Shown here: piece by piece, positions 1 through 64,000 of the stretch
How positions within the stretch are numbered: position 1 is the first letter of the stretch
Layout: each line of letters starts with the position of its first letter
From: Paraconexibacter algicola
GTDB taxonomy: Bacteria > Actinomycetota > Thermoleophilia > Solirubrobacterales > Solirubrobacteraceae
Direction: 5' to 3'
NCBI RefSeq assembly: GCF_003044185.1
Contig: NZ_PYYB01000003.1
Coordinates: 62,001-126,000, forward strand
Length of the DNA: 64,000 nucleotides
Notes under the pieces: model-generated
The model's input: only the letters and a program-made list of their open reading frames with translations
What the model was told of the DNA's origin: nothing
The model's database searches: none
Position numbers and translations under genes: made by a program

Positions 1-21
1 TTCCTCGACGGCGACGACTGA
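1..21 (+). CDS. 3' end of a plus-strand gene (partial)
   Basis: Frame 1 reads six codons (FLDGDD) and then TGA at 19-21, followed at once by a strong hairpin. This looks like the acidic tail of a gene whose body lies left of the window. Six codons are far too few to identify a product, and the call rests only on the stop codon sitting directly before a terminator-like hairpin. Confidence 0.4.
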   Translation, partial: FLDGDD

Positions 22-27
22 GCCCGA

Positions 28-48
28 GGACCGGCCCTGGGCCGGTCC
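28..48. terminator. Bidirectional terminator hairpin
   Basis: A perfect inverted repeat: a 10-base left arm at 28-37 and its complement at 39-48 around a single T, in practice an 8-9 bp stem. It lies between the plus-strand stop at 21 and the minus-strand stop at 55, so it can end transcription from both converging genes. There is no strong T-tract on either side. Confidence 0.6.
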
Positions 49-54
49 CGCGAG

Positions 55-387
55 CTACTCGGCGCCGGTGCGCTCCGGCACGCGGGCCGGCTGCGGGGCG
101 TGGTCGGGGCGGCGCGCGGGACGCGGGTGCGCGTCGGCCAGGCGGCCGGGCTCGCGCAGACGGATGCGCGCGGGCGCCGACTCGGGAAGCAGGTCGGGAC
201 CACCCGGGAGCATCGGCTCGGGCTCGATCGGGTCAGGCCCGCCGCCACCGTCCTCGTCGTCCGGCCAGAGGCTGCGCCAGTCCGGCCGGTTGTCGCCGTC
301 GAACATCGCCCAGACGAGGACGACCGCGCCGATGACGTGCACGACGAGCGTCAGGATGATGGCGGCGACTTCTGCTTCGAGGGTCAC
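55..387 (-). CDS. Small single-span membrane protein of unknown function
   Basis: A 110-residue protein from a GTG start. Residues about 5-28 form one hydrophobic membrane span, ending in a WAMFDGDN stretch. The rest is a hydrophilic, Pro/Asp/Gly-rich tail with an acidic run (DDEDGGGG) and a basic Arg/Pro-rich end, presumably disordered and cytoplasmic. A TAGGGT box lies 10 bases upstream of the GTG. It sits downstream of the riboflavin operon in the same direction, separated from ribH by 49 bases. No family is recognised. The membrane-protein call is firm, but the function is unknown. Confidence 0.65.
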   Translation of the reverse strand: MTLEAEVAAIILTLVVHVIGAVVLVWAMFDGDNRPDWRSLWPDDEDGGGGPDPIEPEPMLPGGPDLLPESAPARIRLREPGRLADAHPRPARRPDHAPQPARVPERTGAE

Positions 388-397
388 GGTCCGTCAG

Positions 398-403
398 ACC
401 CTA
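398..403 (-). promoter_or_regulatory. TAGGGT -10 box of the small membrane protein
   Basis: TAGGGT on the minus strand, 10 bases before the GTG at 387, with no Shine-Dalgarno in between. This fits a near-leaderless transcript. No convincing -35 is seen. Confidence 0.4.
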
Positions 404-436
404 ACGCGCCCGATGCCGCGGCGGCGCCGAATTCCC

Positions 437-862
437 TTACGAGAGCTGCTCGCGCAGTGCCACGAGCGCCAGGACCGCCTCGGCGGCGTGCGCGCCCTGG
501 TCGCGCTTGCCGCCGCCCGAGCGCGCGAGCGCCTGGTCGAGGTTCTCGACCGTCAGGACCCCGAACGCGCACGGCACGCCGGTCGCGAGCTGGACGTCCA
601 TGATCCCGCGGGCCGACTCGCCGCAGACGTAGTCGTAGTGGGTGGTCTCGCCGCGGATGACCGCGCCGAGGCAGGCGACGCCCGCGTAGCGCCCGGACTC
701 GGCCGCGTACTTCGCGACCATCGGCAGCTCGTAGGCGCCCGGCACCTCGAAGACGTCCACGCCCTCCGCCCCGGCCTCCTCGAACGCGCCGCGCGCGGAG
801 TCGATCAGCCGGTCGGCGAGGTCGCGGTAGAACGTCCCGACCGCGATCGCGTAGCGCGCCAT
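437..862 (-). CDS. ribH: 6,7-dimethyl-8-ribityllumazine synthase
   Basis: RibH condenses 3,4-dihydroxy-2-butanone 4-phosphate with 5-amino-6-ribitylaminouracil to give lumazine, the penultimate riboflavin intermediate. It normally forms a 60-mer capsid or a pentamer in the cytoplasm. The 141-residue protein has the family hallmarks: FEVPGAYELP near residue 40, LGAVIRGETTHYDYV near 65-80, and the GVLTVEN strand near 100. It is slightly shorter than the usual 150-160. The ATG at 862 overlaps the ribBA stop by one base (TGATG), so it is translationally coupled and last in the rib operon. Confidence 0.96.
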   Translation of the reverse strand: MARYAIAVGTFYRDLADRLIDSARGAFEEAGAEGVDVFEVPGAYELPMVAKYAAESGRYAGVACLGAVIRGETTHYDYVCGESARGIMDVQLATGVPCAFGVLTVENLDQALARSGGGKRDQGAHAAEAVLALVALREQLS

Positions 863-2157
863 CAGGCCTGGTCCCCGGTCTCGCGCTTGGCCCGGTCGGC
901 CTCGCGCTCGGTGTGCAGCAGCTCCTCGTCGAGGTTCAGGCCCTGGTGGTGCAGCATGTGCTCCATCCGCTCCTTCTTCGTGCGCAGGTACGCGGCGTTG
1001 TGCGGGTTCGGGGCGTGCTCGATCGGCACCTGGGCCGCGACCGACAGCCCGTAGCCCTCGAGGCCGCGGATCTTCTTCGGGTTGTTCGTGAGGATGCGGA
1101 TCGACGACAGGCCGAGGTCGACGAGGATCTGCGCGCCGATGCCGTAGTCGCGCAGGTCGGCGGGCAGGCCGAGCTTGAGGTTGGCCTCGACCGTGTCGTA
1201 GCCCTCCTCCTGCAGCTTGTAGGCCTTCAGCTTGTTCAGCAGGCCGATCCCGCGGCCCTCCTGGGAGAGGTACAGCAGCACGCCGCGCCCCTCCTGCTCG
1301 ATCATCGAGAGCGCCGACTCGAGCTGCTCGCCGCAGTCGCAGCGCAGGGAGTGAAAGACGTCCCCGGTGAGGCACTCGGAGTGCACGCGCACGAGGACCT
1401 CGTCCTGGCCGTCGACGTCGCCCTTGACCATCGCGACGTGGTGCTTGTCGTCGACGAGGCTGCGGTAGCCGATGACGGTGAACTCGCCGAACGCGGTCGG
1501 CATGCCGGTCGCGACGACGCGCTCGACGAGCTTGTCGTGGCGGCGCCGGTACGCGATCAGGTCGGCGATGGTGATGAGCTTGAGGCCGTGCTTGGCGCAG
1601 TACGGCACGAGGTCGGGCAGGCGCGCCATCGTCCCGTCCTCGTTCTGGATCTCGCAGATCAGGCCGGCGGGCTGGCAGCCCGCGAGGCGGGCGAGGTCCA
1701 CGGACGCCTCGGTGTGCCCGGTGCGCTCGAGCACGCCGCCGTCACGGGCCTTGAGCGGGTGCACGTGCCCGGGGACGACGATGTCGGCCTTGCCCTTGGC
1801 GGGGTCGACGGCGGTGCGGATCGTCGTGGCCTGGTCGGCGGCCGAGATGCCCGTGGTGACGCCCTCGCGCGCCTCGATCGTGACCGTGAACGGCGTCTCG
1901 TAGGCGGACTCGTTCTTCAGCGACATGAGCTCGAGGCCGAGCTCGTCGCAGCGGTCGGGCGTGAGCGCGACGCAGATCCAGCCGCCCGCCTGGCGGGTCA
2001 TGAAGTTGATCGCCTCGGGCGTGACGAACTCGGCCGCCATGACGAGGTCGCCCTCGTTCTCGCGGTCCTCGTCGTCGACGACGACGATCATCTTGCCGGC
2101 GGCGATGTCCTCCAGGGCCTCCTCGACCGTGGAGAACGCGATCTCCTGCGTGCTCAT
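862..2157 (-). CDS. ribBA: Bifunctional DHBP synthase / GTP cyclohydrolase II
   Basis: RibBA supplies both riboflavin precursors. The N-terminal RibB half makes 3,4-dihydroxy-2-butanone 4-phosphate from ribulose 5-phosphate, and the C-terminal RibA half opens GTP. In this 431-residue protein the RibB acidic loop [11 protein letters not shown] (about 28-38) and [11 protein letters not shown] are intact. The RibA zinc site [18 protein letters not shown] and the [10 protein letters not shown] segment are also intact, so both activities should be present. Its ATG lies inside the end of ribE (4-base ATGA overlap). The C-terminal tail is Arg/Lys/Glu-rich. Confidence 0.97.
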
Positions 2158-2738
2158 CGTCCCACCAGCTTCTCGACGTACTTGGCCACGATGTCCACCT
2201 CCAGGTTGACGGGCGCCCCGGGCGCCAGCGTCCCGAGCGTCGTGCGCTCCAGGGTCTCGGGGATCAGGGAGACGGCGAACGAGTCCTCGTCCACCGCCGA
2301 CACGGTCAGGGAGACGCCGCTGACGGCGATCGATCCCTTCTCGACGACGTACCGCAGCAGCGACGGGTCCGCCGCGAAGGTCAGGACGCGCGAGAAGCCC
2401 TCCTCGCGGATGTCCCGCAGGGTCGCGACGCCGTCGACGTGCCCCTGCATGATGTGGCCGCCCAGGCGCGCGTCGGCGCGCAGCGCGAGCTCGAGGTTCA
2501 CCGGCGAGCCCTGCTCGAGTGCGCCGAGCGCGGTGCGGCGCAGGCTCTCCTGGATCGCGTCGGCGGCGAACGTCTCGGCGGTCGGGTCCAGCGCGGTCAG
2601 GCAGCAGCCGTTCACGGCGATCGAGTCGCCCTGCCCCAGCTGCGCCGCCAGGCGCGTGCGCACGACGATCCGTGCGCCGTCGTCGGTCTGGTGCAGCTCC
2701 TGCACCGTCCCGAGATCTTCGACCAGTCCCGTGAACAT
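2154..2738 (-). CDS. ribE: Riboflavin synthase, alpha chain
   Basis: RibE dismutates two lumazines into riboflavin plus the pyrimidine that RibH re-uses. The 194-residue length fits the trimeric family. Two tandem lumazine-binding barrels are visible: the first opens with MFTGLVEDLG, the second with GHIMQGHVDGVA near residue 97, and the end VDIVAKYVEK is typical. The start ATG at 2738 gives the canonical MFTG N-terminus and lies 6 bases after the ribD stop. The frame is open far upstream of this ATG, but that part is a shadow of ribD. Confidence 0.96.
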   Translation of the reverse strand: MFTGLVEDLGTVQELHQTDDGARIVVRTRLAAQLGQGDSIAVNGCCLTALDPTAETFAADAIQESLRRTALGALEQGSPVNLELALRADARLGGHIMQGHVDGVATLRDIREEGFSRVLTFAADPSLLRYVVEKGSIAVSGVSLTVSAVDEDSFAVSLIPETLERTTLGTLAPGAPVNLEVDIVAKYVEKLVGR

Positions 2739-2743
2739 TCGCT

Positions 2744-3862
2744 TCACCACTCCCGCAGTCGTGCGCTGATGAGGATGTCGTCGGCGATCCGCTCGGTCTC
2801 GAGCGTGAGCGCCCGCAGCGCCTCGGAGATCGTCTCGGCGCCCTCGCCCTCGAGCGGGTCGCGGGCGCTGCGGCCGCCGAGCAGCAGCGGCGCGAGGAAC
2901 AGGCGGACCTCGTCGATCTCGCCCGCGTCCAGGAACGCGCCCGCCAGGCGCGGCCCGCCCTCCAGGAGGATCGAGGCGATCCCGCGGTCCCCGAGGGCGG
3001 CGAGTGCGGAGCGCACGCGCGCGGGCTCGTTCTCGCCCGCGGCGACGATCACGTCCGCCCCGGCCATCTCGAGCGCGTCGGTGGCGGTGCGCGGGGCGGC
3101 GCGCGACACGATCACCGAGAGCGGCAGCTCGGGGGCGGCGGCGATGAGGGCGGAGTCCAGCGGCAGCCGGGCCTCGGAGTCGAACACGACGCGGCGCGGC
3201 TGGCGGGTGGCGCGCTCGATGCGCGAGGTGAGCTGCGGGTCGTCGGCGAGCGCGGTGCCGATGCCGACGACGACCGCGTCGACCGTGCTGCGCCACCAGT
3301 GCGCGAGCTCGCGGCTCTCCTCGCTGGAGATCCACTTGGAGTCGCCGGTCTTCGTGGCGACCTTGCCGTCGAGCGTCATCGCGCTCTTGAAGAGCACCCA
3401 CGGCCGGCCGGTGCGCGCGTGCTTGCGGAAGGCCTGGTTCTGCAGGCGGGCGCGGGCGGCGAGCTCGCCGCCGGCGACGTCCACCTGGACGCCCTCGTCG
3501 CGCAGGATCCCCAGGCCGCGCCCGGCGGCCTTCTCGCTCGGGTCGTCGGCCGCGACGACGACGCGGGCGATCCCGGCCTCGACGATCGCCTCGGTGCACG
3601 GCGGCGTCTTGCCGGTGTGGCAGCACGGCTCCAGCGACACGTACATCGTCGCCCCGCGCACGTCGGCGTCGCCGCAGGCGGCGAGCGCGGCGCGCTCCGC
3701 GTGCGGTCCGCCGAACTCGGCGTGGTGCCCCTCCCCCACGACCGTGCCGTCCTTCACGACGACCGCGCCGACGACCGGGTTGGGGTGCACGCGGCCCACC
3801 CCGAGCTCCGCGAGCTCGATGGCGCGGGCCAGGTGGACGTGGTCGGTCTCGGTCCGCTGCAT
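2744..3862 (-). CDS. ribD: Bifunctional pyrimidine deaminase / uracil reductase RibD
   Basis: RibD performs the deamination and side-chain reduction that follow GTP cyclohydrolase II. The 372 residues carry a CDA-like deaminase first, with zinc ligands HAERAAL and SLEPCCHTGKTPPC (about 51-86). From about residue 150 follows a DHFR-like reductase, with KSAMTLDGKVAT and GIGTALADDP. It is the first gene of ribD-ribE-ribBA-ribH. The leader is too short for an FMN riboswitch. A TATCCT box 12 bases before the ATG suggests a very short 5' leader instead. Confidence 0.96.
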   Translation of the reverse strand: MQRTETDHVHLARAIELAELGVGRVHPNPVVGAVVVKDGTVVGEGHHAEFGGPHAERAALAACGDADVRGATMYVSLEPCCHTGKTPPCTEAIVEAGIARVVVAADDPSEKAAGRGLGILRDEGVQVDVAGGELAARARLQNQAFRKHARTGRPWVLFKSAMTLDGKVATKTGDSKWISSEESRELAHWWRSTVDAVVVGIGTALADDPQLTSRIERATRQPRRVVFDSEARLPLDSALIAAAPELPLSVIVSRAAPRTATDALEMAGADVIVAAGENEPARVRSALAALGDRGIASILLEGGPRLAGAFLDAGEIDEVRLFLAPLLLGGRSARDPLEGEGAETISEALRALTLETERIADDILISARLREW

Positions 3863-3874
3863 GGGGCCACTTGC

Positions 3875-3880
3875 AGGATA
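3875..3880 (-). promoter_or_regulatory. Putative -10 box of the rib operon
   Basis: TATCCT on the minus strand, 12 bases before the ribD ATG at 3862. With a normal 6-7 base distance to the start of transcription, the leader would be about 6 nucleotides. No good -35 is visible. Confidence 0.4.
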
Positions 3881-3913
3881 GGGACCGCGGGCCTCGGGCC
3901 AGGGTCCGGGTGG

Positions 3914-3928
3914 CCCGCCGCGGGCGGG
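3914..3928 (-). terminator. Hairpin after the GT-C glycosyltransferase pair
   Basis: A 6-bp GC stem (CCCGCC/GGCGGG) with a 3-base loop, 8 bases past the glycosyltransferase stop at 3936 and upstream of the rib promoter. No T-tract follows. It may end the glycosyltransferase transcript. Confidence 0.35.
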
Positions 3929-3935
3929 GGCGCGC

Positions 3936-5798
3936 CTACCGGCCCTTGAAGGCGCAGCGGCCGCCGGTCAGCCGGTACACGCGGATCAGCGGACCGGGCC
4001 GGTGGTAGGCCAGCGGGTAGTACTGGAACGACCAGTCGAAGTTGAAGTCGACCGGGTCGGCGCCCTCGCGGTACGGGGAGTCCTCGCGGACGAGGATCGA
4101 CCGCTTCTCGAGCTCCTTGTAGTACGCGATCGCGCCGGGCACCTGCTCGGGCTCCGCCTCCGCGCGCCCGCGCTGCGTCGAGCCGGACACGACGTAGCAG
4201 TACTGGTCCTCCTCGTAGCGGTCGATGAGCTCGGGGGCGAGCGTGCGCTCGTAGTCCTCGATGTTCACGATCCGTCCCGGGTCGGGGATGAACGACCCGT
4301 CGTTGGCGATGTTCGAGCGGCTCGTCGGGAACTTGATCCAGCGGTTCCCGTTGCCGGTCGTCTGGCGCATGATCGACTCGGCGTCCTGGGCCCAGGCGTC
4401 GGGGACGATCGGCTCGACGACGATCTTCGAGCGCGGCGCGACGTTCTCGACCATCCATGCGCGCGTCAGGTTGCGGGTGTCGTCGCGGCTGAGCACGAGG
4501 CCGCTGTGGAGGCTGTAGAGGAGTCCCTGGCCGCACAGCAGCACGACGCCGAGGCTCATCAGGGCGGGCTTCCAGGTCGGGCCGGTGCGGCGGGCGAGGC
4601 GGTCGACGGCCCAGATGACGACGAACGCGGCGAGGATGCAGGCGATCGGGAAGATCGGCAGCAGCCAGCGGCCGAAGAACCGCTCCTGGCCGCCCATGAA
4701 GTAGAGGAAGATCAGCGGCGCGGGCGCGAGCACGACGGCCATGCGCCGGTCGACCGCCAGCAGCACGCCGATCGCGATCGCCGCGGCGAGGATCGGCACC
4801 CAGCCCAGGCCCCAGGTGAAGGCCCAGAGGTAGTACTCGATGCCGTTGTCGTGGGTCAGGCCGAGCTTGCCGAACGAGTCGCCGGAGACCGTCGTCTGGT
4901 GCTCGAGTCCGTCGCGGAACTCGTCGAAGGCCAGGACGGCGTAGGGGTTCGCGGCGACGAAGCCGATCGTCGCCATCACGCCGGCCAGGAGGACGCGGCG
5001 CAGGTGCACGAGCGCCCCCTCGGTCGTGCCGGCCTGGAGCATCTGGAAGACGGTGGCGGCCAGCAGCGGCAGCAGCACGATGCCGCCGGTGTACTTCGTG
5101 GCGCAGGCGAGGCCGAGCCCGAGCCCGGCGACCACGTAGTCGCGGGTCCAGCCGCGGTGCAGGATCCCGGCGGTGCCCCACAGCGACAGGCAGATCGGGG
5201 CGAGCGTCGGGACGTCGTTGAGCGCCAGGTGGCTGTAGAAGACCGGCAGGAACGCCACGGCCATGAGCCCGGCGGCGAGCAGGCCGACGCGCCGGTCGAA
5301 GAACCGCTTGCCGGCCAGGTAGAGCAGCCAGATCCCGAGCGTGCCGAGCGCCGCGGCGGTGACCCGGGCGACGACCCAGACCTCGGTCGGGTCGCTGGCG
5401 AACTGGCTGGCGACCGCCTCGCGGCCGCCGAACCAGCCCGCGAAGACGATGTGCAGGACGTACGTGTAGGCGGGCGGGTTGACGAAGTAGTGCGGGTTCC
5501 AGCCGTGGCCGAAGAGGCCGATCGCCTTCGGCAGGAAGTGCGCGTTCTCGTCCGCGTTGTACGCGTACGGCATGCCGTGGTCGACGCCCCAGATGCGGAC
5601 GAGGAACGACCCGAGCAGCAGCGCGACGATCGCCGCCGACCAGCGCGTGGGACGCCAGGCGCGGGCCCGGGCGACGGTGTCGCGCAGCGCGTCCCGGGCG
5701 CGGTCGCGCGGGCCGGGGCGGCGCGGCGGGACGCCCGGCGGCGGCGACGCCGGGGCGCGGTCGCGGTCACGGTGCGTCAGGTGATCAACAGCGGACAT
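3936..5798 (-). CDS. GT-C (family 39-like) membrane glycosyltransferase
   Basis: A 620-residue polytopic membrane protein. A basic, Pro/Arg-rich cytoplasmic N-terminus (about 1-50) is followed by about ten hydrophobic spans and a soluble C-terminal part of about 180 residues. The first large loop has YNADENAHF, the Asp-Glu motif typical of GT-C enzymes, which take sugars from polyprenyl-phosphate donors. A second conserved stretch is LALNDVPTL. The likely role is adding a sugar to a lipid-linked glycan or protein on the outer face of the membrane. Acceptor and sugar are unknown. The start overlaps the end of the upstream glycosyltransferase by 14 bases, so the two are co-translated. Confidence 0.8.
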   Translation of the reverse strand: MSAVDHLTHRDRDRAPASPPPGVPPRRPGPRDRARDALRDTVARARAWRPTRWSAAIVALLLGSFLVRIWGVDHGMPYAYNADENAHFLPKAIGLFGHGWNPHYFVNPPAYTYVLHIVFAGWFGGREAVASQFASDPTEVWVVARVTAAALGTLGIWLLYLAGKRFFDRRVGLLAAGLMAVAFLPVFYSHLALNDVPTLAPICLSLWGTAGILHRGWTRDYVVAGLGLGLACATKYTGGIVLLPLLAATVFQMLQAGTTEGALVHLRRVLLAGVMATIGFVAANPYAVLAFDEFRDGLEHQTTVSGDSFGKLGLTHDNGIEYYLWAFTWGLGWVPILAAAIAIGVLLAVDRRMAVVLAPAPLIFLYFMGGQERFFGRWLLPIFPIACILAAFVVIWAVDRLARRTGPTWKPALMSLGVVLLCGQGLLYSLHSGLVLSRDDTRNLTRAWMVENVAPRSKIVVEPIVPDAWAQDAESIMRQTTGNGNRWIKFPTSRSNIANDGSFIPDPGRIVNIEDYERTLAPELIDRYEEDQYCYVVSGSTQRGRAEAEPEQVPGAIAYYKELEKRSILVREDSPYREGADPVDFNFDWSFQYYPLAYHRPGPLIRVYRLTGGRCAFKGR

Positions 5799-7311
5799 AG
5801 GCCCCGTAGGCGTCCGATGACGCGGCGTAGGTGTAGCCCGGCAGGATCGAGGTCTGGGCGGGCGCGTCCATGCCGTCGGTGAGGACCTGCCGGATCAGGA
5901 CCGAGCGGTTGGCCGCGTAGATCGCGACCCCGCCCTGCTCGGCGCGGCGCAGTCCGTCGCCGCCCTTCCCGGTCTCCTTGTCGGGGACGGTGTCCGTCCG
6001 CGCGACGACCTTGTCGGCCGGCAGGTCGAGGATCCAGCGGACGTCGGCGATGAGCTTGTGGTTGGGCACCGACACGACGCCGCACTTCAGGCCCGCCTGG
6101 ACCGCGGGGGACCGCAGGACGTCCTCGAGGCCGGTGCGGTACTCGCTGCGGAAGGTCAGCTCGTTGTCGAACACCTTCAGGTTCACGCGCGTCGCCGTGT
6201 AGAACGTGCCGCCGAGGACGACGAGCACGGAGGCGACCGCCCAGGCCGTGCGGGCGCGGCCAGCCTGCAGCAGCGTCCAGCCGCCGAGCGCCACCGCGGC
6301 GAACACCATGACCATGAGCGAGGGCACGAGCAGGTAGCGCTGGATCACCGACAGGCCGGCCAGGCCGACGGCCGCGAAGGTGCCAAGGCCCACGAGGAAC
6401 AGCGCGGTCGGCATCACGACGCGGCGCGGCACGAGGTAGGCGGCCAGCGCGAAGCCGGCCAGGCCCGCGATCGCGACGGGCGCCTTGTCCAGGCGGGTGA
6501 GGAACTCGACGGTCGCGGAGGGCACGGCGCCGATTCCGGAGGCGCGGCCCAGCTCCTCCGCCAGGCCGCTCGTGTGCGTCAGCGAGTACATCGGGTCGCC
6601 GGTGACGATCAGGTCGGTCAGCGCCCAGATCACGGGGCCGCTCGCGGTCCAGACGGCGTAGCGGACCCGCGTGCCCCAGTCCGCGGGCCAGGCGCACCAG
6701 AGGAAGTACAGGCCGATGATCAGCCAGGCCTCGGGGCGCAGCATCGCGGCGAGCGCCAGCAGCGCGAACACCGGGGTGCCGCGGCGCGGGCGCTCCTGCT
6801 CCAGGCAGGCGGCCCACACGATCATCGCGAGGAACGGGATGTCGAGGTAGCCGCGGGCCGCGAGGAACGGGAAGTCGAAGCGCGTGCACAGCAGCGCGGC
6901 GGTGATCAGCCCGATCGTGGGCGTGAACGCGCGCGCGGCGAGCCGGTACATCCCCATCGTCAGCACGACGAAGCTCAGCCAGGTGAACGCGATCATCACC
7001 CGGTCCGCACCCTCGCCCAGCGGCACGAGCGCGGCGCCGAACAGGATCGCCAGCGGGTGCTGGGTCGGCGCGCGGTAGGCCTCGAAGCTCAGGTTCGTGC
7101 CGTCGAGCAGCTCGCGACCCCAGACCAGCGAGTAGACCGAGTCGTAGTTCGGGTAGGTCGGGTAGACGAAGAACCCGACCACCACGGCGACCACGAGGCC
7201 CGCCAGCCCGAGCGCCGGGACGAGGCGCCGGCCGCGTGCCGGCAGGCGCGCGGCGAGGCCGGACCGCGCCTGCGGTCCGGACCGGGGCCGGGTGAGGGTC
7301 GCGGATTCCAT
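5785..7311 (-). CDS. Second GT-C type membrane glycosyltransferase
   Basis: A 508-residue polytopic membrane protein. After a basic N-terminus there is a span at about 30-50, then an extracytoplasmic loop with PNYDSVYSLVWGRELLDG and PTQHPLAILFG. Eight or nine further hydrophobic helices follow, then a soluble C-terminal domain of about 130 residues ending YGAYVRC. The loop-1 Asp and the general shape fit the GT-C superfamily. The start is the ATG at 7311, since the open frame further upstream is antisense to the GT2 gene. It is the first gene of a two-gene unit, divergent from GT2/methyltransferase/flippase across 169 bases. Confidence 0.75.
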   Translation of the reverse strand: MESATLTRPRSGPQARSGLAARLPARGRRLVPALGLAGLVVAVVVGFFVYPTYPNYDSVYSLVWGRELLDGTNLSFEAYRAPTQHPLAILFGAALVPLGEGADRVMIAFTWLSFVVLTMGMYRLAARAFTPTIGLITAALLCTRFDFPFLAARGYLDIPFLAMIVWAACLEQERPRRGTPVFALLALAAMLRPEAWLIIGLYFLWCAWPADWGTRVRYAVWTASGPVIWALTDLIVTGDPMYSLTHTSGLAEELGRASGIGAVPSATVEFLTRLDKAPVAIAGLAGFALAAYLVPRRVVMPTALFLVGLGTFAAVGLAGLSVIQRYLLVPSLMVMVFAAVALGGWTLLQAGRARTAWAVASVLVVLGGTFYTATRVNLKVFDNELTFRSEYRTGLEDVLRSPAVQAGLKCGVVSVPNHKLIADVRWILDLPADKVVARTDTVPDKETGKGGDGLRRAEQGGVAIYAANRSVLIRQVLTDGMDAPAQTSILPGYTYAASSDAYGAYVRC

Positions 7312-7480
7312 GGACGAGCGGAGGACCGGCGCGAGCGCGTGCTGCCGGGTCCTCTGGGATACTGCGCGTCGAGTGTACGGCACATCGCCGACCCTTCCGC
7401 CGCCCGCGCCCCGGCGGGCAGGCACGCGCTCCGGCAGTAACTCGGGCGGACGGCGCGGGTAGACCGGGCGGACCTTCTCT

Positions 7481-8533
7481 ATGAAACTCATCATCCAGAT
7501 TCCCTGCTTCAACGAGGAGGAGCAGCTCCCCGCGACGCTGGCGGACCTCCCCCGTGAGGTGCCCGGCTTCGACGTGGTCGAGTGGCTCATCATCGACGAC
7601 GGCTCGGTGGACCGGACGATCGCGGTCGCCCGGGCGGGCGGGGTCGACCACATCGTCAAGCTGACGAACAACAAGGGCCTCGCCGCGGGCTTCCAGGCGG
7701 GCCTCGACGCGTGCCTGAAGCTCGGCGCCGACGTCATCGTCAACACCGACGCCGACAACCAGTACTCCGCGGCCGACATCCCGCGCCTCGTCGAGCCGAT
7801 CGTCGCGGGCCGCGCCGACATGGTCGTCGGCGACCGCGAGACCGACAACATCGAGCACTTCTCGCCGCTGAAGAAGCGGCTCCAGAAGGCGGGCTCGTGG
7901 GTCGTGCGCCAGGCGTCGGAGACGACGGTCCCCGACACGACCTCGGGCTTCCGCGCCTACAACCGCGAGGCGGCGATCCAGATGGCGGTCGTCTCGAAGT
8001 ACACGTACACGCTCGAGACGATCATCCAGGCGGGCAAGCTGCTCGTCGCCACCGACCACGTCGCGATCGGGACGAACCCGAAGACGCGCGAGTCGCGGCT
8101 GTTCCCGTCGATGGGCTCCTACGTGCGGCGCAACGCCGTGGCCATCAGCCGCATCTACACGCAGTACGAGCCGCTGAAGGTGTTCCTGCGGATCGCCCTC
8201 GTCCTGGCGCTGCTGGCGATGATCCCCTGGATCCGGTTCTTCGTCGCGTACGTGCAGGACGACGGCGCCGGGCACGTCCAGTCCCTGATCTTCGGCGCCG
8301 TCCTGTTCAACGCCGCGGTCGTCGTCGCCGTCCTCGGCGTCATCGGCGACCTCCTCTACGCCCAGCGGATCATGTCCCAGCGGATCTTCGAGCGCGTGCG
8401 CCGGATCGAGCTGCAGCTGGGCGTCCCCCCGTCCCACTACGAGCCCGGCGCCAAGCCGACCGGCCAGCCGCCCACCACGGGCGCCGGGGCCGGCGCGCAG
8501 CGCACCGGGGAGCACGAGGCCCTCAAGGTATGA
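7481..8533 (+). CDS. Family 2 glycosyltransferase (polyprenyl-phosphate sugar transferase type)
   Basis: A 350-residue protein. The GT-A domain (about 1-230) starts IIQIPCFNEEEQLPATLADL, with IIDDGSVDRT and the metal-binding NTDADNQYS (DAD). This resembles DPM1/DPMS-type transferases, which make polyprenyl-phosphate sugars. Two C-terminal membrane spans (about 235-255 and 268-290) anchor it, and a hydrophilic tail follows. A plausible role is to charge the lipid carrier used by the neighbouring GT-C enzymes. The stop overlaps the methyltransferase start by 3 bases (ATGA). The Shine-Dalgarno is weak. Confidence 0.88.
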   Translation: MKLIIQIPCFNEEEQLPATLADLPREVPGFDVVEWLIIDDGSVDRTIAVARAGGVDHIVKLTNNKGLAAGFQAGLDACLKLGADVIVNTDADNQYSAADIPRLVEPIVAGRADMVVGDRETDNIEHFSPLKKRLQKAGSWVVRQASETTVPDTTSGFRAYNREAAIQMAVVSKYTYTLETIIQAGKLLVATDHVAIGTNPKTRESRLFPSMGSYVRRNAVAISRIYTQYEPLKVFLRIALVLALLAMIPWIRFFVAYVQDDGAGHVQSLIFGAVLFNAAVVVAVLGVIGDLLYAQRIMSQRIFERVRRIELQLGVPPSHYEPGAKPTGQPPTTGAGAGAQRTGEHEALKV

Positions 8534-9162
8534 CCCCCTCCACGACCACCGACGCCGAGGGCGTCGTCACCGGCAACACGTACGACAAGTACGGCTCGAC
8601 CAACCCGGTCGTCAAGCGGCTGATGGCGAACTTCGAGTCGACCCTCGACGAGCTGTTCGAGGCCGCCGACCCGCAGTCGCTGCTGGACGTCGGCTGCGGC
8701 GAGGGCGTGCTCATCCACGAGTGGGCGCAGAAGCTCGGGGACAAGCGCGTCGTCGGCATCGACCTCGAGGAGGAGTCGATCCAGGCCGGCTGGGCCCAGC
8801 GCCAGGCGCCGAACCTCGAGTACAGGATCATGAAGGCGGAGGACCTCCCGTTCGCCGACGGCGAGTTCGACGTCGCGACGGCGATCGAGGTGCTCGAGCA
8901 CGTGCCGGATCCGGCGCACACCGTCGCGGAGATGGCGCGCGTCGCGAGCCGCTGGCTGCTGGTCAGCGTCCCGCGCGAGCCGCTGTGGCGCGGCCTGAAC
9001 ATGGCCCGTGGCGCGTACCTCAAGGACCTCGGCAACACCCCGGGGCACATCAACCACTGGTCCAAGCGCTCGTTCGTGCAGCTGCTCTCGCAGCACGGCG
9101 AGGTCGTGCAGGCCCGCTCGCCGTTCCCGTGGACGATGCTGCTCGTCCGCCTCGCGAAGTAG
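8530..9162 (+). CDS. Class I SAM-dependent methyltransferase
   Basis: A 210-residue soluble protein. Motif I is LLDVGCGEGVLIHEWA (about 45-60), followed by VVGIDLEEESI, the EDLPFADGEFD segment and AIEVLEHVPDP. This is a standard methyltransferase-11/25 fold. Its place between a GT2 and a flippase suggests methylation of a glycan or lipid-linked intermediate, but the substrate cannot be read from sequence. The start ATG at 8530 overlaps the GT2 stop. Confidence 0.85.
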   Translation: MTPSTTTDAEGVVTGNTYDKYGSTNPVVKRLMANFESTLDELFEAADPQSLLDVGCGEGVLIHEWAQKLGDKRVVGIDLEEESIQAGWAQRQAPNLEYRIMKAEDLPFADGEFDVATAIEVLEHVPDPAHTVAEMARVASRWLLVSVPREPLWRGLNMARGAYLKDLGNTPGHINHWSKRSFVQLLSQHGEVVQARSPFPWTMLLVRLAK

Positions 9163-9167
9163 GGCGC

Positions 9168-10475
9168 GTGGCGGCCGCGCCGGCCGCGCCGTCCGACGAC
9201 GGCGCCTACGCCCGCGGTGCGCGGATCCTCTCGCTGGGGATCGCGTCCACGGGCGTCTTCACGTTCGCGTACTTCGCGGTCGCGTCGCACACCCTGAGCC
9301 CGTCCGAGTACGGGGCCGTCGCGTTCCTCTGGAGCGTGCTGTTCGTCGTGATGTCGGTGATCTACCGACCGGTCGAGCAGCTGCTGTCCCGCACGCTCGC
9401 GACGTCCCGGGCGCTGGGTGGCGAGGCCGCCTCGCTGCGGACCCCGCTGATCATCCAGGGCTCGTTCGCGCTGCTGTTCCTCGTCGTCGCGCTCGCGTTC
9501 AAGGGCCCGCTGGAGGACCGGCTGGAGTCCGAGACGCTGTTCTGGATCTTCGTCGGGGCGGCACTGGCGTACGCGGCCTCGTACTTCGCCCGCGGCTACT
9601 TCGCCGGACACCAGTGGTTCGCGCTCTACGGCGGCCTGGTCCTGTTCGAGTCGATCGCCCGGATCCTCTTCCCGGTGGCCGTCGCGGTCGGGATCGCGTC
9701 CGGCCAGACGGCCGTCGCGCTGGGGATCCTCGCCGCGCCGTTCGCGTCGCTGCTGGTCGTGCCCGCCGCCCTCGTGCGGTACCGCCGCCGGGAGGCCGCC
9801 GGCGAGCTGCCCACGGCCCCGGCCGCCGCGCCTGCGGGTCGGGGCGAGCTGCGGGAGGGCGCGGACTTCGCGCTGTCGGTCGCGATGGTCCAGCTCGCCG
9901 AGCAGACGCTGCTGAACGTCGCGGTGCTGACCGTCGCCGCGTCGGCGGGCAACGCGCTGGCGGGCGTGGTCTTCAACGCGTTCATGATCGCCCGCGCACC
10001 GCTGCAGCTGTTCCAGTCGATCCAGACCTCGCTGCTGCCCCATCTCGCCGGGCTCGAGGCCACCGAGGGCCGCGAGGCGTTCGCCCGCGCGATCCGGGTG
10101 ACCGTGCTGGCGATCACCGGGTTCGCGGCCGCGATCACGCTCGGGCTGCTCGTCCTCGGCCCGTTCGCGATGGACCTGCTGTTCGACGAGGCCTACGACT
10201 ACGGGCGGCTCGGTCTCGCCGCCGTCGGGGTCGGGATGGGCTTCCACCTCGTCGCCGGGACGCTGAACCAGGCCGCCCTGGCGCGCGGCCGCGCCCGCCT
10301 GGCCGCGGGCGCCTGGCTGCTCGGTGCCGCCGTGTTCGTCGTCTGGATGGTCGTGCCGGTGATCGACGACCAGCTCGTGCGCGCGGAGACCGGGTACCTG
10401 GCCGCCGCCGCGCTGCTGTGCGCGCTGCTGACCGCGGTGTACCGCGGCGGGACGCCCACGCGCCCCGCCGCCTGA
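9168..10475 (+). CDS. MOP-superfamily polysaccharide flippase
   Basis: A 435-residue protein that is almost entirely membrane helices, about twelve. It opens ARGARILSLGIASTGVF and has the SPSEYGAVAFLWS loop typical of Wzx/MurJ-like exporters. It should flip the lipid-linked glycan assembled by the neighbouring enzymes. The GTG start at 9168, 5 bases after the methyltransferase stop, gives a sensible N-terminus just before the first span. It converges on the ABC transporter genes, with only 5 bases between stops. Confidence 0.8.
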   Translation: MAAAPAAPSDDGAYARGARILSLGIASTGVFTFAYFAVASHTLSPSEYGAVAFLWSVLFVVMSVIYRPVEQLLSRTLATSRALGGEAASLRTPLIIQGSFALLFLVVALAFKGPLEDRLESETLFWIFVGAALAYAASYFARGYFAGHQWFALYGGLVLFESIARILFPVAVAVGIASGQTAVALGILAAPFASLLVVPAALVRYRRREAAGELPTAPAAAPAGRGELREGADFALSVAMVQLAEQTLLNVAVLTVAASAGNALAGVVFNAFMIARAPLQLFQSIQTSLLPHLAGLEATEGREAFARAIRVTVLAITGFAAAITLGLLVLGPFAMDLLFDEAYDYGRLGLAAVGVGMGFHLVAGTLNQAALARGRARLAAGAWLLGAAVFVVWMVVPVIDDQLVRAETGYLAAAALLCALLTAVYRGGTPTRPAA

Positions 10476-10480
10476 CCGGC

Positions 10481-13018
10481 CTACTCGTGGGCGAGCGCCT
10501 CGAGCACGTTCAGCCGCGCCGCGCGACGGGCGGGCAGGGCCGCGGCGAGCACCCCGGCGAGCGCGGACAGCGCCAGCAGCAGCACGAGCGAGATCCCCGG
10601 GACGTGCAGGACGATCTCGTCGATCGCCTGGGTGAAGACGATCGACAGCACGACCCCGACCGCGAGGCCCAGGACGCCGCCGATGACCGCGATGATCACC
10701 GACTCCTTGCGGATCATCGCCTTGACCTGCCGGCGTGAGGTGCCGATCGCCCGCAGCATGCCGAGCTCGCGCGTGCGCTCGGTGATCGACAGCGCGAGCG
10801 TGTTGACGATGCCGAACAGCGACACGATGATCGCGAGCGCCAGCAGCGCGTAGATCATGCCGAGCAACTGGTCGATCTGGCCGGCCTGCTCGTCCTTGAA
10901 CTCGCTCGCGGTCAGCACCTCGGTCTGCGGGAACGCCCGGTCCAGGACGCGCGCGACGGCCCGCTTGGTGGCGGCGGTGTCCGTCCCCGGCGCGTAGCGC
11001 AGGAAGACGTAGGAGTCGTTGGCCACGCCGACGTCGCGGGCGACGGTGGCGTCGGGCAGGACGAGGTCGCCGAGCAGGTCGGCCTTGTCCTCGAACGTCC
11101 CGGCGACGCGCAGCCGCAGCTGCGACCGCCGCGGGGTGCGCACGGTGAGCGCGTCGCCCGCCTGCAGGCCGCGGTCCTTCGCGAAGTCGCGGGACACCGC
11201 GACCTCCGCGTCCCCGAGCCCGGAGATCACGTCGCCGCCGCTCGTGACGTTGTAGACGCGGGTGACCGTGCGCGGGTCGACGCCGGTGACGTCCTCGTCC
11301 TCGCCGTCCAGGCGCACCTGGGCGAAGCGGAAGCCCGACAGCGTCTCGACGCCACGGACGCGCGCGACCCGGTCGGCGACCGCGCCGGAGAAGGGGTCGA
11401 AGCCGTTCTGGTGCTGGATGACCGCGTCGCCCGCGAGGCCACGGTCGATGAAGCCCGACACGGTCTCCTTCGCGCTCGCGGCGAAGATCGACGCGAAGCT
11501 CACCAGCGCCACGCCGATCATCAGGGCCGCGGCGGTCGCGGCCGTGCGGCCCGGCTGGCGCACCGAGTTCTCGCGGGCCAGCCGCGCGGTGACCCCGCTG
11601 CCGAACACGCGGCCGACGACGGCGGCGATCGGGCCGACGAGCTTCGGGCTCATCAGGCCGACGCCGAGGAACGTCGCGGCGGCGCCCGCCCCCGCCAGCG
11701 AGAGTCCCGTCGTCGCGTCGTCGACCGCGACGAGCGCGACGACGAGCAGCACGATCCCGATCGAGGTCAGGACGACCGCGGCCGGGAACGCCAGCCGCGA
11801 CGAGCGGCTCTCCGGCAGCGCGACGCCCTCGCGCAGCGCGGCCACCGGCGGGACGCGCGTGGCGCGCAGCGCCGGCGCGAGGCTCGCCAGCAGCGTCACG
11901 AGCACCCCGACGACGAGCGAGACGACGATCGTGCGGGTCTCGAGCACGGTGCCCTGCGACGGGAGGTCGAACCCGACGGCGTAGAAGAGGGCCTTCAGCA
12001 GCTTCGCGACCCCGATGCCGAGCAGCAGCCCGACCGCGCTGCCGAGCGCGCCGAGCGCCAGCCCCTCGGTCAGCACGCTGCGCAGCACCTGGCCGCGGGA
12101 CGCGCCGAGCGTGCGCAGCAGCGCGAACTCGCGGGCGCGCTGCGTCACCGTGATCGAGAACGTGTTGAAGATGATGAACGCGCCGACGAACAGCGAGATG
12201 CCGGCGAAGGCCAGCAGCGCCGTCGGCAGGAACGACAGGTTGTCCTTGATCGTCTCGGTCTGGTCGCGCGCCTCCTCCTGCCCGGTCCGCACGTCGTAGC
12301 GCCGGTCGGGCACCGCGGCGCGCACGGCGTCGCGCAGCGCGGACGGGCTCGTGCCGTCCTTCGCGGCGATCGCGATCTCGTCGAAGCGGCCCGCCTTGCC
12401 GGTGATGCGCTGCGCCTCCGGGAGCGTCATCAGCGCGACGGCCGCGCCGCCGTAGGAGTCGACGCCCGCGACGCCGACCAGACCGACCAGTCGGTAGGTC
12501 CGCCGCGGCTCCTTGGCGACGATGTCGACGGTGCCGCCGACCTCGAAGCCCTTGCGCTCGGCGGTCGAGCGGTCGAGCGCGACCTCGTCGGCGCGCCGCG
12601 GCAGGCGGCCCTCGAGCACGTCGAAGGACTCGAAGCGCCGGTCCTGCTGGATCGACGCGACGAAGTTCGGGGCGCCCGAGGACACCGGGTCGCCCTTGCG
12701 GTCGAGGATCGTCGCCTCCTGGTCGAAGACGCTGCCGCCGACCGAGGCGACCTGCGGGAGCGTGCGGATGCGGTCCGCCACGGAGGACGGGATCGACTCC
12801 GTCTGCCCGAACTGGGCGGCGGTGACCTCGTCGTCGGGGGTCACGACGGCGTCGGTCTGCGCGTAGGAGGCCGCGAAGATCCGGTCGAACGACGAGTTGA
12901 TCGTGTCGGTGAAGACGTAGGTCCCGGCGATCAGCGTGACGCCGAGGGCGACGGCCAGCGCGGTCAGCGCGAGCCGGGTCTTGCGGGCGAGCAGCCCGCG
13001 GAGGGCGACCTTGCGCAT
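10481..13018 (-). CDS. ABC transporter permease with two FtsX domains
   Basis: An 845-residue permease. It has an N-terminal membrane anchor (about 15-37), a large extracytoplasmic domain (about 40-250) and a three-span FtsX core with SITVTQRAREFALLRTLGASRGQVL near residue 290-315. A central pair of spans and a second extracytoplasmic domain follow, then a second FtsX core with SITERTRELGMLRAIGTSRRQV near 745. This duplicated layout matches MacB/LolC-like exporters that push lipoproteins, lipids or peptides out. It is paired with the ATPase directly upstream. The substrate is unknown. Confidence 0.88.
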   Translation of the reverse strand: MRKVALRGLLARKTRLALTALAVALGVTLIAGTYVFTDTINSSFDRIFAASYAQTDAVVTPDDEVTAAQFGQTESIPSSVADRIRTLPQVASVGGSVFDQEATILDRKGDPVSSGAPNFVASIQQDRRFESFDVLEGRLPRRADEVALDRSTAERKGFEVGGTVDIVAKEPRRTYRLVGLVGVAGVDSYGGAAVALMTLPEAQRITGKAGRFDEIAIAAKDGTSPSALRDAVRAAVPDRRYDVRTGQEEARDQTETIKDNLSFLPTALLAFAGISLFVGAFIIFNTFSITVTQRAREFALLRTLGASRGQVLRSVLTEGLALGALGSAVGLLLGIGVAKLLKALFYAVGFDLPSQGTVLETRTIVVSLVVGVLVTLLASLAPALRATRVPPVAALREGVALPESRSSRLAFPAAVVLTSIGIVLLVVALVAVDDATTGLSLAGAGAAATFLGVGLMSPKLVGPIAAVVGRVFGSGVTARLARENSVRQPGRTAATAAALMIGVALVSFASIFAASAKETVSGFIDRGLAGDAVIQHQNGFDPFSGAVADRVARVRGVETLSGFRFAQVRLDGEDEDVTGVDPRTVTRVYNVTSGGDVISGLGDAEVAVSRDFAKDRGLQAGDALTVRTPRRSQLRLRVAGTFEDKADLLGDLVLPDATVARDVGVANDSYVFLRYAPGTDTAATKRAVARVLDRAFPQTEVLTASEFKDEQAGQIDQLLGMIYALLALAIIVSLFGIVNTLALSITERTRELGMLRAIGTSRRQVKAMIRKESVIIAVIGGVLGLAVGVVLSIVFTQAIDEIVLHVPGISLVLLLALSALAGVLAAALPARRAARLNVLEALAHE

Positions 13019-13027
13019 CGTCGGCCC

Positions 13028-13768
13028 CTACGCGCCGGTCGGCACGCGCGGCGTGACGCGCTCGTCGGAGACGACGAGGCCGTCCTGGAGCGTGACGAGC
13101 CGGTCGGCGATCGCCGCGGCGTCGGGGTCGTGGGTGACCATGACGATCGTCTGACCGAACTCGTCGACGCTGCGGCGCAGCAGCGCCAGCACCTCCGCGG
13201 AGGTCTTGGAGTCGAGGTTGCCGGTCGGCTCGTCGGCGAACACGATCGCGGGCCGGGAGGCGAGCGCGCGGGCGACCGCGACGCGCTGCTGCTGACCGCC
13301 CGACAGCTCCGCGGGACGGTGCGTCAGCCGGTTCTGCAGCCCGACGATGCCGACGAGCTGGTCGATCCACTCGCGGTCGGGCCTGCGTCCGGCGATCGAG
13401 AGCGGCAGCAGGATGTTCTCCTCGGCGCTGAGGACCGGGACGAGGTTGAACGACTGGAAGATGAACCCGATGCGGTCGCGGCGCAGCTCGGTGAGCTTTG
13501 CGTCGTCCAGGGCGGTGATCTCCACGCCGTCCAGGCGCACGGTGCCGCCGGTGGGCCGGTCGAGCCCGGCGAGGCAGTGCATGAGCGTCGACTTGCCCGA
13601 GCCGGAGGCGCCCATGATCGCCGTGAACTCCCCGGCGGGGAACGTGGCGGAGACGCCCGCGAGGGCGTGCACGGCCGCCTCGCCCTCCCCGTAGCGGCGG
13701 GTCAGCTCGTGGGCGACGACGAGGTCGGTGGCCGTGGGCGCCGCGAGACCGGAAGGGTGGGTGGACAT
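13028..13768 (-). CDS. ABC transporter ATP-binding protein (LolD/MacB family)
   Basis: A 246-residue ATPase. Walker A is GASGSGKST (about 54-62), the Q-loop is [10 protein letters not shown], the signature is [15 protein letters not shown], Walker B is [14 protein letters not shown] and the H-loop is MVTHDP. The [10 protein letters not shown] continuation is typical of the MacB/LolD subfamily. The start is the ATG at 13768, since the open frame beyond it is antisense to the hydrolase gene. It is 9 bases from the permease ATG, so the two form one exporter operon. Confidence 0.93.
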
Positions 13769-13841
13769 GACCGTCAGCGTCGCAGACGCGCGGGTCGTCG
13801 CCCATCGGGAACCTCCCCTACGGCACCCCGGGGAGCCGGGG

Positions 13842-13847
13842 TAGGGT
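13842..13847 (+). promoter_or_regulatory. TAGGGT -10 box, leaderless promoter of the hydrolase gene
   Basis: TAGGGT ends exactly 6 bases before the ATG at 13854, so the predicted first transcribed base is the A of the start codon. There is no Shine-Dalgarno. The -35 region is weak. Confidence 0.55.
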
Positions 13848-13853
13848 CCGCGG

Positions 13854-14519
13854 ATGCGCGAGATCGCCCCGGACGTCCACCTGATCACCGGCTTCCCGCC
13901 GCTGGCCGTCAACTGCTTCCTCATCGGGGACGTGCTCGTCGACGCGATGGGCCGGGGCGACGCCAAGCGGATCCTCAAGGCGCTGCAGGGGCGCACCGTC
14001 GCCGCGCACGCGCTGACGCACGCGCACCCGGACCACCAGGGCTCCTCGCACGCGGTCTGCGAGGCCCTCGGGATCCCCCTGTGGGTGCACGAGCTCGACG
14101 CCCCCGCGGTCGAGGACCCGTCGCTCATCCGGCAGCGTCAGCGGTCCCACCCGATCAACACGCTGATGGACCGGCTCTTCACCGGGCCCGCGCACCCGGT
14201 GGCGCGCACGCTCGCCGAAGGCGACGTGGTCGGCGGCTTCACGGTGCTGGAGACCCCGGGGCACTCGCTCGGCCACGTCTGCTTCTGGCGCGAGTCCGAC
14301 CGCGTCCTGATCGCCGGGGACGTCCTCAACACGCAGCACTCGCTGCTGCTGTTCCCGCGCGGCCCGCGCGAGCCGGTCGGCTGGTTCACCCCCGACCCGG
14401 AGACCAACCGCGCGTCGCTGCGGCGTCTTGGGGAGCTCGAGCCGGCGGTCGTGTGCGTCGGCCACGGGCCGGTGTGGACCGACACCGCCCGGTTCGTCGC
14501 GTTCTGCCGGTCGGTCTGA
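13854..14519 (+). CDS. Metallo-beta-lactamase-fold hydrolase
   Basis: A 221-residue protein with the metal motif THAHPDH (His56, His58, Asp60, His61), then TPGHSLGH, IAGDVLNTQ and a late VGHGPV. These ligands fit a two-metal glyoxalase II-like hydrolase. The substrate is not indicated. Candidates are thioesters such as S-lactoylglutathione analogues, or lactones. It is a single-gene unit that diverges from the ABC exporter and converges on rpe. The ATG at 13854 is supported by the -10 box placement. Confidence 0.85.
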   Translation: MREIAPDVHLITGFPPLAVNCFLIGDVLVDAMGRGDAKRILKALQGRTVAAHALTHAHPDHQGSSHAVCEALGIPLWVHELDAPAVEDPSLIRQRQRSHPINTLMDRLFTGPAHPVARTLAEGDVVGGFTVLETPGHSLGHVCFWRESDRVLIAGDVLNTQHSLLLFPRGPREPVGWFTPDPETNRASLRRLGELEPAVVCVGHGPVWTDTARFVAFCRSV

Positions 14520-14525
14520 GCGGTC

Positions 14526-14540
14526 CGCGGCGCCGCCGCG
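14526..14540. terminator. Hairpin between converging hydrolase and rpe genes
   Basis: A 6-bp stem CGCGGC/GCCGCG with a 3-base loop, in the 25 bases between the two stop codons. It is short and has no T-tract, so it is only a candidate. Confidence 0.35.
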
Positions 14541-14544
14541 CGCG

Positions 14545-15204
14545 TCAGGCCGCGCCGCGCGCGGCCGCCTCGATCTCGCGGAAGGCGGCGGCCGGGTCGG
14601 GTTTGGAGAAGACGGCGGAGCCGGCGACGAGCTTGTCCGCCCCCGCCTGCACGACGACCGGCGCGGTGCGGGCGTCCACGCCGCCGTCGACCTCGAGCGC
14701 GACGTCGGGACCGACGAGCGCGCGCATCCGCTCGATCTTCGCCGGGGACGTCGGGATGAACGGCTGACCGCCCCAGCCGGGGTTCACGGTCATGCAGAGC
14801 GCGAGGTCGACCTCGACCTCCTCGAAGACCCCGAGCGGCGTGCCGGGACAGACGGCGATCCCGGCCTTGACGCCGTGCTCGCGGATCGCCTGCACGACGC
14901 GGTGGCTGTGCGCGGTCGCCTCGGCGTGGAAGGTGATGACGTCGGCGCCCGCCTGCGCGAACGCGTCGACCTGCCGCTCGGGCCGGTCGATCATCAGGTG
15001 GCAGTCCAGGACGACGCGGTCGCCGAACGCCTCGCGCAGCGCGCTGACGACGATCGGGCCCATCGTGATCGGTGGCACGAAGACCCCGTCCATGACGTCG
15101 ATGTGCACCCACGTCGCGCCGGCCTCGACGACCGTGGCGACCTGGTCGTGCAGGCGCGCGAAGTCGGCGGAGAGGATGGACGGGGCGATCTCGATGGAGC
15201 TCAT
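14545..15204 (-). CDS. rpe: Ribulose-phosphate 3-epimerase
   Basis: Rpe interconverts ribulose 5-phosphate and xylulose 5-phosphate in the pentose phosphate pathway. The 219-residue TIM barrel shows SILSADFARL at the start, the metal-ligand stretch HIDVMDGVFVPPITMG, CHLMIDRPE, MTVNPGWGGQ and EVDGGV. All catalytic segments are present and the length is normal. It is last in the priA-def-fmt-rsmB-zinc ribbon run, 13 bases after the zinc ribbon gene. It also supplies the pool that RibBA draws on. Confidence 0.96.
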   Translation of the reverse strand: MSSIEIAPSILSADFARLHDQVATVVEAGATWVHIDVMDGVFVPPITMGPIVVSALREAFGDRVVLDCHLMIDRPERQVDAFAQAGADVITFHAEATAHSHRVVQAIREHGVKAGIAVCPGTPLGVFEEVEVDLALCMTVNPGWGGQPFIPTSPAKIERMRALVGPDVALEVDGGVDARTAPVVVQAGADKLVAGSAVFSKPDPAAAFREIEAAARGAA

Positions 15205-15217
15205 GCCACCGGGGGTT

Positions 15218-15442
15218 CTACACCTCGGCGAGCATCGATGCCCCGCAGTGGTTGCAGAGCGTCATCGCCGTGGTGCTCATCCGCACGATCGTGCCGTGCT
15301 CGCCGCAGTCGGCGCACACCGACAGCAGCTCGAAGCGGTGCAGGCACGAGACGCAGCGGTAGCGGCCCGGCAGCGACGTGGGGCGCAGCCAGGGCTCCTT
15401 GCAGCTCGGGCACGCCGGCCCGATCTCCCACTCGGCGGACAT
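15218..15442 (-). CDS. Small zinc-ribbon protein
   Basis: A 74-residue protein built of three Cys pairs: CPSC (about 11-14), CVSC (about 30-33) with CADC (about 43-46), and a final CNHC near 64. This is enough for two zinc ribbons or a rubredoxin-like knuckle. There is no membrane span. It sits between rsmB and rpe, with 12 bases to the rsmB stop, and is probably co-transcribed. No named family is recognised. Binding to nucleic acid or to a ribosome-linked partner would fit the context, but that is inference. Confidence 0.7.
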   Translation of the reverse strand: MSAEWEIGPACPSCKEPWLRPTSLPGRYRCVSCLHRFELLSVCADCGEHGTIVRMSTTAMTLCNHCGASMLAEV

Positions 15443-15454
15443 CGAGCAGGGAGC

Positions 15455-16645
15455 CTACGGGGTCTCCCGGGCGACGTAGAACCCGTCGGTCCCGTCGCGG
15501 TGCGGGAGCGTCTGGAAGCGCTCGTCGCCGACCAGACGCTCCTCTTCCCGGGAGATCGTGCAGGTGGAGTAGACGAGCGTGCCCCCCGGCTTCAGGGCGC
15601 CCCGGGCGGCCTGGAGCATGCGGTCCTGCAGCGCGGCGAGCTGCGTGATCGCGGCCTCGGTCACGCGCCAGCGCAGGTCCGGGTGCGAGCGCAGCGTGCC
15701 CAGCCCGGAGCACGGCGGGTCCAGCAGCACGCGGTCGAACGGCCGGTCGGTCTGGAACCGCGACGCGTCGGCGACCACGACGGTGACGTTGCGGGCGTGC
15801 AGGCGCTCGCAGGTCCGCTGGAGCGCCCCGGCCCGGCCGGTGTGCTGCTCGACGGCGACGAGGTCCCCCTCCCCGCCCATCAGCGCGGCGAGGTGGGCGG
15901 TCTTGCCTCCCGGGGCGGCGCAGAGGTCGAGGACCCGCTCGCCCGGGCGCGGCCCGAGGAACCGGGCGACGCGCTGCGCGGCCCGGGACTGCGGCGTGAT
16001 CGCGCCCGCGGCGAACAGCGGCGAGCCCGCCAGGTCGAACGGCCCGTCGAGGACGAGCGCGTCGTCCTCGCGGCGGCCCGGCGGCAGCTGCGACGCGTCG
16101 ACGGGGACGAGCGTGTTGATCCGCAGCACGAGCTCCGCGGGCTCGTTGTTGGCCGCCAGCAGCGCGCGGGTCTCGTCCGCGCCGAGCTCGTCCCACCAGC
16201 GGCGCACGAGCCACTCCGGGTGGCTGTGGCGGATCGCGGCGCCCTGCGGGTCGGTGTCGGCGGGCAGCTCGATCCCCTCACGCTGGACGCGGCGCAGGAT
16301 CGCGTTGACGACCTTGTGGCCCGGGCCGGGCTTCGCGAGCTCGACGCTCTCGGAGATCGCGGCGTGGTCGGCGACCCCGTCGAGGAACAGCAGCTGCTCG
16401 AGCCCGAGCCAGAGGGCGGCGCGGACCTCGGGCTGCAGGCGTCCCTTCGCGTGCCGGGCGACGATCCACTCCAGCGTGCCGTGCCGCTGCACGACCCCGA
16501 ACACCAGGCGCTTGGCGAGCGCCCGCTCGCGGGGATCCAGGCCCTCCGCCTCGGCGCGCAGCGCCCGGTCGGCGTAGGCCCCCTGCTCGAAGACGCGCCG
16601 CACGACCCGCAGCGCGGTCGCACGCGCCGGGCTGACCGCGGACAT
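15455..16645 (-). CDS. rsmB: 16S rRNA (cytosine-967 C5)-methyltransferase
   Basis: RsmB makes m5C967 in 16S rRNA. In this 396-residue protein the first about 135 residues are a NusB-like RNA-binding domain (RLVFGVVQRHGTLEW, HKVVNAILRRV). The Rossmann methyltransferase follows, with LDLCAAPGGKTAHLAALM. Both catalytic cysteines are present, one in DPPCSGLGTLRSHPDLRW and one in YSTCTISREE. It is slightly shorter than the usual 430. It belongs to the classic priA-def-fmt-rsmB neighbourhood. A TACCGT box 7 bases before the ATG suggests an internal leaderless promoter. Confidence 0.95.
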   Translation of the reverse strand: MSAVSPARATALRVVRRVFEQGAYADRALRAEAEGLDPRERALAKRLVFGVVQRHGTLEWIVARHAKGRLQPEVRAALWLGLEQLLFLDGVADHAAISESVELAKPGPGHKVVNAILRRVQREGIELPADTDPQGAAIRHSHPEWLVRRWWDELGADETRALLAANNEPAELVLRINTLVPVDASQLPPGRREDDALVLDGPFDLAGSPLFAAGAITPQSRAAQRVARFLGPRPGERVLDLCAAPGGKTAHLAALMGGEGDLVAVEQHTGRAGALQRTCERLHARNVTVVVADASRFQTDRPFDRVLLDPPCSGLGTLRSHPDLRWRVTEAAITQLAALQDRMLQAARGALKPGGTLVYSTCTISREEERLVGDERFQTLPHRDGTDGFYVARETP

Positions 16646-16652
16646 GGGCCGG

Positions 16653-16658
16653 ACGGTA
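16653..16658 (-). promoter_or_regulatory. TACCGT -10 box of rsmB
   Basis: TACCGT ends 7 bases before the rsmB ATG at 16645, in the gap between fmt and rsmB and not part of a stop codon. No Shine-Dalgarno is seen. It suggests a leaderless internal promoter. Confidence 0.45.
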
Positions 16659-16695
16659 CCTCAGCGCCGACCGCGGAGGTCCTGCGCCGGGACGC

Positions 16696-17517
16696 TCAGC
16701 TGCGGCCGCGCAGGTAGTCCGCGTAGGGCATCGCCCGCTTGCCGGGCGGCTGGACCTCGAGCAGCTCGAGCGTCCCGTCCTCCCCCACGCGCGCGTCGCG
16801 CACGCCGAGGAACGAGCCGTCGGGCAGCTGCAGGCGCGCGCCGACGTGCGGGCTCAGGGCGCGCACGACGCGCACCTGCTCGGCGGCGGGGGCGCCCGGG
16901 TCCAGCGTGCGGTCCTCGGCGGTGAGCTTCTCCGCGTAGGTGACGCCGTCCTCGACCTGCTCCTCGTAGACGGGCGGGTCGTCGAGGGCGCGGATCAGCA
17001 GCGTCGCGCCGAGGTCCTGCAGGCGGCGGGCGAGCGCCCCGTAGGTGTCGTCCTCGCGGATCGGCTCGCGCTCCAGCAGCCCGACCGGGCCGCTGTCGAG
17101 GCCCGCGGTCAGGCGCATGATCGCCACCCCGGTCTCGGCGTCGCCGGCCATGATCGCCCGCTCGATCGGGGCCGCGCCGCGCCAGCGCGGCAGCAGCGAC
17201 GGGTGCACGTTGAGGATCTCGTGCGCGTCGAGCAGCTCCTGCTTGATCAGGGCGCCGAACGCGCACACGATCAGCACGTCCGGGCGGGCGGCGGCGATCC
17301 GCTCGCGGGCCTCGGGGCCGTTGACGTCCTGCGGCTGGTCCAGCGGGATGCCCAGCAGGCGCGCGAGGTCGGCGACCGGCGGCGACTGCAGCGCGCGGCC
17401 GCGCCCCTTCGGGCGGTCCGGGCGGGTGACGACGAGCTCGGGGCGGTGCGGCGTGTCGGCCAGCCGGCCGAGGATCGCGGCCGCGAAGTCCGAGGTGCCG
17501 AGGTAGACGGTGCGCAC
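16696..17517 (-). CDS. fmt: Methionyl-tRNA formyltransferase, compact form
   Basis: Fmt formylates initiator Met-tRNA using 10-formyl-tetrahydrofolate. Clear marks are the N-terminal YLGTSDFAAAIL, the folate-binding ILNVHPSLLPRWRGAAPIER near residue 107-126, and the C-terminal LLEVQPPGKRAMPYADYLRG. The length is 273 residues against the usual 305-320. The deficit lies in the C-terminal tRNA-binding barrel, where the strands between the LSPHVGA segment and the final GTLELLEVQP are much shortened. The GTG at 17517, within 12 bases of the def stop, is the best start. The catalytic domain looks complete. Confidence 0.93.
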   Translation of the reverse strand: MRTVYLGTSDFAAAILGRLADTPHRPELVVTRPDRPKGRGRALQSPPVADLARLLGIPLDQPQDVNGPEARERIAAARPDVLIVCAFGALIKQELLDAHEILNVHPSLLPRWRGAAPIERAIMAGDAETGVAIMRLTAGLDSGPVGLLEREPIREDDTYGALARRLQDLGATLLIRALDDPPVYEEQVEDGVTYAEKLTAEDRTLDPGAPAAEQVRVVRALSPHVGARLQLPDGSFLGVRDARVGEDGTLELLEVQPPGKRAMPYADYLRGRS

Positions 17518-17528
17518 GCGGACCGGGC

Positions 17529-18164
17529 TCAGTCGCCGAGGTCGGGGCCGCGGACCCCGCGCTCCTGCGCCTCGCGCAGCGCGCGCATCGCCTCCTTGCG
17601 CTGGGCGCGCGTGGTGCGGTCGAGGATCAGCACGCCGTCGAGGTGGTCCATCTCGTGCTGGATGACGCGGGCCTCGAGGCCGGACGCCTCGATGATCTGC
17701 TCCTCGCCCCACTCGTCGAGCGCGCGGACCCGCACGTGCACGGGGCGCTCGACGTCGACGACGACCGCGGGCAGGCTCAGGCAGCCCTCCTCGAAGACCT
17801 CGGTCTCCTTGCTGGACCACTCGATCTCCGGGTTCACCAGGGCCGCGAGCGGCGCCTCGGAGCTCAGCCGGTAGACGAGCAGGCGCGTCGGGACGCCCAG
17901 CTGCGGCGCGGCGAGCCCGATGCCCATCGAGTCCTCCATTAGCGAGCCCATGCGCTGCACCTCGAGCCGCAGCTCGTCGTCGAAGTCCTCGATCGCCCGG
18001 GCCTTCGTCTTGAGGACCGGGTCGCCGAACTGCTTGACGAGCTTCAGCGCCTCGCGACGGCGCGCGAGCGCCTCGGGGTCGGGCGGCGGGACCTCGCGGG
18101 TCGGGCGGCCGCCGTCGGCCTCCTCGTCGGGGACCAGCTCGATCTTCTCGTCGACGTCGGACAT
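17529..18164 (-). CDS. def: Peptide deformylase with N-terminal extension
   Basis: Def removes the formyl group from nascent proteins, acting after Fmt, its operon neighbour. All three family motifs are intact: GIGLAAPQLG (about 81-90), EEGCLSLP (metal ligand Cys128) and HEMDHLDG (His170 and His174). At 211 residues it is longer than the usual 150-190, because of an acidic and then Arg-rich stretch of about 38 residues before the KLVKQFGDPVL start of the fold. A TACCCT box ends 7 bases before the ATG at 18164. This favours that ATG over the GTG codon just before it. Confidence 0.95.
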   Translation of the reverse strand: MSDVDEKIELVPDEEADGGRPTREVPPPDPEALARRREALKLVKQFGDPVLKTKARAIEDFDDELRLEVQRMGSLMEDSMGIGLAAPQLGVPTRLLVYRLSSEAPLAALVNPEIEWSSKETEVFEEGCLSLPAVVVDVERPVHVRVRALDEWGEEQIIEASGLEARVIQHEMDHLDGVLILDRTTRAQRKEAMRALREAQERGVRGPDLGD

Positions 18165-18171
18165 CACCCCA

Positions 18172-18177
18172 AGGGTA
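18172..18177 (-). promoter_or_regulatory. TACCCT -10 box of def
   Basis: TACCCT ends 7 bases before the ATG at 18164, in the 32-base gap after priA. It suggests a leaderless def-fmt transcript and supports ATG over the adjoining GTG as the start. Confidence 0.5.
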
Positions 18178-18196
18178 TCGGCGCGCGGCCCCGGGC

Positions 18197-20275
18197 CTAC
18201 TGCGGGTCGACGTCGACCGACAGGTTCGCGGTCCGGTGGGCCTTCGCGGCCCGGACGGCGGCGGCCGCGACCCCCGCCGCCTCGATCGCCGCGTAGCGGT
18301 CCGGGCCCTTGATGACCAGCTGGCTGCGCTCGCGGCCCCGCAGCCGGAACAGCGGTGCGGGACCGAGCAGCATCGCGCCGTCCCCCGCGCCCCCGGCCGC
18401 GTCCACGGCGGTCCGGACCGCGTGCGCCGCGGCGTGCGCGGCGCCCGGCTCGGTGGAGGAGCAGACGATGCGGATGAGCGTCGCGAACGGCGGGTAGCGC
18501 AGCGCGCGGCGGCGCTGGAGCTCGCCCTCGAGGAACCCGTCGCTGTCGTGCCGGACGGCGTGCATGATCGACGGGGCGTCGGGGTCGAGCGTCTGCACGA
18601 GCACGCGGCCCGCGCGCCCGCCGCGACCCGCGCGCCCGGCGAGCTGGGTGACGAGACTGAACGTCCGCTCCTCGGCGCGGAAGTCCGGGAACCGCAGCGT
18701 GCCGTCGGCGTCGACGACCACGCCGAGGTCGACGTCGGCGAAGTCGTGGCCCTTGGCGACGACCTGCGTGCCGACGAGGATCGCCCGGTCAGCCCGCTCG
18801 AAGCGCTGCAGCGCCTCGCCGGGGTTCGCGACCCCCGCGTCGAGGCGCACGACGGGCGCGATCCGCGCGAGCTCGTGCTCGAGCCGCTCGGTGCCGGTCC
18901 CGTGGCGGGCCAGCGACACCGAGGCGCACTCCGGGCACGCCCGCGGCACCGGCTCGCGGTGTCCGCAGTGGTGGCAGGACATCGCGCCCTCCGCGCGGTG
19001 CAGCACGAGCGTGACGTCGCACTGCGGGCACTCCCACGTGTGGCCGCAGGAGCGGCAGGTGAGGAAGTTCGACCAGCCGCGCCGGTTGAGCAGGACGATC
19101 GCCTTGCGGGCGTCGACGAGCGCGTCGTGGGTGCGGCGGTGCAGGACCGTGCCGGCCGCGGTCGCGCGCATGTCGACGATCTGGACCGGCGGCAGCCGCG
19201 CCCCGTCGGCGCGGTGCGCCAGCCGGATGCGGCGCAGCGCGTGCACCGACTCCGGGCGCGGCGTGGCGCTGCCGACGACGAGCACCCCACCGGAGAGCTC
19301 GGCGCGCCGCTGGGCGACGAGGCGGGCGTCGTAGCGGGGGTCGCCCTCGTGCTTGTACGTGCCGTCGTGCTCCTCGTCGACGATCACCAGGCCGACGCCG
19401 CGCAGCGGCGCGAGCACCGCGGAGCGCGGCCCGACGCAGATCCGCGCCTCGCCGTCGCGCAGGCGCCGCCACTCGTCGTAGCGCTCGCCCTGGCTCAGGC
19501 CCGAGTGGAGCACCGCGACGGTGTCGCCGAAGCGGTCGACGAAGCGGGCGATCATCTGCGGCGTCAGCCCGATCTCCGGCACCAGGACGATCACGCCGGC
19601 CCCGGCGCGCAGCGTCTGCTCGGCGGCCCGCAGGTACACCTCGGTCTTCCCCGATCCGGTCACCCCGTGCAGCAGCAGCCGTTCCCCGGGCCCGGCGGTG
19701 GCGATCGCGTGCACGGCCGCCTCCTGCTCGGGGTTGAGGACGGGCGGGTCGCGGCGCGCCCCGACCGCGACGTGCTCGGGCGCGCGGCGGCGGTCCCGCG
19801 GCGCGACCGTGACGAGCCCGCGCTTCTCCAGCCGCCGCAGCGCCCCGAGGTCGGTTCCCGCGAACCGCGGCAGCGCGGCGAGCAGCGCGCGCTGGTTGTC
19901 GGTCAGGCGGACCTCCGGGCCGGGGTCGCGGCCGGCTGCGGTCGGCTCCGCCCACAGCTGGGCCTTCGCGCGCACCCCGGAGGGCGGCAGCATCAGCGAC
20001 AGCGCCCGCGCGGGGGTCGAGCAGTACTCGCGGGCCATCCACAGGCCGAGGGCGACGAGCTCCGGCGGGATCGCCTCGGGCAGCACGCGGCGCGGCACCG
20101 CGAGCTCGTGCGGGCTGCTGTCGGCCAGGGCGGTGACGACCGCGCGCAGCGTCTGGCGGCCGAACGGGACCTCCAGCAGCGACCCGACCTCGGCGCCCTC
20201 CGGCCGGACGTAGTCGAACGGCCCGCGCAGTGCGCGGGCGGTCGTGAGCGGCTCGACCTGGACCACGGACTGCAC
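18197..20275 (-). CDS. priA: Primosomal protein N' (replication restart helicase PriA)
   Basis: PriA recognises stalled forks and reloads the replisome. The 692-residue protein has the N-terminal DNA-binding domain (LRGPFDYVRP...VPFGRQTLRAVV) and Walker A GVTGSGKTEVYL. It also has the DEEHD Walker B box and a zinc-binding insert with CRSC, CPQC, CHHC and CPEC. Helicase motifs V and VI follow (VGTQVVAKGHDF, LVTQLAGRAGRGGRAGRV). Many actinobacterial PriA proteins have lost helicase motifs; here they look intact. The GTG start lies just downstream of the metK terminator, with a TACTCT box 9 bases upstream. Confidence 0.95.
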   Translation of the reverse strand: MQSVVQVEPLTTARALRGPFDYVRPEGAEVGSLLEVPFGRQTLRAVVTALADSSPHELAVPRRVLPEAIPPELVALGLWMAREYCSTPARALSLMLPPSGVRAKAQLWAEPTAAGRDPGPEVRLTDNQRALLAALPRFAGTDLGALRRLEKRGLVTVAPRDRRRAPEHVAVGARRDPPVLNPEQEAAVHAIATAGPGERLLLHGVTGSGKTEVYLRAAEQTLRAGAGVIVLVPEIGLTPQMIARFVDRFGDTVAVLHSGLSQGERYDEWRRLRDGEARICVGPRSAVLAPLRGVGLVIVDEEHDGTYKHEGDPRYDARLVAQRRAELSGGVLVVGSATPRPESVHALRRIRLAHRADGARLPPVQIVDMRATAAGTVLHRRTHDALVDARKAIVLLNRRGWSNFLTCRSCGHTWECPQCDVTLVLHRAEGAMSCHHCGHREPVPRACPECASVSLARHGTGTERLEHELARIAPVVRLDAGVANPGEALQRFERADRAILVGTQVVAKGHDFADVDLGVVVDADGTLRFPDFRAEERTFSLVTQLAGRAGRGGRAGRVLVQTLDPDAPSIMHAVRHDSDGFLEGELQRRRALRYPPFATLIRIVCSSTEPGAAHAAAHAVRTAVDAAGGAGDGAMLLGPAPLFRLRGRERSQLVIKGPDRYAAIEAAGVAAAAVRAAKAHRTANLSVDVDPQ

Positions 20276-20284
20276 GGACCGACC

Positions 20285-20290
20285 AGAGTA
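20285..20290 (-). promoter_or_regulatory. TACTCT -10 box of priA
   Basis: TACTCT ends 9 bases before the priA GTG at 20275, directly after the metK hairpin. It gives priA-def-fmt-rsmB its own near-leaderless promoter. Confidence 0.45.
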
Positions 20291-20293
20291 CGG

Positions 20294-20323
20294 ACGAGGG
20301 CGGCCCGACCGGGCCGCCCTCGT
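20294..20323 (-). terminator. Strong terminator hairpin after metK
   Basis: A perfect 13-bp stem (arms 20294-20306 and 20311-20323) with a GACC loop, starting 25 bases past the metK stop. It is the most stable simple hairpin in the window apart from the one at 32494. No T-tract follows, as is common at such GC content. It separates the aro-der-metK unit from priA. Confidence 0.75.
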
Positions 20324-20348
20324 GGACGCTGCGGGTGTCGCGCGGGCG

Positions 20349-21569
20349 CTAGACGCCCGCGGCCGCCTTGAGCTCGTCGACCTTGTCCAGGTTCTCCCAG
20401 GTGAAGTCCGGGTCCTGGCGGCCGAAGTGGCCGTAGGCCGCGGTCTTCTGGAAGATCGGGCGGAACAGGTTCAGGTGCCGGCGGTACGCGAGCGGGCGGA
20501 GGTCGAAGACCTCGCGGACCGCGGCGTTGATCTTCGCGTGCGGGATCTTCTCCGTGCCGAACGTCTCGACGAGGATCGAGATCGGCTGCGCGACGCCGAT
20601 CGCGTAGGAGACCTGGATCTCGGCGCGGTCGGCGAGGCCCGCGGCGACGACGTTCTTGGCGACCCAGCGGGTGGCGTACGCGGCGGAGCGGTCGACCTTC
20701 GAGCTGTCCTTGCCGGAGAACGCGCCACCACCGTGGCGGGCGGCGCCGCCGTAGGTGTCGACGATGATCTTGCGGCCCGTGAGGCCGGTGTCGCCGACGG
20801 GACCGCCGATGACGAAGCGGCCGGTCGGGTTCACGAGGAACTCGCCAAGCAGGGTGTTCTCGTCGTAGAGCTCGGCCGGCAGCACGGGCTTGACGACGTG
20901 CTCCCAGAGGTCGGCCTTGATCTTCGCCTGGTCGCTGTACTCCGCGGTGTGCTGCGTGGAGATCAGGAGCTTGTCGATCGAGACCGGCTTGCCGTCGCGG
21001 TAGCGGACGGAGACCTGGGTCTTCGCGTCGGGGCGCAGGTAGTCGAGGTCGCCGTTCTTGCGGACCTCGGCGAGGCGCTCGGCCAGACGGTGCGCCTGCT
21101 GGATCGCCACCGGCATCAGCTCGGGGGTCTCGTTCGTGGCGTAGCCGAAGATGATGCCCTGGTCGCCCGCGCCCTCGAGGTCGAGGTCGTCGGCGGAGCC
21201 GCCCTTGTGCTCGGCGGCGTCGTCGACACCGGCGGCGATGTCGTCGGACTGCGGGTCGATCGCGTTGAGGACCGCGCAGGAGTCGGCGGAGAAGCCGAGC
21301 GCCGCGTCGGTGTAGCCGATCTTGCGGATCGTGTCGCGGGCGATCTTCTGGATGTCGATGTACGCGTCGGTGCGGATCTCACCGGAGACGACGGCCAGAC
21401 CCGTGTTGACGAGCACCTCGCAGGCGACGCGCGCCTTCTCGGGGTTCGGGTCGTTCGCCAGCACGGCGTCGAGGACGCCGTCGGAGATCTGGTCGGCGAC
21501 CTTGTCGGGGTGCCCCTCCGAGACGGACTCGGACGTGAACAGGTATTCGTTGTCGGCGTAGGTGCTCAT
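20349..21569 (-). CDS. metK: S-adenosylmethionine synthetase
   Basis: MetK makes SAM from methionine and ATP. The 406-residue length is normal. It has [20 protein letters not shown] at the start, the ATP motif [12 protein letters not shown] near residue 130 and the P-loop-like [20 protein letters not shown]. The ATG at 21569 lies inside the end of the DUF3352 gene (4-base ATGA overlap). It therefore depends at least in part on transcription and translation from der-DUF3352. No SAM riboswitch is possible in this arrangement. A strong hairpin follows the gene. Confidence 0.97.
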
Positions 21570-23068
21570 GGGATCGAGAGAAGGATCTCCGCGGTGGATT
21601 CGTCCGCACTGCCGCTCGAGCGGGCTCCGATCGCCCGGACCTTCACCAGGTCGTCGCGGACGGCCTGGTAGGCGCGGTCATCGTTGAGGCCGGTCTGCTC
21701 GGCGAGGCGCAGAAGCTGACTGAGGTCGAGAAAGACTAGCGAGGTGGTCGGCTTTCCGCCGTTTCCGAGCACCGCCCGCCACGCGTCGCTGTCGGCGAGG
21801 CCGCCGTCGGCGCTCCGCGCGTCCAGGACGCCGTCGCGCCGGGTGGCGATGAGGACGCGCCCCTCGTCGACCGCGTAGTGGACCTCGATGCCCGCGGTGA
21901 GCCGCAGGGACGCGACGCCGTCGGCGCGCGTCCAGCGCGGTGTCGGCCCGCCCGAGGGGGCGAGGATGCGGGCCAGCGGCGCCTCGACGCGGCGCAGCGC
22001 GGCCGCGGTCGCGTCGCGGTCGCGGGCGGCGACCGCGACGGTCAGCGTCGGGGCGGGCAGGCCCGGGGTGAGCGTCAGGCCGACCTCGCCGCGGAACAGG
22101 TCGAGCAGGTCGCGCTGCAGGCCGGGGGTCTGCCGGGCGAGCTCGCGGCGGGCGCGGACGAGCAGCGGGCCGAGGCCGGCGAAGCTGCCGCCCGCGACGT
22201 CGGCGATGCGCGCCAGCCCGCCGGAGACGCCGCTCACCGCGAGGTACGCGAGCGCACCGCGGGGCGCGGTGTCCTGCAGCCGCGGCGTGAACGGCCGGAA
22301 CGTGCCTGCGGCGCCCGTCGGCCGCTCCAGGGCGGAGCGGACCGTCAGCAGGGCGCCGTCCTCCCGCGGGCTGACCGCGATCGCGGCCCCGACGAGCCCG
22401 GGCTGCGCCAGCAGGGTCCCCGCCCCGCCGAGCAGGCCGCCCCGGGGGGCGAGCAGCCGCGCGACCCCCTCGCGGGAGACCCAGCCGTCGGCGACCCGGT
22501 CGGCGGGCAGCTGCGCGGTCGCCCGGCGGTAGCGGGCCTGCTGCGCCAGCGACCGGCCCTTGCCGCGGGCGAGCTCGCGGGCGAGCTGCAGCGTCTGCGG
22601 CTGCCCGACCGCGAGGAACCGGCCGATCCGCGCGGTCTGCACCGGGCCGCACTGGCGGTCGCGCGGGGTGCCCTGCGGCTCGCGGCCGGTGTCGAGCAGC
22701 ACGAGCGAGCCGGCCGTCCCGCCGCCGGTGTCGAGGAAGGCGAGCGCGGCCTCGGCGCCGCGGACGTCCGCCGGGCGCACGCCGCAGCTCGGGGCGGTGA
22801 CGCGGCGCACGACGTCGTCGCGCACGCGCGCGAAGCCGGGGAAGCGGCGGGCGATCGCCTCCGCCTCCCGGGTCCCGGGGCGCTGCGCGTCGGTCGAGAG
22901 GTGCAGGTAGACGAGCGCGTCCGCGGGGATCAGCGCGGTGGCGCGCGCCGCGGGCGGCGCGTCGGGCTCGTCGTCGCCACCGGTGAGCAGCAGCATGAGC
23001 GCGGCCGCGACCGCGACGACGAGCGCCGCCGCGAGGACGGCGAGGAGCCGCGGGCGTCCCGCGGGCAT
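21566..23068 (-). CDS. DUF3352-like membrane-anchored protein of unknown function
   Basis: A 500-residue protein with an N-terminal signal anchor (about 7-28), a short acidic/Pro linker ([12 protein letters not shown]) and a large extracytoplasmic alpha/beta region. That region opens [18 protein letters not shown], the typical start of the actinobacterial DUF3352 family. It contains three cysteines: [14 protein letters not shown] and none later. No catalytic motif is recognised. It overlaps der by one base upstream and metK by four bases downstream, so it is locked into translation of both. The function is unknown. Confidence 0.75.
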
Positions 23069-24384
23069 CAGCGGTCGCTGCGCCGCTGGTCGCGCTCGTT
23101 GAAGTCGATGATCACCGGGATCCCGTCCAGGCCGTAGCGGGCACGGAGCCGATTCTCGACGAAGTACGCGTAGTCGCGCGTCACCCGGTTGCGGGAGTTC
23201 ACCTGGATCGCGAACCGCGGCGGCCGCTCATCGATCTGCGCCATGTACAGGAGCTTGAGCCGGTGGCCCTGCTTGGCCGGCGGCTGCTTGGCCTGCACGG
23301 TGTCCGACAGGAAGCGGTTGAGCTCGGAGGTCGGGATCCGGCCCTTCATGCGGTCCCCGAGCGCGATCGCCTCGGTGAGGATCCGGGCGACGTGCCGCCC
23401 GGTCTGCGCGCTGGCGGTGAGGACCTTCGGCCGCAGCCGCAGCTTGCGGGTCGCGTGCGCGCGCTCGTGGTCGAGGTCGGCCTCCTGCATCGGGGCGGCG
23501 TCCCACTTGTTCAGCACCAGCGCGGTCGCGCAGCCCTCCTTCATCGCCAGCTCGGCGATCCGCAGGTCCTGCGCGGTGATGCCGTCCTGCGCGTCGCAGA
23601 TCACGAGCGCGACGTCGGCGCGCTCGACCGCGCGCTGGGAGCGCAGCGTCGTGAAGTACTCGACGGACTCCTGGACCTTCGCCTGGCGGCGCATGCCCGC
23701 GGTGTCGACGACGATGAGCTTGCGGCCGTCGACCTCCAGGGGCATGTCGATCGCGTCCCGGGTCGTGCCCGCGACGTCGCTGACGATCACGCGCTCCTCG
23801 CCGAGGAAGCGGTTGAGCATCGTCGACTTGCCGACGTTCGGACGGCCGATCAGCGCGAGCCGGATGACGTCGTCGTCCTCGTCGGCCTCGTCCTCCTCGG
23901 GCAGCAGCGCGGTGATCGCGTCCAGCAGGTCCCCGGTCCCGAGGCCCTGGGCGGCACTGACGGCGATCGGGTCGCCGATGCCCAGCGCGTAGAACTCGGC
24001 GGTCGCCGCCGCCTGCTCGACGCTGTCGACCTTGTTGGCGGCCAGCAGGACCGGCTTGTCGTGGCGGCGCAGCAGGTCGGCGAGCTCCTCGTCGCCCGGC
24101 CGGATGCCCGCGCGCGCGTCGACGACCAGCACGGTCACGGCCGCCTCCCCCATCGCGGCCCGGGCCTGCGCGCGGATCGAGACGCCCATCGGGTCCTCGT
24201 CCAGCGCGTCCATGCCGCCCGTGTCGATGAGCGTGAAGCGGCGACCGTTCCAGTCGCACGGCAGCTCCTTGCGGTCGCGCGTGATGCCCGCGCGCTCGTG
24301 CACCACGGCCTCCCGCGTGCCGGTCAGGCGGTTGACGAGGGAGGACTTCCCGACGTTGGGGTAGCCGACGATCGCGACCTTCAT
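23068..24384 (-). CDS. der: Ribosome biogenesis GTPase Der (EngA)
   Basis: Der is a double GTPase that helps mature the 50S subunit. In 438 residues, G domain 1 has [13 protein letters not shown] and NKVD. An acidic linker ([10 protein letters not shown]) follows, then G domain 2 with [13 protein letters not shown] and NKWD, and a C-terminal KH-like domain ([19 protein letters not shown]). All G motifs are intact. The ATG at 24384 overlaps cmk by four bases, and the stop overlaps the DUF3352 ATG by one. The cmk-der pairing is common in bacteria. Confidence 0.97.
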
Positions 24385-24974
24385 GCGGATGCTCCTGGTG
24401 TGCGCGGGACGAGCGCGACGATGGCGGCGACGACCTCCTCGATCGTCAGCCCGGTGGTGTCGACGTGCACGGCGTCCGGGGCGGCGACCATCGGGTCGTG
24501 CTCACGGGTGGCGTCGCGCTCGTCGCGTTCGAGCAGGTCCTCGACGGGGATGCCGCGGCGGGCGGCGCGTTCGGCGGGGTCGGCGTCGAGCCAGACCTTC
24601 ACCTCGGCGTCGGGGGCGACGACGGTGCCGATGTCGCGGCCCTCCGCGACCCAGGCGCCGTCGGCGATCAGCGCGCGCTGCCGGCCGACCATCGCCTCGC
24701 GCACACGCGGGTCGGTGGCGACGCGCGAGGCGGCCTGCCCGGCCTCCGGCGTGCGGATCGCCTCGCTGACGTCCTCGCCGTCGAGCAGCACGCGGTCGCC
24801 GTCGAAGCGGATGTCGAGTCGGCCCGCGTCGGCGAGGTCGATCGCGTCGGCGCGCAGGCCGACACACCGGTACATGGCACCGGTGTCGAGGTAGGTGTAG
24901 CCGAGCGCGTCGGCGACGGCGCGCGCGACGGTGCTCTTCCCGGCCCCCGCAGGACCGTCGATCGCGACCAACAT
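24381..24974 (-). CDS. cmk: Cytidylate kinase
   Basis: Cmk phosphorylates CMP and dCMP. The 197-residue protein has the P-loop [17 protein letters not shown] at residues 5-21, [17 protein letters not shown], and the [20 protein letters not shown] lid and CMP region. It is a little shorter than the usual 220-230. It follows aroA by 61 bases, which contain a GC-rich imperfect hairpin on the minus strand (about 24991-25018) that may attenuate read-through. It is coupled to der by a 4-base overlap. Confidence 0.95.
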
Positions 24975-25035
24975 GGCCCCGATGGTGGCACGCCGCCGCC
25001 TCGCGCGGCGGTGCGGCGGCCCGCGGCCGGTCGGC

Positions 25036-26358
25036 TCAGCGCCGCAGCAGCGCCGTGATGTCCTCGGTGAACGTCGGGTAGGAGACGGCGGCCGCGTCCA
25101 TACCGACGACCGTGACGCCCTCGCGCGAGGCGAGGCCCGCGACGGCGCCGAGCATCGCGAGGCGATGGTCGCCGTGGGACTCGATCGTGCCGCCGCGCAG
25201 GCCGCCGGTGCCGGTGACGACGAACCCGTCCTCGGTCGCCTCGATCTCGGCGCCGAGGCCGCGCAGGCCGTCGACGACGAGCGCGATCCGGTCGGACTCC
25301 TTGAAGCGGAGCTCCTCGGCGCCGCGAACGACCGTCTCCCCCTCGGCGAAGCAGCCCAGCAGCGCCACGAGCGGCAGCTCGTCGATCGCCAGCGGCACCT
25401 CGTGCGGCTCGACGACCGTGCCGACGAGCGAGCCGTGGGCGACGTCGAGGTCGGTGATCGGCTCGACCCCGGGGATCTGGCCGTCGCCCGCCGGGTCCTC
25501 GAGCTCGCCCAGGACGACGCCGCCCATCCGCTGCAGGATCCGCACGAAGCCGGTGCGCGTCCAGTTCGCGCCGCTGCCCTTGACGAGCAGCCGGGACTTC
25601 GGGACGAGCACGCCGGCGGCGATCGCGAACGCGGCGCTCGACGGGTCGCCCGGCACGGTGATCGTGTCGAGCACGAGCTCGTCGGCGTTGGTGACGGTGA
25701 TGCGGTCGCCCTCGCGGTGCAGCGACACGCCCGCGGCGGCGAGCATCCGCTCGGTGTGGTCGCGGCTGGGGACCGGCTCGACGACCGTGGTCGGCCCGTC
25801 GGCGGTGAGCCCGGCGAAGAGGACGCACGACTTCACCTGGGCACTGGCGACCGGGAGCGTGTACTCGATGCCGCGCAGCCGCGCCCCGGTGATCGTGAAC
25901 GGCGGGTAGCGCTCGTCGGTCGCCTCGATCGACGCGCCCATCTCGCGCAGCGGGATCGCGACGCGGTCGACGGGCCGCTTGCGGATCGACGCGTCCCCGT
26001 CGAGCGTGTAGCTGCGGCCCTCCTGGGAGGCCAGCAGGCCGGGCAGGAGCCGCATGAGCGTGCCCGCGTTGCCGACGTCGATCGGCCCGTCGACCTCGGA
26101 GGACTCGCGCAGGCCGGTGCCGCGGACGACGATCTCGTCCGGGCCGCGCTGGACGATCGCGCCGAGCGTGCCCATCGCGTCGAGCGTCGAGGTGGTGTCG
26201 GCCGCCTCGAGGTAGTTGCGGATGACGACCGGCTCGGTCGCCATGCCGCCGAGCATCGCGGCGCGATGCGAGATCGACTTGTCGGCCGGCGGGACGATCG
26301 AGCCCTTCAGCCGGCCCGCCGGATCGAACCGGACGGTGGTGCCCTTCCCTGCGGTCAC
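25036..26358 (-). CDS. aroA: 3-phosphoshikimate 1-carboxyvinyltransferase (EPSP synthase)
   Basis: AroA transfers enolpyruvate from PEP to shikimate 3-phosphate. The 440 residues include PPADKSISHRAAMLGGMA near residue 23, NAGTLMRLLPGLLASQEG near residue 95, RKRPVDRV, the ASAQVKSCVLFAGL segment and ELRFKESDRI. The core substrate residues look intact. The GTG start at 26358 overlaps the tyrA stop by four bases (GTGA). An open frame extends upstream but is a shadow of tyrA. It sits in aroF-tyrA-aroA-cmk. Confidence 0.96.
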   Translation of the reverse strand: MTAGKGTTVRFDPAGRLKGSIVPPADKSISHRAAMLGGMATEPVVIRNYLEAADTTSTLDAMGTLGAIVQRGPDEIVVRGTGLRESSEVDGPIDVGNAGTLMRLLPGLLASQEGRSYTLDGDASIRKRPVDRVAIPLREMGASIEATDERYPPFTITGARLRGIEYTLPVASAQVKSCVLFAGLTADGPTTVVEPVPSRDHTERMLAAAGVSLHREGDRITVTNADELVLDTITVPGDPSSAAFAIAAGVLVPKSRLLVKGSGANWTRTGFVRILQRMGGVVLGELEDPAGDGQIPGVEPITDLDVAHGSLVGTVVEPHEVPLAIDELPLVALLGCFAEGETVVRGAEELRFKESDRIALVVDGLRGLGAEIEATEDGFVVTGTGGLRGGTIESHGDHRLAMLGAVAGLASREGVTVVGMDAAAVSYPTFTEDITALLRR

Positions 26359-27428
26359 GCTTCCCCCTCGATCTGCAGCCCCAGGCCGGCGACGAGCTCG
26401 GCGGCCCGCCCGGCCCGGTCGGCGGCCACCCAGAGGGCGACCTCCCCGGTCCGCCGGTCGGCGGACGGCGACAGGGTCATGTCGTTGATGTTGATGCCCG
26501 CCCGCCCCAGGGCGAGCGCGATCTCGGCCACGATGCCGGGCCGGTTGGTGACGGTCACGCGCAGCTCGCGTGCCGGTCCCTCGCCGCCGGCGAGCCCGAC
26601 CTGCAGGAGCGCCTCGCGGTCCGCGCGGGCCGCGTCGTTCCAGCGCGCGATCGCGCCGGCGTCCTGGGCGACGAGCGCGGCGCGGACGTCCTGGAGCCGC
26701 GCCACGGCGTCGTCGAGCTGGTCGACGAGCGCGTCGCGGTTGGCGAGGTAGATGTCCGTCCACATGGTCGTGTTGGCCCCGGCGACGCGGGTGGCGTCGC
26801 GGAAGCTGGGGCCGGTGGCGGGCAGCGACCCGTCGCCGCCGAGCGCCTGCGCGGCCTGGGCGACCATGACGTTGGCGATCACGTGCGGGAGGTGCGACAC
26901 CGACGCCATCAGGCGGTCGTGCGTGGCGGCGTCGATCGCCTGCGGGCGCGCGCCGATCCCGGCGACGAAGCGCGTGAGCCGCTCGAAGTGCACGCCTGAG
27001 GTGGCGGACGTCGGCGTCAGGTACCAGGGGGCGCCGTCGAACAGGTCGGCGCGGGACCCCGCCGCCCCGGCGGTCTCGGCCCCGGCGAGCGGGTGGCCGG
27101 CGATGAAGCGCGGGTCGGGCAGCGCGGCGACGACGTCGCGCTTGGCGGAGCCGACGTCGGTGACGATGGCGTCGGGGCGGGCGGCGGCGAGCGCGTCGGC
27201 GGCGACCGCGGGGATGCGGCCGACCGGCGCGCAGACGACGACGAGGTCGGCGTCCCCGACCGCGGCGGCGAGGTCCTCGGCGGGCGCGTCGAGCGCGCCG
27301 ACCGCGAGGCCGGTGCGCACCGCGTCGCCGTCGGGGTCGTAGCCGACGACCTGCGCGCCCAGCCGCTCGCGGGCGGCGAGGCCCACGGACCCGCCGATGA
27401 GCCCTACTCCGAGGATGGCCAGACGCAC
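26355..27428 (-). CDS. tyrA: Prephenate dehydrogenase with C-terminal ACT domain
   Basis: TyrA oxidatively decarboxylates prephenate towards tyrosine. In 357 residues there is a Rossmann NAD site (ILGVGLIGGSVGLAARE), TDVGSAKRDV, FIAGHPLAGAE and the SHLPHVIANVMVAQ helix. From about residue 285 there is an ACT domain (RVTVTNRPGIVAEIALALG), which normally gives feedback control by tyrosine. The GTG at 27428 is the start that begins the Rossmann strand directly. A TAGGGT lies 8 bases upstream, but its TAG is the aroF stop codon, so I do not count it as a promoter. Confidence 0.95.
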   Translation of the reverse strand: MRLAILGVGLIGGSVGLAARERLGAQVVGYDPDGDAVRTGLAVGALDAPAEDLAAAVGDADLVVVCAPVGRIPAVAADALAAARPDAIVTDVGSAKRDVVAALPDPRFIAGHPLAGAETAGAAGSRADLFDGAPWYLTPTSATSGVHFERLTRFVAGIGARPQAIDAATHDRLMASVSHLPHVIANVMVAQAAQALGGDGSLPATGPSFRDATRVAGANTTMWTDIYLANRDALVDQLDDAVARLQDVRAALVAQDAGAIARWNDAARADREALLQVGLAGGEGPARELRVTVTNRPGIVAEIALALGRAGININDMTLSPSADRRTGEVALWVAADRAGRAAELVAGLGLQIEGEA

Positions 27429-27439
27429 GGGGGCGAACC

Positions 27440-28252
27440 CTACGCGACCATGGCCGACCCGGCGGTCAGCGCGCGCCCGCCGATGGCGGCGGCGTCGCGC
27501 AGTCGCGCGACGTAGGCGGGGAGGTCCCGCGTGTGGAGCTGCTGGGGCCCGTCGCAGACGGCGGCGTCCGGGTCCGGGTGCGTCTCGACGATCAGCCCGT
27601 CCGCCCCGGCGGCGATCGCGGCGAGCGACAGCGGCTCGACGAGGTCGCGGCGGCCGGCCGCGTGCGAGGGGTCGACGATGACCGGCAGGTCGGTCATCCC
27701 CTTCAGCACGGGGATGGCGAGGATGTCGAGCGTGAAGCGGTAGGCGGTCTCGAAGGTCCGGATGCCCCGCTCGCAGAGGACGACGTCGTCGCTGCCGCCG
27801 TTGCGGATGTAGTCGGCGGCGCTGACGAGCTCGGCGAGCGTGGCGGACAGCCCGCGCTTGAGGACGACGGGCATCCCGGCGCGCCCGAGCTCGGTGAGCA
27901 GCGTGTAGTTCTGCATGTTCCGCGCGCCGACCTGGACGACGTCGGCGACGGCGGCCACCCGCTCGACGTCGCGGGGGTCGACGCACTCGGTGACGATCGG
28001 CAGGCCGGTCCGTTCGCGGGCCTCCCGCAGCAGCTCGAGACCCTCGGGGCCGAGCCCCTGGAAGCTCGTGGGCGACGTGCGCGGCTTGTACGCGCCGCCG
28101 CGCAGCATCGTGGCGCCCGCGGCGAGCACCGCGTCGGCGGCGGTGGTGAGCTGGGCGCGCGACTCGACCGTGCAGGGGCCGGCGATGAGCAGCAGCTCGT
28201 CGCCTCCCACGGTGTGGCCGGCGATCGTTCGGGGAGTGGTGCGGTGGGTCAT
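27440..28252 (-). CDS. aroF: 3-deoxy-7-phosphoheptulonate synthase, type I-beta
   Basis: This enzyme condenses PEP and erythrose 4-phosphate, the entry step to aromatic amino acids. The 270-residue protein is of the KDO8P-synthase-like subclass: [61 protein letters not shown] and [17 protein letters not shown]. It lacks the extra ferredoxin-like or ACT regulatory domain, so control is likely elsewhere (TyrA-ACT, leader). The ATG at 28252 has a good Shine-Dalgarno (GAAGGA). It is the first gene of aroF-tyrA-aroA-cmk-der-DUF3352-metK. Confidence 0.95.
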
Positions 28253-28293
28253 GGCGGTGGCGTCCTTCGTCAACAGGGATACGGTCGGCGGGT

Positions 28294-28310
28294 GGAGCCG
28301 GGATGGCTCC
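28294..28310 (-). promoter_or_regulatory. Leader hairpin upstream of aroF
   Basis: GGAGCC/GGCTCC, a 6-bp stem with a 5-base loop, about 42 bases before the aroF start. It lies in the 268-base gap that must hold the aroF promoter. A role in attenuation is possible, but no Trp-, Phe- or Tyr-rich leader peptide is seen. Confidence 0.3.
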
Positions 28311-28386
28311 GCGGCGGCGGCGCTCGGCTCTGAGGGCCTCAACGAGGGGCGATTCGCGCCCGGTCAGGACGACGAACGGCCGAGCG

Positions 28387-28404
28387 CCTGGCGAAATCGC
28401 CAGG
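28387..28404 (-). terminator. Hairpin downstream of the lipase gene
   Basis: CCTGGCG/CGCCAGG, a perfect 7-bp stem with a 4-base A/T loop (8 bp if the A-T pair closes it). It is 117 bases past the lipase stop at 28521 and 135 bases before aroF. It is either the lipase terminator or part of the aroF leader. The minus strand after it has no T-run. Confidence 0.4.
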
Positions 28405-28520
28405 ACCGGGCATAGGACGCGGCGCGATGGGCCACGGGAGAGCCGACGGCGGTGCGGGTGCTGCTGCTGTCGGCGAGGAACGTCACGGGCACGGCGAACC
28501 GTAGCAGCGCCGGCGCCCGG

Positions 28521-30041
28521 TCACGAGCGGCGCGGGGCGCAGACCCGGTAGGTGCGGGTCTGCACGAGGCGCGCACCCGTACTGGTCCGCGCGACGATCC
28601 GCAGCGTCACGAGCCCGGGTCGGCGGCCGGCGAGCCGCACCCGCACGACGGACCGGCCGCGACGGTCGCGGCCGACGGCGACCCGGCGCCCGCCGAGCGT
28701 GGCGCGCACGGCGACGAGGCGTCCGCGGGCGGGGCGGCGCACGGCGACCGCGAAGGTGCGGCGTGGTGCGCACGGGCGGCCGGGTGCCACGGCGGGCGGG
28801 CGGGCGCCCGGGGTGGCGGACGGGGCGGGATCGGGCGGGACGGTGCAGGTGCTGTTCGCCGGGCGTCCCGCGAACCGGGCGGTGAGGAACCGCAGGGCCC
28901 CCGGCTCGCCGACGGCGACCTCGGTGAAGTGCTCGCCCGGGTGCTCGACGTGCTCCACGGGCACGCCGGCGCGGCAGAAGCGGCGCAGCAGCTCCCGCGA
29001 GGGGGCGATCGGGGCGAGCTCGTCGCCGGTCGCGTGGTAGTCGTAGACCGGGACCGCGGGGACGCCGGGATAGGTCAGCGGGCTGGCCTGCCGGAAGACC
29101 TCGGTGAACGGCTCGCGGTCGATCGCGCCCGGGTCGGTCAGGCCGTCCGCCGCCCGGAACGCGGGGTGCTTCAGGGCGGCGTCGACGATGCAGTCGTCCT
29201 GGCTGCGCGCGACGGCGGCCCGTCCCCGGGCGGAGAGGAACGAGGTGAGGCGCGCCTGCGGGTAGGCGCGGTCGAGGCCGATCAGCCCGATGACGATCGC
29301 GCCGCCGGCGGGCCCCCCGTCGAAGGCGCGCAGGCCCTCGCGGATGCTGGCGTTGTTGCCGCCCAGCGCGACGCCGACGAGCGGCAGCTCGGGCGCGTGG
29401 GTCGGGTGCAGCTGGGCGGCGGTGCTGGAGGCGATCGCGCCGCCGGAGTAGCCCCAGAGGCCGATCGGGGCGCGCGGGTCGATCCCGGCGGGCGCGAAGG
29501 CACGAGCGGCGCGCAGCCCGTCCAGGACGCCGCGGGCCTGCCCGTCGGCGCCGAGCCAGGCGGAGTCCGGGCCCTGGTAGTCGGGGACCACGACGGTCCA
29601 GCCGCGCTCGACGGCGGAGGCGACCGTCTGCGCGTCGGGCGTGGTGTTGGTGGGCGCGCGCAGGCCCTGCGTGAGCACCCACGAGGGGGCGCAGCGCAGC
29701 CCAACCCCGTCTTCGGGCATCTGGTAGCTGAGGACCGGGCGCGGTCCGTCCCCCGTCCACGGCGTCCGGGGCCGCAGGACGGTGGTGAGGTAGGCCGAGG
29801 GCGCGCCGGTCGTGTCGCGGGTCTTGAAGCGGACCTGCCAGGCGTCGGCGTCGATCGGCAGCGAGAACCGGGTGGCGGTGACCGGTCGCGCGTCGATGAC
29901 GGTCCCGTCGGCGAGGCCGGCGATGCCCGCGGGTACCCCGTAGAAGGGGTCGTCGTCGGGCCGGGACTGGGCGGTCGCGGTGGCGACGGGCGCGGTGGAC
30001 AGCAGGGCGGCGGCGAGCGCCAGGACGCGTCGGCGGGACAT
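28521..30041 (-). CDS. Secreted lipase-like alpha/beta hydrolase
   Basis: A 506-residue exported protein with signal peptide at about 1-25 (basic MSRRR, hydrophobic core, ATAQ end). The alpha/beta-hydrolase body has the nucleophile elbow GYSGG (Ser199), a late Asp in YDYHATGDE and a His in HPGEHFTE, a complete triad. The layout fits the secretory lipase family (LIP, Candida antarctica lipase A-like). After a Pro-rich linker (about 405-425) comes an Arg-rich beta domain of about 85 residues with cysteines at its start and end, perhaps wall-binding. The ATG at 30041 has a good GGGGAGGAG Shine-Dalgarno and its own promoter. Confidence 0.85.
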   Translation of the reverse strand: MSRRRVLALAAALLSTAPVATATAQSRPDDDPFYGVPAGIAGLADGTVIDARPVTATRFSLPIDADAWQVRFKTRDTTGAPSAYLTTVLRPRTPWTGDGPRPVLSYQMPEDGVGLRCAPSWVLTQGLRAPTNTTPDAQTVASAVERGWTVVVPDYQGPDSAWLGADGQARGVLDGLRAARAFAPAGIDPRAPIGLWGYSGGAIASSTAAQLHPTHAPELPLVGVALGGNNASIREGLRAFDGGPAGGAIVIGLIGLDRAYPQARLTSFLSARGRAAVARSQDDCIVDAALKHPAFRAADGLTDPGAIDREPFTEVFRQASPLTYPGVPAVPVYDYHATGDELAPIAPSRELLRRFCRAGVPVEHVEHPGEHFTEVAVGEPGALRFLTARFAGRPANSTCTVPPDPAPSATPGARPPAVAPGRPCAPRRTFAVAVRRPARGRLVAVRATLGGRRVAVGRDRRGRSVVRVRLAGRRPGLVTLRIVARTSTGARLVQTRTYRVCAPRRS

Positions 30042-30096
30042 GCGCTCCTCCCCGGAGGCAGATCTGGTCACGGGCATGACCGGATGGACGGAGGCG

Positions 30097-30126
30097 ACCG
30101 TACCACCCCCGCCCGCGATCCGGCAA
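30097..30126 (-). promoter_or_regulatory. Promoter of the lipase gene
   Basis: A -35 TTGCCG (30121-30126) and a -10 TACGGT (30097-30102) with an 18-base spacer on the minus strand. They lie about 56 bases before the start codon, leaving a leader with a strong Shine-Dalgarno. Confidence 0.55.
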
Positions 30127-30138
30127 GCGCCCTGACCA

Positions 30139-30153
30139 GACGGCTGCGCCGTC
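30139..30153 (-). terminator. Terminator hairpin after hisC
   Basis: GACGGC/GCCGTC, a 6-bp stem with a TGC loop, 7 bases past the hisC stop. Outer complementary bases (ACC/GGT) can lengthen it. It separates hisC from the lipase promoter. Confidence 0.5.
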
Positions 30154-30159
30154 GGTCCG

Positions 30160-31245
30160 TCAGGCGCCGAGCAGCACCCCGAGCTCGTGGAGGAAGCGGT
30201 CGTTCTGCTGCGGCGTGCCGTAGGTGACGCGCAGCGCCCCCTCGCGACCGAGCGCGCTGCCCGCGCGCACGAGCACCCCTCGGGCGGCGAGGCCGTCGAC
30301 GATCGCCTTCTCCTCGTAGCCGTCGGGCAGGTCGAACCAGGCGAAGTTCGCCTGCGAGTCCGCCGGGGTGATGCCCAGCTCGGCGAGTCCGGACTCGAGC
30401 TCGACCCGCGCGATCACCGCGCGCTCGACGCGCTCGGCCACGGCGTCCTGGTGCTTGAGCGCCTCGATCGCCGCCGCCTGCGCGGCCTGGTTGCAGAAGA
30501 ACGGCTGGCGGACCTGGTTGACGGCGGTGGGGAACTCGTCGCCGCCGCAGAGCGCGTAGCCGACGCGCAGGCCGCAGAGGCCGTAGATCTTGGAGAACGT
30601 CCGCAGCAGCACGAGGTTGTCGTGCTTCTTCAGCAGGTCGATCGACGAGTCCGGGTCCTCGAGCGTGTTGTACTCGCAGTACGCCTCGTCCAGCAGCACG
30701 CAGACGTGCCGGGGCACCTTCTCGAGGAACCTGGCGATGTCCGCCAGCGGGATCGCGGTCGAGGTCGGGTTGTTCGGGTTGCAGACGATCACCAGGCGCG
30801 TCGCCGCGGTGATCTCCGCCGCCATCGCGTCGAGGTCGTGCTCCTGGCGGTCGTTCAGCGGCACGCGGATGCCACGCGCACCCGAGGCCGCCTCCAGGTG
30901 CGGGTAGACGCTGAAGCTCGGCCACGCGTAGACGAGCTCGGCGCCCGGCTCGAGCAGCGCGTCACCGGCCGCCAGCAGGATGTCGCAGCTGCCGTTGCCG
31001 ATCGCGATCCGGTGCGGCGGCACCTCGGTGCGGTCGCTGAGCGCGCGACGCAGCAGTGCGTTGGTCGGGTCCGGGTAGCGGTTGAGCCCGCCGAGGACCT
31101 TGGCGACCGCCTCCTGGACCGCCGGGAGCGGCGGGTCCGGGGCCTCGTTGGAGGCCAGCAGGGCGACGTCCTCGGGCAGCGCGTAGGCGCTGGCCGCAGG
31201 GTAGACGGGGATGCGCGCGACGCGCTCGTTGAACTCGATGGCCAC
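30160..31245 (-). CDS. hisC: Histidinol-phosphate / aromatic aminotransferase
   Basis: A 361-residue fold-type I PLP enzyme: SNEAPDPP, IGNGSCDILLAAGDALLEPG, CNPNNPTSTAIPLADIARFL, the Asp-Ala-Tyr in DEAYCEYNTLED, and the Schiff-base lysine in TFSKIYGLCGLRVGYALCG. These fit HisC. Because it sits with aroH and just upstream of aroF-tyrA-aroA, it may also transaminate aromatic keto acids, a known side activity of this family. The GTG at 31245 is preceded by a TAGCCT box at 6 bases, which suggests a leaderless transcript. Confidence 0.92.
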   Translation of the reverse strand: MAIEFNERVARIPVYPAASAYALPEDVALLASNEAPDPPLPAVQEAVAKVLGGLNRYPDPTNALLRRALSDRTEVPPHRIAIGNGSCDILLAAGDALLEPGAELVYAWPSFSVYPHLEAASGARGIRVPLNDRQEHDLDAMAAEITAATRLVIVCNPNNPTSTAIPLADIARFLEKVPRHVCVLLDEAYCEYNTLEDPDSSIDLLKKHDNLVLLRTFSKIYGLCGLRVGYALCGGDEFPTAVNQVRQPFFCNQAAQAAAIEALKHQDAVAERVERAVIARVELESGLAELGITPADSQANFAWFDLPDGYEEKAIVDGLAARGVLVRAGSALGREGALRVTYGTPQQNDRFLHELGVLLGA

Positions 31246-31251
31246 GCCAGC

Positions 31252-31257
31252 AGGCTA
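31252..31257 (-). promoter_or_regulatory. TAGCCT -10 box of hisC
   Basis: TAGCCT ends 6 bases before the GTG at 31245, in the gap after aroH and not part of a stop codon. There is no Shine-Dalgarno. Confidence 0.5.
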
Positions 31258-31290
31258 CCGCGGGTGCGCGCCGTCCCGGCGCCCGTGCGG

Positions 31291-31656
31291 CTACTGGGCG
31301 GAGTCGAGGTCGGTGCGCAGGGCGCGCGCCTCCCCCAGGTACACGTGCCGGGCCTCGTGGCCGTCGGGCGCGTAGTAGTGCATCAGCACGCGGATGACCT
31401 TCGGGAGCGCGCCGGGGACCGGGATCTCCTGCGCGCACAGCAGCGGCACGCGGTCGAAGCCCAGGGCGCGCGCGGCGACGGCGGGGAAGTCGGCGTCGAG
31501 GTCGGGCGTGAGCGTGAAGATGCAGCTGACGACGTCGTCGGGGGTCAGCTCGTTGCGCTTCATGATCTCGCGCATCAGCCAGTCGGTCGCGCCGAGGATC
31601 GCCTCGCCGGAGTTCTGGTCGACGGACGAGGCTCCGCGGAGGGCGAACAGGCGCAT
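31291..31656 (-). CDS. aroH: Chorismate mutase, AroH type
   Basis: AroH turns chorismate into prephenate, the substrate of TyrA encoded about 4 kb away. The 121-residue protein matches the trimeric Bacillus-type family: LRGASSVDQNSGEAILGAT at the start, FTLTPDLDADFPAVAAR in the middle, a conserved Cys in LLCAQEIPVPGALPK, and RHVYLGEARALRTDL at the end. The active-site Arg, Glu and Cys segments are present. It lies 14 bases after rluB, so it is probably in the rluB transcript. Confidence 0.94.
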   Translation of the reverse strand: MRLFALRGASSVDQNSGEAILGATDWLMREIMKRNELTPDDVVSCIFTLTPDLDADFPAVAARALGFDRVPLLCAQEIPVPGALPKVIRVLMHYYAPDGHEARHVYLGEARALRTDLDSAQ

Positions 31657-31670
31657 GGACGCGGATTGAA

Positions 31671-32396
31671 TCAGCCGCGCGGCGGCGGTGACGGGCGCCC
31701 CGCCGCGCGCAGCCGCTCGACCTCCGCGGCGGTCAGGCGCCGCGCGCGCCCCTCGGCCAGACCGGTGAGCCGCAGCGGGCCGAACGCGACGCGCTGGAGC
31801 GCGACCACGGGATGGCCGACCTCCTCGAGCATGCGGCGGACCTGGCGCTTGCGGCCCTCGCGCAGCGTCAGCTCGACCTCCTCGCGCGAGAGCGCCCGGG
31901 CCTTCGCGGGGAGGGTCATCCCGTCCTCGAGCCGCACCCCCTCGCGCAGGCGTCGCAGCGTCGCCTCCTTGACGGGCGGGTGCTCGACCCGCGCCCGGTA
32001 GGTCTTGGGGACCTCGAAGCTCGGGTGGGTGAGGTGCTGGGCGAGCTCGCCGTCGTTGGTCAGGAGCAGCAGGCCGGTGGTGTCGGCGTCGAGGCGACCG
32101 ACGGGGTAGAGCCGCACGTGGGCGTCGACGAGGTCGACGACGGTCGGGCGCCCGTGGGTGTCGCGCGCCGTCGAGACGACGCCGGCGGGCTTGTTGACGG
32201 CGTAGACCACGCGGGCCTGCGTCGTCGGGGAGGCGATCTCCAGGCCGTCGACGGTGATGTGCTCGGTGCCGGCGACGTCGGTCGCCGGGTCGAGCACGAC
32301 GACCCCGTCGACCATCACGCGACCCTCGAAGACGAGCTTTTCCGAGGCGCGGCGGGACGCGACGCCCGCGTGGGCGAGATGCTTCTGCAGACGCAC
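31671..32396 (-). CDS. rluB: 23S rRNA pseudouridine synthase, RluB/RsuA family
   Basis: A 241-residue protein. An N-terminal S4 RNA-binding domain starts RLQKHLAHAGVASRRASEKL. The synthase domain has VYAVNKPAGVVST and the catalytic Asp in GRLDADTTGLLLLTNDGEL, and ends with REGRKRQVRRMLEEVGHPV. The family modifies 23S U2605 (RluB) or 16S U516 (RsuA); RluB is favoured by length and by proximity to scpAB, a common neighbour. The GTG at 32396 is chosen because a TACGGT -10 box lies 7 bases upstream. The alternative GTG at 32405 would overlap that box. Confidence 0.92.
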   Translation of the reverse strand: MRLQKHLAHAGVASRRASEKLVFEGRVMVDGVVVLDPATDVAGTEHITVDGLEIASPTTQARVVYAVNKPAGVVSTARDTHGRPTVVDLVDAHVRLYPVGRLDADTTGLLLLTNDGELAQHLTHPSFEVPKTYRARVEHPPVKEATLRRLREGVRLEDGMTLPAKARALSREEVELTLREGRKRQVRRMLEEVGHPVVALQRVAFGPLRLTGLAEGRARRLTAAEVERLRAAGRPSPPPRG

Positions 32397-32403
32397 GCCC
32401 AGC

Positions 32404-32409
32404 ACCGTA
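32404..32409 (-). promoter_or_regulatory. TACGGT -10 box of rluB
   Basis: TACGGT ends 7 bases before the GTG at 32396. It marks a leaderless rluB-aroH transcript that starts next to the rluB start codon. Confidence 0.5.
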
Positions 32410-32493
32410 CCCCGCCCGGGCCCCGGGGCGACCCCGCGACGCACCGCCCCGACGGCGACCCGGACGCGAACGCGGCGCCGCCGCACCCTGCCT

Positions 32494-32534
32494 GCCGGAC
32501 CGCAGCTCGCGGGTCCCGCGAGCTGCGGTCCGGC
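32494..32534. repeat. Perfect 41-base inverted repeat
   Basis: Two exactly complementary 20-base arms (32494-32513 and 32515-32534) flank a single T at 32514. The core of the arms is CCGCAGCTCGCGGG and its complement. It lies midway between the divergent rluB and rlmN promoters, about 85 bases from the rluB -10 box and 115 from the rlmN -10 box, in a stretch with no gene. A terminator is not expected between divergent genes. It may be an operator, a cruciform or the remnant of a mobile palindrome. Confidence 0.8.
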
Positions 32535-32585
32535 GGGCGGCGTCGGCCCGCGGGTCGCGCCGCGCGAGCCACGGTCGATCGACCG

Positions 32586-32608
32586 CGCCACCGGACCTGC
32601 CGGTGGCG
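32586..32608. repeat. Hairpin upstream of rlmN
   Basis: A perfect 9-bp inverted repeat CGCCACCGG/CCGGTGGCG with a 5-base loop, about 52 bases before the rlmN start. It is directly preceded by the palindrome CGGTCGATCGACCG (32572-32585). With the 41-base repeat it makes this 264-base gap unusually rich in dyad symmetry. Confidence 0.55.
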
Positions 32609-32648
32609 TCGGGGAGGTGGCCGCGATGCCTCGGACGCCCCGCCGACC

Positions 32649-32654
32649 TACCAT
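32649..32654 (+). promoter_or_regulatory. TACCAT -10 box, leaderless promoter of rlmN
   Basis: TACCAT ends exactly 6 bases before the GTG at 32661. The predicted first transcribed base is the G of the start codon. No Shine-Dalgarno is present. Confidence 0.5.
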
Positions 32655-32660
32655 GGGCGC

Positions 32661-33641
32661 GTGGACCTCGCGCTCCTCGACAGCACGCTCGCCGACCTCG
32701 GCCAGCCCGCCTTCCGCGCCAAGCAGGTGTGGGAGTGGGCCTCGCGCGGCGCCGCCGGCTACGAGGAGATGACGAACCTGCCCGCCGGGCTGCGCGACGA
32801 GCTCGCCGCGCGCGTGCCGTTCTCGACGCTCGAGCTCGTCCGGGAGGCGCACGCCTCCGACGGGACGGTCAAGGCGCTGTTCCGCACGCAGGACGGCCGG
32901 CTGATCGAGGCGGTCCTGATGCGCTACCGGGACGGCCGCCGCTCGGTCTGCCTGTCCTCGCAGTCCGGCTGCCCGCTGACCTGCACGTTCTGCGCGACCG
33001 GCACGATGAAGTTCGGCCGCAACCTGTCCGCCGGGGAGATCCTCGACCAGGCCCTGCACTTCCGGCGGATCGAGCCGATCGACAACGTCATCTTCATGGG
33101 CATGGGCGAGCCGATGATGAACCTCGACAACGTGCTCACCACCTGCGAGCGGCTGCCCGACGTCGGGGTCGCCCACCGCCGCCAGGCGATCTCCACGGTC
33201 GGCTGGATCCCCGGCATCGACCGGCTCGCGCAGCAGGAGCGGCCGATCCGTCTCGCGCTGTCCCTGCACGCCGCCGACGACGCGCTGCGCTCGGAGATCA
33301 TGCCCGTGAACGAGCGCTACCCGCTCCGCGACGTGCTCGCCGCCTGCGCCCGCTTCTACGCGCGCAAGAAGCGCAAGATCTTCGTCGAGTACGTGATGCT
33401 CGAAGGCGTCAACGACGCGCCCGAGCAGGCCGTGCAGCTGGCCCGGGTGCTGGACCCCAAGGTCTACAAGGTGAACCTCATCCCGTACAACCCGACCGGG
33501 TCCTACGACGGGTCCTCGCGCGAGGTCATCGACGTCTTCCGCGACACGGTCGAGGCGCACGGCGTCGAGGCGACCGTGCGGCTCACGCGCGGCCGCGACA
33601 TCGACGCGGCCTGCGGCCAGCTGGCCGCCAAGTCCGCCTGA
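32661..33641 (+). CDS. rlmN: Dual-specificity 23S rRNA / tRNA (adenine C2) methyltransferase
   Basis: A radical SAM enzyme making m2A2503 in 23S rRNA and m2A37 in tRNA. In 326 residues the N-terminal helical part (QPAFRAKQVWEWASRG) is short. The iron-sulfur triad is CPLTCTFC within SSQSGCPLTCTFCATG, followed by IFMGMGEPMMNLDNV. The second catalytic Cys lies near the end in DIDAACGQL. The GTG start is in frame with the fold, while the ATG at 32653 is out of frame. It is the only plus-strand gene between 14.5 and 64 kb. Confidence 0.95.
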   Translation: MDLALLDSTLADLGQPAFRAKQVWEWASRGAAGYEEMTNLPAGLRDELAARVPFSTLELVREAHASDGTVKALFRTQDGRLIEAVLMRYRDGRRSVCLSSQSGCPLTCTFCATGTMKFGRNLSAGEILDQALHFRRIEPIDNVIFMGMGEPMMNLDNVLTTCERLPDVGVAHRRQAISTVGWIPGIDRLAQQERPIRLALSLHAADDALRSEIMPVNERYPLRDVLAACARFYARKKRKIFVEYVMLEGVNDAPEQAVQLARVLDPKVYKVNLIPYNPTGSYDGSSREVIDVFRDTVEAHGVEATVRLTRGRDIDAACGQLAAKSA

Positions 33642-33660
33642 GCCGCTCGCGCGGCGCGGG

Positions 33661-34611
33661 TCAGGCCGCGGGCGACGGCGCGGGATCGGGCTCGAGCCCG
33701 GGAACCGTGCTCGGACCGGTGTCCGCGTCACCCGGCTGGGCGACGGCGGTGGTGCCCGCGCGGGCCTCGCCGGCGCGCAGCAGCCGCTCGCGCAGGTCGG
33801 CCTCCTCGTCGGGCGAGGGGTCCCACTCGGTGACCGGCGGCAGGTCCTTCAGCGAGCGCAGCCCGAACAGCTTCAGGAACAGCGGCGTGGTGCGGTAGAG
33901 CACGGCGCCGAACTGGGAGCGGCCAGCCTCCTCGATGAGGCCGCGCTCGAGCAGCGTCTGGCTCGCGCTGTCGGCGCTGACGCCGCGGATGCGCGTGATC
34001 TCCGGGCGCGAGGCGGGCTGCAGGTAGGCGACGATCGCCAGCGTCTCGGCCTGGGCGGGCGACAGCGGCGGGGTGCGCGGCTTGGCGAGCAGCCGCCGCG
34101 CGGCCGACTCGGTCTCCGCCGCCGTGGCGAGCGCGTAGCCGCCGCCGACCTCGCGGAGCACCAGCCCGCGACGGCCCTCGGCGAGCTCCTCGCGCAGCAG
34201 CGCGATCGCGGCGGCCAGCTCGTGCGGCTCGCACTCGCAGGCGTCCGCGAGCTGCGGTGCGCGTACGGGCTCGGAGGACAGGAACAGCAGCGCCTCGACG
34301 CTGCGGCCGATCTCCGCGGCGCGCGCCGGGTCGACGTCCGCCGGGTCGCCCACGAGCTCGGGCTCCGCGGCCGGCACCTCCTCGGCCGACGAGACGGCGG
34401 GCTCCGCGTCGGCGGGCGGCGCGTCGGGTGCGACATCGACCGCGGTGGCGTCGTCGGTCGCGACGGTCGCTTCCGGGCCGGCGCCGTCGGCGGCGGGAGC
34501 GGGGTCCGCGTCCGCGGCGGGCACCGGGACGGGCGTCGTGCCGGGCGCGGTGGCGCGCTGGCCGAACGGGACGACGACGGCGCGGGGCTCGTCGCGGCGG
34601 TCGTCGCTCAT
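33661..34611 (-). CDS. scpB: Segregation and condensation protein ScpB
   Basis: ScpB is the winged-helix kleisin partner of ScpA in the SMC condensin. The conserved part starts at about residue 95 (RSVEALLFLSSEPVRAPQLA) and includes LREVGGGYALAT, SPAQAETLAIVAYLQPASRPE and FGAVLYRTTPLFLKLFGL. In front is a stretch of about 95 residues rich in Ala, Pro and Asp with no visible fold, and a similar short tail follows. The ATG at 34611 overlaps the scpA stop by four bases. Confidence 0.94.
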   Translation of the reverse strand: MSDDRRDEPRAVVVPFGQRATAPGTTPVPVPAADADPAPAADGAGPEATVATDDATAVDVAPDAPPADAEPAVSSAEEVPAAEPELVGDPADVDPARAAEIGRSVEALLFLSSEPVRAPQLADACECEPHELAAAIALLREELAEGRRGLVLREVGGGYALATAAETESAARRLLAKPRTPPLSPAQAETLAIVAYLQPASRPEITRIRGVSADSASQTLLERGLIEEAGRSQFGAVLYRTTPLFLKLFGLRSLKDLPPVTEWDPSPDEEADLRERLLRAGEARAGTTAVAQPGDADTGPSTVPGLEPDPAPSPAA

Positions 34612-35372
34612 GCGGTCACCGCGTCCCAGATCGGCCGCTCGTCCTGCCGCGGCGGGCGGATCGCGATGTCCCCGAACGGCTCGGCCTGCTCCCAGGTCGC
34701 CTCGCCCTGCTTGTAGAGCTCCAGCAGCGCGAACAGCGTCACCGCGACCGTCATCCGGTCCGCGCCGCGGACCGCGTCGTCGAACGAGCAGGTGCCGCGT
34801 CGCAGCAGCGAGCGCAGGATCGACAGCCGCTCGGCGACGGTGACCTTCGGGATGTTCAGGTGGTGCAGGCTGATGCGCTCGGGCATCTTCAGCAGGCCGC
34901 CCATGGCCTTGCCGAGCCGTCGCGGGTCGTAGACCGAGTCGGCCTCGTCCTCGCGGAACTCGCGCAGCCACCGTGGCAGTGGCGCCTCGCGGTAGCGGTG
35001 GTGGTGCTCGCCGGCCAGGCGGCGCTGCAGCTCCTCGGCGGCGCGGCGGTAGCGGACGGCCTCGAGCATGCGGGCCAGCAGTTCCTCGGCGGCCTCCCCC
35101 GGCTCGAGGTCCAGGAGGTCCTCCTCCTCACGCGGGAGCATCAGCCGCGACTTGAGCTCCAGCAGCGCGGCGATGAGCACCAGGAACTCGGTGGCGACCT
35201 CGAGGTCGAGCTCGCCCTTGGCCTCGAGGTGGTCGATGTAGGAGAGCACCACGTCGGCGAGCTCGACCTCGAGCAGGTCGACCTCCTCGCGCAGGACGAG
35301 GGTCAGGAGCAGGTCGAACGGCCCGCTGAAGACGTCGAGGTCGAGCTCGAGCTCTGCCACGGTGATCGGCAC
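34608..35372 (-). CDS. scpA: Segregation and condensation protein ScpA (kleisin)
   Basis: ScpA bridges the SMC heads. The 254-residue protein starts with the SMC-binding segment LDVFSGPFDLLLTLV, has LATEFLVLIAALLELKSRL-like helices (VATEFLVLIAALLELKSR), and ends with a winged helix (MTVAVTLFALLELYKQGEATW). Two GTG starts are possible. The one at 35372 is chosen because a TAGCGT box ends 7 bases before it and a TCGCCG hexamer lies 17 bases further up. The GTG at 35381 would add three residues. scpB follows with a 4-base overlap. Confidence 0.92.
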   Translation of the reverse strand: MPITVAELELDLDVFSGPFDLLLTLVLREEVDLLEVELADVVLSYIDHLEAKGELDLEVATEFLVLIAALLELKSRLMLPREEEDLLDLEPGEAAEELLARMLEAVRYRRAAEELQRRLAGEHHHRYREAPLPRWLREFREDEADSVYDPRRLGKAMGGLLKMPERISLHHLNIPKVTVAERLSILRSLLRRGTCSFDDAVRGADRMTVAVTLFALLELYKQGEATWEQAEPFGDIAIRPPRQDERPIWDAVTA

Positions 35373-35379
35373 GCCCGGC

Positions 35380-35408
35380 ACGCTAACGGCCCGATCGGAC
35401 GGCGGCGA
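35380..35408 (-). promoter_or_regulatory. Promoter of scpAB
   Basis: A -10 TAGCGT (35380-35385) and a -35-like TCGCCG (35403-35408) with a 17-base spacer. The -10 ends 7 bases before the GTG at 35372, fitting a leaderless transcript. The -35 overlaps the left arm of the inverted repeat at 35406-35444. Confidence 0.45.
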
Positions 35409-35444
35409 ACCATTTCGCGAAGTCCCTGCAACCGCGATGGTTCG
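35406..35444. repeat. Inverted repeat upstream of scpA
   Basis: CGAACCAT (35406-35413) and its exact complement ATGGTTCG (35437-35444). Inner CGCG/CGCG pairing after a two-base bulge extends the stem to 12 bp around a 13-base loop. It is A/T-richer than its surroundings and overlaps the -35 of scpAB. It could be an operator or the terminator of the RTX-like gene, whose stop lies 18 bases away. Confidence 0.5.
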
Positions 35445-35461
35445 GCCGTGAACGGCCCCGG

Positions 35462-37099
35462 TCAGGGGGCGAGCCGGGCGACCGCGACCGGCGGCCGGAC
35501 GCCGTCCAGATGCCAGCGCGCGAGGTCCCCGCCGCGCAGCGCCGGACCGCGGAGGTTCCGGCCGCGCCCGGACGGCACGTCGAGCCGCCGGCGCAGCACG
35601 ATCCGTCCGGCCCGGCGCACGGTGACGACGCCGCGGCAGCGCCGGGCGTAGGGCCGCACGGGCGCGCGGTACGCGCGCGGGCAGCGCACCCGCAGGCGTG
35701 ACGGGGCGGTGCGGCGCGTCACGCGCAGCACCGGCAGCTGGCGGCCACGGACCTCGCAGCCACGCAGGTCGTCGACCGGGTCGACGACGACCTGGTCGAG
35801 CCCGGGGCCGCAGTCGAGCACGTCCCGGACGCCGTCGAGGGCGCTGATGCGATCGTCGCCATCCCCGCCGTCGAGCACGTCCCGAGCGGTCCCGCCGACG
35901 AGCCGGTCCTCGCCGCCGAGGCCTCGCAGCGTCACCGGCGTGATGCCGCCCGCCAGGAGGTCCGCGGCGGTCGCCGTGCCCTCGACGATCTCGACGTCCC
36001 GACCGATCCGGTCGCGCTCCCCGGACTCGCCGTCGTCGGCGATCTTGTCGAGCGTCACCCGCACCGGGCCGCCGACGAAGATCGAGGCGTACGCCACCCG
36101 GTCGACTCCCGCCCCGCCCTCGACGGTGTCGTCCCCGCGGTCCCCGAGGAGGACGTCGTCCCCTCCCCCGCCGCGCAGCACGTCGTCGCCGCCGCGGCCC
36201 GACAGCCGATCGGCGCCGTCGGAGCCGACGAGCAGGTCCGGGCCCTCGCCGCCGATGAGCTCCTCGATCCCCAGGAGGTTCCCGGTCGCCGCGCCGCGCG
36301 GTCCGTCGTTGGCGCGGCCGTCGAGACTCAGGACCATCGGGACGGACCCGAGGTGGCGCGCCACGTCCCCATCCCCCGCGCCGCCGTCGCACACGTCGGG
36401 ACCGGGCCCGCCGAGCAGGCAGGCGTCGTCGCCGGGCCCGCCGTCGAACCGGTCCGCCCCCGCCCCGAGGTCGACGACGTCGTCCCCGCCCCCGCCGATC
36501 ACGGTCTCGTCGGCGTCGGTCCCGCGGACGAGGTCGTCCCCCGCACCGCCGACGACCACCTCGACCTCGCGCACGTCGTCCTGCTCGCCCAGGCGCCCGT
36601 CGTCCTCGCCGCCGCCGAGCGTGACCGCCACCCCGTCGTCGTGGCGGCCGTCGTCGTAGCGGACCGTGTCGCGCCCGGGGCCGCCGACGAGCCGCTCGGG
36701 GCCGGCGCCGCCCGTGAGCTCGTCGTCGCCCGGGCCGCCCGACAGCAGCGTCGGCCGGGCGACCCGCGTGACGAGCCGGTCGTCCCCGTCACCCGCCTCG
36801 ACCCGCACCACCTCGACGGGCGCCGCGGCGCACACGACGGCGAGCGGCGTGTCGGGGGCGGCCGCGCAGCCGTCGCGGGCGACCGGTGGGGTCGCGGCGT
36901 CGGTCACGCGCACGAGCTCGCCCTGCGGCTCGAGGAGCAGGTCGTTGCGCTCGCCGGGCGCGGCGGTCACGGTCAGCGCGCCGTCCCCGACCGCGACGGT
37001 CGCGGCGGCGGCGGTCCCGGGGAGCGCCAGCCCCACGAGCAGCGCGAGGACCGAGACCCTCCCGTGCCGCCGGACCCTGCCGCCCATGGCACGGACCAT
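35462..37099 (-). CDS. Exported RTX-like calcium-binding repeat protein
   Basis: A 545-residue protein with an N-terminal signal peptide (about 15-33, ending TAAAA). Residues about 115-440 hold many GGxGxDxL/V-type nonapeptide repeats such as GGPGDDELTGGAGPERLVGG, which form a Ca-stabilised beta roll when calcium is present outside the cell. Several repeats are degenerate (GGPGPDVCDGG). The C-terminal about 90 residues are Arg-rich with RCRGVVTVRRAGR-like strands and no LPXTG. A second ATG at 37087 is an alternative start. It lies 10 bases after trpS. Function unknown; structural, adhesive or enzyme-associated roles are all possible. Confidence 0.8.
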   Translation of the reverse strand: MVRAMGGRVRRHGRVSVLALLVGLALPGTAAAATVAVGDGALTVTAAPGERNDLLLEPQGELVRVTDAATPPVARDGCAAAPDTPLAVVCAAAPVEVVRVEAGDGDDRLVTRVARPTLLSGGPGDDELTGGAGPERLVGGPGRDTVRYDDGRHDDGVAVTLGGGEDDGRLGEQDDVREVEVVVGGAGDDLVRGTDADETVIGGGGDDVVDLGAGADRFDGGPGDDACLLGGPGPDVCDGGAGDGDVARHLGSVPMVLSLDGRANDGPRGAATGNLLGIEELIGGEGPDLLVGSDGADRLSGRGGDDVLRGGGGDDVLLGDRGDDTVEGGAGVDRVAYASIFVGGPVRVTLDKIADDGESGERDRIGRDVEIVEGTATAADLLAGGITPVTLRGLGGEDRLVGGTARDVLDGGDGDDRISALDGVRDVLDCGPGLDQVVVDPVDDLRGCEVRGRQLPVLRVTRRTAPSRLRVRCPRAYRAPVRPYARRCRGVVTVRRAGRIVLRRRLDVPSGRGRNLRGPALRGGDLARWHLDGVRPPVAVARLAP

Positions 37100-37109
37100 A
37101 CGCCGCGGG

Positions 37110-38129
37110 TCAGCGGCGCGGGCCGACGCCCATGACCTCCCGGACGTCCGCGAGGACCCCGGAGGCGATCGCGCGGGCCTTCTCCGCCCCGGCGCCGAGC
37201 GCCTCCTCGATGGCGGCCTCGTCGGGCCGCAGCTCGGCGTAGCGCTCGCGGACCGGCGCGAGCAGGCCGTCGACCGCCTCCGCGGTCGCGAGCTTCAGGT
37301 CGCCGTACCCGCGGGCGTCGGCCATCGACGCCTGCGCGTCCGCGATCGTGGTACCGCGCGCCACGGCCAGGAGCTCCAGCAGGTTGCTGACCCCGGGCTT
37401 GGCCGCGCGGTCGAAGCGGATCTCGTTGTCGGAGTCGGTGACCGCGCGCTTGAACTTCTTCACCAGCGCCGCGGGCTCCTCCAGGACGTAGAGCGTGCCC
37501 TCGACGCTGCTGCTCGACGTGGACATCTTCCGCGTCGGCTCCTGCAGGTCCATGATCCGGGCGCCGACCTCGGGGATGCGGTGCTCGGGCACGACGAGGA
37601 CCGGCTCGCGCTCGGCCGCGAACCGGGCGTTGAAGCGCAGCGCGATGTCGCGCATCAGCTCGACGTGCTGGCGCTGGTCGTCGCCGACCGGCACCTCGGT
37701 GGCGCGGTAGGCGAGCACGTCGGCGGCCATCAGCGTCGGGTAGAGGAAGAGCCCGGCGGACACGAGCTCGCGCTGCTGCGCGCTCTTGTCCTTGAACTGG
37801 TGCATGCGGTTGAGGTCACCGTGCGCGGTGACGCTGCACAGCAGCCAGCAGAGCTCGGCGTGCTCCTGCACGTCGCTCTGGCGGAACAGCACGCAGCGGG
37901 CGGGGTCCAGCCCGGCGGCGAGCAGCAGCGCGGTCGTGTCGTAGAGGCGCTCGCGCAGCTCGGCCGGGTCGTACTGGACCGTCGTGGCGTGCAGGTCGAC
38001 GATGCAGAAGATCGCGTCCCCGCCGGCCTCGACGGCCCGCTCCTGGCCGGCGACGTACTGCCGGATCGCCCCGACGTAGTTGCCGAGGTGCTTGCGGCCG
38101 GTGGGCTGGATCCCGCTGAAGATGCGCAT
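37110..38129 (-). CDS. trpS: Tryptophanyl-tRNA synthetase
   Basis: TrpRS charges tRNA-Trp. The 339-residue class I enzyme opens MRIFSGIQPTGRKHLGNYVG; the HIGH box reads KHLG. VPVGDDQRQHVELMRDIA follows. The KMSKS loop reads KMSTS with extra serines, a form of the loop also met in actinobacterial TrpRS, so it is not by itself a sign of inactivity. A TAGGCT box 9 bases before the ATG marks a promoter just past the secreted-protein operon. Confidence 0.95.
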   Translation of the reverse strand: MRIFSGIQPTGRKHLGNYVGAIRQYVAGQERAVEAGGDAIFCIVDLHATTVQYDPAELRERLYDTTALLLAAGLDPARCVLFRQSDVQEHAELCWLLCSVTAHGDLNRMHQFKDKSAQQRELVSAGLFLYPTLMAADVLAYRATEVPVGDDQRQHVELMRDIALRFNARFAAEREPVLVVPEHRIPEVGARIMDLQEPTRKMSTSSSSVEGTLYVLEEPAALVKKFKRAVTDSDNEIRFDRAAKPGVSNLLELLAVARGTTIADAQASMADARGYGDLKLATAEAVDGLLAPVRERYAELRPDEAAIEEALGAGAEKARAIASGVLADVREVMGVGPRR

Positions 38130-38138
38130 CGGCCGGTC

Positions 38139-38144
38139 AGCCTA
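38139..38144 (-). promoter_or_regulatory. TAGGCT -10 box of trpS
   Basis: TAGGCT ends 9 bases before the trpS ATG at 38129 and is not part of a stop codon. No Shine-Dalgarno lies between. It suggests a leaderless or near-leaderless transcript. Confidence 0.45.
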
Positions 38145-38197
38145 CCCCTCGCGCCCGGTCCCTCGACCCGTGGTGGGGGACGGGCGGCGCGTCGTGG

Positions 38198-38216
38198 CGC
38201 CCGCCCTGCGCGGGCG
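38198..38216 (-). terminator. Terminator hairpin of the secreted-protein operon
   Basis: CGCCCGC/GCGGGCG, a perfect 7-bp stem with a 5-base loop, starting 15 bases past the stop at 38232. An alternative bulged stem overlaps it just downstream (GGGCGGCGC with GCGCCCGCCC). It lies upstream of the trpS promoter. Confidence 0.55.
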
Positions 38217-38231
38217 GACGCCGGTGCCGTC

Positions 38232-39548
38232 TCAGCGGACGACGATCGGGATGTTGACCCGCGCCGCGTTGCCCGTGCTCGGGACGTAGCGGAAGCGGAT
38301 CGTGCGCGTCGAGTAGTTCGTCGGGTTGAACCAGGTGATCGCGCCGCGCTGGCGCACCGTGGCGCCGGACTTCGCCGCGAAGCGGCCGCGGACGATGTTC
38401 AGCACCTCGACCGCGGTCCCGGCGGGCGCGACGACGCGCTTGCCCCTGTCCCTGCAGGTGAGCGTGCCGCGGAAGCGGTAGCGCTTGCCCTTGGCGAAGA
38501 TCGCCGCCCCGGAGGACGTGCGACCGACCGGCTGCTGCGACAGGCGGACCGTCAGCCGCGGCACGAGGCAGCGCCCCGGATCCGCGGTGAGCGGGAGCGC
38601 CTGGCCGAGCACGCTGCCGTCGGGCAGCCGGTTGACGGCGGGCGAGTTGTCGATCCGCACGTCGCGGTCGAGGATCGTGCTGACGTTGCCCGACAGGTCG
38701 GTCAGCCGCAGTACGAACCGGTGCTGCCCGTCGGCGACGGTCCGGGTGTCGAAGCTGAACGACGGGCTCGCCGTGGTCGGGCAGGCGACGCCGGCCGGCA
38801 GGTCCTTCCCCGGACGCGCTGGGCCGATGTCCGTGCAGGCCCCGGCGAGGTCGACCGACTGACGCAGCACGCCGTCGACGAACAGGTCCGCCCGCTCGAG
38901 GCCGGCACCCTGGTCGCTGGTGGTGGCGCCGAAGGTCATGACGTTCCGGGCGGGCTCTCCGAGACCGCCGACGGCGCCGTCGGGGGCGTTGTCGTCGCTG
39001 ACGGTGACGCTCAGCGACGCGAGGTCCACGACCGCACCGGCCCCGCCACACGTGGTGGGGAAGCCGGCCTCGCAGCCGAGGGACGCCTCGGCGAAGGGGC
39101 CGGCCGCGACGCCCGACGCGGTGGCGGTCCCGGCGGCCGCGCTGGTGGTCTGGACCTCCTCGAGCAGGCTGCCGGACGCGGAGCCGAAGCGGTACAGGCC
39201 AGGGGTGCCGGATCCGCCGAACCCGCCGAGCGTCCGCTGCGCGGCCGCGGTGGTCAGGCGCACGCCGCCGGGAGGCACGATCCGCCACGACGCCGCGCTG
39301 CCGGTCCCGGGCGCCGAGCTGGTGAACGCCAGCCGCAGGCCGTCGTTGGCCCCGGTGCCGGAGCACCCGGCCCCGGTGGTGGTCGCGGTGGCGTTGCCGG
39401 CGCTCAGCGCCTGCAGGCCGCTCGTTCCGAGCGCCTGGCCCGCGGGGCCGTGGCAGCCCCAGTAGGTGACGGTTCCGGCCTGCGCGAGGCCGGTCGTGGC
39501 GGTGAACGCCACGACGGCCAGCGGGGCCACGATCATCGTCTTGCGCAT
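38232..39548 (-). CDS. Exported WGCHGP-family protein, copy 2
   Basis: A 438-residue exported protein with signal peptide at about 1-24 (LAQAG end). The mature start has TYWGCHGPAGQALG, then GAGCSGTGANDGLRLAF. The middle has DLFVDGVLRQSVDLAGACTDIG and HRFVLRLTDLSGN. The C-terminal part has KGKRYRFRGTLTC and ITWFNPTNYSTRTIRFRY. It is beta-rich and Thr/Gly/Ala-rich with several paired cysteines, with no anchor and no enzyme motif. It is a full-length paralogue of the gene at 42327-43688, including the AGGAGAAC Shine-Dalgarno. It is the last of seven secreted genes. Function unknown. Confidence 0.78.
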   Translation of the reverse strand: MRKTMIVAPLAVVAFTATTGLAQAGTVTYWGCHGPAGQALGTSGLQALSAGNATATTTGAGCSGTGANDGLRLAFTSSAPGTGSAASWRIVPPGGVRLTTAAAQRTLGGFGGSGTPGLYRFGSASGSLLEEVQTTSAAAGTATASGVAAGPFAEASLGCEAGFPTTCGGAGAVVDLASLSVTVSDDNAPDGAVGGLGEPARNVMTFGATTSDQGAGLERADLFVDGVLRQSVDLAGACTDIGPARPGKDLPAGVACPTTASPSFSFDTRTVADGQHRFVLRLTDLSGNVSTILDRDVRIDNSPAVNRLPDGSVLGQALPLTADPGRCLVPRLTVRLSQQPVGRTSSGAAIFAKGKRYRFRGTLTCRDRGKRVVAPAGTAVEVLNIVRGRFAAKSGATVRQRGAITWFNPTNYSTRTIRFRYVPSTGNAARVNIPIVVR

Positions 39549-39592
39549 GGTCTCAGTTCTCCTGGAGTCGTCGGATCGGTTCGCGTGACCGA

Positions 39593-41020
39593 TCACGGAC
39601 CGGTGGCCAGGACGGTGAAGGTCAGGTTCTTCGCGTACGCGCCGGTGCGGAGCGCCTCGTTGGCGGCGATCCGCTGGCGGAGGTCGACCGAGGTCGTCTG
39701 CAGCGTCGGCCCGACGACCGGGCTGGTCAGCGTCGTCAGCGTCAGCGGGTTGCGGCCGATCGCCTCGTACCCGGCGGCACCCACGCGCGCCTCCAGCTTG
39801 TTCTGCAGCAGCCCCGGGGTGCCCGGCGCCGAGTTGACGAGGTACCCCGGGTCGTTGCCGAGGTCCTGCACCGTGATCGTCGACGGCCCGGCGTCGGACG
39901 TGACGCTCAGGGTCAGCGACCCGGTGTAGTCGAGGTCGACGTCCGCCGGCCGGAAGCCGAGCCCGCCGTTGACCAGCTCGCCGCTGCCGGCGATCGACAG
40001 CGACACGCTGGGGATGACCACGGTGTAGCTGCCGCTCGCAGTGGTCGACGTGCCCCCGTTGGAGGCGGTGACCACGATGTTGTGGGTGCCCAGCGACGTG
40101 GTCGGCAGCAGGTCGCCGTCGGCAATCGGGGTGCCGTCCACGGTCGCGGTGCAGCTCGTGGCGTTGGTGCAGGCGAAGTCGATCGGCACGCGACGGTCGA
40201 GGCCGATCCGCTCGCCCAGGATCGGCCGGGAGATCGTCGCGGTGGGGTTCGCGACCGGCGGGGAAGCGGGGATGACCGTGCCCGTCGTGCCGCCGGCCAG
40301 CTGGTACGCGACCGTGCGGGACGCCCCGGCCGGGATCGCGACGCGGAACTGGAGCAGCATGCGCCGGTCACCCTGCCCCGTCAAGATCGGGGACGAGCTG
40401 TAGTCGAGCGTCGGGGAGATGTCCTCCGCCTCGCCGGCGCCGGACCGCCCGAAGATGTTCAGTCCACGAAGGACGTAGAAGATGCCGCTCGGATCGTCCT
40501 GCCGGACGCCGTCGGTGCCCTGCGCCGTCGTCGTCTCGTCGGTGCTGTCGAAGTTTGGTGAGGACAGCACGTCGATGTCGACGTACATGTAGAGGTCGTA
40601 GGTGCGGTCGGTCGCCTCGGTGTTCTGGACCGTGATCCACTCGGTCCAGTACCCGGACGCCCCGATGTCCGTGAGCGTGCCGTGCCGCTCGACCTGGGCG
40701 AGCGTCGGCCCCCCCTGGGAGATCGTCCCGCTCGAGACCACGGTGTCGCCGGACGCGACGCCCGCCGAGGTCGAGATCGTGCGCTTGGCGTTGTCGACCC
40801 CGGTACGCGCGTACGTGAGACTCGTCCGGAAGATGTGGTTCGCACCCAGGACGTTCAGAGCCCCCAGATTGCCACTCGACCCGGTGGTCGCTGTCGAGTT
40901 CCCCGCGACCGCCGTCGCAGCCGACGCCCCGGCGGGCGCGACGATGCCCGCCGCCGTGGCGGCGAGCGCCAGGCCGAGGGTGAGTCGACGCCGGATCGGC
41001 GTCCGTCCGCTGCTCTTCAT
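39593..41020 (-). CDS. Exported two-part protein with a C-terminal A-type module
   Basis: A 475-residue exported protein. A signal peptide with basic start (RRRLTLGLALAATAAG) ends near residue 35. The N-terminal half (about 36-250) is a beta-rich domain with YWTEWITVQNTEATDRTYDLYMY and FRVAIPAGASRTVAYQLAGG. The C-terminal half (about 265-475) repeats the plan of the protein at 44482-45363: TATVDGTPIADG...LGTHNIVVTASNGG, then SLTLSVTSDAG, a GLLQNKLEARV segment and the end ANEALRTGAYAKNLTFTV. The ATG at 41020 gives the best signal peptide, with an ATG at 41035 as alternative. Function unknown. Confidence 0.75.
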   Translation of the reverse strand: MKSSGRTPIRRRLTLGLALAATAAGIVAPAGASAATAVAGNSTATTGSSGNLGALNVLGANHIFRTSLTYARTGVDNAKRTISTSAGVASGDTVVSSGTISQGGPTLAQVERHGTLTDIGASGYWTEWITVQNTEATDRTYDLYMYVDIDVLSSPNFDSTDETTTAQGTDGVRQDDPSGIFYVLRGLNIFGRSGAGEAEDISPTLDYSSSPILTGQGDRRMLLQFRVAIPAGASRTVAYQLAGGTTGTVIPASPPVANPTATISRPILGERIGLDRRVPIDFACTNATSCTATVDGTPIADGDLLPTTSLGTHNIVVTASNGGTSTTASGSYTVVIPSVSLSIAGSGELVNGGLGFRPADVDLDYTGSLTLSVTSDAGPSTITVQDLGNDPGYLVNSAPGTPGLLQNKLEARVGAAGYEAIGRNPLTLTTLTSPVVGPTLQTTSVDLRQRIAANEALRTGAYAKNLTFTVLATGP

Positions 41021-41059
41021 GATCAGTCCCCACATGGTCCGTTCGTCCCCGTTTCCTGC

Positions 41060-41605
41060 TCAGACCCTGAGCGTGAACGTGACGCGCCCTGAACCAAGCT
41101 GCGTCACGTCGTAGATGTATCCCTGACGTCCCGTGTCAGAGGTGGTCCCGTCCCCGGCCGCCTCAGTGCCGTAGCACGGGAAGCGGTCCCCTGCCTTGAC
41201 GGCGCGGCGGAACGGGCAGGTGAAGTCGGCGATCGCCCCCTGCTTCGTCACCAGGTCCTCGGCGATGCGGTACTCGATGTCGCGCAGGAGCAGCCCGAGG
41301 GGGGTCGCGACGAACCCGCCCTTGGTCGACGTGAACCGTACGCGGATGGTCGTCGCGTCGCCGGTGGCGAAACGCGCCTTGCACCGCGAGATCGAGCCGG
41401 GCGCGTAGCGCACGGTCGTGTTGCACTTCACGCTCGTGGCGGTGATGCGGAAGGTCGTCGTCAGACGATCGGCGAGCCGCTTGGCGAAGACCGTCCCCTT
41501 GACGGTCGTGCCGGTGGTCGTCGTCGATGTCTGTCCGTGCGTGGCGGCCGGCGCCAGCAGCAGGGCTGCGGCGGCGAGCGCGGCGATGGTCGTCCGTGTG
41601 GGCAT
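41060..41605 (-). CDS. Small exported protein with paired cysteines
   Basis: A 181-residue exported protein with signal peptide at about 1-24 (ATHGQ end), then a Thr-rich linker. A core has SVKCNTTVRYAPGSISRCKARFA, with two Cys about 16 apart followed by alternating strands TTIRVRFTSTKGG. A second pair follows, in FTCPFRRAV and FPCYGTE. The spacing resembles DUF4333-type domains of actinobacterial secreted proteins, but this is only a resemblance. It lies between the collagen-like gene (20 bases) and the two-part gene (39 bases). Function unknown. Confidence 0.65.
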   Translation of the reverse strand: MPTRTTIAALAAAALLLAPAATHGQTSTTTTGTTVKGTVFAKRLADRLTTTFRITATSVKCNTTVRYAPGSISRCKARFATGDATTIRVRFTSTKGGFVATPLGLLLRDIEYRIAEDLVTKQGAIADFTCPFRRAVKAGDRFPCYGTEAAGDGTTSDTGRQGYIYDVTQLGSGRVTFTLRV

Positions 41606-41625
41606 GCTGCTCCTGGTCTCCTCGG

Positions 41626-42330
41626 TCACGGCACCGGCGGTGCGATCGTGACCATGACGTGCTTCTGGCGCAGGTCCTTGATCTGCTGGCCCTTGCGGAC
41701 GCGCTGCGTGAGCTCGATCCGCACGGGGCTGTTGGTGATCGCGTCGTCGAACTCGACGAGCGGCGGGCGCACGGGCTCGCTGAGCGCCTGGCGGCGGCCG
41801 TCGGCCGAGGCCACGATCGGGAGTCCGAGGCGGCCGGCGCTCGTGGCGATCCGGCCCCGGGCGCTGCCCGAGCTGTCCGCGTCGTCCGCGCCGATCGTCA
41901 CGCGATCGGTCGTGGTGACCCGGACGACGAGCGTGCTGCGCAGCTCGCGCAGCTCGCCGACGAGGTCGGGCGTGAACTCCCAGCTGGTCGGCGTGCTGAT
42001 CGCTGCGCCGATGATCCGGCCGACGACGAGGCCGACCGCGCCACCGAGGTCCCCTGGATCGTCGGCCGCTGGCGTCGGCGTGGGGGTCGGCTCGGGCGTC
42101 GCGCTCGGGGCGGGCGCCGGGTCGGCAGCGGGCTGCGGCTGCGGCTGCGGGTCCGGGGCGGGGCCCGACGGCCCCGAGGGGCCCGTCGGGTCCGCCGGGC
42201 CGGCGACGCCGGTGGGTCCGGTCGGCCCCGTCGTGGCGGGGTCGGGGTCCTGCGCCCACGCGGGAGCGCCGGTACCGACCATCGCCAGGACCACGAACAG
42301 CAGCAGGGATGTCAGCCCGCCGCGCTTCAC
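41626..42330 (-). CDS. Exported collagen-like / proline-rich protein
   Basis: A 234-residue exported protein with signal peptide at about 1-26 (APAWAQ). Residues 35-58 are eight Gly-X-Y-like triplets (GPT, GVA, GPS types, one with Gly replaced by Asp). An extended Pro/Gln/Ala/Thr stretch to about residue 90 follows (PQPQPQPAAD, PTPTPTP). A hydrophobic segment GAVGLVVGRIIGAAIS and a globular part follow, ending VRIELTQRV...VMVTIAPPVP. The GTG start overlaps the stop of the preceding gene by four bases. It looks like a stalk plus head protein. Function unknown. Confidence 0.7.
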   Translation of the reverse strand: MKRGGLTSLLLFVVLAMVGTGAPAWAQDPDPATTGPTGPTGVAGPADPTGPSGPSGPAPDPQPQPQPAADPAPAPSATPEPTPTPTPAADDPGDLGGAVGLVVGRIIGAAISTPTSWEFTPDLVGELRELRSTLVVRVTTTDRVTIGADDADSSGSARGRIATSAGRLGLPIVASADGRRQALSEPVRPPLVEFDDAITNSPVRIELTQRVRKGQQIKDLRQKHVMVTIAPPVP

Positions 42331-43688
42331 CGCACGATGATCCGCTGGGTCACGCGCGCCGCCGCGCCCGTGCGCGGGCGGTAGCGGAACTCGATCTCAC
42401 GGGTCGTGTAGTTCGCCGGGTTGAACCAGGTGATCTCGCCGCGCGTGCGCACCGACGCCCCGGACTTCGACACGGCCCTGCCGCCGATGCGGTTGACGAC
42501 CTCGATCGCCGTTCCGCGCGGGGCGATGACGCGCTTGCCGTTGGACAGGCAGGTCAGCTTGCCGCGGAAGCGGTAGCGGCGACCCTTCTTGAAGATCGGC
42601 ACGCCCCGCCGGTCACGGCTGGCGGGCCGCTGCGACAGCGCCATCGTCAGGCGCGGGCTGAGGCAGCGGCCGGGGGCCGAGGTCAGCGGCAGCGACTCGG
42701 CACCGACGAGGCCCTCCTGGAGCGCGCCGCCGATGTTGATGGCGACCGACGTCGAGCCGGGCTGGACCGCCGAGTTGTCGACGCGGACGTCGCGGTTGAG
42801 CAGCTCGACCGCGTTGCCGGAGAGGTCGGTGAGCACGACGAGGAAGCGGTGGTTGCCGTTCCCCAGCGTCGTGGTGTCGACCGCCAGCGCGGCGTTGCCG
42901 GTCTTCGGGCAGGCGACGCCGATCGGCAGGTCGTTCCCGCCGCGGCTCGGGGCAATGTCGGCGCAGGCCGGACCGGCCAGGTCGGTCGCCTGGCGCAGCA
43001 CACCGTCGACGAACAGCTCGGCCTTCTGCAGCCCGAGCCCCTGGTCGCTGGCCTGGACGTTGATCGTGGCGACCCCGCGAGCCGGCTCGGTGAGCCCCGC
43101 GATGCTGCCGTTGGGCGGGTTGAGGTCGTTGACGGTCAGCGCGAGCGAGCGGATGTCGACGACCGGCCCGCCGGGCACCGCGCACGTGGCGGGGGCGTCG
43201 CAGCGCAGCTGCGCCTCGACGAAGTTGCCGGCCGCGTTGCCGGCGATCGTGGCCTGGCCGTTGGCACCGGACTCGTTGGTCAGCCGCTGCTCGAGCGCCG
43301 TTCCCGCCGCGTCACCGGACCGCAGCCGGTAGGCGGCGGGCTGGGCGCTCGCGTTGCCGAAGCCGCTGAGCGTCCGCTCGATCGTCGCGCCGATGACGGT
43401 CACGCCGCCCGGGGAGGTGATCCGCCAGGCCGCGAAGGTGCCGTTCGTGGGCGAGTTGCCGTTGAACGACAGCCGCAGCCCGTCGCTCGGGCCGGAGCCT
43501 GAGCAGCCGGCACCGTTGGTGTTGGCCGTGGCGCCCGAGGTACCGAGTGCCTGCAGGCCGTCAGCTCCGAGCGGCGCGCCGGTCGGGCCGTGGCAGCCCC
43601 AGAGGGTGGCGGTGCCCGCCTGAGCGGACCCGGCCGCCCCGAGGGCGATGACCGCCGCGAGCGGGGCCGTGAGAAGGATGTTGCGCAT
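42327..43688 (-). CDS. Exported WGCHGP-family protein, copy 1
   Basis: A 453-residue exported protein with signal peptide at about 1-24 (SAQAG). The mature start LWGCHGPTGAPLG is followed by GAGCSGSGPSDGLRLSF, ELFVDGVLRQATDLAG, HRFLVVLTDLSGN, KGRRYRFRGKLTC and ITWFNPANYTTREIEFRY. These run in the same order and spacing as in the protein at 38232-39548, so the two are tandem-type duplicates separated by three other genes. The Shine-Dalgarno AGGAGAAC is also shared. Cysteines recur at matching positions. No enzyme or anchor motif is seen. Confidence 0.78.
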   Translation of the reverse strand: MRNILLTAPLAAVIALGAAGSAQAGTATLWGCHGPTGAPLGADGLQALGTSGATANTNGAGCSGSGPSDGLRLSFNGNSPTNGTFAAWRITSPGGVTVIGATIERTLSGFGNASAQPAAYRLRSGDAAGTALEQRLTNESGANGQATIAGNAAGNFVEAQLRCDAPATCAVPGGPVVDIRSLALTVNDLNPPNGSIAGLTEPARGVATINVQASDQGLGLQKAELFVDGVLRQATDLAGPACADIAPSRGGNDLPIGVACPKTGNAALAVDTTTLGNGNHRFLVVLTDLSGNAVELLNRDVRVDNSAVQPGSTSVAINIGGALQEGLVGAESLPLTSAPGRCLSPRLTMALSQRPASRDRRGVPIFKKGRRYRFRGKLTCLSNGKRVIAPRGTAIEVVNRIGGRAVSKSGASVRTRGEITWFNPANYTTREIEFRYRPRTGAAARVTQRIIVR

Positions 43689-43720
43689 CGGTGGTTCTCC
43701 TGATGGAGGTCTCGCCGCGG

Positions 43721-44482
43721 TTACCCGCCGACGACGACCTGACGCTTGACGGTGGTCACGACACGCGATCCCTGGGTGAGACGGACGGTCAGCGTGTACT
43801 TGCCCCGCGCGAGGCCGCGCGTGGTGGTGAGCGGGACGTCGACGGCGTAGCCGGGAAGCACCCGGACGGCCTGGATCGAGCCCGCGCGGCTTCCGGCGGC
43901 GTTCGTGAGCCGGAAGTCCCCGGTGACGGGGGTCGCGGTGTTGCCGGCGTTGCGGACCGCGAGCTGCAGCTGGCGCGAGCGGACGGCGACCTGCCCGCCC
44001 TGGAGCGCAAGGCGACGACGGGTCGCGGAGGGGTTGAGGCGCAGGGCGCCGATCAGCCGGTAGCTGACCTTCACCTGGCCCTTCTTCTGCCCCCGCGGCG
44101 TGGCGACGAACTCGACGTTGCCGTAGAGCGACCCCGCGGTCGGGACCTTGCTGAGGTCGACGCGGACCGTGCGCGAGCTCCGTGCGGGCATCGCGAAGGT
44201 CCGGGTGGAGAGCTTGATGCCGGAGAGCGTCCGGCGACGGTCGGGCGTCACTGCCCCTGTGCGGGCCTGCAGCCAGGGACGCGCCGCGACGCGGACGTCC
44301 ACGGTCCGGCTGAGACCGTTGGTGATCGTGATCTGCCCCACGCGACCGCTGGTCGCCTGGCGCTCGATGACCGAAGGAGAGAGCGTCAATCCGGACGCCG
44401 CCCCCGCGTCCTGCCGCCCGAGAGCGAGCGGCAGGACGAAGGCGACGCCGGCGAGCCCGGTGAGGAGCTGCCGGCGATGCAT
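43721..44482 (-). CDS. Exported two-domain Ig-like protein, chaperone-like
   Basis: A 253-residue exported protein. Its N-terminus HRRQLLTGLAGVAFVLPLALG has a twin-Arg-like start and a hydrophobic core. Domain 1 (about 30-150) opens LTLSPSVIERQATSGRVGQITITNGLSRTVDVRV and has FAMPARSSRTVRVDLSKVP; domain 2 (about 150-253) has LQLAVRNAGNTATPVTGDF. The order of two beta-sandwiches, with a Pro-S/T strand, a TNGL turn and a PA-R-S-R-TV strand, recalls PapD-type periplasmic chaperones and the DUF916 proteins of WxL operons. The ATG overlaps the TAA of the upstream gene by one base. The family call is tentative. Confidence 0.6.
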   Translation of the reverse strand: MHRRQLLTGLAGVAFVLPLALGRQDAGAASGLTLSPSVIERQATSGRVGQITITNGLSRTVDVRVAARPWLQARTGAVTPDRRRTLSGIKLSTRTFAMPARSSRTVRVDLSKVPTAGSLYGNVEFVATPRGQKKGQVKVSYRLIGALRLNPSATRRRLALQGGQVAVRSRQLQLAVRNAGNTATPVTGDFRLTNAAGSRAGSIQAVRVLPGYAVDVPLTTTRGLARGKYTLTVRLTQGSRVVTTVKRQVVVGG

Positions 44483-45363
44483 TACGGCGTGCTCGTCGAG
44501 AGCGTGAACAGGACCGGCATCGCGTACTGGCCGGTGCGGATCGGCTCGTTCGGGACGATCGTCTGGGTGAACGTCACGCCGACCGACTTGTTGGTGACCG
44601 GGTCGTTGATCGACGCGATCTGGACCGGCGGGTCCGACTGCATCGACGCGTTGGTCACCGTGCCGGTGATCGTCGAGTCGACCGAGGTCGAGCTGATCGC
44701 AAGCGGGGTGTTGAGCTTGTACGGGCCCGTCGCCGCGCTGTTCTTCAGGAAGCCGCGGAACGCGTTGCCCGCGGGGCTGCCCGCGTCCTCAGCGGTCAGG
44801 AACGCCTGGTCGGCGGTCGAGACGATGTTGAGCGAGAGACCACCCGAGTACAGCTCGTTGGCCGAGCTGGTGTTCGGGCGGAACGCGCCGAAGCCCGAGT
44901 TCGTCAGGACGGTCGTGGCGCTGCCCGCGGACGGGGTGAGCGTGAGGACCGGCGCGACGTTGCCGACGACCGTGGTGGTCGCGGTGGTGCTCGTGCGGAC
45001 GTCGTAGTTCACGACGAACGTGGACTGCGGGATGGTGGTCCCGTAGGACAGGATGATCGTGTGCGACCCGACGGAGCCGATGCCGGTCCCGTTGGTGGGC
45101 ACGGCGATCGGGCTGGCGCCCTGCGGCACGCCGTCGATCGTGATCGACGCGTTGGTGCCGGTGAACTCGATCGAGCCCGCCGTGCCCTGGTTGACCAGGA
45201 AGTAGTCGTTGGTGCTCGGAGCATCCGTGACGTTCTTCAGCGTCACCGACGTGCCACTGGTGGGCGAGAACACGACATCGGCAGCGTTCGCAGCGGGCGC
45301 GAAAGAGCCCACGGCAACGAGTGCCGTCGCCGCGACGAACGCGCGGCGGAGATGAGACTTCAT
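44482..45363 (-). CDS. Exported A-type Ig-like surface protein, first gene of the operon
   Basis: A 293-residue exported protein with signal peptide at about 1-27 (PAANA). The mature chain is low in charge and rich in Thr, Ser, Gly and Asn, typical of surface beta proteins. It has SITIDGVPQG, a GSHTIILSYG strand, SGGLSLNIVSTADQ, a GFLKNSAATGPYKLNTPLAI segment, and ends FTQTIVPNEPIRTGQYAMPV. It shares this plan with the C-terminal half of the protein at 39593-41020. The start has a clear GAGAGGA Shine-Dalgarno, and its TAA stop is unusual for this genome. It is translationally coupled to the chaperone-like gene. Confidence 0.75.
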   Translation of the reverse strand: MKSHLRRAFVAATALVAVGSFAPAANAADVVFSPTSGTSVTLKNVTDAPSTNDYFLVNQGTAGSIEFTGTNASITIDGVPQGASPIAVPTNGTGIGSVGSHTIILSYGTTIPQSTFVVNYDVRTSTTATTTVVGNVAPVLTLTPSAGSATTVLTNSGFGAFRPNTSSANELYSGGLSLNIVSTADQAFLTAEDAGSPAGNAFRGFLKNSAATGPYKLNTPLAISSTSVDSTITGTVTNASMQSDPPVQIASINDPVTNKSVGVTFTQTIVPNEPIRTGQYAMPVLFTLSTSTP

Positions 45364-45523
45364 GAGATTCCTCTCGTCGGACCCTCCGGGCTGCGCCGAT
45401 GTCGATGCACGCGGATTGCTGACCCGTGCACCTGACTTCCGTCCCCCGCCCCCGGCTGACCTATGGATGTTTGGACCTCCGGTCCGGGCCGCTCATCCTC
45501 GCGGTCCGAAACTGGAGATCCGG

Positions 45524-45553
45524 GTTATAGCGACTCGCGCCGACGTTCCACAA
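45524..45553 (-). promoter_or_regulatory. Promoter of the secreted-protein operon
   Basis: A -35 TTGTGG (45548-45553) and a -10 TATAAC (45524-45529) with an 18-base spacer on the minus strand. The -10 is close to consensus. It would give a leader of about 155 bases before the start at 45363. Confidence 0.5.
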
Positions 45554-45575
45554 GTCCCGGTGGATTCCCTGCACG

Positions 45576-45602
45576 AAAACCTGGTCCGTCGGACGGGCCA
45601 GG
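45576..45602 (-). terminator. Terminator with T-run downstream of gcvPB
   Basis: A 10-bp stem with one G-U pair (arms 45593-45602 and 45580-45589, 3-base loop), followed on the minus strand by TTTT (45579-45576). It is the only hairpin in the window with a real T-run. It is the second of two tandem hairpins after the gcv operon. Confidence 0.65.
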
Positions 45603-45705
45603 TGTCTCGTATCGGACGCGCGGCGGGGGAATCGCACGTCCTGCGCGGGACGAATGACGCTCATGCACCGTGTCCCACCCCACACAACGACGTGATCCAC
45701 AACGA

Positions 45706-45731
45706 CCTCGACCGCCATTCGGCGGTCGAGG
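45706..45731 (-). terminator. Hairpin terminator directly after gcvPB
   Basis: A perfect 11-bp stem (CCTCGACCGCC and its complement) with an ATTC loop, 48 bases past the gcvPB stop. It is followed by TCGTTGTGG on the minus strand. Confidence 0.65.
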
Positions 45732-45778
45732 ACTACGTCATATGTCGTGCGTACTTCTGCGCGCGCGAACGCGCCAGG

Positions 45779-47404
45779 TCAGGCCGGCAGCGGCTGCCGG
45801 ATCACCGGCTGCTTCGCCGCGGCGGCCTCGTCCAGGCGGCGGACGGGCGTCGTGTACGGCGCGTTCTGCGCGATCGAGGGGTCCTCCTGCGCCTCGCGCA
45901 GGATCGCGACGACCGCGTCGGCGAACGCGTCGAGCGTCTCCTTGGTCTCCGTCTCGGTCGGCTCGATCATCAGCGCCTCGTCGACCAGCAGCGGGAAGTA
46001 CACCGTCGGCGGGTGGAATCCGTGGTCCAGCAGCCGCTTGGCGAGATCGAGCGTCTTGATCCCGAGCTCCTTCTTCATCGGCGCGCCCGACAGGACGAAC
46101 TCGTGCATGCAGCGCTCGCCGAAGCCGAGCGGGAGGTACTCCCTGACGCCCTCGGCCTGCAGGCGGGCCAGCAGGTAGTTCGCGTTCAGCACCGCGGTCT
46201 GCGACGCCTCCTTCAGCCCCTCCCCGCCCAGCGAGCAGATGTAGGAGTAGGAGCGCACGAAGCAGCCGTAGTTGCCCTGGAAGCCGCGCAGCCGCCCGAT
46301 CGACTTCGCGCCGGGCGCCCCCTCGGGCAGGCCCTCGGCGACGAGGTCGAAGACCGGGCCGTCCGCGCTGTCGGTGCGACGGATCACCGGCGTGGGCAGG
46401 TACGGCGCGATCCGGTCGCTCACCGCGATCGGGCCGGAGCCGGGGCCGCCCCCGCCGTGCGGCTGCGTGAACGACTTGTGCAGGTTGTAGTGGACGATGT
46501 CGAAGCCCATGTCGCCCGGGCGCGACACGCCCATGACCGCGTTGAGGTTCGCGCCGTCGTAGTAGAGCGTCGCCCCGACCTCGTGGACGATCCGCGAGAT
46601 CTCCTCGATGTTCGGGTCGAAGATCCCCAGCGTGTTGGGGTTCGTGAGCATCAGGCATGCGACGTCGCCGTCGGCCTTCGCGCGCAGGTCGTCGAGATCG
46701 ACGCCGCCGTCGGCGTTGGTGCCGACCTTCACGACGGTGTAGCCCGCCATCGTCACGGTGGCCGGGTTGGTGCCGTGCGCGGTGTCCGGGGTCAGGACCT
46801 TCGTGCGGACCTCGCCGCGGTCCTCGTGGTAGGCGCGCGTGACGAGCAGGCCGGCGAGCTCCCCGTGCGAGCCGGCGGACGGCTGCAGGCAGACGTGCGG
46901 CAGACCGGCGACCTCCCCGAGCGCGCGCTCGAGGTTGTACATCAGCTCCAGCGCGCCCTGCGAGCGCGACGGGTGCTGCAGCGGGTGCAGCCGCGCGTGG
47001 CCGGGCAGGCCCGCGACGCGCTCGTGCAGCCGCGGGTTGTGCTTCATCGTGCACGAGCCGAGCGGGTAGAAGCCCGAGTCGAGGTCGAAGTTGCGGCGGC
47101 TGATGCGCACGTAGTGGCGCACGAGCTCCGGCTCGGACACCTCGGGCAGCCGCGGCGGCGCCATGCGGCGCAGGCCCGCGGGCAGGAGCTGCTGCGGGTC
47201 GACCTGCGGCACGTCGAGCTCCGGGCACGTGAACGCCCGGCGGCCGGGCGCGCCCTTCTCGAAGATCGTGACGACGCGGTCGCGCTGCATCGGCGTCTCC
47301 GCCGTGGGGACGGACGGCGCCGCGGGCGACGCGGTGCCCGCGTCGGTGCCGAGCTCGCCGTCGGCGAACTGGCTGGCGGTCTGGGCGGACGGCAGCTCGC
47401 TCAT
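45779..47404 (-). CDS. gcvPB: Glycine dehydrogenase (decarboxylating) subunit 2
   Basis: Subunit 2 of the P protein of the glycine cleavage system, carrying the PLP lysine in HYNLHKSFTQPHGGGGPG. Other conserved stretches are GFYPLGSCTMKHNPR, CLQPSAGSHGELAGLL, TPDTAHGTNPATV and YDGANLNAVMG. The length of 541 is about 50 more than usual because of an Ala/Ser/Thr-rich N-terminal stretch before FEKGAPGRRAFTCPELD. The ATG at 47404 overlaps the gcvPA stop by four bases. P protein releases CO2 from glycine and hands the methylamine to lipoyl-GcvH. Confidence 0.96.
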   Translation of the reverse strand: MSELPSAQTASQFADGELGTDAGTASPAAPSVPTAETPMQRDRVVTIFEKGAPGRRAFTCPELDVPQVDPQQLLPAGLRRMAPPRLPEVSEPELVRHYVRISRRNFDLDSGFYPLGSCTMKHNPRLHERVAGLPGHARLHPLQHPSRSQGALELMYNLERALGEVAGLPHVCLQPSAGSHGELAGLLVTRAYHEDRGEVRTKVLTPDTAHGTNPATVTMAGYTVVKVGTNADGGVDLDDLRAKADGDVACLMLTNPNTLGIFDPNIEEISRIVHEVGATLYYDGANLNAVMGVSRPGDMGFDIVHYNLHKSFTQPHGGGGPGSGPIAVSDRIAPYLPTPVIRRTDSADGPVFDLVAEGLPEGAPGAKSIGRLRGFQGNYGCFVRSYSYICSLGGEGLKEASQTAVLNANYLLARLQAEGVREYLPLGFGERCMHEFVLSGAPMKKELGIKTLDLAKRLLDHGFHPPTVYFPLLVDEALMIEPTETETKETLDAFADAVVAILREAQEDPSIAQNAPYTTPVRRLDEAAAAKQPVIRQPLPA

Positions 47405-48801
47405 GCCGGGACCTCCGTGCTCGTCGTGGCGGTGGCTCGCTCGGCCGCCACGGCCTCCGCGAGGACCTCGGCGAGACGGTCGACCTGCTCGCGCGTGCGC
47501 TGCTCGGTCAGGGCGACGAGCAGGCCCGTCGGGTGCCCGCCCTCGTCGCGGCCGAGCGGGTAGCCGGGGTTGTAGCCCGCGGCGCAGCAGCGCGACACGA
47601 CCCGCTCGACGCCCGCGAGGCCGTCGACGTCGAGGTCCAGCGCGAACTCGCGCACGACCGGCTGGTCGTGCAGCGTCGAGACGCCGTCGACCGCGGCGAG
47701 CGTCGTGCGCGCGTAGTGCGTGCGCTGCAGCAGCAGCTCGCCGAGCTCGACGATCCCCTGCCGGCCGAGCCAGCTCAGGTACACGACGCCGCCCAGGGCG
47801 TTGAGCGCCTGCGAGGTGCAGATGTTCGACGTCGCCTTCTCGCGGCGGATGTGCTGCTCGCGCGTCTGGAGCGTCAGCACGAAGCCGCGGCGGCCGTCGA
47901 CGTCCTTCGTCTCGCCGGCGATGCGGCCGGGCATGCGGCGCAGGTAGGCCTCGGTGGCGCAGAAGAAGCCGAACGACGGGCCGCCGAAGTCGAGGCGGTT
48001 GCCGAGTGCCTGGCCCTCGCCGACCGCGACGTCGACGCCGCACTCGCCGGGCGGGGCGAGGATGCCGAGCGTGATCGGGTCGTACTGCCCGACGACGACC
48101 GCGGGCGAGTTCTTCGCCGCGTCGGCCAGCGCCTTGGCGTCCTCGACCGCGCCGAGGAAGTTCGGGTTCTGGAAGAACACGGCGCTCGTGTCCTCGTCGA
48201 TCGCGGCGGCCCACGCCTGCGGGTCGGTGACGCCGTCCTTCAGCGGCACGTCGACGACCTCGATCCCGTAGCCGACGGCGAGCGTGCGCAGCGTCTGCGC
48301 GGAGTGCGGGTGCAGCCCGGCGCTGACGACGAAGCGGCCCTTGCCGTTGGCGAGCTTCGCCAGGTAGCCGGCGGCCGCGACCGCGGACGGCCCCTCGTAG
48401 ACCGACGCGTTGGAGACCGGCAGGCCGGTCAGCTCGGTCATCGCGGTCTGGTACTCGAACATCACCTGCAGGCCGCCCTGGCTGATCTCCGGCTGGTAGG
48501 GCGTGTACGGCGTGAGGAACTCCGAGCGGCTCATCAGCATGTCGATGAGCGCCGGCACGTAGTGGTCGTACATGCCCGCCCCGAGGAACGTGACCTCGTC
48601 CTCGGCGGAGACGTTCTTGCGGGCGAGCTCGAGCAGGTGCGCGTACACGTCCTGCTCGGGCAGGCCCGCAGGGAGGTCCAGGCCGCCGTCCAGGCGCACC
48701 CCTTCCGGGATGCCGGCGAAGAGCTCGTCGATCGAGCCCACGCCGATCGCCGCGAGCATCTCGCGGAGGTCGTCGGGGGTGGTGCTGATGTAGCTGCTCA
48801 C
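47401..48801 (-). CDS. gcvPA: Glycine dehydrogenase (decarboxylating) subunit 1
   Basis: Subunit 1 of the split P protein, 466 residues: YISTTPDDLREMLAAIGV at the start, LGAGMYDHYVPALIDMLMSR, TPYQPEISQGGLQVMFEYQ and TSNICTSQALNAL. Its GTG start has a GAGGGACAG Shine-Dalgarno. High-GC actinobacteria often have one fused GcvP, whereas the split form is more usual in Firmicutes and deep branches. It lies between gcvH (31-base gap) and gcvPB (overlap). Confidence 0.96.
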   Translation of the reverse strand: MSSYISTTPDDLREMLAAIGVGSIDELFAGIPEGVRLDGGLDLPAGLPEQDVYAHLLELARKNVSAEDEVTFLGAGMYDHYVPALIDMLMSRSEFLTPYTPYQPEISQGGLQVMFEYQTAMTELTGLPVSNASVYEGPSAVAAAGYLAKLANGKGRFVVSAGLHPHSAQTLRTLAVGYGIEVVDVPLKDGVTDPQAWAAAIDEDTSAVFFQNPNFLGAVEDAKALADAAKNSPAVVVGQYDPITLGILAPPGECGVDVAVGEGQALGNRLDFGGPSFGFFCATEAYLRRMPGRIAGETKDVDGRRGFVLTLQTREQHIRREKATSNICTSQALNALGGVVYLSWLGRQGIVELGELLLQRTHYARTTLAAVDGVSTLHDQPVVREFALDLDVDGLAGVERVVSRCCAAGYNPGYPLGRDEGGHPTGLLVALTEQRTREQVDRLAEVLAEAVAAERATATTSTEVPA

Positions 48802-48832
48802 AGGCGGTCTGTCCCTCGGGTGCGTCGGGTTC

Positions 48833-49219
48833 TCAGGAGAGCGTCGCGACGTAGGCGTCGCGGTCCAGCAGGGCGTCCTTCTCGGCGGGGTCGGAGAGGC
48901 GGACCTTCACCATCCACCCGGCGCCGTACGGGTCCTCGTTGACCGCCTCGGGCGTGTCGCCGAGCGCCTCGTTGACCTCGACGACCTCGCCGCTCAGCGG
49001 GGCGATGACGTCGGAGACGGCCTTCACGGACTCCACCTCGGTGTACGGCTCACCGGCCGTCACGGTGCTTCCGACCGCGGGCGCCTCGAAGAAGACGACC
49101 TCGCCGAGGGCGTCCTGGGCGAACCAGGTGATGCCGAAGGTGGCGACGTCCCCGTCGATCTGGGCCCAGTCGTGCTCGGGGTGGTACAGCAGGCCCTCGG
49201 GGTAGCTCGCGTCGGCCAT
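48833..49219 (-). CDS. gcvH: Glycine cleavage system H protein
   Basis: GcvH shuttles the aminomethyl group between P, T and L proteins on its lipoyl arm. In 128 residues it shows LLYHPEHDWAQIDGDVATFGI, FFEAPAVGSTV and the lipoylation site EVESVKAVSDV (Lys66). A good Shine-Dalgarno (GAGGAGAG) precedes the ATG. The gap of 49 bases to gcvT holds no clear signal. The L protein (lpd) is not in the window. Confidence 0.96.
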   Translation of the reverse strand: MADASYPEGLLYHPEHDWAQIDGDVATFGITWFAQDALGEVVFFEAPAVGSTVTAGEPYTEVESVKAVSDVIAPLSGEVVEVNEALGDTPEAVNEDPYGAGWMVKVRLSDPAEKDALLDRDAYVATLS

Positions 49220-49268
49220 GGTGGTGGTCTCTCTCCTCGTGTGTGGCGGGTCGGTGCGGCTGCGGAGG

Positions 49269-50357
49269 CTACGCGGCCGGTCGGGCGTACAGGGGCTTGG
49301 CGGACACGACGGCCTGCCGGGTCCGGCCGCGGACGTCGATCTCCAGCGCGGTGCCGACCTCGGCGAGGCCGGCGGGCACGTAGGCCATGCCGACGCCGAC
49401 CTCCAGCGAGGGCGACATCGTGCCGCTGGTGACCTCTCCCCCGCCGAGCACCGGGTTGCCCTGGCGGGCGATGCCCCGGTCGGTGATCGTGAACGCGACG
49501 AGCCGCTCGGCGGGACCCTCGGCGCGGACGCGCGCGACCGCCTCGGCGCCGATGAAGCCGGTCTCCTCCTTGCAGGCCCAGCCCAGGCCGGCCTCGATCG
49601 GCCCGCGCTCCTCCATGAGGTCGTTGCCGTAGAGGTGGAAGCAGACCTCCAGGCGCAGCGTGTCGCGGGCCGCGAGCCCGGCGGGCACGGCGCCGCGTCG
49701 CACGACCTGGTCCCACACGTCGGCGACGACCTCGGGGGCGCAGAGGATCTCGACCCCGTCCTCCCCGGTGTAGCCGGTGCCGCAGACGAGCGCGTGGTGG
49801 CCGGCCAGGCGCGCCGAGCCCGCGGTCATCCGGGACGGCAGCGGGCCGTCGGCGACCGCCTGCACGATCTCGCGCGCGAGCGGGCCCTGCACGGCGATCA
49901 TCGCGTGCTGGTCGGCCTGGTCCTCGACGGCGACGTCGGGGAACTCGCGGGCCTGCTCCTGGAACCACGCGAGGTCCTTCTCGTGGTTCGCGGCGTTGGT
50001 GACCGTCAGGTAGGTGTCGGGCGCCAGCCGGTAGGTGAAGAGGTCGTCCAGGACGCCGCCGTCCTCCTTGCACAAGAGGCTGTACTGGGCGCCGCCGACC
50101 GCGATCTTCTCGACGTCGTTGGAGAGCACGCGCTGCAGGAACGCGAGCGCCTGCGGACCGGAGGTCTTGATCTGCCCCATGTGGGAGACGTCGAACACCC
50201 CGGCGGCGGTCCGCACCGCGTGGTGCTCCTCCTTGATCCCGGCGTACTGCACCGGCATCTCCCAGCCCGCGAACGGGACGATCTTCGCCCCCGCGGCGAC
50301 GTGGGTCTCGTAGAGCGGGGTGCGCCTGAGGGTCTGCGCCTGGGTCACCCGCTCCAC
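49269..50357 (-). CDS. gcvT: Aminomethyltransferase (glycine cleavage T protein)
   Basis: GcvT transfers the methylene unit from GcvH to tetrahydrofolate and releases ammonia. The 362-residue protein has [31 protein letters not shown] at the N-terminus (residues 10-40 region), [21 protein letters not shown] and a C-terminal beta barrel with [16 protein letters not shown]. The GTG at 50357 is the longest start. The GTG at 50348 fits better with a TACCGT box 7 bases upstream and would remove three residues. No glycine riboswitch fits in the 91 bases upstream. Confidence 0.95.
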
Positions 50358-50361
50358 GGTA
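50356..50361 (-). promoter_or_regulatory. TACCGT -10 box upstream of gcvT
   Basis: TACCGT ends 7 bases before the second GTG (50348) of gcvT and overlaps the first. A TCGACA hexamer (50383-50388) lies 21 bases upstream, a long spacer. It is a candidate leaderless promoter, weaker than the ftsZ one. Confidence 0.35.
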
Positions 50362-50407
50362 TCGGAGAGCGCCTCGACGGCTTGTCGAGCGGGCGCCGCC
50401 GCGCGGT

Positions 50408-50437
50408 CCGGGGGGCGCCCTCGTGGCGCGCCCCCGG
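50408..50437 (-). terminator. Terminator of the division cluster after ftsZ
   Basis: A GC-rich stem of about 12 bp with one bulged G and a 5-base CTCGT loop, starting 11 bases past the ftsZ stop. No T-run. It lies between ftsZ and gcvT. Confidence 0.6.
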
Positions 50438-50448
50438 TCGGGCGGTGG

Positions 50449-51534
50449 CTAGCGCAGGAACGGCGGGATGTCGATGTCGTCGTCGCTGATCTCCAGCGAC
50501 GAGCGCTCGACGCGCGGCGAGCGGTCCTTCGTGGTGCGCTCGGCGCGCTTGGAGGTCTCCTCGCGCGCGGTGCGCGGGCGGGCGCGGCCGTGGTCGAAGC
50601 CGGTGGCGATGACGGTCACGCGGACCTCGTCGCCCATGCGCTCGTCGATGACGGAGCCGAAGATGATGTTCGCGTTGGGGTCGGCGGCGCCCTGGACGAT
50701 CTCGGCGGCCTCGTTGACCTCGAAGAGGCCGAGCTCGTGCCCACCGGTGATGTTCAGCAGGATGCCGGTGGCGCCCTCGACGCTGTCCTCGAGCAGCGGG
50801 CTGGAGATCGCCGCCTTCGCGGCGTCGCCGGCGCGGTTCTCGCCGCCGGAGGTGCCGATGCCCATGAGCGCGGACCCGGCGTCGGCCATGATCGTGCGGA
50901 CGTCGGCGAAGTCGAGGTTGATGAGACCGGGGATCGTGATCAGGTCGGTGATGCCCTGGACGCCCTGGCGCAGCACGTTGTCGGCCTCGCGGAACGCCTC
51001 GATGATCGTCGTGCGGCGCTCGACGATGCCGAGCAGCTTCTCGTTCGGGATGACGATGAGCGTGTCGACGACCTCGCGCAGGCGGGCGATGCCCTCCTCC
51101 GCCTGGCGCATCCGCTGGGAGCCCTCGAAGGAGAACGGCTTGGTGACGACGCCGACGGTGAGCGCACCGATCTCGTTCTTGGCGATCTCGGCGATGACGG
51201 GCGCGGCGCCGGTGCCGGTGCCGCCGCCCTCGCCCGCGGTGACGAAGACCATGTCGGCGCCCTTCAGCGCCTCCTTGATGTCGTCGCGCGACTCGGCCGC
51301 GGCGCCGAAGCCCACGTCGGGGTTGGCGCCGGCGCCCAGGCCCCGGGTCAGGTCGTGCCCGATGTTGAGCTTGATGTCGGCGTCGCACATCTGCAGCGCC
51401 TGCGCGTCCGTGTTGGCCGCGATGAACTCGACGCCACGAAGGCCCGCGTCGACCATGCGGTTGACCGCGTTGGTCCCACCACCGCCGACGCCGACGACCT
51501 TGATGACCGCGAGATAGCTGCCGCTGCTGTCCAT
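50449..51534 (-). CDS. ftsZ: Cell division protein FtsZ
   Basis: FtsZ is the tubulin-like GTPase that forms the division ring. In 361 residues it has [27 protein letters not shown], the tubulin signature [17 protein letters not shown] and [12 protein letters not shown] short Arg/Glu-rich linker follows, then the C-terminal peptide [11 protein letters not shown], which binds membrane partners. The ATG at 51534 is chosen because the conserved fold starts 10 residues in. It is last in the dcw cluster, with a good promoter of its own. No ftsA is present, as expected for actinobacteria, and sepF is not adjacent. Confidence 0.97.
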
Positions 51535-51606
51535 GTAAGAAAATTCCGTCCGACTCTGGAGGGACACTTGAGAGTTTGGTGTTCTGTCCCCCGCTTGGGG
51601 GCACGC

Positions 51607-51636
51607 ACGGTACGCGCGCCCTTTGCGTGGTGTCAA
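51607..51636 (-). promoter_or_regulatory. Promoter of ftsZ
   Basis: A perfect -35 TTGACA (51631-51636) and a -10 TACCGT (51607-51612) with an 18-base spacer on the minus strand, about 75 bases before the ftsZ ATG. It is the best consensus promoter in the window, and it gives ftsZ expression independent of the upstream mur/fts genes. Confidence 0.7.
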
Positions 51637-51651
51637 CGGGAATCCTACCCC

Positions 51652-51724
51652 GCAATGGGCATTGCATGACGGCCAACCCTCGACCTGAGCAGGAGATTTC
51701 CGGCTCGGCCGAGACTCGACCTGA
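51652..51724. repeat. Repeats upstream of the ftsZ promoter
   Basis: A palindrome GCAATG/CATTGC (51652-51665) lies 15 bases upstream of the -35. A 10-base direct repeat CTCGACCTGA occurs at 51679-51688 and 51715-51724, 36 bases apart. AACCCTCGAC at the first copy is nearly complementary to GTTGAGGGTT just beyond the second. The placement suggests activator or repressor sites for ftsZ, but no known factor is recognised. Confidence 0.45.
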
Positions 51725-51755
51725 AGTTGAGGGTTGAGGTGGGCGTGGCCGCCGG

Positions 51756-52646
51756 TTAGGGCGTCACCCCGTCGGTCGGGCTCGGCCCCGGGGCGGCCGC
51801 GCCGGTCGCCCCGGCCGCGCCGGTCACCGCCGCGCCGGGCGCCGTCGCCCCCGCCTCGAGGGTCTGCTGCTGCTGGGCGGCGACCTGCTCGAGGCCCCCG
51901 GCCGTCGGCCGCTCCGGCAGCCGGACGTCGAGGTAGGTCGCCCCGCGCGAGCTCGGGTCGGCGAGCACGCGGGCGACCGCCGCCCACTTCGCGGCGATCC
52001 GCTCGGTCGTGCCGAGGTAGAGCGCCGGCCCGGCGGTCAGCCGGACGGTCAGGCCACGCGGCCCGACGAAGACCTTGGAGAACGTCTCCCGCAACGGCGC
52101 GGGCGCGGCGCCCAGGGCGGCGACCACGCGGGCCGTCTGCCCGGCCGGGACACGGTCGCCGGCGGGCGGGGTGCGCAGCGGCAGCACCGGCAGGCCCTTG
52201 GCGTTGGAGCCGCGCAGCAGCGTGCCGTCGCTCGCGACCGGGACGCGTCGCCCGTCGACCCCCACGGCGGCGACCGGCACGTGCTCGACCACGTCGATGC
52301 GCAGCCCGTGCGGGAAGTCCGGGGTGGCGCGCACGTCCTTGACGATCGGGTACGGCGCGACCGCGGTGCGCAGCGCGTCGACGTCCACGTGCAGCGTCGT
52401 CATGTCCTGCGCAGCGGACTGCAGCGCCCCACGGATCCGCTCCCCCTCGCGACCGGCGACCCCGGTGACCTCGACGTCGCGGACGGCGACGAGACTCGAC
52501 TCGCGGACGATCAGGAACGTCGCGACGACGAGCCCGGCGACCGCGAGCACGGCGAGCAGGCGCCGGCGCGCGTGCGGGCTGCGCGGCGCGACCGGACGGG
52601 CCGCCGGCACGCGCAGGCGCGGCAGCGGGATGGAGCGGGCACTCAC
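51756..52646 (-). CDS. ftsQ: Cell division protein FtsQ/DivIB
   Basis: FtsQ links early and late divisome proteins outside the membrane. The 296-residue protein has a basic cytoplasmic N-terminus, one span (about 29-47) and a POTRA domain starting [24 protein letters not shown] beta domain follows, with [12 protein letters not shown]. The last about 45 residues are Ala/Gly/Thr/Pro-rich ([15 protein letters not shown]) and probably disordered. The GTG start gives the basic N-terminus. It lies between murC and ftsZ in the normal cluster order. Confidence 0.92.
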
Positions 52647-52718
52647 GACTCGGCGTTCGCCGCGCGGACGGCAACTCCTCCCCGCGGTGGACGCCCGGGC
52701 GACCCGGCGCGCGGGCGG

Positions 52719-54065
52719 TCAGGCCACCAGCGCGCGCCCGAGGGCGTCGACGTCACCGGCGCCCATGACGACGCAGAGGTCGCCCGGGCGCAGCAGCGCG
52801 CCGACGACGCGCTCGGCGTCGGCCAGCGACGGCAGCCAGTGGACCGGCATGCCCGGCCGGGCGTCGCAGGCGGCCTGCGCGATCAACAGGCCGGTGATCC
52901 CCGGGAAGTCCTCCTGGACCTCGCGCGCCGGGTAGATCGGCACGACCGCGGCGACGTCCGCCAGCGCCAGCGCCGCCCCGAACTCGCGGTGCAGCTGCTG
53001 CGTGCGGCTGAACAGGTGCGGCTGGAAGACCGCGACGACCCGGGAGCCGTAGGAGCGCGCCGCCTCGAGCGTCGCCCGGACCTCGGTCGGGTGGTGCGCG
53101 TAGTCGTCGATCACCGGCACCCCGAGCGCGGTCTCCCCCAGCCGGTCGAAGCGCCGGCCCGCGCCGCGGAAGGTCGCGAGCGCGGCGACCGCCTGCGCCT
53201 CGTCGGCCCCCGCCAGGCGGCAGGCCTCCAGCGCCGCGACCGCGTTGCGCGCGTTGTGCTCGCCCGGCACCGCCAGCGTCACCTCGTGGCCGCGCCAGGC
53301 GAAGCGGCTGCCGCCTGGCACGAGCGTCACGTCCGTGGCGTCGAACGGGACGACCGGTGTCCCGGGGTCGCGCAGCTCGAGCAGGTCGGGACGGTCCCAG
53401 ATCACCGCCTGCGGCGGGCCGTCCAGCAGCTCGCGGAAGACCTCCCGGACCTCCTGCAGCGACCCGTAGGTGGCGTGGTGGTCCAGCTCGACGTTCGTGA
53501 CGACGGCGACGTCGACGTCCAGGCGCAGCATCGAGCGGTCCGACTCGTCGGCCTCGACGACCAGCCAGCCGTCACCCGCGGGCCAGTCGGCGTGCAGGCC
53601 GGTCGTCGTGAGCGCCCCGCCGATCAGGTACGCCGGGTCCGGGCCGTCGACGGCCAGCAGCACGTGCGCGGCCATCGACGTCGTCGTCGTCTTGCCGTGC
53701 GCCCCGGCGATCGCGAGCGTCCGGCGCAGCGCGCTCAGCTCGGCCAGCAGCTCGGCACGCGGCACCGCGCGCAGCCCGCGCTCGCGGGCGGCGGCGCGCT
53801 CGGGGTTGTCCGCCGGGACCGCCGAGGAGTAGACGACCTCGACGTCGTCCCCCGCCGGGACGTTGGCGGCGTCGTGGCCGACGTGGACGTCCACCCCCAG
53901 CTCGCGCAGGCCCGGCAGCTGCGGGCCCTCCGCGCGGTCGCTGCCGCTGACGCGCGCGCCGAGCTGGGCGCAGACGCGGGCGTAGCCGCTCATGCCGGCG
54001 CCACCCACCCCGATGAGGTGCAGGCGGCGGTGGGACCAGGGACCGTCGGGGCGGGACGCGGGCAT
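52719..54065 (-). CDS. murC: UDP-N-acetylmuramate--L-alanine ligase
   Basis: MurC adds the first amino acid to UDP-MurNAc. The 448 residues include [17 protein letters not shown], the ATP loop [35 protein letters not shown] and [19 protein letters not shown]. The ATG at 54065 starts 16 residues before the Rossmann strand. The TAGGCT 8 bases upstream uses the murG stop codon, so I give it no weight. It lies between murG (11-base gap) and ftsQ. Confidence 0.96.
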
Positions 54066-54076
54066 CGCGCCGCAGC

Positions 54077-55150
54077 CTACGACGCGCGGGCGGCGGCCAG
54101 CACCTCGGCCGCGATCGCGGCGGCCGCGTCCGGGCGGGCCAGCCCGGCCGACGCGGCGGCCATCGCCGCGAGCCGGTCGCGGTCGGCCAGCAGCGCGTCG
54201 ACCTCGCGGCGCAGCCGGTCGGCGTCGAGCTCGGCGTCGGGGACGAGGACCGCGGCGCCCCCGTCGACCATCCAGCGGGCGTTGCCGGTCTGGTGGTCGG
54301 CGGCCGCGTGCGGGTAGGGCACGAGCACCGCGGGCCGCCCCGCCGCCGCGACCTCGAAGACCGAGCCGCCCGACCGGGCGACGCACAGGTCGCAGGCCAG
54401 CAGCGCCTCGCCGAAGCCGTCGATGTACGGGCGCAGGTCGTAGTGCGCCGGCGCGGGATCGCCCAGGCGGGCGGCGAGGTCGTCATGGTCGCGCCGGCCG
54501 GCCGCGTGGAGGACCCGCAGGCCGGCGGGCGCCGCCGTCCCGTACGCGCCGATCGTCGCCTCGTTGAGGCTGCGGGCGCCCAGCGACCCGCCGAACACGA
54601 GCAGGCACGTGTCCCCGTCGGCCAGGCCGAAGCGGGCGCGCGCCGCGGCCCGGTCGGTGGCGGGCGGCGGCACCGGACGGCCGGTCACGCGGTAGCGGTC
54701 ACCCTCCCGTCCGGGCAGCGGGAAGGCCAGGCAGACCCGGGTCGCGCGTCCGGCGAGCAGGCGGTTGGTCAGGCCCAGGTGGCTGTCGGCCTCGGTGAGG
54801 ACGAGCGGCAGCTTCGCGCGCAGCGCGGCCGCGCCGACCGGGCCGGCCACGTAGCCGCCGCCGCCCATCACGACGTCCGGGCGCTCCTCGCGCAGGATCC
54901 GTCGCGCCGCGCGCAGCGCCCCCGCCGCACGACCGACCGCGCGCGCGGCCTTCAGCGGGTTGGAGCGGCTGATGCCCTCGACGTGGATGCGGTGCAGCCG
55001 GTACCCGGCGGCGGGCACCAGCTCGGCCTCCGCGCGGTCCCCGCCGACGAACGCGACCTCCGCGCCCTCAGCCCGCAGCGCGTCGGCGACCGCCAGCGCC
55101 GGCACCACGTGCCCCGCTGTCCCGCCGGCGGCGATCACGACCTTCGTCAC
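54077..55150 (-). CDS. murG: Lipid II synthase MurG (GlcNAc transferase)
   Basis: MurG adds GlcNAc to lipid I on the inner face of the membrane. In 357 residues it has VVIAAGGTAGHVVPALAVA at the start, FVGGDRAEAELVPAAGYRL, VMGGGGYVAGPVGAAA, the donor-site FGGSLGARSLNEA and CVARSGGSVFEVAAAGRPA. All family motifs are present. Its first 83 bases overlap the 3' end of ftsW in another frame, an unusually long overlap. Confidence 0.96.
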   Translation of the reverse strand: MTKVVIAAGGTAGHVVPALAVADALRAEGAEVAFVGGDRAEAELVPAAGYRLHRIHVEGISRSNPLKAARAVGRAAGALRAARRILREERPDVVMGGGGYVAGPVGAAALRAKLPLVLTEADSHLGLTNRLLAGRATRVCLAFPLPGREGDRYRVTGRPVPPPATDRAAARARFGLADGDTCLLVFGGSLGARSLNEATIGAYGTAAPAGLRVLHAAGRRDHDDLAARLGDPAPAHYDLRPYIDGFGEALLACDLCVARSGGSVFEVAAAGRPAVLVPYPHAAADHQTGNARWMVDGGAAVLVPDAELDADRLRREVDALLADRDRLAAMAAASAGLARPDAAAAIAAEVLAAARAS

Positions 55151-56324
55151 GGTCGTCCATCCTCGGTCGGCGGCGGGGAGCCTGGCGGGCGCGCAGCCCG
55201 GTCGTCCCCCCGCTCGCGATGTTCAGCAGCAGGCCCATCGAGGCCAGGACGGTCCACAGGCTCGTGATCCCGTAGGAGACGAACGGCAGCGTGACGCCGG
55301 TGATCGGCGCCAGCCCGAGGACCGTGAAGATGTTCAGGCAGGCCTGGCCGAGCACCATCGCCGTGATGCCCGCGGCCAGGAGCTTGGCGCCCGGGTCCCG
55401 CGCCATCTTCGCCACGCGCAGGCCCGCGTAGCCGATGACGCCGAAGAGGAAGAGGATCCCGGCGATCCCGGCGATCCCGAGCTCCTCGCCGATGATCGCG
55501 AGGATGAAGTCGGTGTGCGCCTCGGGCAGGTAGTAGATCTTCTGCACCGACTGGCCGAGCCCGAGCCCGAAGAAGCCGCCGGATCCGAGCGCGATCTGTC
55601 CCTGGACCGACTGGAAGCCGGTGGTCCCCGCGGTGTCCCAGGGGTCGAGGAAGCTCGTGAGGCGCGCGCGGCGGTAGTCCGCCGACAGCGCGTAGAGCAG
55701 CGCCAGGAAGCCCGCGACCGCGACCACGACAAGCAGCCAGCGCACGGGCACGCCCGCGGCGACGAGCACCGCCGCGACCGTGAACGACACGACGATCGCG
55801 GTCCCGAGGTCGGGCTGGCTGGCGATCAGCAGCAGCAGCGGGCCGGCGACGACCGCGAGCGGCATGAGCTCGCGCGGGTGCTGCGGCGGGCCCGGCTTCA
55901 CCGCGAGCATCCGCACCGCGTAGAGGATCAGCGCGAGCTTCGTGAGCTCCGACGGCTGGAACGTCAGCGGCCCGACGCCCAGCCACGACTGCGCGCCGCC
56001 GCCGCTGACGCCCAGCGGCGTGCGGACCGCGAGCAGGCAGACGAAGCAGAAGATCAGCAGGCCCGGGGTGAACGCGAGGATGCGCGGCAGCGAGGCGCGC
56101 GACAGCACGGTCAGGCCGACGAACCCGAGCGTCCCGAACACGAGGTACTTCACGAGGTAGGAGGTGCCGTCGCCGTGGCCCTCCAGGAGCGTGGTGGCCG
56201 ACGAGGCGCTGAAGACCATGACGGCGCCCGCGGCGAGCAGGCACAGCGTCGCCGTCATCAGGAGGTTGTACTCCAGGGGGTGCGCAGGGGTCCTGCGCTT
56301 CGCGGTGGCGGCGACGCGACGCAT
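55068..56324 (-). CDS. ftsW: Lipid II polymerase FtsW (SEDS family)
   Basis: FtsW is the septal peptidoglycan glycosyltransferase that works with FtsI. The 418-residue protein has about ten spans, with GGAQSWLGVGPLTFQPSELTK (split across residues 105-126), the conserved SQPDLGTAIVV, SGGFFGLGLGQSVQKIYYLPEAHTDFI-type loop (about 240-265) and GLAPITGVTLPFVSYG. The last about 45 residues are an Arg/Asp/Gly-rich tail encoded mostly within the murG overlap. The order murD-ftsW-murG is standard. Confidence 0.95.
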   Translation of the reverse strand: MRRVAATAKRRTPAHPLEYNLLMTATLCLLAAGAVMVFSASSATTLLEGHGDGTSYLVKYLVFGTLGFVGLTVLSRASLPRILAFTPGLLIFCFVCLLAVRTPLGVSGGGAQSWLGVGPLTFQPSELTKLALILYAVRMLAVKPGPPQHPRELMPLAVVAGPLLLLIASQPDLGTAIVVSFTVAAVLVAAGVPVRWLLVVVAVAGFLALLYALSADYRRARLTSFLDPWDTAGTTGFQSVQGQIALGSGGFFGLGLGQSVQKIYYLPEAHTDFILAIIGEELGIAGIAGILFLFGVIGYAGLRVAKMARDPGAKLLAAGITAMVLGQACLNIFTVLGLAPITGVTLPFVSYGITSLWTVLASMGLLLNIASGGTTGLRARQAPRRRPRMDDRDEGRDRRRRDSGARGAGAGGRRRAAG

Positions 56325-56379
56325 CCGGACCTCTGTTCGCCGCGGCGTGACGGGTCCCTCCCGCCGCGGACGGTGTTCG

Positions 56380-57621
56380 CTACGGGTGGCGCGCGGCCAC
56401 GAGCGCCGCGAAGTGCCGGCCGCGCTCCTCGAAGTCCCGGTACTGCCCGAAGCTCGCGCACGCCGGGGACAGCAGGACGACCTCGCCCGGACGGGCGAGC
56501 GCGGCCGCGGCGGCGACCGCGCGCTCGAGGTCGCCGCGGTCCTCGCCGCGGCCGAGCGCGTCGCGCAGGCGCCCCGCGGCGGCCCCGACCAGCTGGACCG
56601 AGGCGGCCTTCGCGGCGACCGGGGCGCGCAGCGGGCCGAAGTCCTCCTGCTTGGCGTCGTCGCCGCCGAGGATCAGGTGCAGCGGGACGTCGAACGCGGC
56701 GAGCGCGGTCAGGGCCGACTCGACGTTCGTCGCCTTGGAGTCGTTGACGAACCGCACGCCGCCGACGGGCGGGAGCTCCTGCAGGCGGTGCTCGACCCCC
56801 GCGAAGGTCACGAGCGCCTGGGCGATCGCCTCCTCGGGGATGCCGCGCGCGCGGCACGCGGCGGTGACCGCCCGGGCGTTGACCCGGTTGTGGGCGCCCT
56901 GCAGCGCCGGCTCGGCGGGCAGCTCGACGAGGTCGAGGTCGATCGCCGCGCCGTCGCCGGGGAGCGGCAGCAGCGCCCCGGGGGCGATCGCCGTGTCGGC
57001 CGCGTGCTGGCGGGCGAACATGCCGTGGCGCTTGGCGTCCCGGTAGGCGTCGACCGTGCCGTGCCAGTTCAGGTGGTCGCTGCCGAGGTTCAGCAGGATC
57101 CCGACGTCGGGACGGAACGCGAGCGTGTCGTGCAGCTGGTAGCTCGAGCACTCCGCGATGACGGTGGCGCCCGGCTCGTGCGCGTCGATCAGCGAGGTGT
57201 ACGCGGTCCCGACGTTCCCGACGACGTGCACCGGCCGGCCGGCGACCCGGTGCGCGTGGCCGAGCCACTCCGACACCGTGGTCTTGCCGTTGGTGCCGGT
57301 CACCGCGACGACGTCGAGCGGGACGAGCCGCCAGCCGAGCTCGAGCTCCCCCAGCACGGGGATGCCGCGCTCGCGGGCGGCGGCGACGACCGGGGCGTGC
57401 GGCGGCACCCCGGGGGACTTCACGACCGCGCCGATGCCGTGCGCGTCGAGCAGCGCGAGCCCGTCGCTGCCGTCGTGGACCGGGAACCCGGGGTCGGCGG
57501 GCAGCTCGGGCCGCCCGCTGTCGACGCCGACGACCGCGTGCCCGGCGGCGACCAGGGCGCGCCCGGCGGCGAGGCCCGAGCGGGCCAGGCCGACGACGAG
57601 GTACGGGCCGGGAGGCAGCAC
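56380..57621 (-). CDS. murD: UDP-N-acetylmuramoyl-L-alanine--D-glutamate ligase
   Basis: MurD adds D-Glu to UDP-MurNAc-Ala. The 413 residues show YLVVGLARSGLAAGRALVAAG, KSPGVPPHAPV, the ATP loop VAVTGTNGKTTVSEWL, AECSSYQLHD, NLGSDHLNWHGT, HNRVNARA and FVNDSKATNVESALTAL. It is slightly shorter than the usual 440-450. It lies between mraY (13-base gap) and ftsW (55-base gap). Confidence 0.96.
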   Translation of the reverse strand: MLPPGPYLVVGLARSGLAAGRALVAAGHAVVGVDSGRPELPADPGFPVHDGSDGLALLDAHGIGAVVKSPGVPPHAPVVAAARERGIPVLGELELGWRLVPLDVVAVTGTNGKTTVSEWLGHAHRVAGRPVHVVGNVGTAYTSLIDAHEPGATVIAECSSYQLHDTLAFRPDVGILLNLGSDHLNWHGTVDAYRDAKRHGMFARQHAADTAIAPGALLPLPGDGAAIDLDLVELPAEPALQGAHNRVNARAVTAACRARGIPEEAIAQALVTFAGVEHRLQELPPVGGVRFVNDSKATNVESALTALAAFDVPLHLILGGDDAKQEDFGPLRAPVAAKAASVQLVGAAAGRLRDALGRGEDRGDLERAVAAAAALARPGEVVLLSPACASFGQYRDFEERGRHFAALVAARHP

Positions 57622-57634
57622 GGGCGCGGCGCGG

Positions 57635-58603
57635 CTAGGCGACGGACTGCTGGTAGATCGTGAAGCCGATCGCCGCGCAGACCGACGCGATGATCCAGAA
57701 CCGCAGGATGATCTTCGTCTCCGACCAGCCCGCCATCTCGAAGTGGTGGTGGATCGGGGCCATCAGGAAGACGCGCTTGCGGAAGTTCTGGAACCAGAAC
57801 ACCTGGATGATCACGCTCAGCGCCTCGACGACGAAGATGCCGCCGAGCAGCACGAGCAGCTCCTCGGTCTTCGTCATCACCGCGAGCCCCGCGACCGCGC
57901 CGCCGAGGCCGAGCGACCCGGTGTCCCCCATGAACACCGTGGCGGGGAAGGCGTTGTACCAGAGGAACCCGATGCAGGCCCCGACCACGCAGCCGCACAG
58001 CAGCGCCAGGTCCTCCTGGCCGCTGGTGATGAACGTGATGCCCAGGTAGGCGAGCATCACGATCGCGACGCAGCCGGCCGCGAGACCGTCGAGGCCGTCG
58101 GTGAGGTTGACCGCGTTGGTCGTGCCCGCCACCACGAGGTAGATGAGCACCGGGTAGAAGACCCCGAGGTCGATCGTGGCGTCCAGCGACCGCAGGCGCA
58201 GGGTCGGCGGCAGGTCGGCCAGCTCGACGGCGACGAACCACAGCAGCAGCGAGATGCCGATCGTGACGATGAGCTTCCACCGTCCCCGCAGGCCCAGGGA
58301 GCGACGCTGGAAGATCTTCTGGGCGTCGTCCGCGAAGCCGAGCATGGCCGAGAGGATCGCGACGCCGAACACGCCGATCGAGCGCCAGTCGTAGTCGCTG
58401 AGGATCAGGAACGGGACGCTGATGGCGGCGAAGATGATGACGCCGCCCATCGTCGGCGTGCCCGCCTTGGCGTGGTGGCCGGCCGGGCCCTCCTCGCGGA
58501 TGTGCTGGCCGAACTGGCGGCGGCGCATCCCGGCGATGAACCGGGGGCTGAGGAAGACGCAGATGAGCAGCGCGGCGGTACCGCCGATGAGGATCTCGCC
58601 CAT
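57635..58603 (-). CDS. mraY: Phospho-N-acetylmuramoyl-pentapeptide transferase
   Basis: MraY makes lipid I by moving phospho-MurNAc-pentapeptide to undecaprenyl phosphate. The 322-residue, ten-span protein has HHAKAGTPTMGGVIIF, the Asp-Asp pair in LGFADDAQKI, NAVNLTDGLDGLAAG, FMGDTGSLGLGGAVAG and APIHHHFEMAGWSE. It is a little shorter than the usual 340-360. The ATG at 58603 overlaps the murF stop by one base (TGATG). Confidence 0.97.
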   Translation of the reverse strand: MGEILIGGTAALLICVFLSPRFIAGMRRRQFGQHIREEGPAGHHAKAGTPTMGGVIIFAAISVPFLILSDYDWRSIGVFGVAILSAMLGFADDAQKIFQRRSLGLRGRWKLIVTIGISLLLWFVAVELADLPPTLRLRSLDATIDLGVFYPVLIYLVVAGTTNAVNLTDGLDGLAAGCVAIVMLAYLGITFITSGQEDLALLCGCVVGACIGFLWYNAFPATVFMGDTGSLGLGGAVAGLAVMTKTEELLVLLGGIFVVEALSVIIQVFWFQNFRKRVFLMAPIHHHFEMAGWSETKIILRFWIIASVCAAIGFTIYQQSVA

Positions 58604-59940
58604 CAGCGCGCCCCGTCCGCGGGGGGCCGGGCCGCGCGCAGCGCGGCGCTGACGGCCTCCAGTCCGACGCCGCGCGACGCCTTCACGAGCACGGTGTCCC
58701 CGTCCTGCACGAGCGTCGGCACGAGCCGCGCGGCCTGCTCGGCGTCCTCGACGGACTGCACGGCGCCCAGGCCGGAGCCGGCGCCCAGGTAGGCGGCCAG
58801 CGGTCCGACGGTGACGAGGACGTCGACCCCGACGTCGCGGGCGTGCACGCCGAGCTCGCTGTGGAAGCGGCCGCCGTCGGGGCCGAGCTCGAGCATGTCG
58901 CCGAGCACGGCGACCTTGCGGCCGGGCGCCGTCGCGGCGAGGTCGTCCAGGGCGGCGCGCATCGACATCGGGTTGGCGTTGTAGCAGTCGTCCACGACGA
59001 CGACGCCGCCCTGCAGGCGCTCGCGCTGGCCGCGCATGGCGCTGAGCGCGACGTCGACCTCGCCCGCGGGCTCGACCCCGGCGGCGCGCGCGGCGGCGGC
59101 CGCGGCGAGCGCGTTGCGCGCCATGTGCGCCGAGGTGAGCGGCTGACCGGCGGACAGCAGCGTGACGCCGGGGAGCTCGGTGACGTCGCCGCCCGACCCG
59201 AACCGCACCACGTGCAGGTCGTCGCGCAGGTGGGGCTCCAACAGCGGCTCGTCGGCGGGCACGATCGCGGTGCCCCCGGGACGCAGGCCGTCCAGCAGCT
59301 CGGCCTTCGCGCGGGCGATCGCGCCGATCGACCCGAGCAGCTCGAGGTGGACGGGCCCGATGTTCGTGACGATCGCGATGTCCGGCTCCGCGATCCGCGC
59401 GAGCTCGGCGATCTGGCCGGGGCCGCGCATCGCCATCTCGAGCACGAGGACCTCGGTGCCGTGCGGCGCCGACAGGACCGTCAGCGGCAGCCCGATCTCG
59501 GTGTTGAGGTTCTGGCTGGTGGCGGTGACGCGCCGGCCCGCGGCCCGCAGCATCGCGGCGAGCACGTCCTTCGTGGAGGTCTTGCCGGTCGAGCCGGTGA
59601 CGCCGATGACGACGGCGGCGAGCTGGCGCCGCCACGCGGTCGCGAGGCGCTGCAGCGCCGCGAGCGGATCCTCGGCGGCGAGCACGACCCCACCGGTGCC
59701 GGGCGGCAGGCTGTCGGCGTGCCGGGGCTCGACGAGCACGCCCCAGGCGCCCGCCTCCAGGGCGGTGGCGGCGAAGTGGCCGCCGTCGACCCGCTCGCCC
59801 GCGATCCCGACGAACAGGTCGCCGGGACCGACGCCGCGCGAGTCGATGACGACGCGGGTGGGGCCGTCGCCCGCGGACTGCGGCTCGCGCAGGTGCGCGC
59901 CCGCCGCGTCGGCGATCCACTGGGGTGATCGGTCAAGCAT
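58603..59940 (-). CDS. murF: UDP-MurNAc-tripeptide--D-alanyl-D-alanine ligase
   Basis: MurF adds D-Ala-D-Ala to the UDP-MurNAc-tripeptide. The 445 residues include VVIDSRGVGPGDLFVGI, VIGVTGSTGKTSTKDVLAAM, TSQNLNTEIGLPLTVL, VLEMAMRGPGQIAELA, ITNIGPVHLELLGS-type (IVTNIGPVHLELLGSIGAIA) and DDCYNANPMSMRAAL. It overlaps murE by 8 bases and mraY by one, so it is translationally linked on both sides. Confidence 0.96.
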   Translation of the reverse strand: MLDRSPQWIADAAGAHLREPQSAGDGPTRVVIDSRGVGPGDLFVGIAGERVDGGHFAATALEAGAWGVLVEPRHADSLPPGTGGVVLAAEDPLAALQRLATAWRRQLAAVVIGVTGSTGKTSTKDVLAAMLRAAGRRVTATSQNLNTEIGLPLTVLSAPHGTEVLVLEMAMRGPGQIAELARIAEPDIAIVTNIGPVHLELLGSIGAIARAKAELLDGLRPGGTAIVPADEPLLEPHLRDDLHVVRFGSGGDVTELPGVTLLSAGQPLTSAHMARNALAAAAAARAAGVEPAGEVDVALSAMRGQRERLQGGVVVVDDCYNANPMSMRAALDDLAATAPGRKVAVLGDMLELGPDGGRFHSELGVHARDVGVDVLVTVGPLAAYLGAGSGLGAVQSVEDAEQAARLVPTLVQDGDTVLVKASRGVGLEAVSAALRAARPPADGAR

Positions 59941-61369
59941 CGCGCAGCGCCTCCCGGGCCACCGTGACGTCGTCGAACGGGATCTTCTCGCCCCCGGCCA
60001 GCTCCTGCCCCTGCTCGTGGCCCTTGCCCGCGACGACGACGACGTCGCCGGTGCGGGCGGCGCCGATCGCGTGGGCGATCGCGGCGCGGCGGTCCTCGAT
60101 GACGACGGCGTCGTCGCGCTCGATCCCGGCGGTGATGTCCGCGAGGATCGCCTGCGGGTCCTCCGAGCGCGGGTTGTCGCTCGTGACCACGACGACGTCG
60201 GCGAGGCGCGCGGCGATCTCCCCCATCAGCGGCCGCTTCGCGCGGTCGCGGTCACCGCCGGCCCCGAAGACGCAGAGGACGCGGTGCCCGCCGGCGAGCC
60301 CGCGCGCGGCGGCGAGCACGTTCTCCAGCGCGTCGGGGGTGTGCGCGTAGTCGACGAGCACGCCGAAGTCCTGCCCCTCGTCGACCGGCTCGAAGCGGCC
60401 CGGGACGCGGCCGAACGCCGCGAGGCCGTCGGCGATGACCTCGTCCGGCACGCCGTGCGCGCGCACGGCGGCGATCGCGCACAGCGCGTTGAGGACGTTG
60501 AAGCGGCCGGGCAGCGACAGCGACCAGGAGCGGCCCGCGGCGGTGAAGGTCGTGCCCGTGACGCGGCTGACGACGTCGGTGGCGCGCAGCGACGCGTCCT
60601 CGCGGTCGATCCCGACCGTCACGACGCCCGGGAGGTCGGCGGCGAGGCGGGCGCCCCACGGGTCGTCGACGTTGACGACCGCGGTCGCGGGCGGGCGGCC
60701 GGCGGGCGAGACGGGGACGAACAGCTCGCGCTTGGCGGCGAAGTAGTCGTCCATGTCGGGGTGGAAGTCGAGGTGGTCCTGCGTGAGGTTCGTGAAGACC
60801 GCGACGTCCCAGTGGATCGCGTCGGCGCGCCGCAGCCGCAGCGCGTGCGAGCTGACCTCCATGACGCAGGCCGCGTCGCCGCCGTCGAGCATCGCCGCGA
60901 ACGTGCGCTGCAGGTCGATCGCCTCCGGCGTGGTGCGCACCGACGCCGTCTCCTGCCCGCCGACGACCTGGGTGACCGTGCCGAGCATGCCGGTGGCGGT
61001 GCCCGCGTGCTCCAGCAGCGCGCGGACGAGGTGCGCCGTCGTGGTCTTGCCGTTCGTGCCGGTGATGCCGGTCGTGCGCAGGCGCGCGGTCGGGTCGCCG
61101 TGCAGCCGGGCGGCGGCCGGCGCCATCGCGGCGCGCACGTCGGGGACGACGACCTCGGGGACCCCGAGGCCCAGCGGCCGCTGCACGACGAGCGCCGCCG
61201 CGCCCCGGGCGACGGCGTCCGGGGCGAAGTCGTGCCCGTCGCGGGTGAACCCGGGCACGCAGAAGAACACGGTCCCGGGGGTGACCGTGCGGTTGTCGTA
61301 GGCGAGTGCGCTCACCTCGACGTGCGGGGCGTCGCGGGCGGCGTCGCCGATCACCTCGCGCAGCGTCAT
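59933..61369 (-). CDS. murE: UDP-MurNAc-tripeptide synthetase, meso-diaminopimelate-type
   Basis: MurE adds the third residue of the stem peptide. The 478 residues show SALAYDNRTVTPGTVFFCVPG, GITGTNGKTTTAHLVRALL, TTPEAIDLQRTFAAM, MEVSSHALRLRRAD and FTNLTQDHLDFHPDM. The motif DNPRSEDPQAI (DNPR) is the mark of meso-diaminopimelate specificity rather than lysine. This predicts A2pm-containing peptidoglycan. The gap to ftsI is 15 bases. Confidence 0.96.
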   Translation of the reverse strand: MTLREVIGDAARDAPHVEVSALAYDNRTVTPGTVFFCVPGFTRDGHDFAPDAVARGAAALVVQRPLGLGVPEVVVPDVRAAMAPAAARLHGDPTARLRTTGITGTNGKTTTAHLVRALLEHAGTATGMLGTVTQVVGGQETASVRTTPEAIDLQRTFAAMLDGGDAACVMEVSSHALRLRRADAIHWDVAVFTNLTQDHLDFHPDMDDYFAAKRELFVPVSPAGRPPATAVVNVDDPWGARLAADLPGVVTVGIDREDASLRATDVVSRVTGTTFTAAGRSWSLSLPGRFNVLNALCAIAAVRAHGVPDEVIADGLAAFGRVPGRFEPVDEGQDFGVLVDYAHTPDALENVLAAARGLAGGHRVLCVFGAGGDRDRAKRPLMGEIAARLADVVVVTSDNPRSEDPQAILADITAGIERDDAVVIEDRRAAIAHAIGAARTGDVVVVAGKGHEQGQELAGGEKIPFDDVTVAREALRDA

Positions 61370-61384
61370 GCGTCGGGCAGTGTG

Positions 61385-63046
61385 TCAGCTGGGCGGGACG
61401 CGCAGGTGGGTCAGCGCGAACTCGGTGATCTTCCCGAAGGCCGGGGCGGCGATCTTGCCGCCGTAGATCTCGCCCTTGGGCTCGTCCACGATCACCGACA
61501 CGAGCAGCTCCGGCCTGGCCGCGGGCGCGAAGCCCGTGAACGAGGCGATGTAGTTCGCCTTGGAGTACTCGCCGGTCTTCGTGTCGACCTTGTTCGCGGT
61601 GCCGGTCTTGCCCGCGAGCTTGTAGCCGGGGATCGCGACCTCCGCGGCGGTGCCGCCCGGGGCGAAGACGCCCTCGAGCATGCTGCGGATCTGCGCGCTG
61701 GTCGTGCGGCTGATGATCCGGGTGCCCTTCGCGCGCGGGACGCGGCGGCCGTTGACCGCGCGGATGATCTGCGGGGACCGCAGGACGCCGCCATTGGCGA
61801 TCGCCGCGTAGGCGGAGGTCATCTGCAGCGGCGTGACCGAGAGGCCCTGGCCGATCGGCAGGTTGCCCATCGAGGAGCCCGAGTACTGGTTCACGCGCGG
61901 CACGATGCCGCGCTCCTCGCCCGGCAGGTCGACGCCGGTCGGCGTCCCGAACCCGAACCTGCGCACCCAGCGGTCGAACTCGACCTTCCCGAGCCGCTGG
62001 CCGATGAGGATCGACCCGACGTTCGAGGACTGCGCGAGGATCCCCGCCGTGCTCAGGGTGATCGGGCCGCGCGGGTGCGACTCGCCGATCGTGCGGTCCG
62101 CGACGACGATCTGCGGCGGCAGGTTGAACTGGGTGTCGGGGGTGACCTTGCCGTCCTCGAGCGCCCCGGCGACGGTGAACGCCTTGAACGTCGAGCCGGG
62201 CTCGTAGGTCAGGCCGACCGCGCGGTTCTGCAGCGCCTCGGGCGGGGCGGCGCCCGGGTCGTTGGCGTTGACCCGCGGCCAGTTGGCCATCGCGAGGACC
62301 TCGCTGGTCTTCGGGTCCATGACGATCGCGGTGGCGCTCTTGGGCCGGTAGCGCTCGCCGACGTCCCCGAGGACGCTCTCGACCTTGCTCTGGAGGGCGG
62401 CATCGAGCGTCAGCTCGAGGTTCTCGCCGGGCTTGGCGGTCCGCAGGTCGGTCGTCTCGATCGGCTCGCCCTTGGCGTCGCGGACGGTGCGGCGACGCCC
62501 GTCGGTGCCGTGCAGCTGCTCGTCGCGGAGGTACTCGATGCCCGCCAGCCCGTGCCCTTCGGTGCCGACGGTGCCGAGCACCTGGGTGGCGAGCCAGTCG
62601 CGCGGGTAGACGCGGCGGGTGCCGGGCGTGAGGTCGATCCCCTCGATCTTCAGGCGCTCGACGCGGTCGGCCTTGTCGGCCGCGACGCGGCGCGCGAGGT
62701 AGACGAAGCCGGTGTCACGGCGCGAGAGCTTCTCGGTGAGCTCGGCGGACGGGATGCCGAGGATCGGGGCCAGGCGCGCGGCCGCCCGGACCGGGTCCTT
62801 GACGAGGTACGGGGTGGCGCTGACGTCGTCGGCCGGCTCGCTGACCGCGAGGTCGACGCCCTCGCGGTCGACGATGAGCCCGCGCTGGGCGGGCACCTCG
62901 GCGGTGACGACCTGCTGCGTGTTCGCCGCGCGCGCGAGGCTGTCGCCGCGCACGGCGCCGAGCCAGAACGCGCGGACGAACGCGAGCGTCAGGAGCAGCA
63001 GGAACGCCGCGAACAGCAGCGAGATGCGGCGGTCGACGATCGTCAC
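61385..63046 (-). CDS. ftsI: Septal transpeptidase FtsI (class B PBP3)
   Basis: FtsI cross-links septal peptidoglycan with FtsW. The 553-residue protein has one span (about 8-30), a pedestal domain with RGLIVDREGVDLAVSEPADD, and a transpeptidase domain with the active-site SxxK as EPGSTFKAF near residue 285. The SxN motif is SSN and the KTG motif is GKTGTANKVD. There is no PASTA domain, unlike some actinobacterial PBPs. It overlaps neither neighbour; the ftsL stop lies 4 bases upstream. Confidence 0.95.
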   Translation of the reverse strand: MTIVDRRISLLFAAFLLLLTLAFVRAFWLGAVRGDSLARAANTQQVVTAEVPAQRGLIVDREGVDLAVSEPADDVSATPYLVKDPVRAAARLAPILGIPSAELTEKLSRRDTGFVYLARRVAADKADRVERLKIEGIDLTPGTRRVYPRDWLATQVLGTVGTEGHGLAGIEYLRDEQLHGTDGRRRTVRDAKGEPIETTDLRTAKPGENLELTLDAALQSKVESVLGDVGERYRPKSATAIVMDPKTSEVLAMANWPRVNANDPGAAPPEALQNRAVGLTYEPGSTFKAFTVAGALEDGKVTPDTQFNLPPQIVVADRTIGESHPRGPITLSTAGILAQSSNVGSILIGQRLGKVEFDRWVRRFGFGTPTGVDLPGEERGIVPRVNQYSGSSMGNLPIGQGLSVTPLQMTSAYAAIANGGVLRSPQIIRAVNGRRVPRAKGTRIISRTTSAQIRSMLEGVFAPGGTAAEVAIPGYKLAGKTGTANKVDTKTGEYSKANYIASFTGFAPAARPELLVSVIVDEPKGEIYGGKIAAPAFGKITEFALTHLRVPPS

Positions 63047-63050
63047 GGCG

Positions 63051-63836
63051 CTATCCCGCCGTCGGGTCCGCGACGACGCCGCCGGCGGTCGGCTGCTGCG
63101 CGGGCGCCGACGTGGACGGGGTGCCGGGAGGCGCGGCCGTGCCCGCGGGCGCTGCGGTGGTCGAGGTCTGCGGCGCGGCGGTGGTCTGCGCGGGCGCCCG
63201 GGCGGCCTGCGCGGCCGGGTCGGGCGCGGTCGCGGCGGGCGCGGAGGCGGTCTGCGTGGGCGCGGCGGCCGGCGTGACCGCGGGCGCGGCGGTGGCGGCC
63301 GGGGCGCCCGCGACGCCCGTGGCGCCGGGCTCGAGCGCCTGCTGCACGACCGGTGCGGGCGCGGTGATCGAGCGGGCGGCGCGGGCGGCGTCGCCCGGGC
63401 GGACGGTCAGGTAGTTGCGGTCGCCGGGCGCGGGCATGACGAGGCCGAGGCCGGTCGCAGCGGTCTGGATGCGCTCCCCCGCGTCGAGCCGCGCGATCTC
63501 GCCGCGCAGCAGCGCGTTCTGGCGCTCGAGCGTCGAGGAGGTCTGCACCGCCCGGCCGATCCCGGAGTTGAGCTTCAGCAGCGACACCTGCAGGAACACG
63601 AGGCCCATCAGCGCGCCGGCGAGCAGGACGATCCACAGGCGGCCCCGGATGATCCGGTCCAGCAGCGTCAGCTGGGACCCGCGCGCGGCGGCGGGCCGGG
63701 CCGCCGGACGGGCGGCGGGCCGTCCCGGGCGCCGTGCGGGCGCCGGGGCGGGCACCGGCCGGGGCCGCGGCCGTGCGGCGGGCCGGCGGGCGGGGGCATG
63801 GGTGCTGCGGGCGGCTGCCGCGGCGGGCGGGGTCAT
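63051..63836 (-). CDS. ftsL: FtsL-like divisome protein with long low-complexity tail
   Basis: A 261-residue single-pass protein between rsmH and ftsI, exactly where ftsL sits. The N-terminal about 55 residues are Arg/Pro/Ala-rich. The span is at about 67-86, followed by a short coiled coil (STLERQNALLRGEIARLDAG, about 101-120) and the GLVMPAPGDRNYL segment. The last about 105 residues are Ala/Pro/Thr low complexity. Typical FtsL is 100-130 residues, so both ends are extended. The ATG at 63836 overlaps the rsmH stop by four bases. Confidence 0.82.
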   Translation of the reverse strand: MTPPAAAAARSTHAPARRPAARPRPRPVPAPAPARRPGRPAARPAARPAAARGSQLTLLDRIIRGRLWIVLLAGALMGLVFLQVSLLKLNSGIGRAVQTSSTLERQNALLRGEIARLDAGERIQTAATGLGLVMPAPGDRNYLTVRPGDAARAARSITAPAPVVQQALEPGATGVAGAPAATAAPAVTPAAAPTQTASAPAATAPDPAAQAARAPAQTTAAPQTSTTAAPAGTAAPPGTPSTSAPAQQPTAGGVVADPTAG

Positions 63837-64000
63837 GCGACGGGTCCTTCCTGGAGCTTGCGGGCGGCGCGCATCCGTGCTGAGGCGGCACGCGGGTTGT
63901 CGGCGATCTCGCCGGGGGTCGGCACGATGCCGCGTCCCAGCAGCTCGGCCTGCGGGGTGCGCCCGCAGGCGCACACCGGGAAGTCGGGCGGGCAGATGCA
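63833..64000 (-). CDS. rsmH: 16S rRNA (cytosine-1402 N4)-methyltransferase, C-terminal part
   Basis: The last 55 codons of RsmH (MraW), cut by the window edge. The frame reads CICPPDFPVCACGRTPQ, then ELLGRGIVPTPGEIADNPRA and SARMRAARKLQ before TGA at 63833-63835. The Cys-rich CICPPDFPVC segment and the NPRAASARMRAARK end are typical of the family. It heads the visible part of the dcw cluster; mraZ, if present, lies outside. Confidence 0.93.
   Translation of the reverse strand, partial: CICPPDFPVCACGRTPQAELLGRGIVPTPGEIADNPRAASARMRAARKLQEGPVA

What the first reader, a model, noticed from the sequence alone, without database searches (positions are those of the whole stretch)
38232..45363. Seven-gene operon of exported beta-rich proteins: a candidate undescribed surface assembly system
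Seven consecutive minus-strand genes all encode proteins with N-terminal signal peptides, none with an enzyme motif, LPXTG or membrane anchor that I can see. The set contains a Thr/Ser/Gly-rich Ig-like protein, a two-domain chaperone-like protein coupled to it, two paralogues, a collagen-like stalk protein, a small Cys protein and a two-part protein that re-uses the first protein's fold. Gaps are 44 bases or less, and a promoter and terminators frame the unit. The chaperone-plus-subunit logic recalls chaperone-usher pili and WxL operons, but no usher and no WxL motif is evident, and a monoderm cell would need another export route. Function is inference; the operon layout and signal peptides are seen.
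Basis: partly seen in the sequence, partly recalled or inferred. Interest (0 to 1): 0.75.

Follow-up and report, generated by a model that had tools for sequence, protein, structure and literature searches.

The report
Pilin-like surface-display domain and chaperone partner
A seven-gene cluster in a soil actinobacterium carries three copies of an unnamed pilin-like tail domain plus its chaperone-like partner; relatives in the genus Solirubrobacter attach the same tail to roughly a hundred secreted proteins, which suggests an undescribed way of holding proteins on the cell surface.

Summary
The seven-gene minus-strand operon is real: gaps are -4 to 44 bases and every product has a signal peptide. 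It is a conserved system, not a chance grouping. Three of its proteins (g1, g4, g6) end in the same ~135-aa domain, called SUB here, which no Pfam or NCBIfam family covers. g2 is a two-Ig-domain partner. The closest solved structure to the g2 model is enterococcal WxLIP (9I25, Z 16.0), then chaperone-usher chaperones (Z 13-14). The g1 SUB model resembles chaperone-usher pilins (CfaE, CsuA/B; Z 8.5-9.3).

In 299 class genomes, all 9 genomes with strong SUB also have strong g2. Cassettes of SUB, g2 and the g3 family recur in other Solirubrobacteraceae. In Solirubrobacter, SUB forms the extreme C-terminus of about 60-117 proteins per genome, among them proteases, phosphatases and glycosidases. 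In four sampled loci a SUB-phosphatase sits beside a DUF916-type protein.

Best reading: a usher-less, Sec-dependent, non-covalent surface-display system that works like WxL/WxLIP but uses a distinct C-terminal domain. g1, g4 and g6 fail WxL membership (no dual motif, no profile match). Attachment to the wall is inferred. The claimed promoter and terminators were not found.

The parts
44482..45363 (-). g1: exported protein, 293 aa; small N-terminal beta region plus C-terminal SUB domain
44485..44949 (-). SUB (pilin-like) domain of g1, residues 139-293, ends ...TLSTSTP-stop
   Evidence: outside-only profile E=4e-15; AF2 part pLDDT about 80-95; best PDB matches CfaE/CsuA-B pilins Z 8.5-9.3
43721..44482 (-). 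g2: two-Ig-domain chaperone-like/WxLIP-like partner, 253 aa, no C-terminal transmembrane helix
   Evidence: AF2 pLDDT 86; 9I25_C WxLIP Z 16.0 over 218 residues; related to DUF916 proteins; hydropathy
42327..43688 (-). g3: exported three-part protein (W-x-C-H-G-P N-domain plus two beta domains), paralogue of g7
41626..42330 (-). g4: exported protein, GTG start; Pro/Gly-rich linker plus C-terminal SUB domain
41629..42027 (-). SUB domain of g4, ends ...IAPPVP-stop
   Evidence: outside-only profile E=1.7e-5
41060..41608 (-). g5: exported DUF4333 protein with two repeats and two Cys pairs
   Evidence: PF14230 E=1.2e-12, 2 stretches; Cys 62,76,131,145
39593..41035 (-). g6: large exported protein, unassigned N-terminal part plus C-terminal SUB domain
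39596..40018 (-). SUB domain of g6, ends ...TVLATGP-stop
   Evidence: outside-only profile E=7e-22
38232..39548 (-). g7: paralogue of g3 (57% identity), ATG at 39548

Best explanation
The operon encodes a usher-less surface-display module of Solirubrobacteraceae. Sec-exported client proteins carry at their extreme C-terminus a pilin-like Ig domain (SUB; here in g1, g4 and g6). g2, a two-Ig-domain protein of the PapD/WxLIP structural type, binds SUB by beta-strand complementation, the principle known for FimC with FimA and predicted for WxLIP with WxL, and stabilises or delivers it. SUB then holds the client non-covalently at the cell wall or in a SUB multimer, so that the N-terminal part (unassigned here; haem-binding HtaA or an enzyme elsewhere) is presented outward. 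g3 and g7 are conserved exported companions, probably surface binding partners. Shown: operon, signal peptides, shared SUB domain, predicted folds, co-occurrence, many clients in relatives. Inferred: the SUB-g2 contact, strand complementation, wall attachment, roles of g3, g5 and g7.
For: (1) SUB and g2 co-occur: 9 of 9 class genomes with strong SUB also have strong g2, among 299 searched (hypergeometric 5e-15 without correction for relatedness). (2) They are close neighbours in G000, G017, G011, G157, G272, G247, G047, G124, G151 and several Solirubrobacter. (3) g2 model: WxLIP 9I25_C Z 16.0 (218 residues, rmsd 4.7 A), CfaA Z 14.2, FimC-type Z about 13. (4) g1 SUB model: CfaE Z 9.3, CsuA/B Z 8.5. 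(5) The g2-orthologue profile hits a DUF916-type protein (L079_11) at E 7e-8; profile-profile against DUF916 proteins 4.5e-9 over 230 columns. (6) SUB is the C-terminal domain of subtilase, M14 peptidases, amidase, alkaline and purple acid phosphatases, GH10, 3-keto-disaccharide hydrolase, HtaA. (7) The C-terminal DNA motif occurs 60-117 times per Solirubrobacter genome against 0-1 for the reversed control; 20 of 20 sampled sites lie at the end of an ORF with SUB (one split, possibly frameshifted). (8) In four loci (L083-L086) a SUB-phosphatase neighbours a DUF916-type membrane protein, one above the PF06030 cut-off (E=4.8e-7), as WxL proteins neighbour WxLIP.
Against: No direct evidence of SUB binding g2 or the wall. 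Profile comparison of SUB with true WxL domains from the same bacterial family is not significant (probability 1.4%). g2 lacks the C-terminal membrane helix of WxLIP, so what fixes the complex to the cell is unknown. Most Solirubrobacter clients do not lie beside a g2 gene. The sampled same-genus relatives lack both SUB and g2.
Confidence: 0.6

Rival explanations
1. A usher-less fibre: SUB proteins polymerise by donor-strand exchange into surface filaments, with g2 as dedicated chaperone and g3/g7 as tip or accessory proteins, comparable in logic to TasA/TapA or chaperone-usher pili.
For: SUB's closest folds are chaperone-usher pilins, with TasA fibre and TLP chains also listed; g2 resembles pilus chaperones; some cassettes contain a small protein that is little more than SUB (L048_11, L053_11, L057_11).
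Against: Most copies in Solirubrobacter are single C-terminal domains on diverse enzymes scattered in the genome, unlike fibre subunits. No usher-like or other assembly gene was noticed in the cassettes.
Confidence: 0.2
2. A divergent but true WxL cluster: SUB is a WxL domain that lost its tryptophans and still binds peptidoglycan.
For: Same gene logic (small domain-only protein, large protein with a C-terminal domain, WxLIP relative; PMC10599100). g2 family related to DUF916. Some sister subunits keep W-T-L (L011_11, L012_11).
Against: No dual WxL motif in g1, g4 or g6; no PF13731 match in the window genome; profile-profile against WxL not significant. True WxL/DUF916 pairs exist separately in the same bacterial family (G272).
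Confidence: 0.15
3. An accidental cluster of generic beta-rich secreted proteins with independent functions.
For: Ig-like exported proteins are common in these high-GC genomes; g5 and the N-terminal parts of g1 and g6 were not found in the other cassettes.
Against: Recurrent co-location and co-occurrence of SUB, g2 and g3.
Confidence: 0.05

Closest known systems
WxL / WxLIP (DUF916-DUF3324) surface clusters of Lactobacillales and Bacillales
   Same: Small and large proteins sharing a C-terminal domain plus a two-Ig-domain partner; g2 fold closest to E. faecium WxLIP (9I25, 9I1Y); sequence relation of g2's family to DUF916 proteins.
   Different: SUB has no dual W-x-L motif and no detectable profile relation to WxL; g2 lacks the C-terminal membrane helix; extra g3/g7 family; clients are often enzymes; Actinobacteriota rather than Bacilli.
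Chaperone-usher pili (CfaA/CfaE, CsuC/CsuA-B, FimC/FimA)
   Same: Two-Ig chaperone fold (Z 13-14) and pilin-like SUB fold (Z 8.5-9.3).
   Different: No usher noticed in the cassettes; SUB is mostly a single C-terminal domain on unrelated enzymes.
C-terminal sorting domains in general (LPXTG, PEP-CTERM, type IX CTD)
   Same: One conserved C-terminal domain shared by dozens of unrelated secreted proteins per genome.
   Different: A folded pilin-like domain of about 135 residues without a membrane tail; the partner found is a PapD/WxLIP-type protein, not a sortase, exosortase or type IX machine.

Membership tests
WxL domain (PF13731) | Two conserved Trp-x-Leu motifs in the C-terminal domain | tested here: not met
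   g1 has no Trp; g4 has only W25 and W117; g6 only W126 and W129, both outside SUB; alignment A5.
WxL domain (PF13731) | Profile match over the curated cut-off | tested here: not met
   No PF13731 match in G000 at E<=10; hhalign with local WxL 1.4%.
WxL domain (PF13731) | Structural match to the solved WxL chain of 9I25 | tested here: inconclusive
   Not among the 50 rows shown for the SUB model; absence from the list proves nothing.
WxL domain (PF13731) | Peptidoglycan binding | not testable with these tools
   Needs a binding assay.
WxLIP (DUF916-DUF3324) | Two tandem Ig-like domains with the WxLIP fold | tested here: met
   9I25_C Z 16.0, 218 residues; 9I1Y_A Z 15.9.
WxLIP (DUF916-DUF3324) | Pfam PF06030/PF11797 over cut-off | tested here: not met
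   No hit for g2; one orthologue hits PF11797 at 0.14 only. Distant relation by profile: 7e-8 and 4.5e-9.
WxLIP (DUF916-DUF3324) | C-terminal transmembrane helix | tested here: not met
   g2 C-half hydropathy maximum 0.88, against above 2 in the DUF916-like relatives.
Chaperone-usher pili | PapD-type two-domain chaperone fold | tested here: met
   CfaA Z 14.2; FimC-type Z about 13.
Chaperone-usher pili | Pilin-type Ig subunit | tested here: met
   SUB of g1: CfaE Z 9.3, CsuA/B Z 8.5.
Chaperone-usher pili | Outer-membrane usher encoded with the set | tested here: inconclusive
   The seven operon genes show no usher family, but the rest of the genome was not searched with usher profiles.
Sortase-anchored (LPXTG) proteins | LPXTG motif plus C-terminal hydrophobic tail | tested here: not met
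   C-termini read from the sequence show no LPXTG; no C-terminal hydrophobic segment.

The most novel reading that the evidence does not exclude
SUB and g2 form a general, so far unnamed, monoderm counterpart of chaperone-usher assembly: a pilin-fold C-terminal sorting domain with its own PapD-type chaperone or receptor that places about a hundred different secreted proteins on the surface of Solirubrobacter without usher, sortase or membrane anchor. This would link WxL/WxLIP and chaperone-usher systems as branches of one strand-complementation principle.
Probability: 0.4. Interest if true: 0.88.

Novelty: new variant of a known kind. Interest (0 to 1): 0.72.

Why it matters
How monoderm soil actinobacteria keep secreted enzymes at the cell is poorly known outside sortase and lipoprotein routes. 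A domain with about 60-117 copies per Solirubrobacter genome and no family model would assign a location to dozens of unannotated proteins at once. Because its fold resembles chaperone-usher pilins and its partner resembles both WxLIP and pilus chaperones, it makes the origin of strand-complementation assembly directly testable. It could also serve as a display tag.

Tried and rejected
WxL membership of SUB by sequence was tested and rejected. Sequence searches of PDB with g2 and SUB profiles gave only insignificant hits. NCBIfam gave nothing useful for g1-g7 or for the domain. Rfam found nothing in 37000-46500. The solved WxL chain of 9I25 did not appear among the rows shown for the SUB model, which is inconclusive. 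The N-terminal parts of g1 and g6 could not be assigned: the g1 N-part model is below pLDDT 50 for the most part. A Tat signal for g2 (MHRRQLLTG) was considered, but the RR pair is not kept in g2 relatives. A phylum sample of 396 genomes gave no convincing SUB beyond the class.

Full report
Observation. The operon is as described: seven minus-strand genes between gcvPB (45779-47404) and trpS (37110-38129), gaps -4 to 44 bases, signal-like N-termini on all, and no clear transmembrane segment after them. The promoter/terminator claim failed the consensus scan (0 and 0 found). The collagen-like label for g4 is too strong. g5 is DUF4333. In relatives the trpS-gcvPB junction is intact but holds other accessory genes or none (G250, G017, G077, G011), so the operon sits in a variable slot.

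Shared domain. Profiles built only from other genomes pick exactly g6, g1 and g4 in the whole window (7e-22, 4e-15, 1.7e-5), with no reversed decoy. The domain, called SUB here, is about 135 residues, C-terminal in nearly all cases seen, and in the window ends at a proline before the stop. None of the Pfam or NCBIfam scans assigned it a family.

Partner. A g2 profile from other genomes picks only g2 in the window (3.5e-74). The AF2 model (pLDDT 86) matches WxLIP of Enterococcus faecium best (9I25_C Z 16.0; 9I1Y_A Z 15.9), then CfaA (Z 14.2) and FimC/Caf1M types (Z about 13). By sequence the g2 family is related to DUF916-bearing proteins found in the same bacterial family (L079_11 6.9e-8; 4.5e-9 over 230 columns). 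The g1 SUB model (that part pLDDT about 80-95) matches CfaE and CsuA/B pilins (Z 9.3 and 8.5). Z values below 8 in those lists carry little weight.

Distribution. In 299 class genomes, SUB with E<1e-10 occurs in 9; all 9 are among the 12 with g2 at E<1e-10 (relatedness not corrected). Cassettes combining g2 with SUB and/or a g3-like gene occur in G017, G011, G157 (two), G272, G247 and several Solirubrobacter, the latter mostly in the order g3-g2-SUB-g2 (S. phytolaccae, S. deserti and S. taibaiensis named). Long g3 matches (E<1e-60) fall in cassette-bearing genomes, while weaker matches to its domains are widespread. Sampled same-genus genomes lack SUB and g2. A phylum sample found nothing convincing beyond the class.

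Clients. In Solirubrobacter SUB is the last domain of many large proteins: subtilase, four M14 peptidases, amidase, alkaline phosphatase, ThuA proteins (one with GSDH and CBM6), purple acid phosphatases, GH10, 3-keto-disaccharide hydrolase; in G017 and G011, HtaA (over the Pfam cut-off in G017, below it in G011). A DNA pattern for its last residues plus stop occurs 90, 117, 60 and 92 times in four genomes against 0-1 for the reversed control. All 20 further sites sampled in G266 ended an ORF with SUB, one of them split and possibly frameshifted. In four loci the phosphatase client neighbours a DUF916-type membrane protein, in one case over the PF06030 cut-off.

Mechanism. In WxL clusters a small WxL, a large WxL and a WxLIP protein occur together, WxL binds peptidoglycan, and AF2 predicts that a DUF916 hairpin strand completes the WxL sandwich (PMC10599100); WxL is always C-terminal and over 91% of known cases are in Firmicutes (PMC9772566). 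The Solirubrobacteraceae set has the same logic with a different C-terminal domain and a partner without a membrane helix. I therefore infer strand complementation of SUB by g2 and non-covalent display. The contact and the wall attachment are not shown. g2 keeps arginines R142 and R148 in the strand that ends its first domain (invariant; strand E141-150), the region where pilus chaperones hold the subunit; this is a lead, not a test.

Membership. SUB fails WxL (motif and profile). g2 meets the WxLIP fold but fails its Pfam cut-off and membrane helix. Chaperone-usher membership lacks a demonstrated usher. A literature search found no paper naming WxL together with Solirubrobacter, and the other searches turned up no description of this domain, within an open-access library only.

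Noticed in passing
L010:4145-8329 (G011): An HtaA-SUB client gene lies beside haem ABC transporter-like genes and a second protein with HtaA-like repeats (judged from sequence), suggesting surface haem capture.
   Followed up: partly
L112:7018-8652 (G151) and L059:5193-6677 (G195): g2-like exported domains fused through a membrane segment to a C-terminal helix-hairpin-helix part (Pfam HHH_3 9.1e-20 in L112; in L059 judged from the sequence only).
   Followed up: no
L078:4746-6244 and L079 (G272): WxL and DUF916 proteins over the Pfam cut-offs, adjacent, in a Solirubrobacteraceae genome, although published WxL surveys place over 91% of WxL sequences in Firmicutes.
   Followed up: partly
window 37110-45779: The trpS-gcvPB junction holds different accessory genes in relatives (response regulator and oxidoreductase-like in G250, a toxin-antitoxin-like pair in G077, nothing in G011).
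   Followed up: partly
window 35462-37099: Exported RTX-repeat protein (HemolysinCabind 1.3e-23) next to trpS.
   Followed up: no
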